Shown here in pieces: positions 1 to 64,000 of a DNA stretch of 64,000 nucleotides. The DNA lies in contig ML996687.1 of assembly GCA_010356995.1 (NCBI GenBank), positions 1,769,148-1,833,147 of the forward strand, written 5' to 3'. Under the pieces are notes generated by a model, which did no database searches, was not told the DNA's origin, and saw only the letters and a list, made by a program, of their open reading frames with translations. Numbering within the stretch: position 1 is the stretch's first letter; every line of letters begins with the position of its first letter. The translations under genes and the position numbers were made by a program. Origin of the DNA: Trichodelitschia bisporula (taxonomy: Eukaryota > Ascomycota > Dothideomycetes > Phaeotrichales > Phaeotrichaceae).

Positions 1-1
1 C

Positions 2-2014
2 GGTCCTGCACCGAATCGGCCACTTTCCCCCGTATCTGCGGCCACCGGAAGCCGTGCACCACGAAGCAACTATGGCTCCTTCGATCAGCGAGCCGGAAGT
101 CCTGCGCTCCACGAGAACCTCGAAATAGTCAAGAGACACTTAGCTGGGCCCTCTCACCACTCATCAAACCAGAATCTGAGGGGCGCTGGAGACTACCATA
201 CGGAAGCGTTTGAGCAGAGGGAGAGCGAACTGATTGCCCCCGGCCTAGATAATGATGAGTTCTCGAGTCTACGGTTGCAGGGTGGAGACGTGACTCGTCC
301 CATTTACCGGCTTGTCGAACAGCAACAAGTTGAGGCTCATGATCCACGACTGCGTCGGAAGAGCTTCCACTTTGACCCGCCGCCACCTGAGGAAGAAGTC
401 CTGAACATTCGTTCTATCAAGCAACCCGGCGGCTTTAGACGCAACTATATTCGGAGAGCTGTTGGAAGTCCTTCACCCCACCGGTATGAGGAAGGAGAGC
501 CTAGCGACCGTGGCTCACGACAGCCTCCTCAAATTCTGACGACGAGCTTCATCGAATTCCTGAGTCTCTATGGCCACTTTGCTGGTGAAGAGCTGGAAGA
601 AGAGGAAGAGGACACGGATGACTTCTTCTCGTCGGATGCATTCGCGGATCGCGGAGTAGAAGGAGAGGAGTCGGGGGACGAAACGTATGGCGAGGAGAGC
701 GGCTTGCTGAGTACTCCGGCAAAGCGGAGGAGAAGGCGCAAAGAAAAGGTTGTGCACGGAGCCAGCCCCAAGGGTGCCCTGCTGCTGCTCCTGAAGTCTT
801 TTGTAGGGACAGGAGTTCTGTTTCTGCCAAAAGCCTTCCTCAACGGCGGCATGCTCTTCAGCAGTTTGGTCCTCCTTGGTGTCGCCGCTTTGAGCTACTA
901 CTGCTTCCTTTTGCTGGTCTCGACCCGAATAAAGGTTCCTGCTTCCTTTGGCGAGATGGGTAACCAACTTTACGGAAAGCCTCTTCGCTTTATGATCAAC
1001 TTTTCCCTCGTCATCAGCCAAATCGGGTTCTCCTCGGCTTACATTGTCTTTGTGTCCGAAAACTTGCAGGCCTTCGTGCTGGCCGTCACGAAGTGCAAAA
1101 CATCCATCGATGTCAAGTGGTTCATCCTGATGCAAATGGTCATCTTTTTGCCGCTATCGCTATACCGCAACATCCAGAACATCCAGAAAATCGCCATTGT
1201 TGCCGACGTCTTCATTCTCCTTGGTCTGCTGTACCTGTACTATTTCGACATCTTCACAATTGCTACGCAGCATGGAATCTCGGACATTGCCTTGTTCAAC
1301 CAAAACGACTGGACGCTGTTCATCGGCACGGCTATTTTCACCTTTGAGGGTATTGGCTTGATCATTCCCATTCAGGAAAGCATGCGACACCCTGCGAAGT
1401 TCCCTGGCGTCCTTGGAATCGTCATGGTCATCATAACCGTGGTGTTCACAAGCATGGGGGCGCTCTCATACGCGGCTTATGGCTCAAAGACGAAGACGGT
1501 AGTCATTTTGAACATGCCGCAGGACAGCAAGTTTGTGAATGGCGTCCAGTTCATCTACTCACTCGCGATTCTCTTGTCAACGCCGCTCCAATTCTTCCCT
1601 GCCATTGAGATTACATCAATGGCTCTCTTCACCAAGACTGGGAAGAACAACCCGTACATCAAGTGGAAGAAGAATATCTTTCGCTTTTTTATGGTTGTTC
1701 TGTGCGCCGCGATTGCGTGGGTCGGAGCTGATGACCTGGACAAGTTCGTGGCTCTTGTCGGCAGCTTCGCCTGCATCCCACTTGTTTACATCTACCCTGT
1801 AAGTTTAATAGTTTTCGGTTTGCAGAACTATGCTGACTGCTCATAGCCAATGCTCCACCTTAAGGCACTATCCCGTACCCGATTACACAGGCTGGCGGAT
1901 ATTGGCTTGATAATCTTCGGTGTCATCGGGATGGTATACACGACAACGCTGACCGTTAAGAGCTGGGTGTCCGGCCCTTCTGTGAAGCCTCCTGGGTACT
2001 GCAGCGACAAATAA
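2..2014 (+). CDS. Vacuolar amino-acid transporter, AVT3/AVT4-like (5' end outside window)
   Basis: Exons 2-1798 and 1847-2014. The frame is open from the first bases of the window, so the true start lies upstream; no ATG is needed near 275. The N-terminal ~250 residues are hydrophilic and Ser/Glu-rich, with an acidic run near 590-625. The Aa_trans permease domain begins near 765: the motif GTGVLFLPKAF closes the first helix, and about ten more hydrophobic helices follow. The 48-nt intron starts GTAAGT, carries CTGAC and ends CATAG; skipping it joins IYP to PMLHLK and restores a last helix ending at PGYCSDK. Family knowledge: AVT3/4 export neutral and basic amino acids from the vacuole, and a long cytosolic N-terminus is usual. 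The substrate cannot be read from the sequence. Confidence 0.85.
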
Positions 2015-2954
2015 GTTTCCTTCGTGTTTTGCATTTGGCATTCGATACTGGAAGAGCGACGGAGTGCAAAGGCATGGGTGTTTATGTCGATTGTACAGTT
2101 GTTTTTGAAAGCGTAGATTTAGAGCTCGGCTGTGGGCGGCCCAATACATGTAGCAGTGAGCATCTAGTGATAAGCATAGCATCCGGATTGAACGATTAAA
2201 AGATAACACCATGCACATCGTATCCTGCCGCTCTTCAGTGCGGACGCGCTCAAGCCAAATGTGCATCCAAGGGCCAAGGGGGCCAAGGCCAAGGCGAATC
2301 TCGGTCGGTCGGGACGGACAATTGTTCTGCCGCAAGTTGTTCCAGGGCGGCATAAAAAGCTGGCGGAGCAACAGAATCTTCTCCTCTTCACGAACAACGC
2401 AAACAAAGAACACTCACTAAAAAGCATTTTCGACTTCGAGACGCCCGTCGCGCAAGCGATGTGAGGCTTCCATGAAAACGAAAACCGTCAGCTGAGTGGA
2501 GAACACATTTTGCGGCAGATCTTGGGTGCGGTCTCCTTCTCCCTAATGGGCATGTGGAGGAGAGCGCAATGATCAGCTGTACATACCGAGGGATTCGCAT
2601 AGAATTTGAGAATAGAATCATGAGAATAGCATATGCAGTTCAAGATGCTATTTTCCTGTGACATTGCCAGCCATTTTTCCAAGCATTAAGGCTGCATGCT
2701 TACGTGCAACTTCCTGAGCGACACCATCTAAGTGACAATCTTTGCATCGCCACAGCCGAACTGCTGTGCCACAGCCCCTCCGCTTTTCTCGCGCCAAGAT
2801 TTCGAACCGAAGTGGCGGACAATTTCTCTATGCACCACAGAACCGCCGACCTAACGACTACACCCCCCAACCACCCACTACCCCACCACAACTATCTTGC
2901 GCACCACCACCACCCTTTCTCACCGTAAAGTTTCCTCGGTCGCCTTCGCTCATC
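2015..2954. other. Intergenic region, transporter to eIF3m
   Basis: The 3' flank of the transporter and the promoter/leader of eIF3m. The last ~100 bases are C/A-rich (repeated CCACCA), a typical fungal leader. Short G/C-rich repeats of GGCCAAG lie near 2272-2296. I see no gene or tRNA. Confidence 0.6.
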
Positions 2955-4329
2955 ATGCCGGGGCCTGCAAACACCCTCCTCATCGAGGGCACGACCGAAG
3001 AACTCATCGATGAGCTCGCACAGTACATTGATAACCTCCGCAAGTCCCAAAATGGCGAGGGTCCTGCGATATCACAGGAAGTGAACAACCTGGTGCAGGA
3101 GAAGAAAATGGAGGAGGCTCTTAAGAAGCTGGTGACAGCCAGCGCTGTACTCAACACGGCGCCAGAGAAGGGTACAGAACCGTGACCACAGTTGTCGCGC
3201 AGCGCACAAACGCTAATACATGGCTGCAGAAATCATCGCGGCGTACAATCTTCTCCTACACATCACGAGGCAGGCGCCAAAGCCTGAGATGTTCCTCCCG
3301 AAGATTTGCTCGAATCTCACCAAGCCGATTCCCTCCTCTCCGAACAACGGTGCCGGAATTGCCCTCGCCATCCTCAGCACCATCTTCAATATCACCTCAC
3401 CTGACAAAGAGACCCGGTTTCACATCTTCATGGGCATACTGTCTGTGATCCGCTCCAGCTCCAACTTCGAGACCCTGAAGCCACAACTGAAGAACATCGA
3501 GGCCTGGCTCGCGGCGTGGGAAATTGACGATGAAGATCAGCGCAAGCTCTACCTCGAGGTCGCCGAAGCTGCGCTCGCCAGCGGTGAGGGTAACGAAGCA
3601 TACGGGTATCTTATTCGTGCTCTGCGCACCGTCCCTACCGACGAGAGCAGCAGCGAAGAGGCTCGCAAGTTGGCGCTCCGCGCCCTCAAATTCGCTCTCA
3701 TTCACCCGGCACATTTTGACTTCCAGGACCTCACCTCGCTCGATGCTATCCAGGCTCTACGCAAGTCAGACCCCGTGCACTTCGAGCTGCTCGAGATCTT
3801 CACGTCAGAGATGCTGGATGATTTCAATGACTTCAAGGATGAGCACGACGACTGGATAGAGAGCCAGAACCTCGACAGAGACGCCCTCAACCGGAAGATG
3901 CGTCTGCTGACGCTGACTTCGCTTGCGGCCCAGGCTAGCCAGACTCGCGCACTGCCCTATGCACATATCGCCAAGGCGCTGCAGGTCCCCACCGAGGACG
4001 TGGAGATGTGGGTCATTGACGTGATCCGCGCCGGACTCGTCGAGGGCAAGCTGAGCCAGCTGAATCAGCAGTTCCTCATTCACCGTAGCACATACCGCGT
4101 GTTCGGTGAGAACCAGTGGCGCGAGGTGGCTGCACGCCTGGATATGTGGCGGAAGAGTCTTATCGGTGTCTTGGGCGTCGTTCGGCAAGAGAAGGAGAAC
4201 TTCATCATCCAGAAGGAACAGGAGATGAGGGATCTGGAGGCCAAAGCCAACGGCACGAACCAGGGCGGCGGCGGTGGTGGAAACTACCGGAATCGGCAAC
4301 CCAGAACTGTCGAGGTAGAAGCGGACTGA
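2955..4329 (+). CDS. Translation initiation factor eIF3 subunit m
   Basis: Exons 2955-3171 and 3230-4329, 438 aa. The 58-nt intron begins GTACAG, has a perfect CTAAT branch site and ends CTGCAG. Removing it joins APEK to EIIAAYNLL, as in other fungal eIF3m proteins. The N-terminal helical repeats start MPGPANTLLIEGTTEELIDE, and a PCI domain follows in the C-terminal half; the winged-helix part includes ALQVPTEDVEMWVIDVIRAG and VEGKLSQL. The tail is Gly-rich. Role: a structural subunit of the eIF3 complex that assembles the 43S preinitiation complex in the cytosol. The ATG at 2955 is the first in the spliced frame that matches the family start. Its 3' end faces URA6 (convergent). Confidence 0.93.
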
Positions 4330-4655
4330 GGTACGGAATCGTTTTCTTTGGCGTTCGCTGGCATCCCCATGGGCTGTGTTTCAATGGCTTCCATTACATA
4401 GGGCGGCGAGAGAAGGCCTAGACCTTTGCTTTTAAGCATGATGACCGAGGGACAACGAATCACTCTATGACTTGACGCTGCTATTGGTGTCAAAGCCTCA
4501 TTCCTAAAAAGAAACCCACTGTTGTCTAAGCGACTGAAGCATCATAATGCCCTGTATTCTGCCACTGCTCCACGCTAGGAACGATAGTACGCAAATCCAA
4601 ATCAAGAGATGGCCGTGACCATGTCTTTTCAAATCTATGTACAGGGCCGTCGGCG
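4330..4655. other. Convergent 3' flanks of eIF3m and UMP kinase
   Basis: 326 bases between two stop codons on opposite strands. AT-rich 3'-UTR-like sequence; no gene seen. Confidence 0.6.
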
Positions 4656-5411
<756 letters not shown>

Positions 5412-5504
5412 CTATATTCCTGTTGTCTGTCCTCACGGAGTATGTTGGTCGGCGGTGTGACGTCGGGACGAATCCAGGTCCGTTAATTTCTTTTTCTCCA
5501 CTCG

Positions 5505-5858
5505 CTAGAAGCCTCGAGGACTGATACGGCCGTCTTTAGGGCCGGTACCGGAGCGCGACTTGACTATTTGAGAGAAGAGAAGGGTGCCGGAGGCGAAGAT
5601 GAGGACAAAAGGCCAGGCGCGGATGGGTGATGGCTTTTTGGCTGCTCGGGGTGGGGAAGGGCGGACTGGCGGTACAGATGGGCTGGCGCTACTACTGGGG
5701 GAGCTGTATGCGCCCTTGAGCTGCTGATTGTTTTGGTGTGACAACGACCAGTGTGACGAGGCCGAAAATGTTCGCGGAGCAAAGATAGTAAGAGCTGAAT
5801 AGAAGGATGATGAAGGTACAAGGGGCGAGAAGACTTTGCGAGCAGGCGGCATGATCAT
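5505..5858 (-). CDS. Small mitochondrial-like single-pass membrane protein
   Basis: Single exon, 117 aa, ATG at 5858. The N-terminus (MIMPPARKVFSPLVPSSS...) is rich in Arg, Ser and Ala and lacks acids for about 60 residues, like a mitochondrial presequence. A Ser/Pro-rich spacer follows, then one hydrophobic segment (AWPFVLIFASGTLLFSQIV, about residues 81-99) and a short basic tail. I do not recognise the family; targeting to mitochondria is inferred from composition only. The absence of introns and the close spacing to URA6 (99 bases) mean an alternative splice form is possible, since GTACCTT near 5815 could act as a donor. Confidence 0.6.
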   Translation of the reverse strand: MIMPPARKVFSPLVPSSSFYSALTIFAPRTFSASSHWSLSHQNNQQLKGAYSSPSSSASPSVPPVRPSPPRAAKKPSPIRAWPFVLIFASGTLLFSQIVKSRSGTGPKDGRISPRGF

Positions 5859-6253
5859 GTTCTACAGTCTGCAAGACCCTTGGAGGCGTCGAATCTTGAG
5901 GGGTCGTTGCGGTGGCAGGCGGGGTCCTGCACGTTGGCTAGCAAAGCTTTTGAGAGGGGCCAAGGCCAACCCAAAGACCCAGGGAAAGGCCGGGAGTGGG
6001 TCCATCCCGCGTCCTCCTGTGCATCCGGAACATGTGCTATGGTTCACCTGTGGTCAATACACGGATGTAGCAGAAGGTGACCATGGAATAATGCAGCGCG
6101 TGGTGTTCACGTTTGAAGGCGTTACTCGTTTGGAGGCGTTCTCATTACGGTAGGTATCTACATCTATGTCACATGAAAAACCCCTCAAGGCTCAATGGCA
6201 GCATCCCATCATACAAAGCAGATTCCCATGTTCGCCCTTGCCGTTCGAAAACC
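5859..6253. other. Intergenic region
   Basis: The 3' flank of IDH1 and the upstream region of the small 5505-5858 gene, both on the minus strand. Contains a GGCCAAGGCCAA run near 5959 resembling the one near 2280. No gene seen. Confidence 0.5.
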
Positions 6254-7460
6254 CTATTGCGCCTCCATCTTGTCCAACACGGCGCGCGTAAACTCGTGGG
6301 TCGTGGCCGTGCCAGACATATCCCGGGTACGGCTCTTGCCCTCGGCAATCACGTCATACACAGCCTTTGAGATGCGGTTGGCATGGTCGTCGAGTCCAAC
6401 GTGACGCAGCATCATCGACGCGGAGAGCAGCATGGCCGACGGGTTGGCCTGGTCCTTGCCCTTGATGTCCAAGCCGACGTGACGGCAACCCGGCTCAAAC
6501 ACGGCGATTTCACGGCCAATGTTGCACCCGGGAACAATGCCCGGGCCGCCAACCAGCCCGGCACCAATGTTGGAAAGGATGCCGCCGTACAAGTTCGGCA
6601 TGACCATGACGTCAAACTGCTGCGGCCGCGAGACGCACTGCATGGAAGCATTGTCGACAATCATGTCGTTCGTCTCGAGAGTCGGGTAGTCCTCGGCGAC
6701 CTTCTTGAAGGTGTTGCGGAAGAGGCCGTCCGTGAGCTTCATGATGTTGGCCTTGTGTATGCAGGTGACCTTCTTGCGGTTGTTGGCAAGAGCAAACGCA
6801 AACGCAAACTTCGCGATGCGCTCGGATTTGGCCCGCGTGATGATCTTGAGCGACTCAACGACGCCGCTCACGGACTGGTGCTCCAGACCAGAGTACTCGC
6901 CCTCGGTATTCTCACGGATGATACAGAGATCCACATTCTTGTGGCGGGTCTCGTACCCAGGAATGTTCTTGATGAGCACGATCGAGGCATAGATATCGAG
7001 CTCCTGGCGCAGGGCGACGTTGAAGGACTGGTGACCGGACCGCTCGACAGGAGTATGAAGGATCCCTAAAATCACGCATTCAGCAAGTGTCGGCACTAGC
7101 CGGAAGAGTGGACAAACCTTTCAGGCCGATCTTGTTACGCTTCAGAGAAGCAATTGACTCTCTGAAGAGCTCCTCAGAGTGCTTATCGCCCGTCTCCATG
7201 CCCGACACATCCACCTGCTCCCACTCGACGGGCACGTTGTCCGCCTTGAAGATCTCCTTGACCGACTCCGACACTTCGGCACCAATGCCATCACCGGGAA
7301 TGAGCGTTACTGTGTACTTGCCGCCGAACTTGGTGGGCTTAAAGATGTCGGCCGATACGGTGGCATAGTTTCTGATAGGCGACGCGGCGCTCTTTGCGCA
7401 TTGGAGGCCAAGAGCGGACGACTGCGCTGCGGCGCGCAGAACATGGCGAGAGGAGAGCAT
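6254..7460 (-). CDS. idh1: NAD-dependent isocitrate dehydrogenase subunit 1, mitochondrial
   Basis: Exons 7460-7118 and 7065-6254, 384 aa. The intron (GTTTGT...TTTTAG, 52 nt) splits the glycine of GLKG|ILHTPVERSGHQS. The first ~33 residues (MLSSRHVLRAAAQSS...RNYATVS) form a mitochondrial presequence. Then come LIPGDGIG, IRENTEGEYSGLEH, VTCIHKANIMKL, IVDNASMQ and the GGILSNIGAGLVGGPG loop. Read against yeast, ILHTPVERSGHQSFNVALRQ fits the IDH1 (regulatory) subunit better than the catalytic IDH2. Role: oxidative decarboxylation of isocitrate to 2-oxoglutarate in the TCA cycle, allosterically activated by AMP in yeast. It shares a 668-bp divergent promoter with the Mtr2-like gene. Confidence 0.93.
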
Positions 7461-8128
7461 TGCGGAGACGTAGACGTGGCAGTTTTGGAGCCCGGTGTGT
7501 TCCTGAGTGTAGAATCGCTGTTCCTCAAGTAGGGGTGGGAGGTGATGATGGAGGAGAGGAGGGGAAAATTGGAGGGGTGTTCAGGAATGACGGGTTGTGC
7601 TGTGTGGCCGGCGCGATGGAGCTTGGAAAAGCAAGTTGAGGCTTGGTCTGGCGGGGCGGCAGGGCGTGGGGGGCCATGGGCTATGTAAAAGAAGTCATGT
7701 CACCCCCATTCAATATTGTGGCCTCTTTTTGCCAATATCTTAGCCGAGCAAGACGCAGCGGCTACCTGGGAGGGGTGACATGACTTTTCCTATAGACCTT
7801 GCCAGCAGCTTCCACTTTTTAGATCACTACACCACAATCCTAAGTCAATGTTCCAGCCAGAGGCCTCCCTATTCAGACTCGTACTTGGTGGCAACATTCC
7901 ATCGCGTCTCCAGGATGTTCCGAAGCATACCACAGTACTCTGGTCTTGCGTTAAGTCGGATGCATATATATATACCTCCAAATACCCTATCGTATGTGGC
8001 TTGGCAAGTATGAAAATGTGATCCTAATCACGTGGCAATATGGTTCTGTCAAACTTGGTCGACGCGAAATCTTTAACTCACCACCAGAACCAACATTCAA
8101 GTCAATTCACTTCTTTTCATATCTAATT
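7461..8128. promoter_or_regulatory. Divergent promoter region between idh1 and the Mtr2-like gene
   Basis: 668 bp between two start codons pointing away from each other. It contains a long perfect inverted repeat (separate entry), two CCAAT-like cores (ATATTG near 7713, CCAATAT near 7732) and a TATATATA run near 7966. No reading frame here looks like a gene. Confidence 0.5.
7692..7786. repeat. 15-bp perfect inverted repeat with nested shorter palindromes
   Basis: Left arm AAGTCATGTCACCCC at 7692-7706, right arm GGGGTGACATGACTT at 7772-7786, 65-base loop. Inside the loop are ATATTG/CAATAT and TAGCCG/CGGCTA pairs. The unit lies about 230-325 bp upstream of the idh1 start. It may be a paired regulatory site or a short remnant; no coding capacity. 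Confidence 0.7.
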
Positions 8129-8784
8129 ATGGGAACTGAGTTTGTCTCCACAGCCGACAAAAACACCGGCGCAATGGTGGACTATGACGTCGAGAAAGGC
8201 GCAGACGAAGGTGCGATTATATCTTTCCTATATGAATTGCTGGCTGATCGAAAATAGCAACTACCAGCTTCGCCGACGCCTATCACTCGGCACTGAATGG
8301 CTCGAAGGACACCATCACAACATTTTATGTCCGCAAAAATACTGATCCAAGCGGCAAACTTGTACCAGAGATCCTATGGAACGGGGCCCTCTTCACAGAT
8401 CCCGAGGAATTCACGAAGATGATCAAAAGCGGCATGCCGACAAACCACCGCTTTACTGTCCAAACGGTCGACTGCCATATCCTTAAAGAAAACTATCATC
8501 CCGATCCCCCCGATCGCAAACTCAAGCCGGAAAAGAACATGTCCATTCTTGCAATGATTAGCGGCAACTTGAGGCTTGGTGATTCGAACTCCACTGAGCG
8601 GATTGAATTCAACCAGACCGTTGTCCTCGTGCCCAATCTCGATAAACTCCTCGGAGTGGGGGCTGGCGTCAGAGGGCTTGGCCTCAGCAAGAGAGCGTGG
8701 CTGATCGAAAGCCAGATCTTTCGCTACGTTGTGATTCCCGAATCCGCTGCCACAGCGGCCCTGGCATCCATGGAAGTTGAATGA
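8129..8784 (+). CDS. NTF2-fold mRNA export factor, Mtr2-like
   Basis: Exons 8129-8210 and 8258-8784, 202 aa. The 47-nt intron (GTGCGA, CTGAT branch, AAATAG) is needed to avoid a stop and joins GADE to ATTSFADAYHSALN. The pattern SFADAYHSALNGSKDTITTFY, ILWNGALFTDPEEF, YEVQ-like FTVQTVDCHIL, KNMSILAMISGNLRLGDS, FNQTVVLVPN and SQIFRYVV follows the filamentous-fungal Mtr2 family. Family knowledge: Mtr2 (p15/NXT1 equivalent) pairs with Mex67 for bulk mRNA export through nuclear pores. The start is uncertain: 8129 is the first ATG, and MVDYDVEKG (8174) is a later alternative. Confidence 0.72.
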
Positions 8785-9152
8785 AGCCATCCCTTTCAGC
8801 ACCGGTGACAATGGGAAAATGTCATCCATTACAGGCATTCTGGCGAAACTCCAATTGAGGGCCAAGGACGTCCGATGCGGGCTGGATGCGTAAGCTTCAG
8901 CCGAACATTTCTCGACTGGTGGAAATCTATGTCTGCGAAATCTTAGTCGATCTCTCGGCACATGCACCGCAGACCGGACCTCAAGGAGTTGATTAGTACA
9001 TGGCTTGAATTGAAGGATACAGGTGATGCCACTAGAAGGAAATAGGAAACAGTGCATGATCTATCATAACATATGCTAATTAGACAGAAGGACGTGCTTT
9101 TCAATTCTCCCCCTTTCCATGCCGTACTGCTGCGATTTTGGAAGTAATCCAC
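8785..9152. other. Convergent 3' flanks
   Basis: Between the stops of the Mtr2-like gene (+) and the MFS transporter (-). No gene seen. Confidence 0.55.
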
Positions 9153-10887
9153 TTAGAGCTTGAGTTGATATCTCGGGCTTGTGCGCACGCGTTCTCCATA
9201 TTTGGAAAAGAACAGAGGGACCGGTATCATGGCCATCGCAATGAATCCAAGCAAGCTGTTTCCCCAGCCATATCCAAGCTTCTCATACATTTTGAGTCCA
9301 GAGAGGGGGAGCAATCCGCCAAAGAGAGAGCGCAGGACAGTGTTGGCAGCGACAGCAGACGCAGCGTACATGACATAGCAGTCGATGAGGTACGTCTGGA
9401 TTGTCATCTGTCAAATGCGTTAGTAACAGAAGTAGAGGGCGTGCCGGGGAATACGCACAAAGATGGTTAGCAGACCATAGCCGATCATCATGGTTCCGAT
9501 CATTGGGACTATCCAATGTACGTGATACTGGACCGTCCAGCCGTAGAGGAAGATCCCGGCCGGGTAAAGGATGATGCCAGGTAAAAGAAGCGGAATTGGG
9601 ATTCTGTGTTCAGGCTTGATGGGCTTCCCTGCTTCCTGGCGCCTTTTAATCACCCTGTCACTGAAGTACCCCATAACCCCGAGGGCGATGATCATGCCAA
9701 TCCCAATTGGAAGGTATGTCAACCCGATCTGACCAGACGTGAAATGGTAAAGATTCTGGAAGACGAAGGAAAAGGTCGTGAACAAAAAGTATAGGATCCC
9801 GTACGCAAAAGCTGTGTAGACGCAGAGGATCGAGACCAGCGGGGACAACAGCAGCATTTTGGTTGGACGAACAATGCTGCGCCAAAAGAGCTGCTTGGCT
9901 GTGATGCCTTCGTCGTACTTGGACCGCAAGGCCATGTTTCCCGTCGCTTTGCGCAAACGCGCAGCCTTTCGGGCAAGGATAACCGGTGCGTACGACTCCC
10001 GCATCAGGACAAATGAAAGAACTGTCGCCACGCCCGACTTTCGGAGGTTAGTTACTTCCGTCAGTGGAGCGATATCAAACTTACCACGATGGCTAGGAGC
10101 CAATATACCCAACGCCAACCGATGGATTCTACCATGTACCCTCCCGCAATCGGGCCAACAACAGGTCCGATCATTGGGCCCATAGCGTATAACGCCATAG
10201 CCTTGCCTCTTCGCTCAACAGGCATCATATCTGCAATGGTACCCCCTCCAAGAGTCAATGGCGCTACTCCAGCGCACCCCATGAGAAAACGGAATCCAAT
10301 CAGCTGGCCAATGTCTTTGGCCAGTGCGCAGGCAACGGAAAAGATAACGAAAAGGACGTTGCAAATGGCGTATAGCGGCGCTCTACCATACATTTCACTC
10401 AAAGGCGCGACAAGGAGGGGGCCGAAAGCGAAGCCGAGTAGGTACACCGAGACTACGAAAGTTGCCAACATCTCGCTGTCCGATTTGAGTTCACGCATAA
10501 CCTCCGGGACGCCTGGAGCGAACATGGATGATGCAAGAGGTCTGTGGGCTGGATAAGCATGTTTCCCAAGTTCGAGGTATACACTTACGTGACCAGCGTG
10601 ATGAAGGCAACGATGCCGATATTTCCCCATTTGATCCATTCGGGCCAGTTCAGGGGGTTCTCGGGGTCTTGATCTTCAGGCTGCTCCCAGCTGACGATGT
10701 TCGGGTCATTATCCTCGGTGCTGGGCTCTCCTCTTTCCTCATCCGTTCCTTTCTCAGTCCGATAAGTCCCTAAGTTTGAAGGAATGTCCGCATCATGTCC
10801 TTCCTGGAGGGCCAATTTCAGATGCTCGTCTTTCAAGTCATCGGCGCTAAAGGTGGGGTTCTGAAATTCCCCCGGCAAGGCTGACAT
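9153..10887 (-). CDS. MFS transporter, DHA1-type (multidrug/polyamine class)
   Basis: Exons 10887-10589, 10541-10085, 10037-9459 and 9407-9153, 529 aa. All three introns are 46-51 nt with GT...AG ends and preserve the frame. A ~75-residue acidic cytosolic N-terminus leads to ENPLNWPEWIKW, the usual entry to helix 1. The loop 2-3 motif is LSEMYGRAPLY, and helix 5 has the antiporter-type stretch MGPMIGPVVGPIAGGYMV. The central loop is basic (ARKAARLRKATG). Twelve helices can be counted. Role: proton-driven efflux of small molecules at the plasma membrane; the substrate is unknown. No biosynthetic genes flank it, so a secondary-metabolite role has no support here. Confidence 0.88.
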
Positions 10888-11949
10888 TGCCTGCGGAAGC
10901 CATGGTCAGCCACTTCTCTGGTTTAGGGACAGCCTCAAGGTTCTATCAAACTTGAGGATGATTGGCAGCTGAGCACTAAAGCGACCATAGTAGGGCACGA
11001 AAGTTCGTTAAGGAAGTGACCATAATAACGCCTGGGTTCTCGTAGAGCTCGCAGAAAATGAGATTAACTTACAAGGTAGTCAACCAGGTAGAACAAATTA
11101 GCTACTCAATTAATGGTCCCAAAAACCGGGTCGTAAGTAGACGGAAGTCGAGCCAAATTCCACGATATGTCTCACAACTGAGCGGATAAATTTCTTAGAA
11201 GAAAACAGTCGAGGTGACTCGGCTTCCATCTTAACTCCCTTCAACGAGGCTGCTGTTCGCAACTTGTTCTCGGGAGAGCCAGGGGGATGCATCCGATTCA
11301 CAAAGTTATGTACGGTACACTTAGATTCCAACGTCGCATGCCGCCGCTGCACGGCGCTGGGTGGCCCTAGCTACCTGGTAGTTATGTATTTGCGACTCTT
11401 TTGCATCCGATGCATATCAAGCGAGGGTCAACTCGATGCAATTGGGCACGAGAACCTGCCCGAGGTCGGTGCAGTCTTGCTCCCCTTGTTCCAGGAAAGC
11501 CTCAAAAGTCGAAACCTGGACTCCGGGGAAGAGACAGTTGCATGTATGCCGGTTCAATTCCGCGCGCGTGACGGACACGACAGGTGTCGGCGGCTCTAGG
11601 TTGTGCATCGTTTTATGTCGTTGATCGCACAAAAGCCAAAAAGGTTGATGCCCCAGCACATCTCTGGTGGCGCGTGTTCCAGAAGAGCCTCGACACCCAA
11701 GCCGCTTCCTCATCCCCGGTTGACGATCGGAGAATGTGGAACTTGAAGGCATCTTGAATCGGGTGCTGGCAGCTGGGGAAGCTGCGGTTCCGTGGGTCGG
11801 TTGCTGCTTCCGTCTCAACCTAGTTCCAGTTCTAGAACTAACCTTAGCAGGGATCTCCCCGCATTCTGAGAATGCTCAAGCTTCTATCTCTCTCAATCAA
11901 CCTCCATCACATTTCAATCCCTTCGGTCTCGAGTCTTGAATGACTGAAG
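10888..11949. promoter_or_regulatory. Divergent promoter region, MFS transporter and axis-like protein gene
   Basis: 1062 bp without a convincing gene. The last 70 bases before 11950 are CT-rich with CAATCAACC, a typical fungal leader. A short upstream ORF begins at 11939 (ATG ACT GAA...) and overlaps the main start out of frame. Confidence 0.5.
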
Positions 11950-14900
11950 ATGGCCACGGCGCTTCTTGAGGCTCTTCGAGCTAGGCCACCTCCCGATGAC
12001 TATGACCTCCAGCGGCGGTTGAAGCTCTTTGCGGTAGGATATTTCTGTGCCTTTTGTCAGTTCCCGAGCTGACCGCTGGATGCTAAGGCAAAACCTCCCA
12101 TGATCATAGAAGCCGACGCTGCCTCTTCCGTGGCCGAAGAACTACTTGCCTACTTCTTGGATCAAAGCAATCCCGCATCCATCCGTCGATGGGTACGTTC
12201 GGCCCGTTGCATCTCAGAAATCTAACTTACAGTGAGCAGGTTGGCAACCTCGTCGGAACTCTCGTTTCCCATTCACGGGAAGTCAGAAGTCATGTTTTGA
12301 GCTTGAAAACTCAGCTTGCTCCGCTTGGCCCTCTTGTCTTCTCTGATGACGATGATGTAAAGATCGCGGCAGCCTTTATTATCGATCGTCTATGCAAGAA
12401 AAACACACCTTGGAATTTGTTCTGGCCGCAAGCAAAAATGAAGGCCCAAAATATTCAGGGCGTTACCCTCAGGGACGGCCAAACGTGGATTCAGAGAGTC
12501 AAGGCATTCGTCGAAGCCATACGGGACGCAGAAAAGATGCCAGAGTAAGTGACTCCACCTATGACGAATCTCCAGTTCACCAATAGCTAGGGGCTTCCAG
12601 TCACGGCCGGTTGATGCCATCGAATTGAACAACAAAGACTTCATGAAAGCCATTGACTATGACATATTTCTTGCCATCCACAGGGACGTTACACTAATTA
12701 TCCTAGCACCAGGCGGACTGGAACTCCTTGACATCCCATTCAGCAAGATTAGCTCGTGTCAGTCAAAGGAAGCCAGATTGCAACCACTGGCTGGCTCGGC
12801 TTCTGCCGATACCGCCGGCATCAGCCAAAAGAGTGTCCGCATTCCACAACTGGTGCTAAACATGGCTGAAGAAGGTAACTGGAATTACCGCCTAAACGCA
12901 GTAGGCCGTACGGCCGAAACTGTGACCCTTTCCCTGCGGAGCATGGATGCCGTAACGGACGCCATGGATGAAATAGTGAAGCGAGGCGATCTGCTGAACC
13001 GGCCGAAGGTATCAAATAGCCAGCCTCTGGATGTCAGCTGCAGTTCCAGCCGGAATTCAATGGCACCAGCGTCCAGTGATCAACTAGGAGTAGCAGCGAG
13101 TAGCCGTTCTAAGCCGGATGCGCGCCTCACTCGGTCTCAGGCCGGCAAGCTGAAATCGTTGGCTCAAGGAACGTCGAGCACCCTAAAGTCCCCTCAGCCG
13201 GTAGGTAGTCTCAATCGATTTGAGGACTTAGAGGTCGGGGAACCCGAAGTTTCTTCCAAGTCCAAGCTTGGGCCGTTACGAACTGGTGCGAGTGGAAGTT
13301 CCTTGGCCGGTCAAGGGAAGCTGGTAAAGCGCAAAGTACAGGCTTCATCATTAACCACTACGAAAAAGTCGAAGCTGTGTCATCCTTTGAAGTCACCAAA
13401 CCCGGCTTCTCAGCGACCATCCGGGCTTCGATCAGGAGCGCCGCCTCACAATGATGCGTCCGACATTTGGGACGTTCCGAATGAGTCCGCTTCAGAGCAT
13501 GAGGAGCCTTCCAAGGCAAAGAAACGTGGGATGGATCACCGGACAGCCAAAGACAAACCTCAAAATCCAGTCCAGTCAAGCAAGGGAGGTGGGAAAGGCG
13601 CTGGGAAGAGCAAAGGAAAGCGCAGTGGCAAGAGTGGCGGCAAGAGCAGCGGGAAAGTCGACATGAAGGGCGACGTGGAGAGCAGTGGAAAGAACAGTGC
13701 AAAGAAGAGCAAGACTGCCGCGCCGTTGACCACGTCAGTTGAACAAAAGCAGGTCATTGGGCCACAGCCTCAGGCTACACAGGCCAAACCGCACAGTTCA
13801 CTGCCGAAGGAACCTGAAATTGAGAGCCCAGAACCAGAGGAGAATGAGCTGGTTCAAATTGAGGACAGCTTTCCGCTGGATGAACCCGTCCGGACCGGAT
13901 CTATCGCTGCCGGCGCTGACTTCTTTTCAGGCTCAGCAACAGTTGCCCTGGAATTGGAAGCCCAGCCGCCTATGATTTCCGAGAGCATCGATGGACCTCC
14001 TGTGCTGGCGCTTCAGCCGTCCAAGGACGGGAACAGCGTCGCTAACTGTCCCTCAGGACTAGGTGCATCAGGGGGGTGTCAAAATGATGCCATTCATATA
14101 GAGTCAAGCTCTGAAGAAAGCGAAGATGAGGTGGAGTCACAGCATATCGAGGAAACGCCGCGCCGACCATCGCATCATCCTTCTAAAGCTCCAGAGCGGG
14201 GAAGCTCGGTTGCGCGTTGTCAATCCCCACTTGTAGATGTCCAGTCGGCTCGTAAACCAGCACTTGTGAGCTTCGGTCCCCAAGGGCCTCGGAACCAAGG
14301 TGTGATGTCGAGTGGCCGCAAAACGCGCATTCGAGTTGACCCCCCAGCTGCAGCACCGCCCAGGCCCAAATTTTGGCCGGACAAGGCTGTCTCGAAGCGA
14401 CAGCTGGCATTAGCAGACTCTTCCTCCTGCTTGTCAACCCCAGCGCAACTAAAAGCCGTGCTCCCAGAGAAGCGAAAGGTAGACGAGGGTTATGCGACTC
14501 AGTCCAAGCGGAGAATGCTTCAGGAGCCAGCTGATGAGGATGCAACTGCCTCACCTTTCGTGAGTATCGATGCTGCCCAACCATCCGCATTACAACGGTC
14601 CTTTTCGGTCAATGAACAGGGTAGCCCGATTCCTAACGATGCCTTGATCGGTATTCCTCCGAGGTCAAGCTCACCTGACCTGATTAATACCGTCGGAGCG
14701 CCATCAGAACCGGAGGTCATGGAGGAGGCACCCTCAGCCTCGCCCATTCAAAACAGGAGGCGTTCGGCCACACCTCCCAAAACCGATTTCCAACCTGGCC
14801 TCGATATTATTGAGCCTCTGGTTTCGCGTGGCAAAGGTCAGCGACGCTCTAATACACTGCTTAACACGGATCCCGGTCCAAATCTGGGAGTAAAGCAGGT

Positions 14901-16090
14901 TTCAAGCGTGGAGACAACGACTCCGCAAGCTGGTAAGACGAAACCTGCGATCAGCCTCATGGAAGTGCAGAACGATGTGATGAAGGTACCGGAGCAGAGA
15001 GTACACTTTCGGGAGGGCACTATACCGGTTCAGGGAGGTACGACAGAGGTTGAGGTGGATACGGTACAACTTAAGCCAGCGGAAAAGCCGAGCATCGTTA
15101 CTCCACGGCGTCCCCTGGTTGCTCCACAGCGATTATTCAACGCTCACATCGAACTGGATCGCTTGCGGAATACACGTGAGGAGGGCAAAGATCGCGAGGA
15201 GCTCGGCAAAAAGAAGGATCCCGACGCTGAGCGCCGCAAGAGGAAGGCTTTCGATACCGACCGCCACTGTGATCAGACTCCTTCTGCTAAGTCGAAGTTC
15301 CGCAAGACCTCTCTTGACCGCATCGATGCTTTCTCACTGGTTCAGCCACCGACGGTTCCCAAGTTACAGGTCAGGACTAAGCAGCCCATTGCCCCGACCG
15401 ATGCAGCCTCGCATGAGGAGGCTGTTGAGAACAGAGGAGAAGAGGAGAAAGCCCCTTCCTTGTTGCAAACTCTCATGTCACGCATCGCGGATGCTAAGCC
15501 GGAAGCTACCAACGAGACGGGGAGCGAGAGCCTCATGGCTGGTGATAGAGTCTTGACTCCAGCGGAAGAATGGATCCACGTCACATCTGGCTCCGACTCT
15601 GCTTCTGACTCAGCCGATGAGACCGAACCCGAAGAAAATGAAGCCGACGAAATGGTCTGGAAATATGTGGTCGCTCCACGCCACCAGGGATTCCACGATG
15701 TCATGATGCATCTCACGCGAGTAAGCATCTCCACTTATTAAAGATCTGGAATCAAAGAGCTTCTGCTGACAATATCGATGACAGCGTGCTCTTACACATC
15801 TTGCGGATTCTGAGACTGCGGTCAATGACATTGTCGATGACTATTGTCACGACGGACTGCGTCTTGTTGAGGACATGGAAGTGATGCACGATGAGAAATC
15901 TCAAGATGTAGACACCAAACTCAGCACATCGGCAAGCCTGCTAGCAGCAAAATTTCGGGCATCCACGAAGAAGCTTCAGAGCATCGAGCAAGCTGTTACA
16001 GGCGAGTCTGTTACTGAGCACTTTGAGGCCAGCCAGAACCTTGTAAAGGACCAAATCGCCGCTCTGAAGTCGTTGAGGAGCACTAGGTAG
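11950..16090 (+). CDS. Candidate meiotic chromosome-axis protein (Red1/Rec10/SYCP2-like architecture)
   Basis: Exons 11950-12033, 12088-12192, 12240-12544, 12591-15720 and 15785-16090, 1309 aa; every join keeps frame and has GT/AG. Residues ~1-165 are helical (LLAYFLDQSNPASIRRWVGN...SHVLSLKTQL). Residues ~175-305 look like a PH-type beta domain: IFLAIHRDVTLIILAPGGLE, a break, LVLNMAEEGNWNYRLNAVG, then a closing helix SMDAVTDAMDEIVKRG. About 900 residues of Ser/Pro/Lys-rich disorder follow, including a GKGAGKSKGKRSGKSGGKS block. The last ~110 residues are a predicted coiled coil. This order of helical domain, PH-like domain, disorder and terminal coiled coil is that described for yeast Red1 and mammalian SYCP2. 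I see no motif-level identity, so function is inference; another chromatin scaffold is possible. Confidence 0.8.
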
Positions 16091-16422
16091 TTTAGTATGC
16101 TAACCGACCAGATTCAAAGAGCAGAGAGTGTTTAGCTTGCATGCATTAACAACTCGATTGATCCAAGGTTTTTCCTGAAGATTCACGTGCACGATGCCTT
16201 TTGCTGAAACGTCATCGGGCGGCAGACAGCCCAGCCCCGCGTTCCCTGTCACAAGGTGGAGGAACCCCGCGCGGCTCGTTTGCATCCCCCCACATGGAAC
16301 CTGCGCCTCCTCCCGCATTTAGTACTCCATAGGCACGACGGCTCCCCAAGTCTTTCTCAACCCCTCTATTCCTAACTTCGAATCGATAGCCCGTTTGTCG
16401 CAACAGTGCTTGTCAGCCAGCC
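16091..16422. other. Intergenic region before den1
   Basis: 332 bp between two genes on the same strand; promoter of the deneddylase. No gene seen. Confidence 0.5.
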
Positions 16423-17622
16423 ATGTCTGGTTTCCATCCTTTCGGCGGCCGAGTCAGTAGGCGCTTCGGTGACCATGTAAGGAACTCCGCATTAGGTCCC
16501 GGCCCCATCGGAGCTGCTGGACGGTAGACCTTCGCTGCAAGTGTCGCTTCCAATACGAGGCTGTGGGCGCGATTGCCTTGTTACACAGCTGAAAGCGGCT
16601 CAACCGTGACGATGGCTATTTCATGCGCGGAGGAGTGCATCTGCCCAAGCCTCTGTATTGCGACGTCTACCTCGATATTCCCGGCATCATGTTCCATTTC
16701 AAGGAGCAAGAGGTCGCTGACTTGTTATTTGCTATGCAGTTGGCGCCGGAAGAGGCGTACCTTAGTTGTAGGCTGACCTCAGCCCTTCCCGTTCGGTGTG
16801 CTAACTCCACCCTAGATCACGACATACGCTGTATGTATGCTGGCCCAGGCCTCTCTCCTCCTCCCTCTGGCCCTTCTAACGGGTTAAAGTAACACAATTG
16901 GACATCGACGCGATTCGAGACGACTGGTTGACAGACAACGTCGGTTCTGCCTCACAGCCGTGTACTATGAGCTTAGCTGACATGCGAACAGGGCATTGCC
17001 TTCTGGGAGGAGTCTGTCTATCTTCCGTCTTGCCCGCGTGCTTCACTCATCTTTTCCCGGTTCTAGATACCTTGAGCATGAATACCTCAATAAAAATCCG
17101 CGCTCGAAGATCATCCTCCTCCGACCGTCCATGTCCTTTCTGCTCATGCAGACGTCGGACCCTTTGACGCTTAAATCTGCCCTCCCCGACTTCAGTACCT
17201 CGACACACATCTTTCTCCCCGTGAATAACGCCAGCGAGGTTGAGGTCGCGGAGGCCGGGTCTCATTGGTCGCTTCTGCTGGTCAGTGTCATCGATGCCGT
17301 GGCCTTCCACTACGACAGCCTGGGCAATGACAACGAGCGACACGCACATACAGTTTGCGACAAACTGGAAGTCTTGCTCGGGCTACGGCTGCGCTTTTTG
17401 CACATGAGAGATGCGCCGCAGCAGGAGAATGGCAGCGATTGCGGCGTTTTCGTCTGCATGGTCATGAAGCACCTGCTACTCGACAGGCTGCTGACTGCTG
17501 AGGCGGAAGACAAGGTCAATATGACAATGAGAGACCATTTTGTAAATGCCAATGGTGGGAGGAAAGAGATACTAAAGGTGGCGGAGAAGTTCCGGAAGGA
17601 AGGAGAGAGGCGAAGATCGTAG
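16423..17622 (+). CDS. NEDD8-specific protease (Den1/SENP8/Nep1 family, peptidase C48)
   Basis: Exons 16423-16476, 16596-16767, 16816-16830, 16890-16939, 16992-17011 and 17067-17622, 288 aa. The catalytic residues are clear: His in GSHWSLLLVSV, Asp in FHYDSLGN, and Gln plus Cys in PQQENGSDCGVFVC. Upstream blocks are NRDDGYFMRGGVHLP, YHDIRLTQLD, DWLTDN|GIAFWEE and YLEHEYL, matching fungal DenA. Two micro-exons (15 and 20 nt) are required to recover YHDIR and GIAFWEE; the donor before the second is the weak GTCGGT. The first exon (MSGFHPFGGRVSRRFGDH) and the long 119-nt first intron are the least certain part. Role: removes NEDD8 from cullins and other targets; in Aspergillus DenA affects development and light response. 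Confidence 0.85.
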
Positions 17623-18037
17623 GTCCTGCCACATAGTGAACCGCGAACAGAGGCTGATTCATCGAAGACGAAGTGCAAGTCCGTTCGGAAAATCGGAGAG
17701 GTCGAAGTCACCGCCCCGGATCGGAGATGATTAGGAATGGTAGCGGCGAGTTGCGTCGTTGTTTCCCTTCCCTAACCCTCTTCATACCACAATTCCACGA
17801 GAAATGGCCGGCATAGGCGGGCGTTTACCCCGTCTTATAGACTGTTCGAAGCATTGTATCTCAACAAGCTGCACATAATTGCTGGTGTGTAAATCCTAGC
17901 TTTATGTTCATCACGCAAAATTTGAGATTGTTACCCGTCCCACGCTCGCCTGAGAAGTATTATACACGAGTTAGAAACGCTCCAACCAATTCATCCACTG
18001 GCAGTGATCTACCCCATTACGGCCAGTTCTTTGATTG
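17623..18037. other. Convergent 3' flanks of den1 and the Zn2Cys6 gene
   Basis: 415 bp between opposing stop codons; no gene seen. Confidence 0.55.
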
Positions 18038-20233
18038 TCATGTGGGAAAGGGTAACACTGCCGGTGCCGCCGGCAAGGGCATGTCTGACGCCAGCCAGTC
18101 CTGATCAATGTCCATACTCATGGTTTGCCAGTTGAAGCTCGAGCCCATGTACGACGTCGGCATTAAATTCCCATCCGGAGAGTGCCCTTCGAACGACGGC
18201 GGAGGCATATAAAAGCCGTCGTAGGCAATGAACGGATCCATTGAGCTGTACGTTGAAGCCGTATGCTGTGAAATGTCGGGTATACTCGGTGTTGAAGGTC
18301 CGGTGACGGAGCTGGCAGTAGACTGCGTCGACGTGGAAGCGGTGGTTCTTTGCTTGAACCACTGGCCCCTCCGAATCGAAATCATGCCGAAGAACGGAAT
18401 GAATATCTTCAGCATGTCATTACCACAGCTTGCCTCGAGACTACAATCAGTGTCGCGAGCCTGCGACAGCTTCTCCAGCGCCTCGTAGCCCTGAGCCGCG
18501 ACTTGGCCTCCTTTCTCGCCTGAAGCGCGCTTCAGGATCTCCATCGTTTTCTCTACGGACGTCCAGTCCGCTTCGTCTTGTTGCACGCCATCGTTTTCTT
18601 TGCCCCCGTAGCCCAGCAGCCCGAGGACAAGGAACACGGAAGCAGTGAACCCGATAAAATCAACCGCCTTGCATTCGTACATCGGCATGCCCTCGGCGCG
18701 GAGCATGTGGTACAGGCGCAGGAGCTCGCGGGCACCGTCTAAGCAGGCACGGCGGCTGTGCTCGTACCCTATGTTCGTGGCCGATTTAAGCATGAAGGGG
18801 AGGTGGAGGTAGACTTTCAGCTGGTGGAAGGCAATCTGCGAGAGCACTTTCTCCTGCCACTCGGTCACGGCCTTTACGTCTTCGAAAACAGTCTGCGGCT
18901 TCGTGCTCAGCCACCCGGGCGGCAGCTGGGCGGCAAACTCGGTGAGTTCCTGCTCAAAGTCCAGGGCGGAGGAGTAGGTCGCTTCGCGCAGGCCTTGGTT
19001 CCGGTCTACCACTCGTCCTGCGAAGTAGCCGATCTTGGCCATGAAGGCGTGGGGAGCGGACGCGGCGTTGAGCTTTGTGCCGCCGAAGTCCATGTTGCAA
19101 TGGGCGTCTGCGATCCCGTACGGTAGACCAAGCATCAAGCTCGTAAGGCGATCAGCCACATAGAGCGTCCACCAGATGGACTCTCGTGGTGACGAGAATG
19201 CCCGGGCTTGGTGGAGGCCCAACAGCTCGGCAAAGAGCAGGCCGCGGCGGAAGACAAGCCACGAGCGACGCGCCTGCCCGATATCGGCGTAAATCTTGCC
19301 CTGGAAAATGGAGCACTCAATCCCCTCCAGGGTTCCCATGTACTCATCGTCGGAGATAATCCATCGGTCAACCAGGTTCACGCAGTGGTCGAGATGGTCG
19401 TCATCGACGCAAGACCCAAACATGAGGACGAGGATGCCGAGCTCGCTGGGGGTTCCGACTGTGAGGGCGCGGTTCAAGAATTGCTCCATTGTATACATGC
19501 CGCCTGTTCCCGGGCACTTCTTCCGGAACACAGACCATATTTCGGCCGAGCGGTTGAGGGTATCCTTGAGCTTTTCGTAGGCTGGAAGCACTGCGAGAAG
19601 CTCGCGGCGGACGCGACTGGCCTTAAGCTGGGCTGGAGTTTGGCCGGAGCCCTGGGAGACGAAGCTGCCGTGCTTCATTTTGGAGGAAGAGAGTGCGGGA
19701 GGGGTGGTCGCGACGGAAGGCTTATGGTGCTCGGCAGTGCTCAGTACGTCGTTATCGAAGAGCGAAAGCAGAGGGGCCTTCCGGCCTCCACTCTCACTTG
19801 CAATATCTCTAGGAGGTGTGCTATCGGACTGTGGAGTGGCACTGGAGTGGTGACTAGTAGTTCCCAGCTCCCGAAGTACTTCGGCGGCTCGTCGGTCATG
19901 GCTGTGCTCGACCATGGAGTCTACGAGGGCTTCCAGCCGGGCCACCCGCTCCCGCAGGTTCTTTCGCTGGTCCAGTACGGCATCACTTTCGGCATGTTCT
20001 TGATCGATGCATCGTGATCCTCGGGCGAAGCATTCGGTACATACGGAGGGATGGTCCGAGGTGAATATGCATCGGATCTTCCTCCGGCGACCTGAGCATT
20101 GTCAGGTCTGGCCCCACATAATCCAGGTGAAACTAAGCTTACATTCAAAGCAGCTGTGGGTGCCTTTCCGCATCTTTTTGCGGATGCCGCCCTCACGTGG
20201 GCCGGGTTCTGTCGAACTGCGGATGGATGCCAT
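18038..20233 (-). CDS. Zn2Cys6 transcription factor with fungal-specific TF domain
   Basis: Exons 20233-20143 and 20091-18038, 714 aa. The 51-nt intron (GTAAGC...CTCAG) lies inside the zinc cluster and splits its second cysteine codon. Spliced, the cluster is C-X2-C-X6-C-X9-C-X2-C-X6-C starting at CFEC|RRRKIRC and ending RGSRC. A linker and short coiled coil follow (LDQRKNLRERVARLEALVD). The middle homology region (Fungal_trans) contains GQARRSWLVFRRGLLFAELLG and SIWWTLYVADRLTSLMLGLPYG. The start is fixed because an in-frame TGA precedes it. Role: DNA-binding regulator; target pathway unknown. Palindromic CGG sites in its own promoter suggest autoregulation (separate entry). Confidence 0.92.
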
Positions 20234-20425
20234 TTCGTCCGAGAATCAAGGCCGGAGGATGCCGGATGGCTCAGGAAAGGAGATTCGGGGGAGAGAAGGG
20301 AAAAAACCGTATGATGAGAAAGCAGAAAGATGACCGCGATACAAAAAGGTCCAAAGCAGCCTTCAAGACCTCAGGAACGCCGCGAAACCTTGCAGGCAAC
20401 AGTATTCTGACGCAGTTCATAGGAC

Positions 20426-20470
20426 CGGACGAATTCGTCCGAGTTATGTACCTCCGTACAGCTGACGGAG
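20426..20470. promoter_or_regulatory. Paired palindromes with CGG/CCG half-sites, ~190-240 bp upstream of the Zn2Cys6 gene
   Basis: CGGACGAATTCGTCCG (20426-20441) is a perfect 16-bp palindrome of the form CGG-N10-CCG. Ten bases further, CTCCGT (20452-20457) and ACGGAG (20465-20470) form a second perfect inverted pair whose half-sites face outward (CCG-N9-CGG). Family knowledge: Zn2Cys6 dimers bind paired CGG triplets, Put3 with N10 spacing. Both lie between the regulator gene (-) and the small membrane-protein gene (+), so either could be the target. Confidence 0.6.
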
Positions 20471-20847
20471 TCGGATGAATAATGTCACTTACATCCGCAT
20501 GCTTCTTTTAACTTCGAATTAGTGTCGTGATCTATCTCCGTACTGCCGCAAGAGCGACTTTTTACTGCGTGTCTTGCTGTTGGGATCTTCCTTTCCCCTC
20601 GGTGTTGGTGCTGAACGTTGTCTAGAATACGTGAGTTCCGTTGCTGAAGGGGTCATGGACAGCACGTGAAATCATGGAACGTGATGCCTCAGGGTCCCGG
20701 CCCACAAGGGATAGCGATCGCCAACACGTCATCGGTCGCGCATCACGCATCGCGCTGGTCCAACGCATTCGGCAGCGACAATGGTTAAATGCAACGGCTA
20801 CAGACCCCCATCCAACATCACCACATGAACTCAAATCTTGCTCCAGG

Positions 20848-21446
20848 ATGAGCTCCCCAGATGCCGCGTCCGATCTGCCACCGCCCGCCACCAGACAACC
20901 TAAACTCGGAGTGGACGTTGCCCCGCGGCGCAAAAGCCACCAGACCAAAGATCCTCTTGGGGAAGTTCCATCGCCCAGCGTAAAGCGTTATGACGATCAA
21001 CAAGACGACGGTGATCCGTTTTTCACCAAAGTATGCTATTTCCGGCGATGCCAGAAATGCGCCATTGCTAAGCTCCGCTCTAGCTCGTCCTAGCACCACT
21101 TCACTTCGTTTCTTTCCTTGTATCGCTTGCCTGGATCGAGCGGAGTTCGCGTTCTTATCGTGCTTCTGAACGCTCTTCCCCGTCATCAAACTGGTCTCCG
21201 AGGAATTGGTTGTCTCCAGAGCCATATCAATCCTCCAACAAGGATGTGTCTTCTAGCGAGGGGGAAGGGAAACAGTCTTGGTTCTTGCGCCGCAAGCACC
21301 GGAAGATGTTGAAGTTCCATGTCGGCAGAGCATTGGAACTGCGGGCGCCTGTCATGGCTGTTCTCGCTACTCTTATCCTCATTTCTGCAATGGCACTCGG
21401 ATGGGGCTTGAATATCCTCCTCGCCAGACTGCTTTCAAGGACCTAG
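20848..21446 (+). CDS. Small fungal protein with C-terminal membrane anchor
   Basis: Proposed exons 20848-21030 and 21084-21446, 181 aa. Exon 1 is hydrophilic, with Pro, Lys and Asp (MSSPDAASDLPPPATRQPKL to DGDPFFTK). The intron starts GTATGC, contains GCTAAGC and ends CTCTAG; a second usable acceptor, GATCGAG at about 21141, would drop ~19 residues of odd sequence. The second half is Ser-rich, then basic (FLRRKHRKMLKFHVGR), then one hydrophobic segment (APVMAVLATLILISAMALGW) near the C-terminus. The basic patch before the helix suggests the N-terminal part faces the cytosol. I do not recognise the family. It is divergent from the Zn2Cys6 gene. Confidence 0.55.
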
Positions 21447-21617
21447 AACCTGCCATCTGCTTCCTTCGGTTGAAAAAAAAAACCCTTCAGATGGAGTCAG
21501 CGGTCATCGTGGGCAGTGTTCGACCATCATAGGATAATAGGACAAGTTGCATTAAACAAGATACGTACGAGTAGGGGTATCGGTCATGCGGCTTAAAGCA
21601 GATGCACAAAACAAGAA

Positions 21618-24600
21618 TCAGTTATCGCCATTCCGCCTTTTCGCCGCGTCCAACGCCGCCATCAACCTCTCCTTTCTCGCTGCCTCCTCGGGATCGTCGC
21701 TTGTTCTCTTCGTTCCGAGCAGAACGTCCAACTCCGTTTGGGCCTCCCTCAAATCTCCCTCCAGAGCCTGGACGCGCTTCACCGACTCCTCTATGAGCTT
21801 CTCATCTTCAATCCCCCTTTCACGCTCAAGCCGATCAAAGTATTCCGGGCCATCCCCTTTCAACTTCGCGCTGGCAACCGACACTTCGTACTCGCATTCG
21901 TTGAGGTTCATCTCCACGACCTCAAAGTGCTTCATCAGCTTTGTAGAGTCAGCCGACACGTCGGCTAATACGGCGCATGCCTCCGTGATCAACTTTGCGA
22001 CTTCGGGATCCACCCCTCTAGCAGCGGCTTGCGCCGCAGCATCGCGCACCTGTGCCATGAACTCCTCGTTTTCGCCGACTCCCCTCTCCATGGAGGCATC
22101 CACTATCTTCCACAGCCTCTTGCACCGCTCAGCCCGCTCAACCTTCGCCTTGATCTCCGCCCGCTTCTCATTCAGCTCGAAGGCCTTTTCCATCTTCTTC
22201 ATGCTAGCAATGTCGCCTCTGGCATAAAATGGCTTAGTCTCCGTTCGCTTGTACCGCCGATCCCGCTCCACCACGGCCTTGGTAACCTCCTCGTACCGCT
22301 CCTCGAGCGACTTGTGTACCTGTAGCGCCACGCCAACGGCATCCGCCAAGTCAGTGTCCCCCGGCAATGGGGCAAGCGCCCTGAAACCCGCCACACCGGT
22401 ACGCACAAGCGCTTCCGCGTCCGCGTACAGATTCATTACGCCGCCAATCTGCTCCTGAAGCGTCCGGAAGACGGGATCAAACACATCCCTATTGTAACTC
22501 GCGTATTCTTCTCTGTCCTCAGCAGCTTTACGGTCGAGCTCTTCGGCCTTGGCTTGATTCTCAAGTGTTTCGATATCCCCGTAGCCGATTTCCTGGTCTT
22601 CATACAACTCGTTCGTCCGTTGCTCTGCTGCGTCTTGACGGGCGCGGCGCTCGACTTCGAGACGGTCCCGTTTCTGCGCCGCCCCGGTCTCCCAAGACTT
22701 CGTGAGTACGCTGATGAAACCAAAGTCTGAGGGGTACTTCGTGAGCGATGTGCGGATAAGCCGCAAATCCTTAGAGGGTGTAGAGTCAGCAGACTGAGAT
22801 GGCAGAAGAGACTGGAGGAGCTCAATGGGGGTCTTGCGGGTCGTTTTCACCCCGGGCTCTTTGAATATCTGAGGGGCTGTCGGCGGATCCTGGACCTGGG
22901 GAGCAGGTGTCTTGGGTTTCAGAGGCGGTGGCAAAGGGGCTTCGGGTTTGATGATAGGCGTCTCCAGCTCTCCCAAGAAAGTCTCGTGCTTAGAAAAGCT
23001 CTTTCCTTTGGCTGGAGGGGCTGATGAAGGGGCCACTGGAGGGGGGGCATAAATTGGAGTATAGACAGGTTGGGTAACTGGGGTAGTGGAGGGAGATGAA
23101 GCCTTTCCGCTTGTGCTTGCGGCGGGTGTGTAAACGAATGGCATGTACTTAACATCGACCGTAGGAGGCGATGTTACTGACGGCGCTGAAGCCCCGTCAG
23201 GAAGAGTGTCCCTGCGGTACGGCTTGAATGCAGGCTTCGGGTCTGGCGGCGGTGCTGCTTTGGGCTCAACCGAAACCACCGAAAACTGATTCGCGTCGGA
23301 GCCAGGAGTGCTAGGCAAGCTCGTTACTGACTGCCGAGGTACAAGTATCGGCCGGCCCCCAGGGCTGTACTGGGGTTCGGAATCAACCATAATGAAGTCT
23401 GAGGGCGGAGACGCAGCCCGAGCCTTGAGATCGGTCTGGATCGGAGCCGGTTTCGGAGTGCCTAGCGGGCTGACCTTCTGCTGCTTGAAGCCTTGCACTT
23501 CACCCTCGGATCCGAATGGAAGGTCGACACCTCTCAAGCTAGACTCAGCATTGACGAAGTCCATGAAGACCTTGAGTTTTTCTTGTACGGTATTGGCGTT
23601 AGACTCTGTGTAGAGAATATCCCTAAAGCGTTCAAGCGAGCCTCTGAACCAAGGATCAAGCCCGGGGGCGATGTCGACTGGAGGCGCAGGCTTGTTCTTT
23701 TCGTCTTCCAATTCGGATTGCGCATCTTCCAGCTGTATTTTCAGATCATCCAGCCGCTGCCTCGCATCCTCGAGGTCCTTCTTCGAATCTCCCAGCTGCC
23801 TGTTCAGATCTGCGACCTGGGCCACACTTGATGCCAGCGCGAGTTCTTTTTCGGAGAACATAGCTTCTGCCGATTCTTTCTCCGTCTTCAAAGTTTTCAT
23901 GGCGCTTTCAGCGTCGGAAAGTTTTTTCCGCAAAGTTTCTAGCTCCGACTGAGTTTGACGGGCGACTTGAGCAGCTTCTGCCTCCCGGAGGTCTGATTTC
24001 TCCTGTAGCTCATTCAAAGATGTTTCCAACTGGTTCGTCACGGAACCCTTCTGCGCAATCACAGAGTCCTTTTGAGCCAGTAGAGAATCCTTTTGGCTGA
24101 GCAGAGAATCCTTGTGAACCAAGGAGCTTTCCTTTTGGGCGAGCAGTGAATCCTTGTGAGCTAATGAGCTTTCCTTTTGAGCAAGTTCTGACTCCACATT
24201 TGCCAGTTTAGATCGCAGGGTACTGAGTTCAGTCTGAGAACTTGCAAGTGCAGCAGCACTCTCTGGATCTGCACGCGGGGTGGTATGTGGAGGATAGCCC
24301 TGGACCATAGGAGGTTCCTGCATGGGGCCCTGTCGCCTATCGTCCGGATATATGGTCCGTTCGGCGGACTGATGTGCTGCAGAAACGACGGCGTGGGTTT
24401 GCGGCAGCGCAACAGGGTACGCACCGAACCCATCATCCATCACAAAGGATGTCGGCGTGTTTGGCGGCAAAGTGATCCTTCCCTGGTCATGTGTACGGTT
24501 TGGATATCCACTGGGCTTGGACGGGGCAGGGCTCGATGAAGACGGAGCAATAATGCCTCCAACCACTGGCGGCTGGCTAACCTCGGAGACAATCGGTGCT

Positions 24601-26448
24601 GGTGGACTCGCAGAAGGTGGAACGACGGCATTTTGCGGAAAAGCCATTGATTGAGGCCGCCTGATATTCAACGGAGCCGGTGCCTGAGGGGCGGGCCAGC
24701 TGTCCTCTTGAACGTTCGTATTTCCGGTATCAAATGGCGATCTGTTGTCCAGCGAATCCGACGGCAGTTCAGCGGCAGCAAGCGGTGCGGGTGCTTCGTC
24801 CGATGTTTTGTGGCTGTACATCGCAGTGTCGTCAATCTCATCCGTGGACGGGCCAAAGTATTCCCAGTCAGAAGGGCCCCCAAAACCCAGCGCAGAGGCG
24901 TTCGTGGCATTGGTCCGCCGTACAGATGGCTTGTCCGGTACTGGGGGTGGAGCAGCCGTTATGCTCTCAGCCGGTGTTGGTACTGAATCTCTTGACACCC
25001 GTGAGCTGCTGCGTGAAGGCCCGTCATACCGCAATTGATCTAAGCTCACAACACTTTGGCGCGTTATCAATGGAGATATAGGGACATCATTCAAACTTTG
25101 CACCGGACTCTGAACCCTCTGGTACGACGAAGTTTGGCCCTGCGATGAAGGACGTACAACCGATGCAGCGTGTGATGACGCGGGAGCCCCGTAATGGCCA
25201 GGCCATGCGTTGTTTTGGGCATCTAACGGCTGTGTCTGGGCCTGGCTCGCAGCTGAAGCCGGAGGTATTGGGACGGACTCAGACTGACCAGAGTACGGGG
25301 GCTGATTGAGGCCAGCCTGGGTGGTGTGTGCCTCATCATACTGGGAATATAGCTGCTGTGGAACTGGAGGTGGATTATAGCCGGAAGTAGACTGATGTGG
25401 AGTGCCTTGACTAGGTTGGGTCTGATAGGGATGGATCGACTTTGGTGCCACAGGTGCGGTACCCGCTTGATACGCCGGAGGAGGCTCGGAAGTCGGCGCA
25501 TATGTGGAGCCTTGCGAAGCGCTGTGCCCATGCGACCAGTTCTGGGTTTGATAGCTTCCAGATGTGGGCAGATTGCCAGAGGCTGCACTTGAGCCGTACC
25601 CCGATTGAGGAGGTCCATAAGGTGGTCTATTATGAGCTGGACTAAAGCTTGAGGCTGGTGGGTGTGCGGGAACATTGCCTTGATTTTGGCTGTACGGACG
25701 CTGGTACGGGTCATTGGATGAGGCATTCGAAGTGGCCGGCGCATACGGCGATTGGCTTTGTGGGCGATTGTATTGCCTTGGAGGTTCATGCTGTGGTTGG
25801 GCATAACCGGGCTGCGCATTGGGCTCGTGTTTGTGACTCTGCGGCTGCTGAGAGTATGGCGTAGGTTGTGGCCAGCCCGCTACGTTTTGCGAGACTTGCT
25901 CTTGGTACGCGGAGGGTAAGGACGGCAGAGGAGGTTGGGGATACTGCGGCGCTGAATCTTGATATTGGGAATAAGCGTTACCGCCTACACGGGGCTAGCA
26001 TGGCAACGTCAATAAGTTCCCTCAATGGCTTGTCCAATCTGCTTACAGGAGGAGGGGGCGGCTGCTGCTGGTATTGGGATTGACCGCCGTAATTGTAGCC
26101 GGACGCGTTGTCCTGCGCTTGGTACGGTGGGCGAGCCGGGGGCGGCGGCGCTTGTTGGTAACCAGTTTGCGCATGTACTGGAGGGCCCTGCGGTACGTTC
26201 CATTGTGACTGCGGGGGTTGAGGTGGGGGAGGAGGCGCGTAGCTGTAAGGACCTGAGTGAGCACGACCATCAGCGCGGCTCACAACGCGCGGACAACAGA
26301 AACGCGGCGTCTCACCAGCACTAGACAATCGTTGCTCACCATATGTAGTGGTGGGCGGTCGCTGGTATGGATCATGCCGTTGATATGGATCTTGCGGCAC
26401 AGTATTGCCATATCCCAGGGGCGCAGGTGGTGGTGGTGGAGCGGCCAT
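21618..26448 (-). CDS. Large P/Q-rich coiled-coil protein, uncharacterised
   Basis: Exons 26448-26340, 26252-26047 and 25994-21618, 1563 aa. Intron 1 (GTGAGC...ACTCAG) and intron 2 (GTAAGC...GCTAG) keep the frame; the last acceptor at CTAG|CCC CGT is the only one that avoids a stop. Residues 1-~560 are rich in Pro, Gln, Tyr and Ser (PYQRHDPYQRPPTTTYG, many QPQ/YQ motifs), prion-like in composition. A short conserved-looking piece reads GFGGPSDWEYFGPSTDEIDD. A coiled coil with heptad repeats follows (separate entry), then a proline-rich linker and a ~400-residue helical C-terminal region starting near PIELLQSLLPS. I do not recognise it. The low-complexity head plus coiled coil would fit a scaffold or condensate protein, but that is inference. 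Confidence 0.85.
24049..24189 (-). repeat. In-frame tandem heptad repeats inside the coiled-coil gene
   Basis: Seven near-copies of a 21-bp unit encode LLAQKES / SLAHKDS type heptads (LAQKESS, LAHKDSL, LAQKESS, LVHKDSL, LSQKDSL, LAQKDSV, IAQKGSV), arranged as a 42-bp higher-order pattern. The copies keep frame and heptad phase, so unit number could vary between strains without breaking the protein. Confidence 0.85.
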
Positions 26449-26945
26449 GGCGGGCTAGCTGTCGATGGAAGGTGGCGCTGGCTCAGCTGAAGGAGAGGAT
26501 ATAGGCCATGCGATAAGAGGCTTCTCAGGGAGCAAAGTCGGCGATACGTCGTGAAGTAAAAGAAGTGCTGCGATCAGCTTGTCAAGATACAAAGGGATGG
26601 CGTGTTCACCAAACGGCAGCAGCTGCTGGGAGTCGATGTCGTTGAGGCTGAAGCGCCAAAAGGTGGCTGTACAGACGCCACGGCGCATGACACCAAAAAG
26701 CACATGTTCACAAGGGATACGAACCGGGGATAGGAATTCTGACCGTACTTAGTAGAACTAGGAGAGATGACGCAAATGTTGCTACATAACTCAAGAAGCA
26801 AAGTGTTTGATGGAGTCTATAGAACCTTTTTGAGCAGCCCAAACTCCAAGATACACGATGCCTCTCCACACCACAAAATGAATCTACGCGGAACTCCTTT
26901 ATCATGACTATGGAATACAGTGTATGCACAGACGACGCCGTCCCT
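26449..26945. other. Intergenic region between the coiled-coil gene and the SERCA gene
   Basis: 497 bp. Upstream region of the coiled-coil gene and 3' flank of the calcium pump, both on the minus strand. No gene seen. Confidence 0.5.
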
Positions 26946-29900
26946 CTATTCGCCCTTCAGCACTTTGGGGCTCTTCGTCGATGTCTTGGGCAGATAAATC
27001 TGCCTCTCCGCAAACTTGAGAACTTCGTCGATTGCGCTACTAAAGTCAGCCTGAGCTTCCTCAAATCATCGTGCACTTACATTATTGGCGCGCTGATGAG
27101 AAGGACTGCCTTCCACTCGTTCCAGTCAAGCGGAGCGATGGAGAAGAGGCCTTGGAGGAAGGGGATGTAGAGGAGAGCAAAGTGAAGCGCCATGGACAGG
27201 CAGATCGCATAAACGAGCATCATGTTCTTCCAGAGCGGGAGCGTAAGGAGGGACTCGCTCGATGACAGAGCATTCATGGCGTTGAGCATCTCAATCACGA
27301 CGAGGCTGCAGATCCGTTAGCAAAGCGTTGCCACATATACGAGATGCCTACATCGACAGGGAGACGGTTGATGCCGACTTCGCCATGGAGTTCGAGAACA
27401 TCTCGCAGCCAATCTCCGGAAAGTCTGTAGAGCAGCGGTGAAAGTTGGTCTAGACGGGTAAGATACTGCCAGAAAACTCTGTGGACTGCTTACCAGATGG
27501 CTGAACGTGATTTGCGGCCCCGCCGGATTGAACATGAACCACCAGGCATATCCAAAAACAGTAGCAAGACCCACGTATGTTCCGATAACCATGTAGCGGA
27601 AAAAGAGCCAGCCACCCACAAGCGGCTCATCACGCTTGCGAGGAGCCCGCCTCATGAGATCATGGTCCGGGGGGTTGAATGAAAGTGCCGTTGCTGGCAG
27701 CCCGTCAGTGACAAGGTTGACCCAAAGAAGCTGCACCGGAATAAGCGCCTCGGGCATGCCCGCAGCAGCAGTAAGAAAAATGGAAACAACTTCGCCGATA
27801 TTAGACGAGATCAGATAGCGAATGAACTGCTGCGTGTTGTTGAAGATAGAACGCCCTTCCTCAACGGCGGACTCGATCGTTGCGAAGTTGTTATCGGCGA
27901 GCACCATGTCGGCTGCGAGGCGCGCAACATCCGTTCCCGAACCCATGGCTACGCCAATGTCAGCCTTCTTCAGGGCGGGAGCATCATTGACGCCGTCGCC
28001 AGTCATGGCTACGACCTCTCCGGCAGACTGCAGAAGGTCGACAAGCTTGGACTTGTGCGTGGGTTCGGTACGGGAGAAGAGCGAGGCGCGCTTTGCCGCG
28101 GCCAGTTTCTCTGCCTCGCTAAGCTCGTCAAACTCGCGTCCAGTGTAGCTCTTGCCGGTAAGGTCCTCGTCGACGCCAAACACGCCGATTTGACGGCAAA
28201 TGGTCTCCGCGGTGTTCTTGCTGTCACCCGTAATAACAACCACACGGATTCCCGCCATCCGGCACTTGCGAATTGCCTCAGCCACTTCGGGGCGCGGCGG
28301 ATCCCGCATGCCAACCAGTCCAATGAGCGTCATGTTCTGTTCCAGCTTCAGGTAATCCTTGGAAGACTTCGCGGTGCGAGAAAGCGGATTGGAGCCGACG
28401 TCGTCCACGGTAGCCAGTGCCATAACACGCAGCCCACGATTTCCATATTCCACAACTTCTCTGGAGATCAACTGCGACAGTTTTGAATCGAGTGGCACCC
28501 TTTTACCATGCGTTCCGGCAACAGCGTGGGAGCACCGAGCGAGAATTGTTTCCGGCGCGCCTTTTACAAGAAGACGTTGCTTATTGTTCGTGCCTTCGAC
28601 GAGAACAGACATGCTCTTCCGGTCACGCGAGAATTCATAAGTGGCTAACACCGGTGCTTGGTCCTCGTAGTACTTGCTGTGGTAATGAAGACGGCGCTCC
28701 AGGGGAAGTTGAGTTCTCGCTTCATTGAAGGCAGTCTGCGGTGTTCCAATCTTTTCCACGAGAACGCGAAGGGCACCTTCCGTTGGTTCGCCGACGATGC
28801 TGTATGTGCCGTTTTTGGCGTCAAGAGACAGCTTGGAGTCGTTGCAAAGTGCAGCGACTTCGGCAAGTTGCTGAAGCGTCGGGGTTGCGGCAGGATGCTC
28901 GAGCGCTTTGCCACGGAACGTGACGCCACCCTCCGGAGCAAAGCTCGTGCCTTGAACATCAACTTCTTCCAGGCTCTTTCCGTCCTCGCCGATGAAGACG
29001 ATCTTATTGACGCTCATTTGGTTCGTGGTAATGGTTCCAGTCTTGTCCGAGCAGATAACGCTGCAACTTCCGAGGGTCTCTACAGATGGCAGGTTGCGCA
29101 CTACGGCATTCTTGGCTGCCATCTTGCGAGTTCCAAGGGCGAGGCATGTCGTGATGACCACAGCGAGACCTTCCGGAATTGCGGCAACACCAAGGGACAC
29201 GGCAATCTATGTGGATTAGCGGAGACAAACAATGAGGAAGCGCAACCCACCTTCAGATAGTAGACGGCTCCCTTGGCCCAGCTCCCATGTGAGGGATCAC
29301 TGAAGTGGCGAACGTTGATGAGCCAAACTACGATACAGATTACCGTAATGACCTTTGCAAGCTTATCGCCAAAGTCATTCAGCTTCTCCTTCAGAGGAGT
29401 AGGCTGCGAGATCTGGGAGGTGATGCTCTCGTGAATATCCCCAATAGCCGTGTTCGGACCGGTAAGCACCACAAGGGCGTTCGCGTGGCCTGTAACGACC
29501 GTGGTGCCGGAGAAGAGCATATTGACTTGGTCTTGCTTGACCGCATCCTTGTCCTTGATCGGCTTGATGCTCTTACCGACACTTTCACTTTCGCCAGTGA
29601 GAATAGACTGGTCGACGCTGAAGGCATTGCTATGGATCGAAAGAAGCCTGCAGTCCGCAGGCACTCTATCTCCAACCGCAACCGTGATGATATCCCCGGG
29701 CACCAGGTGCTCAGCCTTGATGCGCTTCACAGCCCCAGCCCGTATGACCTTTGCCTCGTTGGCCGAGTATTCCTGAAGCGCGGCAATCGCCTTTTCTGCG
29801 CTGCTCTCCTGAGAGACTCCCACGACAGCATTGAGGATAAGGATAGTAAGGATCTACGGCATCGAGAGCGGTTAGCGCGATCAAGCGGGTGGAGTCAGGA

Positions 29901-30236
29901 AACGTACGACAACGGGATCAACAAAGGCCGTCCAGCCGTCTCCACCTTCGAACAGCGCGAGGACGAAAGAGAGGGCAGCAGAGCCTAGCAGTATGAGAAC
30001 GAGCTGATCTTTAAATTGCTCTAGAATGAGCTCCCATATGGGCGTGGCCGGCTCTTCCGGCAAGGCTAAGGAGAGTCAGTACAAAGCTTTCGTTGTGAGC
30101 AGATGAGAAGATAAGTACCATTACGGCCATGCTTCGCCCTCAGGACTTCAACACGCGCTTCGTTGAGACCTTTAGCTTCGGTAACATCAAAGTGCTTGAG
30201 CACTTCTTGCGTCGAGCGAACAAAAGCATCGTCCAT
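26946..30236 (-). CDS. SERCA-type calcium-transporting ATPase
   Basis: Seven exons: 30236-30119, 30065-29908, 29853-29251, 29206-27494, 27449-27352, 27305-27081, 27039-26946; 1002 aa, the usual SERCA length. All six introns are 41-54 nt. Visible motifs in order: TGES (actuator), PEGLAVV in helix 4, DKTGT (phosphorylated Asp), KGAPE (nucleotide site), [11 protein letters not shown] hinge. Calcium ligands are complete: Glu of PEGL, Asn/Glu of SSNIGEV, Asn/Thr/Asp of WVNLVTDG, and Glu of [11 protein letters not shown]. The last exon encodes a short tail ending SPKVLKGE with no clear ER-retrieval signal. Role: ATP-driven uptake of Ca2+ into the ER/secretory pathway, like Neurospora NCA-1. The sequence shows no sign of inactivation. 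Confidence 0.95.
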
Positions 30237-30813
30237 GATGGAGCTCGGACAAAGGGCTGCACTCCGCCAAGACGGGGTTTAAGATGGGATGAAAGCTACT
30301 GGAAGACAAGGGACAGAGGCCTCTGCAGAGGAAGGGACAGCAAAGAATGGCTTTATCAAACGGTTGATGAAATTGCAGAAGGCGCCGTGAAGGCGTGGAG
30401 AAGGTTGCAGATACGATTCGTCGGTGTTGCGAACTACAATCTGGCCTCTTGTCAAAAATGGACGTGACCCCAGACGTTACGTACCGCCACTCGATGCGTG
30501 CCAAGTTAGCGGGAGCTAAGTCACATGTAGCGCGTTTGCCACGATGTCACGGGATTTCCAGTTTTGAGCTTCAAGGCATCCTGCATGAGCTTGAGATGGA
30601 AGTATTGATCAAATTGAGAGTTCGCATGGCATCTTTGTGGTACAGGGTGCTTTTCTCGAGAGTCTATCACTTCCAGTGACAACGCACGACTGTGAACGAT
30701 ACAGCAGTGCCAATGCTTTGGCTACAGCTTGATACGTCATAGGGTTCAGAAGAGAGACCGTCTCATCGTCATGAAGCTTGCTCTGCCTATTGAAAATTCA
30801 AAACTCGCTCGAC
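30237..30813. other. Intergenic region upstream of the SERCA gene
   Basis: 577 bp containing the calcium-pump promoter and the 3' flank of the next minus-strand gene. No gene seen. Confidence 0.5.
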
Positions 30814-31113
30814 TCAGGCTCCACCCTCACGCTTTGCGTACTCGTCCTCAATGCGCCCTGCGTACTGTCTGTCCGCATCGCTTTCGGGTAAGGTTAATGC
30901 CGCGCGGACCGATTCTCCTTCGGCCGGATAGTAGATGGCCTCTGCTTTCGGCTCCTCTCCCGTCCGTTCGGAGGTGGTGTAAACTGTTGTGCCTGAGGGG
31001 TCGGAAGCCGTGATTTTGGTGCGATGGGCCTCTTGCGGTTCCGCTCCGTTCACCGACGCGGAGAAAGAGGAGTTGCTGATGGAAGCCGATTTGAAGGTTG
31101 ACTGAAAAGGCAT
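30814..31113 (-). CDS. Small conserved fungal hydrophilic protein
   Basis: Single exon, 99 aa. I take MPFQSTFKSASISNSSFSAS (ATG 31113) as the start; an upstream in-frame ATG at 31167 would add 18 residues of unlikely sequence. The protein is hydrophilic and acidic towards the end (DADRQYAGRIEDEYAKREGG), with no membrane segment or cysteine motif. The opening MxFxSTFKSAS resembles a widespread short fungal protein of unknown function that I remember only in outline. Confidence 0.65.
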   Translation of the reverse strand: MPFQSTFKSASISNSSFSASVNGAEPQEAHRTKITASDPSGTTVYTTSERTGEEPKAEAIYYPAEGESVRAALTLPESDADRQYAGRIEDEYAKREGGA

Positions 31114-31918
31114 GATGTTTATATCGAGGTGGTCAAGATGTGAATTGCGGCTGCAGACAGAAGGCATGGATCCTTTTTATGTCTGTCGGCAAGGGACATA
31201 GGTATGACGTCCGCCTCGTCATCGAGCCGCCCTGCACAGCGGAGCATGCTCCGTCGTCTTCTCTTCAGCCTCCTCCAAGCCATTGCGTCATTAAATCTCA
31301 ATAGTCGCACTCAGCCTTCTCGAACTCTTGTGACCCCGCAATACGCAATTCATCCGCCGCGGTCCAGTGCCGGACTCTGGGGCAAGCCTCTGCCGCGTGC
31401 ACACCGCCGCAGGTTTTCCTCCGGAACGAAGCCGAACAGCTAGGGCTGACCTGCGTTCGGTTTGCCTTGCGACTGAAACAGCACCTCATCCCTCGTTCTT
31501 TAACCTACTCTCGCTCCTCTGCTTGTTTCCGTTTAGCACCTCGGCACCCAATTTCACTATCCCTGGGAACTGTTTGACAGCCTTCGGGAAGCTAGCCGGA
31601 TTGGGGTACTCTACGTACTGCTGTAGCCGGAAGCACGGTTACGCATATGTGGACTGAATGTTCCGCGGACGTGGACCGGGATGGCACGCGGCGAAGCTCT
31701 AATCCAACGAATGCCGAACTCGTTTGAGTGGTTCTGCCCATCTAAAATAAATATAAAATGCGTCCTCTGGTCGCCAGGTATCCGCCTTAGCGTATTGACG
31801 CGACGTCGCGAGGCTATATACGGTGCCACTCCCACTGCTCACCATCCCCTCGCAACATCAACACTCCACGGGAACCCAACAGTCTCTACTGACATCCCCC
31901 ACACTCCTTCAAGGCACA
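31114..31918. promoter_or_regulatory. Divergent promoter region with TATA-like elements
   Basis: 805 bp between two outward-facing starts. On the plus strand AATATAAAATG lies near 31749 and CTATATAC near 31814, about 105 bp before the VOC-protein start. No convincing gene. Confidence 0.5.
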
Positions 31919-32413
31919 ATGAAGTTCTCCAACCCCCTCCTCCTGGCCGTTGCCTCCCTCACCGCCGCTCAGACCACAACCCCGCGAACAACCCCCGTCC
32001 TCGGCGCCGTCGGCATAGCCGTAGCCTCCATCCCCAACTCCGTCAAATTCTACACCGAGGTGCTGGGCCTCAAGCCTACGGGGCAGACCTACAACACGCC
32101 GCAATTCGACGAGGTCGTGCTCTCGCTGCCGTACCCCAACGCCGGATCCGCGATCGTCCTGATGCAGTGGAAGACGCCGAAGAATACCACCAATATCCCC
32201 GTCAAGCTAGCGTTTTATGTCCCGGATGTTAAGGCGCAGATTGAGAAGATCCGTGCGGCTGGAAAGGAGATCGTGCTTGAGCCGGGGTCGGGGAAGATTG
32301 GCGGCGTGACGCTGCCGACGGCCATGGCGAGGGATGTGGATGGATACCTGTTGGAGTTTAATCCGCTTTCGCTGCTTACGGCGGCTCCGGCGAAGAAGCC
32401 GGGGCGGGTTTGA
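31919..32413 (+). CDS. Secreted VOC/glyoxalase-fold protein
   Basis: Single exon, 164 aa, ATG 31919. Residues 1-18 (MKFSNPLLLAVASLTAAQ) form a secretion signal with likely cleavage after AAQ. The rest is one VOC module pair: GAVGIAVASIPNSVKFYTEVLGL (first beta-alpha), FDEVVLSLPYP, VKLAFYVPDVKAQIEKIRAAG and DVDGYLLEFNPLS. The usual metal-ligand histidines are absent: Ala replaces the first (LGAVGI where LxHVxI is common) and Lys the second (VKLAFYV where HLAFxV is common). Only the final Glu (LLEFNP) remains. A metal-dependent lyase or dioxygenase activity is therefore doubtful. The tail AAPAKKPGRV is basic with no retention signal. Confidence 0.85.
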   Translation: MKFSNPLLLAVASLTAAQTTTPRTTPVLGAVGIAVASIPNSVKFYTEVLGLKPTGQTYNTPQFDEVVLSLPYPNAGSAIVLMQWKTPKNTTNIPVKLAFYVPDVKAQIEKIRAAGKEIVLEPGSGKIGGVTLPTAMARDVDGYLLEFNPLSLLTAAPAKKPGRV

Positions 32414-32782
32414 GTCCCGGGTCGTTCTGTGCCAGTATCGGCATGGGGGAGGGAAGGAGGGAGGGCCTAGGAAGTGGGAAGTGGAAGGCTATACAAAATG
32501 AAAACTTCTGGCTTTAACGGCGGGCAAGCCTCATGCAAGCAAGTTGGTAATGCAAAGCCAAAAACGGCAACTGTTACTTTGATTCGGGTAATCGCACCAG
32601 AACCGGGGTATCACTCTCCAGCCGTTCCCACTAGTCGTGTTTCTCGGAATCCAACTGAGAGACCAAAGAAAGAAAACCCTCCCTCGGGCGACGAGCAAAA
32701 GACTACCATAACGCCGAAAAGTCGGACACTTCCTAAAGCGATATGTCCAAGTCCACGCTCAAAACGCTCATCTGCCATATTC
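32414..32782. other. Convergent 3' flanks
   Basis: 369 bp between opposing stop codons; no gene seen. Confidence 0.5.
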
Positions 32783-35604
32783 TCAGACCATGGGCCTTCC
32801 TTCTCCCCACCGCTCAAACGACTGGATGCGTTCCTGAACTTTATTTCCCGGCCTTTGAGGATGGAAAAACTCAGCAGGAGGAAGAGGCGTCGACTTCATG
32901 CCTGAACTCGCTGCATTGGCCGAGTCGTGTGCTGAAGTGGGGTTTCCATAAAAGTGCGTCGACTTCGGGCGAGGTAGCGAAGCCTGAGCCCTAGACCTCT
33001 CCGGTACCTGACTCGGCTCATAAAAGGTCCTGGGATTAGCCGCATCTGCGGACGCCCGCTCTCGGCTCTTCCATAGAGCTAATTTCGAAGCCGCCGCTGA
33101 ATCCATGCCCTTGGTAGGAGCTGCGCAAGCTTCGGAGGCACCCATTTGGTACGGGTGCCTGGGCACAGAAGTTGAGGATTTACGTGGTAGAGTTGAGAAC
33201 GTAATATCGTAGGGCGATGCTCCAAGAGACTTCGCTATATCTCCAAAGTCTGCAATTCTCATGGGAGCAGCCACTCCATCCATCGATGATACGGTGTTGC
33301 GAGGTGGAGAGGCCCACATGGATCGTGAACGGGAGTGCTGCACTCTACCAAAATACTTTCCCTGAGCTTTCGACTTGGAACTGGACTCCACTTCATGGAA
33401 GTATGTGGCTGGGATGCTTGTGGAGACCTTCCGACCCAGACTGTCCGAACTGCCTTTTGACGCCGACCCGGAGGTGTTTTCGTACGTGTGGGCCAGATGC
33501 TCCATGGACGGGTTTGCAGCAAGACGACTGGATAACCTGGAAAGGAGTGCCGGTGGTATGGTAGGAATGTGACTACCTTCCAGAGGCCTTTGATCTCGCA
33601 TGGTCGACGTAACTTGCACTGACATTGGTCGTCGTTTCTGAAGCTTCTTCTGTGCAAGGCTAGCCTTTTCCGTAGGTGAAGCGACTGTGGAGCTTTTGAC
33701 CGATGACATGACGGACATAGTGGGGGAAGCCGGGTCGTGGGATGGCGACTTGACAGATAGATCAGGGGAATTCAAGATGTCTTCCGACGGGCCGAGCTGC
33801 ATCTGTGCTGCAACATCTTCAGCAATAGCCAAGGACCGGACATGTGTGGTTCTGAGTTGCACAAATCCGGCGGAATCGGTGCTATAGCGAGAGTACTTTC
33901 TGACTTCGTCTTCCTCTACTGATTTTGTCTGCGACAAAGGAGTGCCGAAATTTACTGCAAAGTCGGAAGCATGGTCAGCCAACGATGAATAGCCAGAGTC
34001 GGATTTCGGTTGAACCGGACGCTTCCAGGAACCTTCGAAGGGGCCATGCAGTGGTGGATATGGCACTTCCTCGTCTCTTCCAACCAGAATCCCCAATGCG
34101 GCACTGCGCGAATATCCGACAGAGCCCACACCCTCATCTATTTCATCCCCGACCTCATACGAAAATGTTCGACGGAGATTCGGCATGCTTTGCCGATGGG
34201 TAGACGACTCGAATGGGCTCGAAGGAATTTCCGCCATGTATTGTGAAGCAAGAAAAGAGGCACTCAGGGGAGTATGTCGCGCAGCGATATGGGGCGATTC
34301 CGAATGAGCTTCGTGGGCCATGAAAGCCTTGATATGATCAAAATTCTCTTCAATCGGTGTGGATTCTGAGCTCAAGTCATAGCCAGAATCGCGCGAAAGT
34401 ATGGACTCGGTATCCAGCCGCAACTGACGCCTCAGAGGGCTGCCAGACCTCGCCCGAGAGCCTTGGCCCCCAGGGCTGCGTGGCAAGGGCGGTACCGGAA
34501 ACGGAAGCCCAACCTGCGGTGAAGAATAAGGGGTGGCCGATACGACAGCACCTCTTTCTGTGTTGCGTGGAGACCGTGTATCCAGTGTGAAATAGTCGCC
34601 ATCGCTGTGCAGGTCGGCTTTAGAAGGCTTCGGTGTCGCAGCCCGAGAAATCACGCTCAAAGTTGGTGAAGCCGGGCCATTAGTTACGATCAACGACCCA
34701 ATCTTTAGGGGACCAAGGTGTGAGTACTCCATGTCACCTGGAGTTTCAGCACGCGGAGCAGATTCGGATTCGCCATCAAGGCGGATGAGTTTGGTAAGAG
34801 GCGATGCGCATATCATCTCAGGCTTCCAGGCGCTCTGGGATGCTGAAGGACCATGGAACACTTGAGAAGGAGTCTGCGATGACCGGTTTGGTCCGGTCCG
34901 TCGGGACGCGATTCCAGGCATCGCGAGAGACGTACGGCGAATGACGGCGGCAGTGGCCAGCGTACTTTCAACGCTAGCATGAGTACGGGACGTGGCCTGC
35001 TCAGGGAAGCCCTCGGGAAGCAGCGCGGTATCTGTCATATGTTAATCACGATAGTCTTCAAAATCTTGGCGAGGTACTTACGTAGTGCCGCTAGATCGTC
35101 CGGGGTGGCAGTCTTTCGAAGCTCGGCGAGGATGGCTACTGCAGTTTCCAGGGTAACCGCACGATTTTCCGACTCAAGCGCCGATCGTGAACGATCAGCT
35201 AAGCCGGTGCGCGACGAGGCGGCACGGAGCAGATGAGTTCCCACGGAGCCCTTTGTTGAAAGTCGGCGCGCAATATGCGAAGCCAACTCCCCATAAGTCT
35301 GGTCGTCCTCGCTTGCCGTGGAGCCGGTACTTAGCGACAGTCGTTGTGAGCGCACCGGGCTAACGTGATCGATGTTTCCCTGGTCAATAGTTGAAGAACT
35401 CGACCCAGCCTCATAGGAACTGCCGATTCCTGCAGGATTGGGCTTCGAGGGGGATTGGTATGTCCCATCCTTCGACCATCGGCTGCAGCTACCGTGTCCA
35501 TCATCCAGACTCGAAACGGTACTGTGGGAGCTTCGGGCAAAGGTTTTCGGCTTTGAGAGCTTCGTACGCTCTCGCGGGTCCGGATGAGACTGAGAGTTAC
35601 CCAT
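32783..35604 (-). CDS. Predicted N-myristoylated, intrinsically disordered protein
   Basis: Exons 35604-35082 and 35031-32783, 923 aa; the 50-nt intron (GTAAGT...TGACAG) joins DDLAAL to HTALLPEGF. The start MGNSQSHP fits the N-myristoylation consensus (Gly2, Ser6). One predicted folded region (about residues 105-185, YGELASHIARRLS...ETAVAILAELRKTATPDDLAAL) is helical. The remaining ~740 residues are Ser/Thr/Pro-rich with many SP and RRxS sites, suggestive of kinase targets. I do not recognise the family. Myristoylation plus a long phosphorylatable tail suggests a plasma-membrane or endomembrane signalling scaffold (inference). It is divergent from TRM112. Confidence 0.8.
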
Positions 35605-36214
35605 GGTAATAGCAGGTCTCTGTTATACGCATGAAAGTTGATATGTTGAAGAGGATAGCGAGATCAATCACCAGGTCTTAGCGCTGAGGAAAGGCCGTCC
35701 GCATGGGAACCATGCTCGTACAGTAAAGTGTATGAGATGGATAGGAGAAAGTGATGAGCAAGGGGAGGGGTAGGTGGGATGAAAAGACGGGGAATTGAGG
35801 GGGAATTGAGGGGGGAGGTCAAGGTCAAGACGTATGTTTTCTAGGATGGCCCAGGTGCCGTTTGAGGTGTAAACAAGGAACCTGGAAGGCGCCAGGCTGC
35901 GTGGCGGTGGCTTGTGGCTTAACCGCTGCGGTTGTGGCTATGACGGAGATTTTTCTCCAATGATTGGTGGAATCTGTCCCCACAAAACCGTTTTCGGCCG
36001 TGAGTTGTGGATCAAGGAATCTTATCGGCGCGGATCATCCTACATTCCCTCATCCAACAATTTTCTGACCCACCCCCCCAGATAGCACAACGCGTCGCGA
36101 TACTGTACAGCGCAGCTCTTCAAATTCTGTCACCAGTGCCCCTTCGCCTGAGCGCGACTGCACTTAGCACCACCTCCCACTGCGTCACGATCGGCCACGG
36201 ATCATACTGCGACA
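35605..36214. promoter_or_regulatory. Divergent promoter region, myristoylated protein and trm112
   Basis: 610 bp. A short G/A repeat (GGGAATTGAGG twice) lies near 35790. No gene seen. Confidence 0.45.
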
Positions 36215-36658
36215 ATGAAGCTCCTAACCCTTAATTTCCTCACCTGCGCCCGGAAAGCCTGTAAACCACTCCCAACGTCGTTTCCCCTCCACCCCGCAGA
36301 CGCCACACTCGCCACCACAGAAACCGCCTTCAGCCCCGCCTTCCTGCGCAACATCCTCCCGCGACTGGACTGGCCCGCTCTCAAGGGACTATGCGACGAG
36401 CTCGGGTTGCCAGGAGTCGGGGACGAGGCGCCGGGGCCCGAGGCACTGTTCGAGGACGGTGAGCTGCCGGAAAGCGATGAGGATATTGTTGGAGAAATCG
36501 AGGCGGGCAAGCGGCCCACGAAGTTGGCACACGATCTGCATCAGCTGCTTGTGGAAACGGTGATGCTGGAGGGGAAGCTCGTGTGTGCGAGTTGTGGGCA
36601 TGAATACGCGGTCAAGGAAGGGATTGCGAACTTCCTGTTGCCAAGCCATTTGGTGTGA
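36215..36658 (+). CDS. trm112: Multifunctional methyltransferase subunit TRM112
   Basis: Single exon, 147 aa. It opens MKLLTLNFLTCARKAC, giving the first zinc cysteine pair, and the second pair is in KLVCASCGHEYAVKEGIANFLLPSHLV, which closes the protein as in yeast (ending LLPPHLV). A helical insert between (RNILPRLDWPALKGLCDELG, then an acidic loop) is slightly longer than in yeast. Role: obligate partner that stabilises and activates several methyltransferases acting on tRNA (Trm9, Trm11), rRNA (Bud23) and eRF1 (Mtq2) in cytosol and nucleus. Confidence 0.95.
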   Translation: MKLLTLNFLTCARKACKPLPTSFPLHPADATLATTETAFSPAFLRNILPRLDWPALKGLCDELGLPGVGDEAPGPEALFEDGELPESDEDIVGEIEAGKRPTKLAHDLHQLLVETVMLEGKLVCASCGHEYAVKEGIANFLLPSHLV

Positions 36659-37311
36659 GGCACTGGAATGGCAAGCCGAATACTTTGATGGGAAGAGATA
36701 GACGGGTCACTATCGAAGAAGTGGACGAGGTCGGCACGTTTGGCAGAAGGGATCTTGGTCCTTCTGTTCTGTGGGATTGCGTACTCGACCTGGCCTCCTA
36801 TCCATTGTGGAGGAAGGCACTTGATGAAAAAGACACTCGAATAATGACGGGGGAAGACATGTTGTGTACCGAGACGACTAGCGGCTACATATACATGTAG
36901 GCTAGGACGTGTGGCGTACGGTGGTGTTTGGTCTCGCTCGGGCAGCCTCGAGGCTGAAGATCAAGCATGGACAAGCGAATTTCGGAACGAAGTTCAACCT
37001 CGAATCCAAATTCAAACCGAACAGATCTCGTGAAACGAGTGCTCCAAAAAGTCAAGAACCACTACTAAATATACAGGTGCAAGATGATGTACTGTCCCAT
37101 GACGGGTAACACCCCAACCGAAATCGTCAGGGCGGTAATACCGAGGTCGTCTACGGGACCCCGTATTTCGTCCAACGACGACCGATACCGAAGGCAACGC
37201 TCCAAACGCATTACCATATATATATCATCTCTCCGCCCTCCAACAAGCTCTCCATCACCAATCTCTCACCAACCGTCCCCCAACTCCGATATCCTCGCCT
37301 CCATCATACAT
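36659..37311. other. Convergent intergenic region between trm112 and the CFEM gene
   Basis: 653 bp with weak ORFs but no recognisable protein. A TATATATATC run at about 37217 lies in the CFEM 3' flank. Confidence 0.45.
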
Positions 37312-37904
37312 TCACAAAACGACGGCCAACAAGCCCACAGCAGCAGCCACTCCTAGGCCAACACCTTCTACCGCAGCCGCATTTTTGGTTGCCGCCGCCG
37401 CCGTCCCGCTCGCCGCACTGCTGACCTTCGGTGTAGTGGTTGCAACTGTGGCATTGGAGCCCGCACCCGAGGGCGAGGAAGTCGGGCCGGCGTCGGCGCT
37501 GGAGCAGCCTGCGGCTGAAGGGAGGGCGACACCGGCGGGCGCGCAGATGTCATGAGCGAACTGGATGGTCTCTGTGGGGGCGAGGGATTAGAGGCTGGTC
37601 AAAAACGAAACAGGGAGATAGAGGACGATGAAAGACTCACTCTTCTGATCGTCTTCCGAACAAGCCTTAGACACGCAGCATGAAAGCGTGTTGATCCAGT
37701 CCTTCGACGCGCATATGCAGTTGACGTTGATGTTGGAGCAGCCCGTAGTTGTGAGCCCAGTTCCGACGCAGGAGGTCTACGGGATTAGCGGCACCGAGTG
37801 TACAAAGGAGCGACACATACAGCGCATTTGGGCAGCTGACTCAAGTCCGGAGTTTGCGCGATGACGGACGCGGCGAGCGCGGCAATGAGGAAGGCGGCGC
37901 GCAT
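37312..37904 (-). CDS. GPI-anchored CFEM-domain protein
   Basis: Exons 37904-37821, 37776-37641 and 37571-37312, 159 aa. The introns are 44 and 69 nt, GT...AG, both keeping frame. Residues 1-16 (MRAAFLIAALAASVIA) are a signal peptide. The CFEM domain spans ~27-83 with cysteines at 27, 31, 41, 48, 50, 61, 62, 67 and 83, one more than the canonical eight because of an adjacent CC pair. A Ser/Thr/Ala-rich stalk and a C-terminal hydrophobic segment (GVGLGVAAAVGLLAVVL) after TKNAAA fit a GPI signal. Family knowledge: CFEM proteins sit in the wall or membrane; some bind haem, others act in adhesion or virulence. Haem binding cannot be assigned. Confidence 0.88.
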
Positions 37905-40900
37905 TGTTGGTGTTGTGAAAGGGGTTGAGACTGGCAGTCGGAAGGCGGTCGAAGATGGAATGTGTTATTGCGTCCAAGTGAGGGGAAAGGGTGGATGCGG
38001 ATGGATGAGGAACGTCTGGATGGGGAACTGGCTAATATGTGCAGAGTGCGAGAGATGATTGTCAAGAAGGTACGGGCTCGAGCTGAAATGCCCTTGGCCC
38101 TCTTGTTGGAGGGGCGCCCCATGGGGGCGGCATTTCCCGCTCTGGGGATTCAGTCCTGATGCGGTGTAGCGTGACAGGCTGGTGGGCGGGCGCGATGGTT
38201 AGGGTTGCCGAGGTGGAGCGGGTTCCTTGCTTGAGCTTGGCATCAGAGAAGGATTTCTAGGCTAAGGGGCTTTGTCTTTGTCGGTTAATATATCGCGATG
38301 ATGGGACATTTCGAACTGTAGATCCAGAGGCCTGGTTCCTTTGGCTAGAAATGAGGGGTCGGCGTCGCCTTTAGGCGGAAGCTCTCAGTTAGTGATATTT
38401 AACTATCATTACCGTAAGTCTACAACTTCACCATGGGAAGTTGGCTACAATGGGCGGGACGTGGACCGACTACGATATACCACCCCGCAACGTATCTGGT
38501 TATCCAGAGTAGATTTACGGACGACGGGGTTGACGAGTATGCCAGATGGGCGATGGCTCAGCGTTCCAGAGTGAACTAGAGGATATATATACGGACAACG
38601 ACGAAAACTCCGCGAAGAGGGCCGGTCAGAGTAGCAATGCCTGGTAGTAGAAACGGATCAACGCTCTGGTGTAAGCAGACTTCAAGCGCAGAACCCGAGG
38701 CAATGGATCAGGATTGAGAGCATCTGTTTATAGTGACAAAGGTGCTCTTGGTGAAGAACGACACACTGCCTGGGGGTGTTTACACAGTCAGTCCGGCTTA
38801 CGTTTTGTCTTCGCTTCGCAAGGTCCTCATTCAGTAGACACTGCGTCGAACTGCGGAATATCGTGAGATCTAGAACAATGATCCGGTAGTACCCGCTGGG
38901 TAGGCGTAAGCCAGATCCAAGGCTCACACTTTCCCATTGATGCTGAGCCCCATGGACCGTAAGCTGCGGAAACCCCGTCTAATAAACGGCGACGGCGGCG
39001 AATAGTCGCATCATACATACCACAGTACTGTGATACGGCCGCAGCGTACAGCATCCTTACGGCGCATCCCGAGAGAATCGCGCAGATCGACGGTTGAAGG
39101 CCTCAATTCACGATAAAGACGGAAGAAGTACGGAGCTGGCAAGATTAGCCATCCAACCAGACCCAACGCTCTATAAAGAGAGGACTGGCCGAATAGTAGG
39201 CAATTTCGCCCTCTCAGTGCAAATTGACGGCTAGTTTCGAGTGCTCGCTTCGGCTCACTTATTGGCGATTTTCGCCCTGGGGATCTGATCAGCAAAGAGC
39301 GACGCGCAAGGTAACTGCGAGGCGAATCTATGCCATCTCGTTGGGCTGCGGTGGCCGCGGTGGAGGCTGCGCGCGTGCTGTTGGGTGTCGTCGCAAGCAG
39401 CGATGAAGCGCGCGGCGTGGCCGTCGGCGATGATCATTAATCGCGCAGCCATGCGATAATCTGACCCAGCAGAAGATGCGGGCGTCAAGGACTCATCCGT
39501 CAAGATTTGGGCAGTCTGCACTTTAACAGTTTGACAGGTTGAAGCGGACAGAGCCAGGGAACAACTTTGCTCTCTAGCCAAGGATGGGCTCGCAAATCCG
39601 GTTTGGCGTCGTAGCCTCAGCGAGGCTGTCGTGCTGCGCCTCACCATCCAGTTGATTAATTATTCGCCTCTGACTCACGAGCCATAATTCAGAGTGAGAA
39701 AAAGGGAAAGGGGTGGGGAGCTTGGTAGACAAGGCATTATTTCTCCACCCCTCCTCACCGTCTTCTACCCTCACCGATTCAAACTGGTGAAGCGTGCGAC
39801 GGAGTACCATCTATCCCGTATCCCCAAGCCCCTGGTACATCCTGGTGGATGACCACAGAGCCGCAGACTGGGGCTTTGCCCCCCCCCCACCACCGACCGC
39901 CCCGTGGCCGCCATGAGTCGTGACTCTCCATCGTCATATCTCGGTCAGGACTCAGGAATGAGGCATCGGGCTCGGGGGGGCGTGCGTGGGGGTAGCGGAG
40001 CTGAAGATGCTAGCAGACGTGAAGCGGCATTGGGCGGTTACGAGCCGTATTCGAAGCGGTACCGAATGCTCGGCCGCCATCCTCGCCAGCTTTCGGCAAT
40101 TGTGTCGCGGCGGTGGAGCAATAATTGGGGTCGGACTGGGAGGGAGTTCTCGTCACTCGGCGGCCTCACGGCCTCGTGGCCAAATGGTAAAACGTAGAGC
40201 ATCGAGAGACGACAGCACATCGGCACTTTGGGCATGTTAAATCCCAACATCGGCCTCGCTGTTGGCCCAAGGAGTCGTCTCCTGGGTGCCGACGGGCAGG
40301 CACTGAGAATCGCACAGCCGCTGGGGCGCTCGATCGGGGCGTGAGGCGTGATGAGGCGCAGGCGCAGGCGCGAGGAGCATATTGAGGCCTGAGGGGAAAG
40401 AGTTCGAGTGGTGGGGGTTTGGAAGGGGCCGATGTTGTTTCTTGACGTGAAGGGCGTGCTGCGGAGGGCGTCTGGTTGTGGGGCGCGATTGAGCGTTGAG
40501 TGCGACTTGCTTTCTCGTGCCCACAACCCTCACACACACCCCAATGTTCCACCCCCGCGCATGCAATGAGTGTCAGCCCTGTCTGACGCAAAGCTGATCC
40601 AGGGGAAAATTGGCTAGGGTGGGGCCGACCAGTCGGGCAACGTGGAACGCACATTTGTTATCCCACGGATGTACGATGAGGATGCACAGCTCATGGCAGC
40701 GGCTGATGCACGCAACACGCAGCTTGCATCGTCAAAGCATGTCGTGGAGCCAGCCGTTTGACGCATCATTATGTCCGCTCCCGCTCCCCGCAGTATTCTG
40801 TGGTTGTGTTCCCGGTTCACCATGTTCCGGAGATGCGCGGTGAGAAAAGAAGAGGATTTTCCTAATAGGCACCAGCAAGCGTCGTACTGGAAACCTCAAT

Positions 40901-41651
40901 TAGGACCATTCCGACGCACTTTCGAGCGGTTCACTTTCTTTCGCCGCCCTTCCATCAGCCCGTATCAAGTATTCGTCAATGGACTCCATCAGCGTGACCG
41001 AGCACAACTGGAGCCTCCGCATCGGCCGACAAATCCATGCAAGAGTCACACTCGCAGCATGTTGTCGGCGAGCCCTCTTTCGGGAGCTTCCCCAGCAAGG
41101 CAAGGCAGCAATCCGCCCAAAAACATGGCCCTGAAAGGCGGGCGTGAGGCTTGTCCGGCGGCTGTTTGAACGTACTTGTCTGCATTTTCCGCCCATTTAC
41201 ACGCACGCAGGCTGTGCTAAAACGATGGGAGCGGCCAGGCATCTACAGCAGTACGCCATTCTAGGCACGGTGTAGAGCTTCAAGGGATCGCTGGGCAGTG
41301 CCCCAGGTGCTAACACTCCCCCGTTGTGACAGAGGCCGCCGGTATACTTCTAATTCGTGTTTAAATATCTGGAGGCCTGGGGCTCATTCCAGATGACCAT
41401 TCTTGCAGTTCGCATCCATCCCTCAATCCTAAAGCCAGTCATCGCCTTAAAGATATAAAAGCTTCTGAGCTGCCTCTCCGCCTGGCGACATTCGCCATCC
41501 AACAATCAACATTCAAACAGCCTTCTCCCAGAGACCTAAACCATCATCCGAAAGATATATAAGTCACCAGGCCTCCAGCCTCGTCCCATCTTCTTGCCTC
41601 ATCAACACCGGCACTCAAACTCTCCATCTCAAACCTCACATCGTCAACAAC
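37905..41651. other. Gene-poor region of about 3.7 kb
   Basis: Includes the CFEM promoter (37905 onward) and the promoter of the 41652 gene, with TATAAAA at about 41454 and TATATAAG near 41555. A poly-C run lies near 39880. Short open frames occur on both strands, but none has a recognisable domain or a full set of splice signals. No tRNA, transposon ends or long repeats seen. It may hold non-coding RNA that cannot be read from sequence alone. Confidence 0.5.
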
Positions 41652-42035
41652 ATGACTCTCCAACTCACACTCGCCTTCCGCCCCGCACCCATGCGGAACA
41701 TGAAGATTGCCGGAGACGACCAGCCCGTCGAGCCCGGAGGCAAGCGCATGCCTCCTCGGCCGCACCGGCGACGCATGCCGTCGGACTACGACGATGACGA
41801 CGAGCAGCCACGCGAAGGTGGTGGTGAGTTTACTTCATGTTCCTGAATTAATGATGATGCAGCCTGCTAACATCCTAATCAGGCCGGTAACGTGACGCAC
41901 CTAGCGACCTCGGCACCATTCCTCGATTTGATTCGTCCTTTTCTTGTTGCTGCGCTGCTTGCTCTCTTGCTTTGGCTTGCTTCACCGGTCGGACTGCACA
42001 TCGATTACCTCCTGTATTTTCCACATCTTGCATGA
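41652..42035 (+). CDS. Putative small protein gene with alternative 3' splice sites
   Basis: Exon 1 is 41652-41823, encoding MTLQLTLAFRPAPMRNMKIA and on through a basic and then acidic stretch (RMPPRPHRRRMPSDYDDDDEQPREGG). The donor is GTGAGT at 41824. The best acceptor by consensus is TAATCAG at 41882, with a CTAAC branch 14 bases earlier; it ends the protein after two codons (59 aa, stop at 41890). A second acceptor, CACCTAG at 41904, keeps frame to 42035 and adds APFLDLIRPFLVAALLALLL and more, a hydrophobic C-terminus (100 aa). TATA boxes and a CAATCAACATTC leader precede the start. No family recognised; expression is inferred only. Confidence 0.5.
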
Positions 42036-43927
42036 ATAGCGGGCGTTTCGTGGGATTGGCATGACTGCACGTTCATGGCGGACTCATGACTGGAATTTTG
42101 TTTTTGGGGTTCGAAGCCAGCTCAAGGCAACGATCTGTGACGACAGGACACGGGCTTCCAAGCAGTGCCTTACGTGGTCCAGAATTGAGGCGGACGGCAG
42201 GCAACGAGGCGTTTTCGGGTCATCCTTCATCCTTTTGCTCCCTGCGTTCGTCTTTTACTTTGTCCGATTGACTGTTCTCTTTCTGCAAGGCTTACGTCGG
42301 CGCATTCGGTGGGATTTACACTCTGCACGGGTTGTACGGGTTCGATGGGAATAGAATCGTCACCCCCCGGCGGGGTGGCCGCAAGAGGAGGCCGCAGGGC
42401 AACCACATTTTCCTTGGTTTTCTTTCCTCGTCTTCTTATCACTCTCGAGCCAGGTTGGGTTTCGATGGAGGCGGTTGTACTTTTATTCTGGGTGTTTGTG
42501 TGTACGACAGACTACGCATCTGCGGAATGTACGAGCTTTAGACGGGACCGTGGGGGCCAATATTTCGTATCCGAATAATGGATAGGCGTCGAGGGCGCGA
42601 GCCACTCTGCTGCGCCTCGTCTATATGTTTGCGATCACTTCCTCTCACTATCCTCATCGCTCTCTCTTTGGTTCCCTCTCAATCCCTTGCCCTTGCAGCG
42701 CGTCTGCTGCATGGTCACGCACTCCGACATGCCTGGGGAGGCCGCATTGCAAGCAAATTGCGGAAAGCAGCTAATGAAGGGAGTGACATGTCTCTATGTT
42801 CGCACCTGCGATTCTCTCGTCGGACATGGAACGACTACTACGTACTCCGTAGCCCGCAGCAACGGGCCGTTGAGCCATTTCGGGCTTAGAGACTCTGACT
42901 TGTGATCCTCCAGCAGACCAGCTTGCTGGCACAATGGCTTCACCTAGTCAATGGACGCGGGTAGGGCATGCACCGGTGCGGATAGCCATGCAACCGCCGG
43001 TATGGAGGCTCTTAGCGACCTTTGCTGGTTGCACCCATTGACCAGTTTTTCGAACTATAGTGGGTCGGACTTTACGAGTACCTGAATGCGTGGTATTGGG
43101 AACTTATCATCGAGCGCACCGCTGCTGGGCGGTCACTGTCACCGCCGGCAAGCAACTGCAAGCGTCACGTATCATCCACGGCAACGCACGCCATCTTCCA
43201 AAACGAGCGATCTGTCCGAGTTTCCCATGCCATCTTTCGCAGCTATCTGCATCTTCGGCTTGCGGGCCGAGCGGCGACCCGGACACCAGATGTTGGGGGG
43301 CGCGCGGTGAAGCGGGAACCCATTGCGTAATGGCAAGCATCAAGCGCGCCCAGAGTGCCCAACGAAGAGGGGCATTTGCGGGGAAGGGCAATTTGCAATG
43401 GCCCAAAGGACAGCAAAACTTCCGGAGCAATTGAGGCCCTGAGGAGCTCGCAAAGCGCAAAGAGGACAAAAAAGAAAAGCAACCGAGGGCGAATGGCGCA
43501 ACTGCTTAAGCAACTGTAACTAAGCAGACCGGCGCGAGCTACCAAGAGCGACGACGATTAGAGCAGAGCCGAGACTGCTCAGCTGCCTCTTCTCGCGTCG
43601 TCCAAGACTCTTTGCCCGACGAGACTGCCGCGCTCGTGCTTAAAAAAAACCTGCCACTGGTCATCCGTCGCTCGTCACTTTGATCCTCTACCCCCCTTCC
43701 TTCCTGGCATCCCTCCTTCAGGCCTTCCCCACCATTGTTCCAACCACTATTTAGGTCGCGTCGTGGCCGTCTTGGTTTCGGGATCGATCAACTGTCTCGT
43801 GGGTTCCCAACTTAAGTCCTGCCCTCTTGAGTTTGTCTCGCCGCCGCATATCTCGTTCCCCACCATTGCTCGGCATCAAGTTCTTCCCCGCCATCACACA
43901 TCTTCAACCCCTCCACCACACATCACA
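42036..43927. other. Gene-poor region with DUF3602 promoter
   Basis: About 1.9 kb. A weak plus-strand frame (42332-42541) reads through C-rich sequence and lacks a domain. The last 250 bases, rich in CCACC and CATCAC, are the DUF3602 leader. No other element seen. Confidence 0.45.
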
Positions 43928-44315
43928 ATGACCTCTCCTCAACCCACTCAAGTATCGACGGGCCGCGGTGGCGCAGGTATGTCCCTTCCCTTCTGATCTT
44001 GTCAACTCACTAACCATCCCAGGCAACATCGGCCGCGATGAGCGTCCTAAGTCTGAAGTCGTCGATCTGGCAACGCCGACCATCAAGGCCAACCTCTACA
44101 CCACGGGCCGTGGTGGTACCGGCAATATGGCACGTAATGATCCCGCGCACCCGGAGATCGCACGTTTGGCGCAGGATGTAGAGGCGCCGGTTGTGCAGCG
44201 CGAGAACGAGACGGCGGTGCACTACGGTCGCGGAGGTGCAGCGAATATTGCGCGGGTTGAGGAGCCGACCAAGGAGAAGAAGGGATTGTTGGAGCGGATC
44301 GGCGTGAAGAAGTGA
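43928..44315 (+). CDS. DUF3602 family protein (GRGG-repeat, fungal)
   Basis: Exons 43928-43976 and 44023-44315, 113 aa. The 46-nt intron has GTATGT, a CTAAC branch and CCCAG; it interrupts the first repeat (STGRGGAG|NIGRDE). The repeat recurs as TTGRGGTGNMAR and HYGRGGAANIAR, the hallmark of DUF3602. The rest is hydrophilic and ends in a basic helix (KEKKGLLERIGVKK). The family is fungal, and its molecular role is unknown to me. The long AT-poor leader and compact gene are typical of strongly expressed small fungal proteins. Confidence 0.88.
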
Positions 44316-45265
44316 CTTTGCGTGTAATCGGAGGGTTCTGATCGTTTACTGCGATGGAGGGATATGAGGGAAGCTGGATGGGAAAAGTTATTGGTTTCTA
44401 TGGTTAGCATTATACCTCTGGGGGATTGTGCTTTTTTGATGGGATGGCGACGGTGTCTTTCTTACGACTGAGCCTGTAGGCCTTTTTGCAGTGATGATTG
44501 AGTTAATAATTCACGGACGTGGTGCCGGTTTGTGGCAGATGCTCTACTATATATGGGGGACGACCAGCTGGCTGATAAGCTCATATGTCTGGACTGGACA
44601 GATCTGCACACGAAAGACAGATCCCACTCGATCCCACTCGATTCCACTCTCTCCCCCCACTCAACTCCCCTCAATTTTGACCTCAAACCCCACACCCCCT
44701 TGCTTTTTCAAACTGCGGGGAAAGGAATCAAGCTGCCTCATTAATCACCTACTCGCCATACGTACAGTACCAACGTAGTACCGCGTAATTGTCACTTCAG
44801 CCACACATGTCACAATGCTCTTACTGCGTCGGAAGATTTCCTTATCATCATTCATCCCGGTTGATCTGGTGCATGCATGAACACTGATCCAGCGACCGGC
44901 GAACGGGTTTCTGCACAGCCGCAGAGTCAAAGCCACGCTGGCCGACGAAGTGCGAAGGTCACCAGCGTCAGCTGCACCATCAGCTCACCCACTCCCAAGC
45001 CTGGCCAAACACCATGCCAACCACGGGTACGGTATGCACCCAGTGCCTCTAATTCGCATATAACGCCCGACGCTCGCTATAACTTCCTTGGAACCGGTCA
45101 TCTCGCAGCTTTGTGCCCAAAGCTCTCGGCGCATCTTCCGAGTCGGTCCAACCTGTCCCGGGATCTCTCAACACCAGATCTCCCAGCCACCTCAACTTCC
45201 ATACATAGTCCCCCCTCACCCACTTCTCTCCAACCAAAACCCTACCACCACCTCACGCCGCCGCA
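44316..45265. other. Intergenic region
   Basis: 950 bp; an open frame on the plus strand overlaps the next gene in another frame and is its shadow. No RNA gene seen. Confidence 0.45.
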
Positions 45266-45967
45266 ATGTGCCTCATCAAAGTCCGCCGCGACGACGACGA
45301 TGATGTCCACGTCCCCTACCGCCGCTCCTCGCGCGTTGTCCGCTCCTCTCACGAACACATCGGTTCCTCCACGCCGGTGCGGCGCTCCTCACGCATCATT
45401 GTGCGCCAGCGCACCTCGGAGCCTAAAATATCATACCCAGGCCCGCCGCCTCCCCCCGCGCCCATGCCATACCTACCACCGCCTCCGCAGCCCTATCCCC
45501 CGCCGCCACCTTCGCCTTACCCGCCGCGCATTCCCGTCCAGGCGGGCGGCGGGCTTGCGGTTCCACCTCCGCAGCCCATCCCCATTTTTGTCCAGCCGCC
45601 TCCTCCGCCGCCGCCTGCACCTGCGCCCGCACCACCACCCCCGCCTATGCCACACCACCATCATCCGCCGCCGCCTCCATCACAGTCAGGGGTGCACTAC
45701 GTTCAAGTTTCGCCGCGGAGCAGCATCTCGGACCATAGTGATTACCGGTATGAGCGGCGGGAGGTGCGGTATGAGCGGGATTACTCTCCGGCAAGGTCCT
45801 CGAGAGGGGATCATTACGAGTACCGGTATGTGGATGGGCCGGCGGAGCGGGAGCATGAGAGGTACCCGAGACGGGACCGGAGTCGGAGTCGTGGGCGGGG
45901 GTACGACGAAGAACGGACTACGGTGAAGGTGCGGAGGGGCCATGGGGATTCGCGGTATGAGTACTGA
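45266..45967 (+). CDS. Proline-rich low-complexity protein with Arg/Tyr tail
   Basis: Single exon, 233 aa. It opens MCLIKVRRDDDDDVHVPYRR, followed by basic RRSSR motifs, then ~105 residues of near-pure proline repeats (PPPPP, MPHHHHPPPPP), then RYERREVRYERDYSPARSSR and an Arg/Ser/Asp-rich tail ending DSRYEY. The combination of a short conserved head, polyproline and RS/RY tail occurs in several fungal proteins annotated only as hypothetical. The proline tract would bind SH3 or profilin-like domains, and the RS-like tail hints at RNA or condensate interactions; both are inferences from composition. Codon bias towards C/G reflects the GC-rich proline codons. Confidence 0.75.
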   Translation: MCLIKVRRDDDDDVHVPYRRSSRVVRSSHEHIGSSTPVRRSSRIIVRQRTSEPKISYPGPPPPPAPMPYLPPPPQPYPPPPPSPYPPRIPVQAGGGLAVPPPQPIPIFVQPPPPPPPAPAPAPPPPPMPHHHHPPPPPSQSGVHYVQVSPRSSISDHSDYRYERREVRYERDYSPARSSRGDHYEYRYVDGPAEREHERYPRRDRSRSRGRGYDEERTTVKVRRGHGDSRYEY

Positions 45968-46492
45968 GCTTGCAGTGTTCGTCTGCGACGTTATTGTCAG
46001 TTTTTTTTTGCATTCTCTCTACTTTTGGCCTATGAGGACTTCGGCGTGGCATAGAGCTTGAGCTTTGGTTTATGCGGCTTTTTGGGGATTGGCTGATGAC
46101 GTTCCGTGCGAGGGACGAAATCGCGCACATGGACATCGGTTTGGGATACCACTCATGTATGATGGAAATTTTTGAGTATGATAGGTAGTAACGAGCAGAT
46201 AAATACTTTCACGAGTTGTTTTTGGTGACGTTCAGCCTTATTCAAGCGGTTCGACATGTGCTCAACAATCCGAAGTCGCGTGCCCAGAAACTCCACCACC
46301 TCCGGCCACAACGTCACCTCTGTGCGAATCCTCCACGAATTCACGAGCTGACCCAGCTCACCAGCCCACACCAAACCGCATCCTCAGACCGTCCCCGCCG
46401 CACAGGCAAACAACCCTCAGACACCTACCCACCCTAATGCGCCACTACCCACTCCTCTTCCACGCGCCCCTCCCCGGCCCACCCCGCTCGTC
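45968..46492. promoter_or_regulatory. Promoter region of the synaptojanin-like gene
   Basis: 525 bp. The last 150 bases are C-rich with CCACC, a typical leader. No gene seen. Confidence 0.45.
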
Positions 46493-49400
46493 ATGTCCGT
46501 TTCCGTCCTGGTGCGCGACTCGCCGTCCCGCGCCATCGCCCTGCAAACTGATCACCATGTCCTAATTTTTACGCCTAACAATGGCGGCGGCCAGCGGTCC
46601 GGCAACGGATCCCGCAACGGCAGCAGTATACACCTCGGTGCGCCCACGGATGCCGATGTCCCGCGCTGCATGGTTGAGTTCGCGCCTGCCCGTGGCGTGG
46701 ATCTCTCGGCATATAGGCCTGCGGGTGCACGACGGGTCCATGGCACGCTGGGCTTGATTGCCCTTGGCGGGGATGTCTTCCTGTGCGTTGTGAGTGGGAA
46801 CTCACCGCGGGTGGCGGGGGTGCGGCCCGGCGAGACGGTGACCCGGATCGAAGCGGTGGAGTTTCACTGCGTCAGCGGCTCGGCATGGGATGGAGTGCTT
46901 GGTGAAGGGGTAAATCGGTATCCGACTGAGGATGTGGATGAGGAGGGGTTTGATGGGCGAGAGGGCGCCATCGAGCATCCATGTTTGGCACTTAAGAAGC
47001 TGTTGAGCAGCGGGTCATTTTACTACAGCGCGGATTTTGATGTTACGAGGCGGCTTCAGAAGAGGTGTGTGGGGTGGTGTGCGGGACCTCGAGGATGAAA
47101 GCTGACATGCCAGACTCAATGATGACGAGACGACGATTGCGATTGATAGCTTGGATGCTGGGTTCCTATGGAACTCATTCATGATCCAGCCGCTAGTCGA
47201 TTTCCGCTCCCGCCTCTCACGAAACGAGAAGGCAGCTCTCGATGCGTCGGGCATGCTCACGTCGGCTATCCGCGGTTTCTGCCAGGAGATGATTGTCCCG
47301 GCGTCTTCGGATCCGTTTAATGAGACTGGCTACGGCGATCCTGCGCACTTGACGCTTATTTCCCGCCTCTCCTGCCGCCGCGCAGGCACGCGGTTTAACT
47401 CGCGTGGCATCGATGACGACGGCAATGTGGCCAACTACGTGGAGAGCGAGACCATTTTCTGGAGCCCATGCGGTCAAAAAGGTGGCACCTGTTTCTCATA
47501 CGTCCAAGTCCGTGGCAGCGTGCCGGTCTTCTGGGAGCAGCAGACAGCCCTCCTACCCGGACAGCAAAAGCCTACGCCGACGCGCTCGGTTGAAGCTACG
47601 CAGCCGGCCTTTGACAAACACTTTGAGAACCTGGAGCACTCGTACGACGCCGTACATGTGGTCAACCTGCTCAGCAAGGAGGGGAACAAGCCAGGTGAGA
47701 TTGAGCTCACAAAGCGCTTCGAACAGCATATCTCGCGCAGCGCGCTCAACGGCAAGGAGAGCCTGGGGGCCTCGGAACACCAACTGCTCAAATACACCGA
47801 TTACGATTTTCATGCTGAGACCCGTGGGCCGGGCGGCTATGTTGCTGCAAGTGGAATAATGGACCTGATTCAAGACTCCATGAGGGCCTTTGGGTACCTA
47901 TACGCGCACGACGTGGAAGAGTTTGATAAATCCGGGACGTCAGTTATGCGCAAGGCTATTCCCGAGCGTATACAGACGGGTGTATTCCGGACGAATTGCC
48001 TCGACTGCTTGGACCGGACGAATCTCATCCAGACCATCATTAGCATATTCGCCTTGGAGATGTTTCTACACGATCTCCGCATACACGTGACACCGGATTT
48101 TAGAGCTCGCCATGATACGCTCTGGGCAGACAACGGCGATGCTCTATCACGCATCTATGCTGGCACCGGTGCGCTCAAGTCATCGTTTACCCGCCACGGT
48201 AAAATGTCGCTTGGTGGCCTGCTGGCAGATGCCCGGAAGAGTGCGACGCGCATGTATATCAACAACTTTGCGGACAAGGGCCGGCAAAATACGATTGACA
48301 TGCTGTTGGGCCGGCTGATGGGGCAGGTGGCGGTCCATCTCTACGACCCGATCAACGACTGGGTCCAGATGGAGCTCCGGCGGCGAGCGTCAGAATTTTC
48401 GTCCACCCAGTCCATACGCGTTTTCGTAGGCACGTTCAACTTAAACGGAAAGACGACGGGAATCAACTCTGATCTGCGTCCGTGGTTGTGTCCTGATGTC
48501 GCATTTTCGCAGCAGAACCCGGAGGTTGTGGCCATCGGGTTTCAGGAGATTGTCGAACTGAGCCCACAGCAGATTATGTCTGAAGATCCGGCCAGGCGAC
48601 AGGCGTGGGAGCAGGCGGTGAAGCGCACGCTGAATGATCATGCGGCGGAAAAGGGGGATGAGGAATATGTGCTCCTTCGCGGAGTCCAGTTGGTGGGCGC
48701 TTCGTTGTCAGTGTTCGTCAAGGCGAGCGTCCTGCCGTACATCAAGAACGTAGAGGGTGCTATAAAAAAGGTAATATTCCGCTCGTATCCCTTCGAGTTT
48801 GCTGACTCTTTGAGACCGGCCTGTCTGGCATGGCTGGCAATAAGGGCGCCGTGGCCATCCGCATGGACTATTGCAATACATCCCTCTGCTTCGTGACCGC
48901 ACATTTGGCCGCTGGCTTCGCCAACTATGATGAACGACACCGCGACTACCGCACGATCAGCTCCGGCCTTCGCTTCCTCCGCAACCGCACCATTGACGCG
49001 CACGACACTGTAATATGGTTCGGCGACTTCAATTACCGCATCGGGCTCAGCAACGAGAAGGTCCGGAAGCTCATTGAGCACGGCAACTACGACGAACTCC
49101 TGGCAAACGACCAGCTGCACCTCGCGATGACGCATGCCGCAGGCACCGGTGTCTTCAGCCACTACGACGAAGCGCGGATTACGTTTCCGCCGACATACAA
49201 GTTCGACCTCGGCACTGACAACTACGACAGCTCGGAGAAGTCTCGCATTCCGGCCTGGTGTGACCGCGTGCTGCGTAAAGGGCTCAATGTGCGCCAGGCC
49301 AACTACAACACGGCGCCACTGAAGTTCTCTGACCATCGCCCTGTCTACGCTACCTTCCATGTCGAGGTCAGCATGGTCGATGAGAAGCATCGCGACGCCC

Positions 49401-50215
49401 TGAGTGCGCAACTCTACGCGCAGCGCAAGGCTGATGTCGGCGGGCGGTCGCCTGCGCTGACCGCTGACCCCACGGACGAGGAAGACTTGCTTGACTTCGA
49501 TCCGCCGGCCAATCACCCCGCGGCCCCAAGCACAAGTAATCGGAAATGGTGGCTGGACAACGGTGCAGCCCTCCCCTACTGTTCCCCAAATTCACACACT
49601 AACTTCTCAGGTCTTCCTGCCCACACTACCCTCCGTTCCCCAACAAATCATGCCCCCAATCCCGCCCGCCCAGCAAACCCCTTCGTCCCTTCGGACGAGC
49701 CAGACTGGGTAAGGGTCGAGCGTATCACGCCCTCCCCGCCCGGACCGTACGATGGCAGCTTCCACGGTTTGCCGCCTCCGCTCGTGCCCTCCCCTGCACC
49801 GTCGGCATCGTCTGTCCCGCGGCTGCCCCCTCGCCGCCAGGACACGGGTGGGAGTGTAAGTGGAAGCTCGATTTTGCCAGCGTCGTCGGCTAGGTCCTCT
49901 GTTGCATCGGCGCAGGCGGCTGTCGTTAAGCGCAAGGCAGCCCCGCCGGTGCCCAAGAAGCCATCAACCCTCGCGCATGCGGCTTCGTTGCCGGATTTGG
50001 CGGAGTTGAATCTTAAGGATGCGCCTGTTGTTCCACCGCCGCGGCGGGCGGGGACGGGGGTCGGGAACATTGCGGCGAATGGGAATGGAAATGGGGTGGG
50101 AGCGCCGGCGTTGCCCCCGCGGAAGGCGGTGCGCGGTGGGCTTATGGATGAGGCGGATGAGGAGGGGATGATGGGGTTGAGTGGGTGGGAAGTTTTGAAG
50201 CCAGGACCGGGCTAG
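46493..50215 (+). CDS. Synaptojanin-type phosphoinositide phosphatase (Inp51/52/53 family)
   Basis: Exons 46493-47064, 47114-48770, 48815-49562 and 49611-50215, 1193 aa. The last intron (49563-49610, ACTAAC branch, TTCTCAG) has 48 nt and no stop, so retention would add 16 residues (1209 aa). The N-terminal Sac domain carries FRTNCLDCLDRTN, the active-site C-X5-R, near residue 490. The 5-phosphatase domain follows (VFVGTFNLNGK, GFQEIVEL, FGDFNYRI, SRIPAWCDRVL, SDHRPVYA), all catalytic motifs intact. The C-terminal ~280 residues are Pro-rich (PPVPKKPS, PPLPP-like), suited to SH3 partners. Role: converts PI(4,5)P2 and PI3P/PI4P to PI, in endocytosis and Golgi-endosome traffic. Which yeast paralogue it equals cannot be told. 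Confidence 0.93.
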
Positions 50216-50378
50216 GACCCCAGGGGGGTTGTAATGACGGACATGACAGGTATACGACATGGGTAGCGAAGGAGCGGGAACTCAAAAGTATAGATTCATT
50301 GCCATTGTCTTGCCATCTTACCCATCCACACCGTGCCCAACGCCGTCAAACTCCCTCCCACTCGCCCATAACCCCGAC

Positions 50379-51093
50379 CTACGAAGCCACAGCCTGCGCA
50401 AACACCTTGGCCGCAAGCTCGCTCAGCAGCCGCGCTTTCTCACTCTGCGGCAGCTCCTGATACACAGAATACACGCTCTTGCCACGCGAATCCCGCACCG
50501 CTCCCAGCCTATTCCCCGCCACGGCGCCCGCTATCGCCCCCGGCATGTTGGCTACGATGAATCCCATCGCCCCGCCACTCACTCCGCCGACGATACTCCA
50601 AAACCGGCCCGTGGGGGTAGCCTGCGCGCCCTCCGCCAGACCCTCTTCACGGAGCATCTCCTCAAACGCAGTCCCGAACTGCGCGTTCGCACGCGAATCC
50701 TCCTCCGCATCGTTCTCTGTGTTACTCGACCCAAACGGGAAGAAAGAACTGAACGGAAACCCGCCGCCGCCGGTGGTACCTCCGGTCTGGGAGCTGTTCT
50801 GCTGCTCGTGGAACGCGCGCGCGGCGTCGTAATCGGACCGCCGGGTCGCATCGCTGAGCGTGTAGTACGCGTCGTTGATTTGCTGGAACTGTTTCGTGCG
50901 GGTGGCGCGCTCGGGGGAGTGCGCTGGGACGCGGTCTGGGTGGGATTTGAGGGCGGCGCGTTTGTAGGCTTCGCGGATTTGGGCGGCGGTGGCGGTGGGG
51001 GGGATGGAGAGGAGGGTGTAGTAGTCGGGGAGGGCTGCGGGTAAGGTTAGTGGGGTTGGGAGGGAAGGGGGGGGGCTTACGGTCTGAGGACAT
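50379..51093 (-). CDS. J-domain protein with C-terminal glycine-zipper membrane segment
   Basis: Exons 51093-51081 (only 13 coding bases, MSSD plus one base) and 51034-50379, 222 aa. The J domain starts at PDYYTLLSIPPTATAAQIREAYK, has the HPD motif in LKSHPDRVPAH and ends in FQQINDAYYTLSDATRRSDYD. A Gly/Ser/Phe-rich linker (GGGGFPFSSFFPFGSS) leads to an acidic stretch and a Gly-rich hydrophobic segment (SIVGGVSGGAMGFIVANMPGAIAGAVAGN). The first exon replaces an in-frame extension that would otherwise run to 51206 through unlikely sequence; the GTAAGC donor and CCGCAG acceptor are good. Role: co-chaperone stimulating an Hsp70, perhaps at a membrane. Confidence 0.85.
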
Positions 51094-51765
51094 TTTGATG
51101 GTGGGAGGGTGATTCTTGGGTTAGGGTGATGGGGGCGAGAGTAGATTCCGGGAGGATAGAGTTGATATCGTGAGAGGCAGCAAGGCTGAACGTCGTCCAA
51201 GGACACCTGTACCCTATTGCCCCTCGCCGACTCATCATCCGATGACGTCTCCCGCCAAGCAACATCCCCTCAGGCCGCACCTCGATCCCCAGGCATCAAT
51301 CCGCAGGGTCCTCGAGCACCATCCGAAGTTCCCCCATCCAGCAGCATGCTTCACCGCATCGCGCACCAATTATAGCCCTCTTGTCCATCACCAATCGCTC
51401 CGCTCTCCTTGCTGCCTCTCGCCAGACCAAACTAACGCACATCACTCGTCCCACGTGCATGCGCGGGCGCGCCCCCGCCTGCGCCCCGGACCCAACCACC
51501 GCTTTTCGTCCCGCCTCGCGCGGTGCTTGGCGGGTTGTGGCGGGCGTGGACGGGGGGTTTAAGGCGCATACGGGCGTATCTCACCTTCACGTCTGTTGCT
51601 TTCGAACCCTTCATTGCTTGCGTCGCATCTACCCCGTCGCGCTCGTCCCATCTTCATCGAGCTGTTGCGCCCCATTGTCGCGCTTCACTTAGCCTCACGA
51701 GCTTCGCTGAGCTTCGCTGCTCCCGCCTCACCACCGAGCTCCCCTGAGCTCCACCTCTTCGCACC
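51094..51765. promoter_or_regulatory. Divergent promoter region, J-protein and GGM-repeat protein
   Basis: 672 bp, C-rich on the plus strand. Several overlapping weak ORFs, none supported. Confidence 0.45.
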
Positions 51766-52191
51766 ATGCCCTGGCCCTTCACCTCCCCCTCCTCCCGCCG
51801 TCACTCCTCGCGCGCAGGAAGCACCTACAGCCGCACGTCCAGCAGCAGCTACTACAAGCGACGCCCCCGCGACGGGTACATCGCGCGACTGATCTACAAA
51901 CTCAAGCACCTGTTCCGCGAGCTGTGGTACTACGCACGGCACAACCCCATCAAGATCTTTTTCGTCCTGATGCCGTTGATCAGCGGGGGCGTACTGGCGG
52001 GCTTTGCGCGCAAACTGGGGATCCGCTTGCCGAGTTTCCTTGCGGGGAAGGGGGGAGGGAGGAGGGGAGGCGGTGGGGGGTATTATGGGAGTCAGGGGTA
52101 TGGGAGTGAGGGAGGTTTGGGTGGGATGGGAGGGATGGGAGGGATGGGGGGGATGGGGAGTCTGATGAGTGTTGCGAAGGCGTTTTTGTAG
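51766..52191 (+). CDS. Small membrane protein with Gly-Met-rich tail
   Basis: Single exon, 141 aa. The N-terminal ~55 residues are basic and Ser/Arg/Tyr-rich (MPWPFTSPSSRRHSSRAGST, SSYYKRRPRDGY). A hydrophobic segment (NPIKIFFVLMPLISGGVLAGFA, about residues 59-80) follows a basic helix (KLKHLFRELWYYAR). The tail is GKGGGRRGGGGGYYGSQGYGS and then repeated GGM units (GGMGGMGGMGGMGS), ending SVAKAFL. I do not recognise the family. The basic side before the helix predicts a cytosolic N-terminus. The GGM units come from tandem GGGATG-type repeats at 52120-52160 and may vary in number. Confidence 0.7.
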   Translation: MPWPFTSPSSRRHSSRAGSTYSRTSSSSYYKRRPRDGYIARLIYKLKHLFRELWYYARHNPIKIFFVLMPLISGGVLAGFARKLGIRLPSFLAGKGGGRRGGGGGYYGSQGYGSEGGLGGMGGMGGMGGMGSLMSVAKAFL

Positions 52192-52590
52192 GGGCGTGAT
52201 GGGGGTGGGACTCGGGATGGTATGGAGGTCAGTGGGCTGGGTTGGGACGACGCCTACGAGCTTGGGGTGTTGACGTTGGTCTGTTCTCCTTCTACGACCA
52301 CTGAACGAGCATCTGCGAAGACTACGCTTTTGGGTGCGACGACGGAGCATGGTATGTACGCGTACAGGTTATTTCATTCACTGTTTGAGGATGGCATCGA
52401 CGGTCTTGTCGTTTAGATACCGCCTCGTTTGGAAAATTATGAAGGTACGAATTCAAAACTGCTTGAACTCCGACAATGAACAGGATGCCTCACCAACTCC
52501 CAAAGTAGCGTGTCTAAAGCTCCGTCCTGGGTATTTCGACTTTTGATCCGAACGCCCTACACCAACTAGAAGAGCCCCTTAAAACTACTC
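52192..52590. other. Convergent 3' flanks
   Basis: 399 bp between opposing stops; no gene seen. Confidence 0.5.
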
Positions 52591-53471
52591 CTAGTACTCT
52601 TTCTCGAAGGTCTTCATAATGGGCGTGGCCGCATCGATGAACTTCTCCAGGTCCTTGTCGAGGTTCTCCAAGTTCTCCTTGCGCTTGTTGTTCTCCGCAA
52701 TCAGGCCCTGCTTGCGCTTCAACAAGCCCTGGCGCTTCTCCTCGAGCGCCTGCCGCTCCACATGCTCATGCTCAATCCGCGCGACCATAAGATCATGCTC
52801 CGAGCTCTCGCGATGCTCGGGGAACTGCTCGAGAAACTGTTCGACGGGAATAAGCGGGAGGGACTGATATTTGTGACTGTTCCCATCAGCATTAGCATCA
52901 AGCCACAAAAAGATACATACTCATAATTCTCGCACAACGCAATCTCCCCAATCAAATGCCTCTGCTCATAATACAAATTCTGCAACTGCAAATGCAGCGT
53001 ATCGACCTCCAACCGCGCATCCGCAGTAGCCTGCTTCGTTGCCCGCACCGCAAGCAGCGCAGTCCGGTTCTGGTACCGCATCTGCGCGACCTGGGCCAGG
53101 AGCGCCTTCTGCTGCTTCGCGAGGTCGGGCTGGAGTTCTGCCGGCGTGCTGCCTGCCGTATAGTGCTTTTCGAGCAGGGCGAGGATGGAGAGACATTGCT
53201 CGCGTGCGAGCGACGCGGCGGCGAGCACGCTGCGCAGCTGCGGGTCTGTGACGATGGTGTCGGCGGTCATGGTTGGGGCGGGGAGGGGGGAGGGTTGAGG
53301 AGCGGAGGTGGGTTGCGGCGCGTCTTGTTCTTGTAACCAGGAGCGGACGTCGGCGTATGGAGGTACTTCGCTGACGGGCGAGTGTTGCTGGAGCCCGGCG
53401 CGGAGGTCGGCGTTTTTGGCTTTGTCGCGGGTGGGAGCGGAGGGAAGGTCGATGTGCATGTTCCGCGACAT
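52591..53471 (-). CDS. THO complex subunit 5-like protein
   Basis: Exons 53471-52921 and 52876-52591, 278 aa. The 44-nt intron has GTATGT, a GCTAATG branch and GAACAG, and joins CENYD to HKYQSLPLIPVEQF. The central and C-terminal parts are helical coiled coil: LRSVLAAASLAREQCLSI, LQNLYYEQRHLIGEIALCEN, LEEKRQGLLKRKQGLIAEN and LENLDKDLEKFIDAATPIMKTFEKEY. The LYYEQRHLxxEI and LPLIPVEQF elements match the THOC5 family. Role: part of THO/TREX, coupling transcription with mRNA packaging and export in the nucleus. A shorter start (MTADTIVTDPQLRSVL, 53270) is possible, since the first ~65 residues are less conserved in type. Confidence 0.8.
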
Positions 53472-53907
53472 GGTGAGGTGGTCAGGTGACTTGTGGCACG
53501 TCGGCTCTATCGCTTTTGTGTGGAGATGTTATAGAGGCAATTGAGCGTAACCTGTTAGTTGAGGAGGTTGTATCACGTTGTAGGCACTAAATCAAGGTAT
53601 TGCTGGCTCCATTCATCCGCATTTACTGGCTGAGACCTGCATTTAGTGCAATTTGGTACATGGCGGTCAGGACAATTAGCTCATGGCTTTTCTGCAGCCT
53701 CACTGACGTAGGCGTAGTCTAGATCACGGATATATTCAAGCCAAACCAGTCTGTGACATGCGTCTGAAAGTGGCGGCATATAGTATTTGACGAAGTTCAA
53801 AACATCCCCAACTCCGGTATCGGTGACAAAGGTCGCTGGGATATCCCTCTACATTACATACAACCCTTACTCGTGCAATGACCAACATCTCGTCGTAGAA
53901 ACCTAGT
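53472..53907. other. Upstream region of the THOC5-like gene and 3' flank of EMC2
   Basis: 436 bp; no gene seen. Confidence 0.5.
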
Positions 53908-55146
53908 TCATCGTTCTACGTGCTTCTCTTCACGGTTCAGCAGCTCCCGTGCCGCAATGACCTCAGCCCTGTCGTACCCGTCCCATCCTCGCTCTGCAGC
54001 AGCGTTCCGCCTAACGATGTTTGCAAGTCGCTCGGTTGACTTTTCGTTAAGACGCTCGACGATTTGGACCGAAGGCAGGGGCAGGTCGGAGAAGGCGGAA
54101 TCCGTGGTATTGGAAGCGGACTTCGGGGCACTAGGAAGAACTTCCAGCAGCCGCTTGGTGACCTAGCCTGTTAGCATCGAAAATCAAACAAGACGTCTGT
54201 AGCTACCAGTTTGAGGCCGTAGTAGCCGCGGAGATAATTATCGCAGAGCTCAATGCTTCTGCAATACCGCCGCATAGATTCAGCCATGGCCCGAATGGCC
54301 TCGCCTGGGTTGCTGGAAAAGATAGACTGTCCATAGAGGAACGTGACTTCCGCTAACCGCGCATGCACCTGTCCTTGTCAATGATATCCACTTGAGGACC
54401 ACTGAACCCACATTCCACGCATGCGGGAGAATCAAGATGATCTCCTCCAGACAGAAGATGGCGCGCTCAAAGTCGCTTTGCGAAACATACAGCTCCGCGA
54501 GCTCCGACCACGCCTCGCCGTCAGTAGGCGAAGAGTTTAGGAACTCGACGAGCTGGGTGATGGCCTCTGGTATGCGGCCCATCGACTTGAGAAGTGCTAT
54601 GCGGCGCTTTTGCACGGGCTATTTCTGTTAGTTGCTAGATACAACCAGAGGTAAGGACCAGGCGCTGGGTGAGAAGCCGGTGGTTCCCATCGTTTCCATA
54701 ATCGTGGGCTGCCACAAGTCGTGGACACGAGGGGGAGCGCCGGGTTCTCACCCAACCCCGGTTGTACGCACAAAGTTCGTAGGCTCCTTCTCAAGCTCGG
54801 CTTTATACTCATCCAGCACTTTGATGCAGTCCTGCTCCGTCTCTGCCTTTGATTCGGCCCACATGCCCTTAAACGCCATGACCCGCTCATTGGACTCGCC
54901 GAACCGCGCAACGAGCCTATCCAGCAGCAACCGAGCCGACTTGTCATCACCGGTGCGTAAGCACGCAAGATACACGTTCTCGTACGTCCCCCATGTGTCC
55001 TGCGTTTCGTTGCCGAAGAGGACGGAAAGCGGCCACGGGAGCGTCGCGGCAATGGAAGGCTGGAGGATATGCGGCGCCTGCTGGGAGAGATACAGTGTCT
55101 CCTCTTTTGTGAGATTCGGCGGCGGCGAGATAAGATCGACGGACAT
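53908..55146 (-). CDS. emc2: ER membrane protein complex subunit 2 (EMC2)
   Basis: Exons 55146-54772, 54618-54412, 54368-54207 and 54162-53908, 332 aa. Introns are 153, 43 and 44 nt; the first is long for this window and ends AAATAG. The protein is a TPR solenoid: ENVYLACLRTGDDKSARLLL, PVQKRRIALLKSMGRIPEAI, EAWSELAELYVSQSDFERAIFCLEE, HARLAEVTFLYGQ and RYCRSIELCDNYLRGYYGLKL, in the order found in yeast and human EMC2. A charged C-terminal region follows (EVIAARELLNREEKHVER). Role: cytosolic scaffold of the EMC insertase, which inserts tail-anchored and multipass proteins into the ER. It is divergent from AP-3 delta across 382 bp. Confidence 0.92.
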
Positions 55147-55528
55147 TGCGGGAGGTTGATGCGGAAAAACTGTTGGGTGGATGCGGAGGATGTGGTACGT
55201 AGTAAATAGTAGAACTAGAGGTTGCGACGCGTTCCAAGGGTGTTGCGACGTCGGCTTGTTCCGTGGCGGAAGCTGGCGACGCCGGTCGTCATTCACTGGG
55301 CAGCACAGGGATTAACCGCGTGCGCCTTTGCCGTGCGGGACATCAGCGAACATCGCGACATAATCCGGCCTCACGCTTCTCAGCTCGTCATGTCTGGCTA
55401 GCCTGTGTGCTCTTTCACCTCCCCGAATAATGTCTGCCCCCCGCACATACCCAGGACCGCCCGACGCACTCGCCCACCAGCTGGTTAAGCTCCGCAGACG
55501 ATAAGCTGCCCCGCGGCCCCCCACCAAT
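55147..55528. promoter_or_regulatory. Bidirectional promoter of emc2 and AP-3 delta
   Basis: 382 bp between the two start codons. No TATA box stands out. A minus-strand frame across 55312-55729 overlaps the AP-3 start and is not supported. Confidence 0.5.
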
Positions 55529-58500
55529 ATGTACGAGCTCATATAATTCTTGACTGTAGATAGCAAGCCTGACGAGTGTAGGTTCGAAAAATCGCTCTAC
55601 GACCTCATTCGAGGTCTGCGGAACCACAAAGGGAACGAGAAGGAGTACATCCAGGAAAGCCTGCGAGAATGTCGCAAGGAAATCAGGAGCCAGGACATGA
55701 GTTCGTCTCCCTGCAGATAGGATGGACAATGCTGAGCTCTCTAGACCTCAAGGCTACGGCCCTGCTCAAGATTACGTACCTGGAGATGTTCGGGTACGAC
55801 ATGTCGTGGGCGTCGTTCAACGTTCTGGAGGTCATGTCTTCGCAAATCTACGGACAAAAAAAGGTTGGATATCTCGCCGCCATCCAGAGCTTCCGGCCGG
55901 ACACCGAAGTCCTGATGCTAGCTGAAAATTTACTGAAGAAGGTGGGTAACTCCTGAGCTTATGGAACAGCCGTTAACCTGCTAGGACCTGACTTCGCCCA
56001 CACCAGTAGTCATAACTCTACCTCTAGTCGCTATTCCTCATGTGGTCAACCCGTCCATGGCGAACTCTCTGCTCTCAGACCTGCTCCCTCGTCTCACCCA
56101 CTCCCACGCCGCCATCCGTAAGAAGACCATCGTCACTCTGTACCGCCTCGCCCTGGTGTATCCCGAAACCCTTCGTCCGGCATGGCCGAAGATCAAGGAG
56201 CGCCTTCAAGACGAAAACGAAGATCCCAGTGTCACGTCTGCTATCGTCAATGTCGTCTGCGAGTTGGGATGGAGACGCCCACAAGACTTCTTACCCCTTG
56301 CTCCTCGACTCTTCGATCTGTTGGTTGCGGGTGGCAACAACTGGATGGCAATCAAGCTGATCAAGCTTGTAAGCGGATCATCTCCTTATCGTTACCGGAG
56401 CTAACTCGACAGTTTGCGACTCTGACCCCACTGGAGCCGAGGCTGATTAAGAAACTCCTACCCCCTCTCACGACCATCATCAAGACCACCCCTGCCATGT
56501 CCTTGTTGTACGAATGCATTCACGGCATCATACAGGGAGGCATCCTCGACAGTATTGAAGGTACCACCGAAGGCGAAGAAGTGGCACGCCTCTGCGTAGG
56601 CAAACTCCGCAGCATGCTTGTCGTAGAGGGCGACCCTAACCGTAAGTCTTTATACCTTTTCAAGCCTATGCTGAACCGTTCAGTCAAATTCGTTGCACTT
56701 CTGGCATTCCAGAAGATTGTTACATCGCATCCGCATTTGGTTTCGCTGCATCAAGATGTCATCCTTGAGTGCATCGATGACCCCGACATCTCTATCCGCA
56801 TGAGGGCGCTCGACCTCGCCGTGGGGATGGTCAATCCCGAAAATGTCGCCATGATCGTAGAGCGGCTCCTGCGCCAGCTGTTCGAAGCTCCAGTTGCCAC
56901 GGCTGCAGACGACATCACGAACGACCGTGGTATGCACAACGGGGTCGAGCCTGCAGCTGACTCGGACGACGAGGGTGCTGGCGAGGCGCTACGCCCAGCG
57001 GAGCGTAAATCGAGCCTGCCACCGCCATTGCCGGAGGAGTACAGGGTGAACGCCATTCGCAGCATTCTGGAAATCTGTTCACGAGACACTTACGCCAATC
57101 TCAGTGATTTTGACTGGTACCTCGATGTGCTGGTGAAGCTAGTCAAGGCATGCCCGACAGTCCAGCCATCATCCACGAACGACGATTCCCTTTCGGACGA
57201 TTCCAGAGACAACCGCGACATATCTTACGCGATTGGCCGGGAGTTGCAGAACGTGGCTGTCCGAGTCAAGAGCATGCGGACCGAGGCTGCGGCGGCGGCG
57301 CAATTCCTTCTGCTCACCGACTCCCGCGACAAGCTCTTTCCCGCTCACGGCAACGGCGGCCGCGGCGTTCTGGGTTACTGCGCCTGGATCGCCGGGGAAT
57401 ACGCCCCCTTCCTCACCAGCCCCGAAGCCGTCCTAGACTCGCTCCTCCACTCCTCGACAACCCGACTACCACCCCCCACCCTTGCCATCTCCATCCACGC
57501 CATCCTGAAACTCGTAACCCATATCTGCGGCTCGGGCATGACATGGACGCCCCACCGCCGCACCACGACCGCCCTCCTCCTAGCGAAGACAATCCACTTC
57601 CTTGAGCCACTCGCTTCGCACCCCGCCCTCGAGGTTCAGGAGCGCGCCGTCGAGTACCTAGAGCTCCTCCGCCTCGCCGCCGAAGCCGCAACCGGCCACC
57701 CAGCTTCAGACGAAGCTTTTGCCGAGCCCCCCCTGCTGCTCACGCAAGCCCTCCCCGCGCTCTTCACCGGCATGGAACTCAACCCTGTCGCGCCGGGGGC
57801 GTTGCGCAAGGTCCCCCCCCCCGCGGACATCGACCTCGATGCACCGATCAATCCGAATCTAGCGGCCATCCTGCGAGCGGCCGAGGAAGATGATCTGTCC
57901 GAGGAACTCCAAGACGGGTTCGAAATCTTCTACAAGCAGCGCCCGGAGGGTATCGCGATTTCTGACTCGGCTGTTTCGGCGGCTGCGCGTCTTGAGGCGG
58001 CGCTTAAATCTGACCTGAGTTCATCATATCAGAACCCGAGTCCGGTGGAGGACGACGCGACAACAGCGAGACGGCGAGCGGAACGTCGTGAGCGGTATAA
58101 GGATGATCCGTTTTATATTGCGAGCGACGAGGACTCCGGGTCGGGGTCGCAGATGCATCGCATTATCAAGAACAGTAATGGTGGGGAGGAGATCGATATT
58201 GACGCCATTCCGATTATGGATCTGGAGCTTGAGCATGGGGAGTTACTGCGCGCGGCGGCGCCGGCGAAGAAGAAGGCCTCACGGCGGAGGGTGGAGATTG
58301 TGGCGGATGAGAATTTGGGGGGTGATGGGGAGGATGCGTCGCGGCCGGACCCGGTGCGCCCGGTGCCTGCCCGTGGGAAGAAGAGCGTGTTGCTTGTGGA
58401 CTCGAGTGGGCTGGGGTCGCTGTCGCTGGAGGGCGATTCAGGCGGTACGCTGGACATCGAGCAGCGCGAGGCGGAGGAGAAGGCGCTACGGGAAGTGGAG

Positions 58501-58791
58501 CGGCTAAGGCTGGAGATGCAGCGGGCCTCTGAGCGGATTCAGGCGAAGGAGGAGGGGGTTGTGGTGCGGAAGAAGAAGAAGAAGAGGGTTGTTAAGGATG
58601 TGGGGGAGGGGGCTGGGGGGGAGGCGGAGGCGAGTGCGCCGCCTGAGGGGGAGAAGACGGTTAAGAAGAAGAAGAAAAAGAAGGGGAAGGAGGGGGATGC
58701 CCCTCCGGTTGCGGTGGAGGAGGGGGTGGCGGCGAAGCCGAAGAAGAAGAAGAGGCAGATTGATATGACGGATGCAGCTGTTCCGGCTTAG
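55529..58791 (+). CDS. apl5: AP-3 adaptor complex subunit delta
   Basis: Exons 55529-55530, 55582-55700, 55745-55941, 55985-56368, 56413-56641 and 56684-58791, 1012 aa. The start codon is split: AT at 55529-55530 and G at 55582, giving MFEKSLYDLIRGLRNHKGNE, the family start. Without this splice the frame has a TAA at 55544 and no ATG before QDM. The HEAT-like adaptin trunk (residues 1-~560) includes ITYLEMFGYDMSWASFNVLEVMSS and GRGVLGYCAWIAGEYAPFL. The intron 56642-56683 has 42 nt and no stop; removing it restores GDPNLKFVALLAF. The C-terminal hinge is acidic, then Lys-rich (VRKKKKKRV, KKKKKKKGK). Role: sorts cargo from the Golgi/endosome to the vacuole. Confidence 0.92.
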
Positions 58792-59329
58792 ATTTAGATT
58801 TCAAGCCGCTCCTCGATTGGATCCTGAGGCGACTTTGATACGCATGCTTAGAAGCGGTGGTGCTTTCGTGATGGGTGGTGCATGTTTATTACCAGGCCCA
58901 GCTCGGGCTTTATTGGCGGCGGTTCTTCTGTTGGATATCCATGACCATGGCCAACTGGAGTTCCGCTGTAATGTTAGATATCCATGCCCGTAGAAGTGGT
59001 ACATGGAATAGCAAAAGCTTGCAAGCTGCATGCCTCGCTGCTGTCCGTCAAAGCCCACACCCAAGAATTCAACAAGTATGCCAGAAAACATGTTGCATTT
59101 AACCCAAGATATCCAACACAACCGACCATAAATGACAAAATCCCCCTTCATTCAAGGTCAGCAGCGAAAAACACAGCGTACTATACACGGCTTTGTCCAC
59201 CCGCCGCAGCTCCGTAGCTAAACCGCGCATCCCATGCCCGTTTCAAGCCGCATCTAAACGCCAACGCAGCAGCTGCCCTTCATCTCTATCCCCCCTTGTA
59301 ATGTGCTTTCTCGAACGTCGTGTCTCGGA
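58792..59329. other. Convergent 3' flanks of AP-3 delta and RAMP4
   Basis: 538 bp between opposing stops. The segment ATATCCATG occurs twice (58935 and 58978). No gene seen. Confidence 0.5.
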
Positions 59330-59633
59330 TCAGAAGAACAGGCGCAGGACTTCGAAGAGGAGGCCGCCGATGACGACGAAGGCGAGGAGGACTGGAGTGG
59401 CGGTTAGTATTGTGCTATGAGGGAAGGGGAGTAGGGAGCACGCACTGATCCACGTCGACGAGAGGGGTGACTTGGTGTTCCTCTTTTCGGGCTTCTTCTG
59501 GAGCTCGATGGGCTTGCCGCGCTTGGACTCTTCTGTCCGCGCGAATTTGGCGTTCGCCTTGCGTTGTTGGGGTGTTTGAGTCTGAGAGGGTTAGATGGAG
59601 CTCGAGGAGGAAAGGACAGAGGGCGGTTACCAT
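59330..59633 (-). CDS. Stress-associated ER protein RAMP4/SERP1 (yeast Ysy6)
   Basis: Exons 59633-59631, 59581-59446 and 59391-59330, 66 aa, the usual RAMP4 size. The first coding exon is exactly the ATG; the 49-nt intron (GTAACC...TCTCAG) follows directly. The rest reads TQTPQQRKANAKFARTEESK, RGKPIELQKKPEKRNTKSPL, then SSTWI|ILLAFVVIGGLLFEVLRLFF. The second intron (GTGCGT, CTAAC branch, TCCAG) splits the isoleucine. This is a tail-anchored protein with a basic cytosolic head. Role: binds ribosomes and the Sec61 translocon and stabilises membrane proteins under ER stress; it is a likely EMC or GET client. Confidence 0.92.
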
Positions 59634-60096
59634 AGCTGCGGAGCGTGTTCGGTGGGATGGATGTGGTGAGGTGTGAGGTTGTAAAGTTGCAAGTCGTAAG
59701 CTGTACTTTAAGCTCGCAGCTAAAAGGTCGGCGCGCAGAAGTCGTCGGCGTTCGGTGAACAATCTCAGCTCCCTTCAAACTTTCTCTTTTAAAACCCAAT
59801 CACCACTCTTAAAGAAACCTCCAGCTTCAGTACGGAGTACAGTCACCGTTCAACAACCTGTCCTCTGCACAACGAAATCTACAAATCACAGCCACGGCCC
59901 AAGCTTGAAGAGACGTAGCCTCAAGCCCCGCCGCCGGCAGCAGCCCCTTCCCCAGATTCGCGCCCCCTGTTCCTTGCGCCCTGCCGCCGGCCGCGCTAGC
60001 AACCCCTCGGCCGCCGTGGATCCGGGAGTCGGGACGTCATTTTTCTCGTCCCCCGACGGCGTGACGGTGAGTTGTTCGCAACACACTGTGATTGTA
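59634..60096. promoter_or_regulatory. Divergent promoter region, RAMP4 and small mitochondrial-like gene
   Basis: 463 bp; an ORF at 59755-60237 contains the next gene's first exon, but its upstream part is unsupported. Confidence 0.45.
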
Positions 60097-60622
60097 ATGA
60101 TGCGATTGATCGGCTTGCCGCTGCTGCGTGCGGCGCCTGCCCGTGCGGTGCCGATGCGGCTCTGCCGCCGATGGGAGAGTGGGAAGGCCGGTGCTGGTGG
60201 GCCGGCGGAGAAGACGCCAAGTAAGCATGTAAGTTGATATCGCGTACTGCTGGATCAATTGGTATTCATCGTATATATCTTGCATCGGGGGCACTGCTCT
60301 TAGTACCTTCCCCTATCCCTCGGATACTTGTCTCTCCTCCATTGCTGAACCTACCGCTAACCTCCCCCGCAGGGCGAATTCTATACCTCCTGGAGTCTGC
60401 CCTTCGCCAAAGTCTTCCTCGGAGCACTGTTCACGTACCAAGTCACCTATTGGGCGTGGCTGAAGCTGGAGAATCTGGCTGTGAAGGAGGAAACTGAAGG
60501 CACGTGAGTTTTTCCATCGTGTGGGTTGCATCGGCTGACGGTGGATTGTAGCACAGATTGAGGATCTGAAGAAGGATTTGAGGACGAAACTTGCCGAGAA
60601 GAAGGGCGACGGGAAGAGATGA
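60097..60622 (+). CDS. Small mitochondrial-like membrane protein, possible GC-AG intron
   Basis: Proposed exons 60097-60228, 60373-60499 and 60552-60622, 109 aa. The N-terminus (MMRLIGLPLLRAAPARAVPM, then RLCRRWESGKAG) looks like a mitochondrial presequence. Intron 1 (GTAAGT...CCGCAG) joins PSKH to GEFYTSWSLPFAKVFLGALF; the hydrophobic segment is followed by YWAWLKLENLAVKEE. Intron 2 would use a GC donor (GCACGT at 60500) and TTGTAG to join EETE to AQIEDLKKDLRTKLAEKKGD, a plausible coiled-coil end. With the nearby GT donor (GTGAGT, 60504) the protein instead ends after EGTTD. No family recognised; it resembles short inner-membrane accessory subunits in layout only. Confidence 0.6.
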
Positions 60623-61316
60623 GGTGGATTCTGATGGCTGAATTCCCGGGAAGTTTCGGCGCTCTGGTAGGCCGTCACTACAGAGCTGGCTGGAGAAGGC
60701 TGCATTGCCGCATTCAACGCCGCAGCAGTTAAGACTGGGACTCTGGTCAACTGGCTGTCCGCCTCTAATGTCGCCTTTTCCTACCAGAATTGCTAGTAGT
60801 GTTGTCGTCTCACAGGACAAGATGTAAGTATTTCAGGCTGTCGCGTTTGACGCACGGGACGACGTTGGTTAAATGGAACTAGGAGATGTACAGCAAAGAA
60901 CTTTGGTGATTCTTCGGGCATTCAGGACATCGCACTACATGTAGAAATAATGGCCGAATTTCCCATCATATTCAATTTTCACGGTCAAAACACACTGGCC
61001 ATAGATCACATCGTCATTGATGCAGATGTAAGAAGGAGCATCCGTACCCTTGGAAGGAGCGCTCGGAGGACGTGGGTGAAAAGTGTACCCATATATGGGT
61101 GACCTCGCCGCTCACCCTCTCTCTTGTTGTTCTTCGTCTTCTACACACTTTCACTATGCATTTGTTGCCCTTGCATGTGTCGTGAGCTATGCTCCCAATG
61201 TCATCCAGCACTTAATCCTCACCACCCTACTTCATTGAAAAAAATGCTCGTTCATCCCCGTCGCGCCTTCCCCATCTTCAAAACTCAAACCGGCAAAAAG
61301 TGAAGTCCACCCATCA
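60623..61316. other. Intergenic region
   Basis: 694 bp between the 60097 gene and the tRNA. No gene seen. A T-rich tRNA terminator lies near 61299 on the minus strand. Confidence 0.5.
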
Positions 61317-61400
61317 AGCCCGAGGCGGGGCTCGAACCCGCGACCTTGAGATAATCCCTTGGTTAAGAGTCACACGCTCTACCGATTGAGCTACCCAGGC
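61317..61400 (-). tRNA. tRNA-Lys(CTT) with an 11-nt intron
   Basis: Read on the minus strand from 61400. Acceptor stem GCCTGGG pairs with CTCGGGC, discriminator T. D arm is GCTC-AATCGGTA-GAGC. Anticodon stem TGTGA with loop CTCTTAA (anticodon CTT) is followed by an 11-nt intron CCAAGGGATTA in the usual 37/38 position, then TCTCA, which pairs with one T-T mismatch. Variable loop AGGTC; T arm GCGGG-TTCGAGC-CCCGC. Length 84 = 73 + 11. A TTTTT tract follows about 15 bases after the 3' end, as expected for RNA polymerase III. The A and B boxes are internal. Confidence 0.93.
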
Positions 61401-63799
61401 TGGTTGATTTGGATGCCGAAAAGTGGGTGGGGTGGGCTTTTGGCAATGTCCGGCCGGGCCGGGCGGAGGGAGGAGGGCTCGGAGAGATGGATGGGCTTGG
61501 CCCGGCTGGATGGGATTGGATACAAGGGAGATGACTGCTGCGTGTCGATACGGGGCGCGATACTGTAGTAGATCGGGGAGTGAGATGGGGGAGTTGAGTC
61601 TGAGTATGCATCAGCGAGTTGGTGTCATCAACGATTGAAGCCCCGCCGAGTCCAACCTGCCCATACCCGCGAAGTCCGCTAATTCACCGCAGTTATCCGA
61701 AATATTCCTTTCGGACCGAAAGCCACAGCCAGTTGAACCGTATTCTCAAGCTCGGAGGCACCTCCGCTTCCTCCCCCGTAGAACCCCATCCCGGCCCCCG
61801 CATCCGCCTCCGCGCCGAGTCACCCACCACCCATGTCAGCATCAAGCCAGCGCTTGCAGCGGCGCAGTACTGTAACTCACTGATAAATAGAGCAACCCCT
61901 CCCTCTTCTCACCACGCGAATGAAGGACTACCGCACAGGTCCCACGTAGCGAGTAAACGCCTCTAGCGGAATTTCCCGCAGCCCTACCGCGACAAGGCTG
62001 ACCACCTTTCGCCACCGCATGGCCTGGCAGATACGCGGCAACAACAACCGAATCTCCACGTTCCTTCCAGCCTGGCTCTGACGCGCCCGCCCCGATCGCC
62101 GACGCGTGCCTGCCAAGCTGCGCAGAGTGCGCTTGCGCGGCGGTAATATGTTGCCACGGCCAAGGCTAGGGGTGTGCGATGTAGACAGGGCAAGAGAAAC
62201 GAGGTTCGAGGAAGGGTGCGTTGAGGTTGAGTAAGGGTACGTTGGGGTTCGTGCAGGCAGCTGGTCGACGTTGGGCGACAGGTAAGGGGCCCATTCGGCG
62301 CGGCTCTGTGATACGGCAACTCGGTGTCTGCAACCGGCCTCGTCCCCGAAATGGCATCGGACCTCACACCGCATCCGCCGTTGCACCCTCCCGTACGGAA
62401 TATATTTCCCACCGCCTCGCCCTGCGTGTGCGCCACAGTGGCGAGTGCGTCCGCCATGCCTCGTCCCGCCCCGACCCCTCCACTTACCTAACCTCTCACC
62501 TGCCGCACCCTACAATCTGCCAGGCCCGACAGGGAAAGTTGACGCGTTGAACAGTTGTACTGGTAGGGCTAGAAAGCACGCGCCGAAGCTACTGTACCGG
62601 CAGCTGGTGCAGCTGAAGTTCTCGCCTTTTGCCCTGCGGCATTCATCCCGACCACCGGACACCTTCGCCACCTCCGGGTGCGGCTTGCGGGCTTGGCAAG
62701 CTGCATGGCGCCTGTGGGGCTGGCGCAGGGTTGCAAGCGTGAGTATGGGCTGACTGCTGGGGGGGCGGGGGGATGCAGGTTTGCTTGCTTGGGGAATAAT
62801 GGGAATAGAGATGGTGGGGATGGGATGTACCGCACGGTGTTGTAGCCGCGGTGTTTCAGAGAGCGGGAGGTGGGGCGGTGCGGCTGCGTGCCACAGCATA
62901 CGGCGCGGGGGAGGGAGGGGAACTTTGAACGGAATGAATCCGCAATTGATGATGGGCGGCTGGAGGGCAGGACTGTGCGGCGTGTTTGGGGTGCAGCGCG
63001 GCGCGGCGCGAATATGCTTGAGACGTCGGCATGAGGTGGTGCGGGTACTGATGGAGGTGCGGCAGATGGGCGTGTCTGTTGAAATGTCAAGACTCGACAA
63101 GGTCTGATGTGCAGGGAAGCTAAATGTCAGCAAAGCCGGTGTGGCGTTGGTTCGCCGTATGCGAGATGCAGCCGATACTGCAGGTATCTAGTCACGTGAT
63201 GGAGCAAAACATCTGCTGCAAAAAGATGGAGTTTCAGAAGAGCACAGCCTCGACAGGTACGGCGTCTTCTCTGCCGGCGTCTAAATGTATTGCGTTGCGC
63301 CTGCTGCATGGGAGACACAAGGCTGAGTGTGCTGTGATGCGGGGAATGTGGAGGGCCTGGCTTGCCTGGATTTGGCATTTCTGCTGGAGATGCAACGCCG
63401 GCCCGTGTGGAGCATGCGGCTTCGCGCGGCTGGCACGGCAGCGCCTGAGGTCAGCCACACTGGGGGAGGGGGATGTTTGTCGACCTCAGCCCGGTGGTTG
63501 ACGAGGTGGAGAGGAGGACATACGGCACGTCAAGCAACGAGAGCGAATGGACTGGAATACGGCGATTTCCTGCTCGTCTGCTCAGCTCCATGACAGCTAT
63601 GAGGGTTAAAGTAGTTTTTGTCAAGAGTGCAGCTGGAGACAAAGAGTCGCATTCTGATTTGCGGCGTTGCCTCCCCTCCCCCCTTCAGCCCCAGCCTCAA
63701 CGAGGCTGCGTCATTTCAAGCCTTTCCAGCCACCAGCCCGTCGCTCTTTCGCCCTTTTCTGCATCTTATCAACAATCAACATCAATCGATCAGTTCACC
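61401..63799. other. Gene-poor GC-rich region
   Basis: About 2.4 kb. Several long frames on both strands are GC-driven and lack domains, Kozak context or splice signals. The end (63700-63799) is pyrimidine-rich with CAATCAACATCAATC, a typical leader for a gene starting near 63800. No repeats or tRNA seen. Confidence 0.5.
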
Positions 63800-63889
63800 A
63801 TGAGTTTTACCTCTTCACCTCAACTCTTTCCATCTGAAGTTCTTATCGAATCATTTTTCTCAGGCGAAATTGATATGCAAGAAGAGTAG
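63800..63889 (+). other. Possible first exon or short upstream ORF at the window end
   Basis: ATG at 63800 in good context (TTCACCATGAG) after a typical leader opens MSFTSSPQLFPSEVLIESFF and stops at 63889 (29 aa). A GTAGAT donor at 63885 could splice it onward outside the window, or it may be a uORF. Cannot be decided here. Confidence 0.3.
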
Positions 63890-64000
63890 ATCTAGTGCGA
63901 AGCGTGCAGCAAGCCATCCGTTACTCCATTCTGCAGCCACACACTCATTCCTGCCGCAAGCTTTTCCTTCCAAGAAAAACTCCTGTCCCTCACCCGCCCA

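Follow-up and report, generated by a model that had tools for sequence, protein, structure and literature searches.

Where does translation of the AP-3 delta subunit begin in Trichodelitschia bisporula? The gene comprises six exons on the forward strand (55529-58791) of the window, by which we mean the whole stretch of 64,000 nucleotides that was analysed, and FEKSLYDLIRGLRNHKG, its conserved N-terminus, is encoded from 55583 onwards. The TTC of F2 (55583) directly follows an AGG codon (55580-55582), which leaves this N-terminus without a genomic ATG, and the first in-frame stop met on going upstream is a TAA that begins only 39 nt 5′ of F2; both features can be read directly in the sequence and agree with the original prediction. 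That prediction proposed that a 51-nt GT-AG intron lies inside the start codon, such that its excision joins AT to G. The donor, CTGAC and acceptor elements it named are all in place (Table 1), removal of 55531-55581 yields the joined start MFEKSLYDLIRG, and translation of the joined exons gives a full spliced model of 1012 aa, as had been stated. Likewise, the unspliced AUG at 55529 encodes MYELI and then a stop. The split ATG is directly preceded by the context ACCAAT, and the frame 5′ of AT reaches a TAA at 55502-55504, with no ATG in between. No uninterrupted in-frame ATG appears to serve as the start; rather, predicted splicing would create an ATG at the conserved N-terminus.

Table 1. 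Features of the AP-3 delta gene and its 5′ region in the window.
Feature	Position	Strand	Basis or remark
Exon 1 coding part, AT (start codon bases 1-2)	55529..55530	+	Remainder of exon 1 predicted 5′ UTR
Intron 1, 51 nt, GTACGA...GTGTAG, phase 2, splits start codon	55531..55581	+	Score 11.83
TAA within intron 1, stop of MYELI ORF	55544..55546	+	Translation
CTGAC, presumed branch site, 8 nt from intron 1 end	55569..55573	+	Motif
Exon 2: G of ATG, then FEKSLYDLIRGLRNHKG...SQDM	55582..55700	+	Aligned to human and yeast AP-3 delta
Intron 2, 44 nt	55701..55744	+	Gene model
Exon 3	55745..55941	+	Gene model
Intron 3, 43 nt	55942..55984	+	Gene model
Exon 4	55985..56368	+	Gene model
Intron 4, 44 nt	56369..56412	+	Gene model
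Exon 5	56413..56641	+	Gene model
Intron 5, 42 nt, stop-free, multiple of three	56642..56683	+	Gene model
Exon 6, including stop codon	56684..58791	+	Gene model
Upstream ORF, 24 codons, MSAPRTYPGPPDALAHQLVKLRRR	55430..55504	+	Relevant only if transcription begins 5′ of the ORF

The identity of the gene was examined by domain and sequence comparison. Two of three segments of the product matched Pfam Adaptin_N (E 1.4e-17 and 3.4e-25, above the curated cut-off), while the 40-aa N-terminal piece alone matched none of the Pfam families. With the first 377 residues as the query, the best five of 39 PDB sequences were all AP-3 delta (E 1.9e-113 to 7.3e-89): human delta was matched over 377 residues at E 1.9e-113 and yeast delta at 7.3e-89, and the next-best adaptor subunit was AP-4 epsilon, at 2.8e-28. 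As judged from these comparisons, the product is closer to AP-3 delta than to the other AP large subunits. Queries of viral_contigs and genome_contigs, whose virus and prokaryote sequences would hardly include a fungal gene, yielded no relative. Homology to the N-terminus is also directly observed. Residues 2-39 align without a gap to human delta, and with a three-residue insertion relative to yeast delta; the restored Met1 pairs with human AP3D1 Met13, and F2, at which the yeast alignment starts, with residue 23 of yeast Apl5. Before the aligned F lie 13 residues in human delta and 22 in yeast delta. Met1 is therefore common to the human protein, though the human and yeast starts lie further upstream. 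To our knowledge, the delta proteins of filamentous fungi begin at MFEKSL.

Upstream of the gene, on the reverse strand, lies a divergent neighbour (53908-55146) in which one of three pieces carries a TPR_EMC2 domain. Its start is approximately 380 bp from that of AP-3 delta, which points to a short promoter region common to both genes. Elsewhere in the window are a tRNA-Lys (CTT; 61316-61401, reverse strand, 86 bases) that probably contains a small intron, and a full-length Rfam match to RF01496, the Aspergillus fumigatus small RNA Afu_182 (2388-2584, forward strand, 118.5 bits against a gathering threshold of 65), which sits between predicted genes at 339-2014 and 2955-4329. An Rfam hit, the gene content and the type of intron together indicate that the DNA is probably that of a filamentous ascomycete.

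How does intron 1 compare with the other introns of this fungus? To obtain the latter, we built a self-trained gene finder on the 64-kb window. The background comprised 30 introns, after removal of an atypical 38-nt prediction (354-391) and manual addition of two introns of AP-3 delta (55701-55744 and 56642-56683); as modelled, these 30 introns are very short, with a median of 46 nt and a range of 40-153. Intron 1 did not contribute to the donor or acceptor matrix, a hand-set matrix served for the branch site, and the other introns were scored leave-one-out. On this scale—the sum of donor, acceptor and branch scores—16 of the 30 other introns score no higher than intron 1, and a score of at least 11.83 is reached by 0.50% of the 18,936 GT-AG pairs of 38-80 nt. 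Taken singly, the donor (3.97; 12 of 30 others score no higher) and the acceptor (2.61; 10 of 30) lie slightly below the middle, and the branch site is strong. Among the 30 other introns, 13 carry CTAAC or CTGAC within their final 30 nt. In its signals, intron 1 is a typical GT-AG intron of this species.

The chance that such an arrangement arises without meaning was gauged in two ways. An equally good AT/G intron appeared in one of 20,000 mononucleotide shuffles of 55440-55579 in which the AGG was held fixed. Across both strands of the window, an equally good AT/GT...AG/G intron accompanies four of 2,158 AGG sites, among them the AP-3 delta site itself and a real internal intron of another gene. 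At this other site (20092-20144, reverse strand), a 51-nt intron (20092-20142) falls inside a Cys codon in the interior of a zinc-cluster gene, whose motif reads CFECRRRKIRC when joined. Because an equally good AT/G signal is here an internal intron, the signal alone is no proof of a start. The finder's own model of the zinc-cluster gene spans 18038-20099 and is missing its N-terminal exon.

Whether a different 5′ structure could supply the start was addressed with 33 single-intron models, each linking an ATG further 5′, in frame with AP-3 delta, to an acceptor within 55500-55640. Some acceptors in the set lie inside FEKSL or beyond it, and one or more models create a stop codon where the exons join; by taking in such flawed models, the list favours the rivals. 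Even so constituted, its top three models share the acceptor at 55581, all split an ATG, and encode an identical protein, from donors at 55531, 55432 and 55392 that give scores of 11.83, 8.46 and 6.72, respectively. The AUGs at 55390, 55430 and 55529 each precede a U and can be cut as AT/GT, the two upper donors (GTCTGG and GTCTGC) being the weaker. The best model that does not split an ATG scores 3.99, under the weakest background intron (4.85, n=30). GC donors and other acceptors were also considered, and among the 25 of 33 models listed all score lower than the split-start intron. A search for models in which a micro-exon before intron 1 is preceded by a single GT-AG intron, with intron lengths of 36-199 nt and the ATG at most 300 nt away, returned none.

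The most probable of the rival explanations holds that an upstream coding exon carries the start, for example within the ORF at 55430, and that delta bears an N-terminal extension as in yeast and human, such that the AT/G junction is not the start at all; we consider this unlikely. Such an exon is conceivable given the residues that precede the aligned F in human and yeast delta, and the 55430 ORF shares its genomic frame with FEKSL. With the C-terminal ends of the queries matched, the whole 55430 peptide fused to FEKSL edges past the version beginning with Met against yeast delta (123.3 vs 122.4 bits) and human 9c58_D (121.4 vs 120.1), but it falls under the Met version against 9rtx_d (115.7 vs 117.5); gaps of 1-2 bits carry little weight, and the fusion moreover takes in residues past the sole usable GT donor. 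FEKSL alone, with its end likewise matched, scores 121.6 (yeast), 117.9 (human 9c58_D) and 115.3 bits (9rtx_d), and in favour of the split start the added Met lifts the human 9c58_D match from 117.9 to 120.1 bits. Homology scores do not decide on the 55430 exon; splice scores do. The donor of this ORF, GTTAAG (55484), is in frame only via AAG or GAG acceptors, which before FEKSL give 3.99 and 2.32 vs 11.83 for intron 1, and the failure to find any micro-exon model tells against an upstream coding exon as well. On its splice scores, the 55430 ORF was judged an unlikely N-terminal exon. The predicted split start, for its part, is well supported by its splice signals, by the lack of a credible single-intron alternative, and by the alignment of its Met with human Met13.

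The reading that we prefer, and hold to be probable, is that an ordinary short spliceosomal intron lies inside the AP-3 delta start codon and is constitutively spliced to give a 1012-aa delta subunit. Exon 1 would consist of 5′ UTR plus AT, with the intron merely happening to sit between T and G. Constitutive splicing would join AT to G to generate AUG UUC GAA..., the start of the 1012-aa subunit, and delta would begin at a Met whose human counterpart, Met13, is internal. A transcript retaining the intron would offer an AUG, four codons and a UAA, and may be regarded as unproductive. We infer that splicing takes place, that it is constitutive, and that the unspliced transcript would probably be lost by nonsense-mediated decay, like most retained coding introns.

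The original prediction went further, proposing that splicing decides between the full-length adaptor and a minimal ORF as a possible on/off switch for AP-3. This proposal found no support as anything special to intron 1. Retention of intron 1 would leave a product of 5 aa, and that of introns 2, 3 and 4 products of 46, 110 and 245 aa, respectively; a retained intron 5 would lengthen the protein by 14 in-frame residues. Were the 28 gene-model introns to be retained, 18 would bring a stop within the intron, nine a frameshift, and one would be in frame and open, a tally to be read in the knowledge that an ORF-based finder is biased against in-frame open introns. Intron 1 does not stand out in this, since retention of almost any coding intron costs the protein. 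Nor is the brevity of the unspliced ORF distinctive: when other introns of the window are set behind AT, a stop falls inside the intron in 23 of 30 cases, at the very next codon in 15, and a minimal unspliced ORF is thus to be expected when a GT-AG intron cuts an ATG.

A narrower version of the proposal retains the split start codon and supposes that regulated retention of intron 1 turns AP-3 on and off or sets its dosage. In its favour are the mere five codons that follow the AUG upon retention, and the donor and acceptor that, taken singly, sit slightly below the middle of the window introns; in addition, in multi-intron genes of Yarrowia lipolytica with retention, the retained intron is reported to be mostly the first (15 of 21; PMC2911113). 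However, the consequence of retention is common to introns 2, 3 and 4 and to 27 of 28 gene-model introns, the minimal unspliced ORF is the expected outcome, and the score of intron 1 as a whole is mid-range, not weak. Further, no unusual RNA fold was detected at 55480-55640 (z -1.05), and no Rfam family was found at the AP-3 delta start. We regard regulated retention as a switch as very unlikely, and less probable still the specific form in which the unspliced mRNA carries a good AUG and a five-codon ORF and splicing sets the amount of AP-3 delta. Reinitiation at Met40 after the five-codon ORF could give a delta without its N-terminal segment, a segment that in the reconstituted AP3:ARF1 coat is described as adjoining the membrane (PMC13178560). 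In a transcript keeping introns 1 and 2 together, the AUG at 55669, which has an A at -3, would head a reading frame of 997 aa running through intron 2 into AP-3 delta.

Intron retention itself has precedents among ascomycetes. In Yarrowia lipolytica, retention is described as nearly always giving a premature stop and as mostly affecting first introns, and stop-free introns of a multiple of three, as is intron 5 of AP-3 delta, are reported to be underrepresented (PMC2911113). In Trichoderma longibrachiatum, the retention ratio is given as below 0.1 in 63.6% of retained introns (PMC4324775). In light of both, some retention of intron 1 would be unsurprising, and by itself no sign of regulation. 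The likeness between these systems and AP-3 delta is that retention leads to a premature stop, retention being the main type of alternative splicing reported for both fungi (PMC2911113, PMC4324775). They differ from AP-3 delta in that here the stop comes after only five codons, and that retention is hypothetical.

Ab initio gene finding spoke partly for and partly against the split start. The finder applied was a simple one whose coding model excluded AP-3 delta, although its splice matrices still included AP-3 introns 2-5. The split start was picked in six of ten settings; in the other four, the finder placed the start at 55729, with the loss of approximately the first 40 conserved residues. 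The split start was missed in the main finder run, and once split starts were penalised it was picked at no more than the two lowest intron costs. In seven of ten settings the finder also predicted a spurious split start for the zinc-cluster gene (18038-20144, reverse strand). The later start favoured in those four settings, together with the in-frame AUG at 55697 that is present once intron 2 is spliced, is consistent with the least probable of the explanations entertained here—that the first exon is unused, transcription begins within or after intron 1, and translation from Met40 (55697) gives 973 aa without the first 39 residues—but such a start would forfeit residues 2-39, which align to human and yeast delta, and would lie behind an AUG (55669) that is out of frame and has an A at -3.

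Introns that disrupt start codons are already in print. Nielsen and Wernersson (2006; PMC1626468) describe such introns, in phase 1 or 2 at position 1. As in AP-3 delta, a spliceosomal intron interrupts the ATG; the difference is that the consulted text of that study names no AP-3 gene, and that the AP-3 delta case is predicted from sequence alone. The same source describes phase 0 start codon introns, which likewise lie at the translation start, but after a complete ATG; the AP-3 delta codon is cut one base earlier. A second parallel is ribosomal protein L19 of the microsporidian Nosema ceranae, whose start codon is, according to a figure legend, interrupted by a predicted short intron (PMC2685015). 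There the gene is another one, and the lineage is very intron-poor, with predicted introns described as confined to ribosomal protein genes. Together, these two reports indicate that the split-start layout is already known, also in fungi and their kin. A literature search for a start-codon intron in an AP-3 gene found none, which is weak evidence of absence. The AP-3 delta case is a further example of a rare, already known intron position.

The import of this example is mainly practical. Gene finders that require an intact ATG will mis-annotate AP-3 delta, and even a finder that allows split starts still lost the N-terminus in four of ten settings. Its significance would be greater if retention of the intron proved to be regulated, or if its position proved to be conserved across many fungi.
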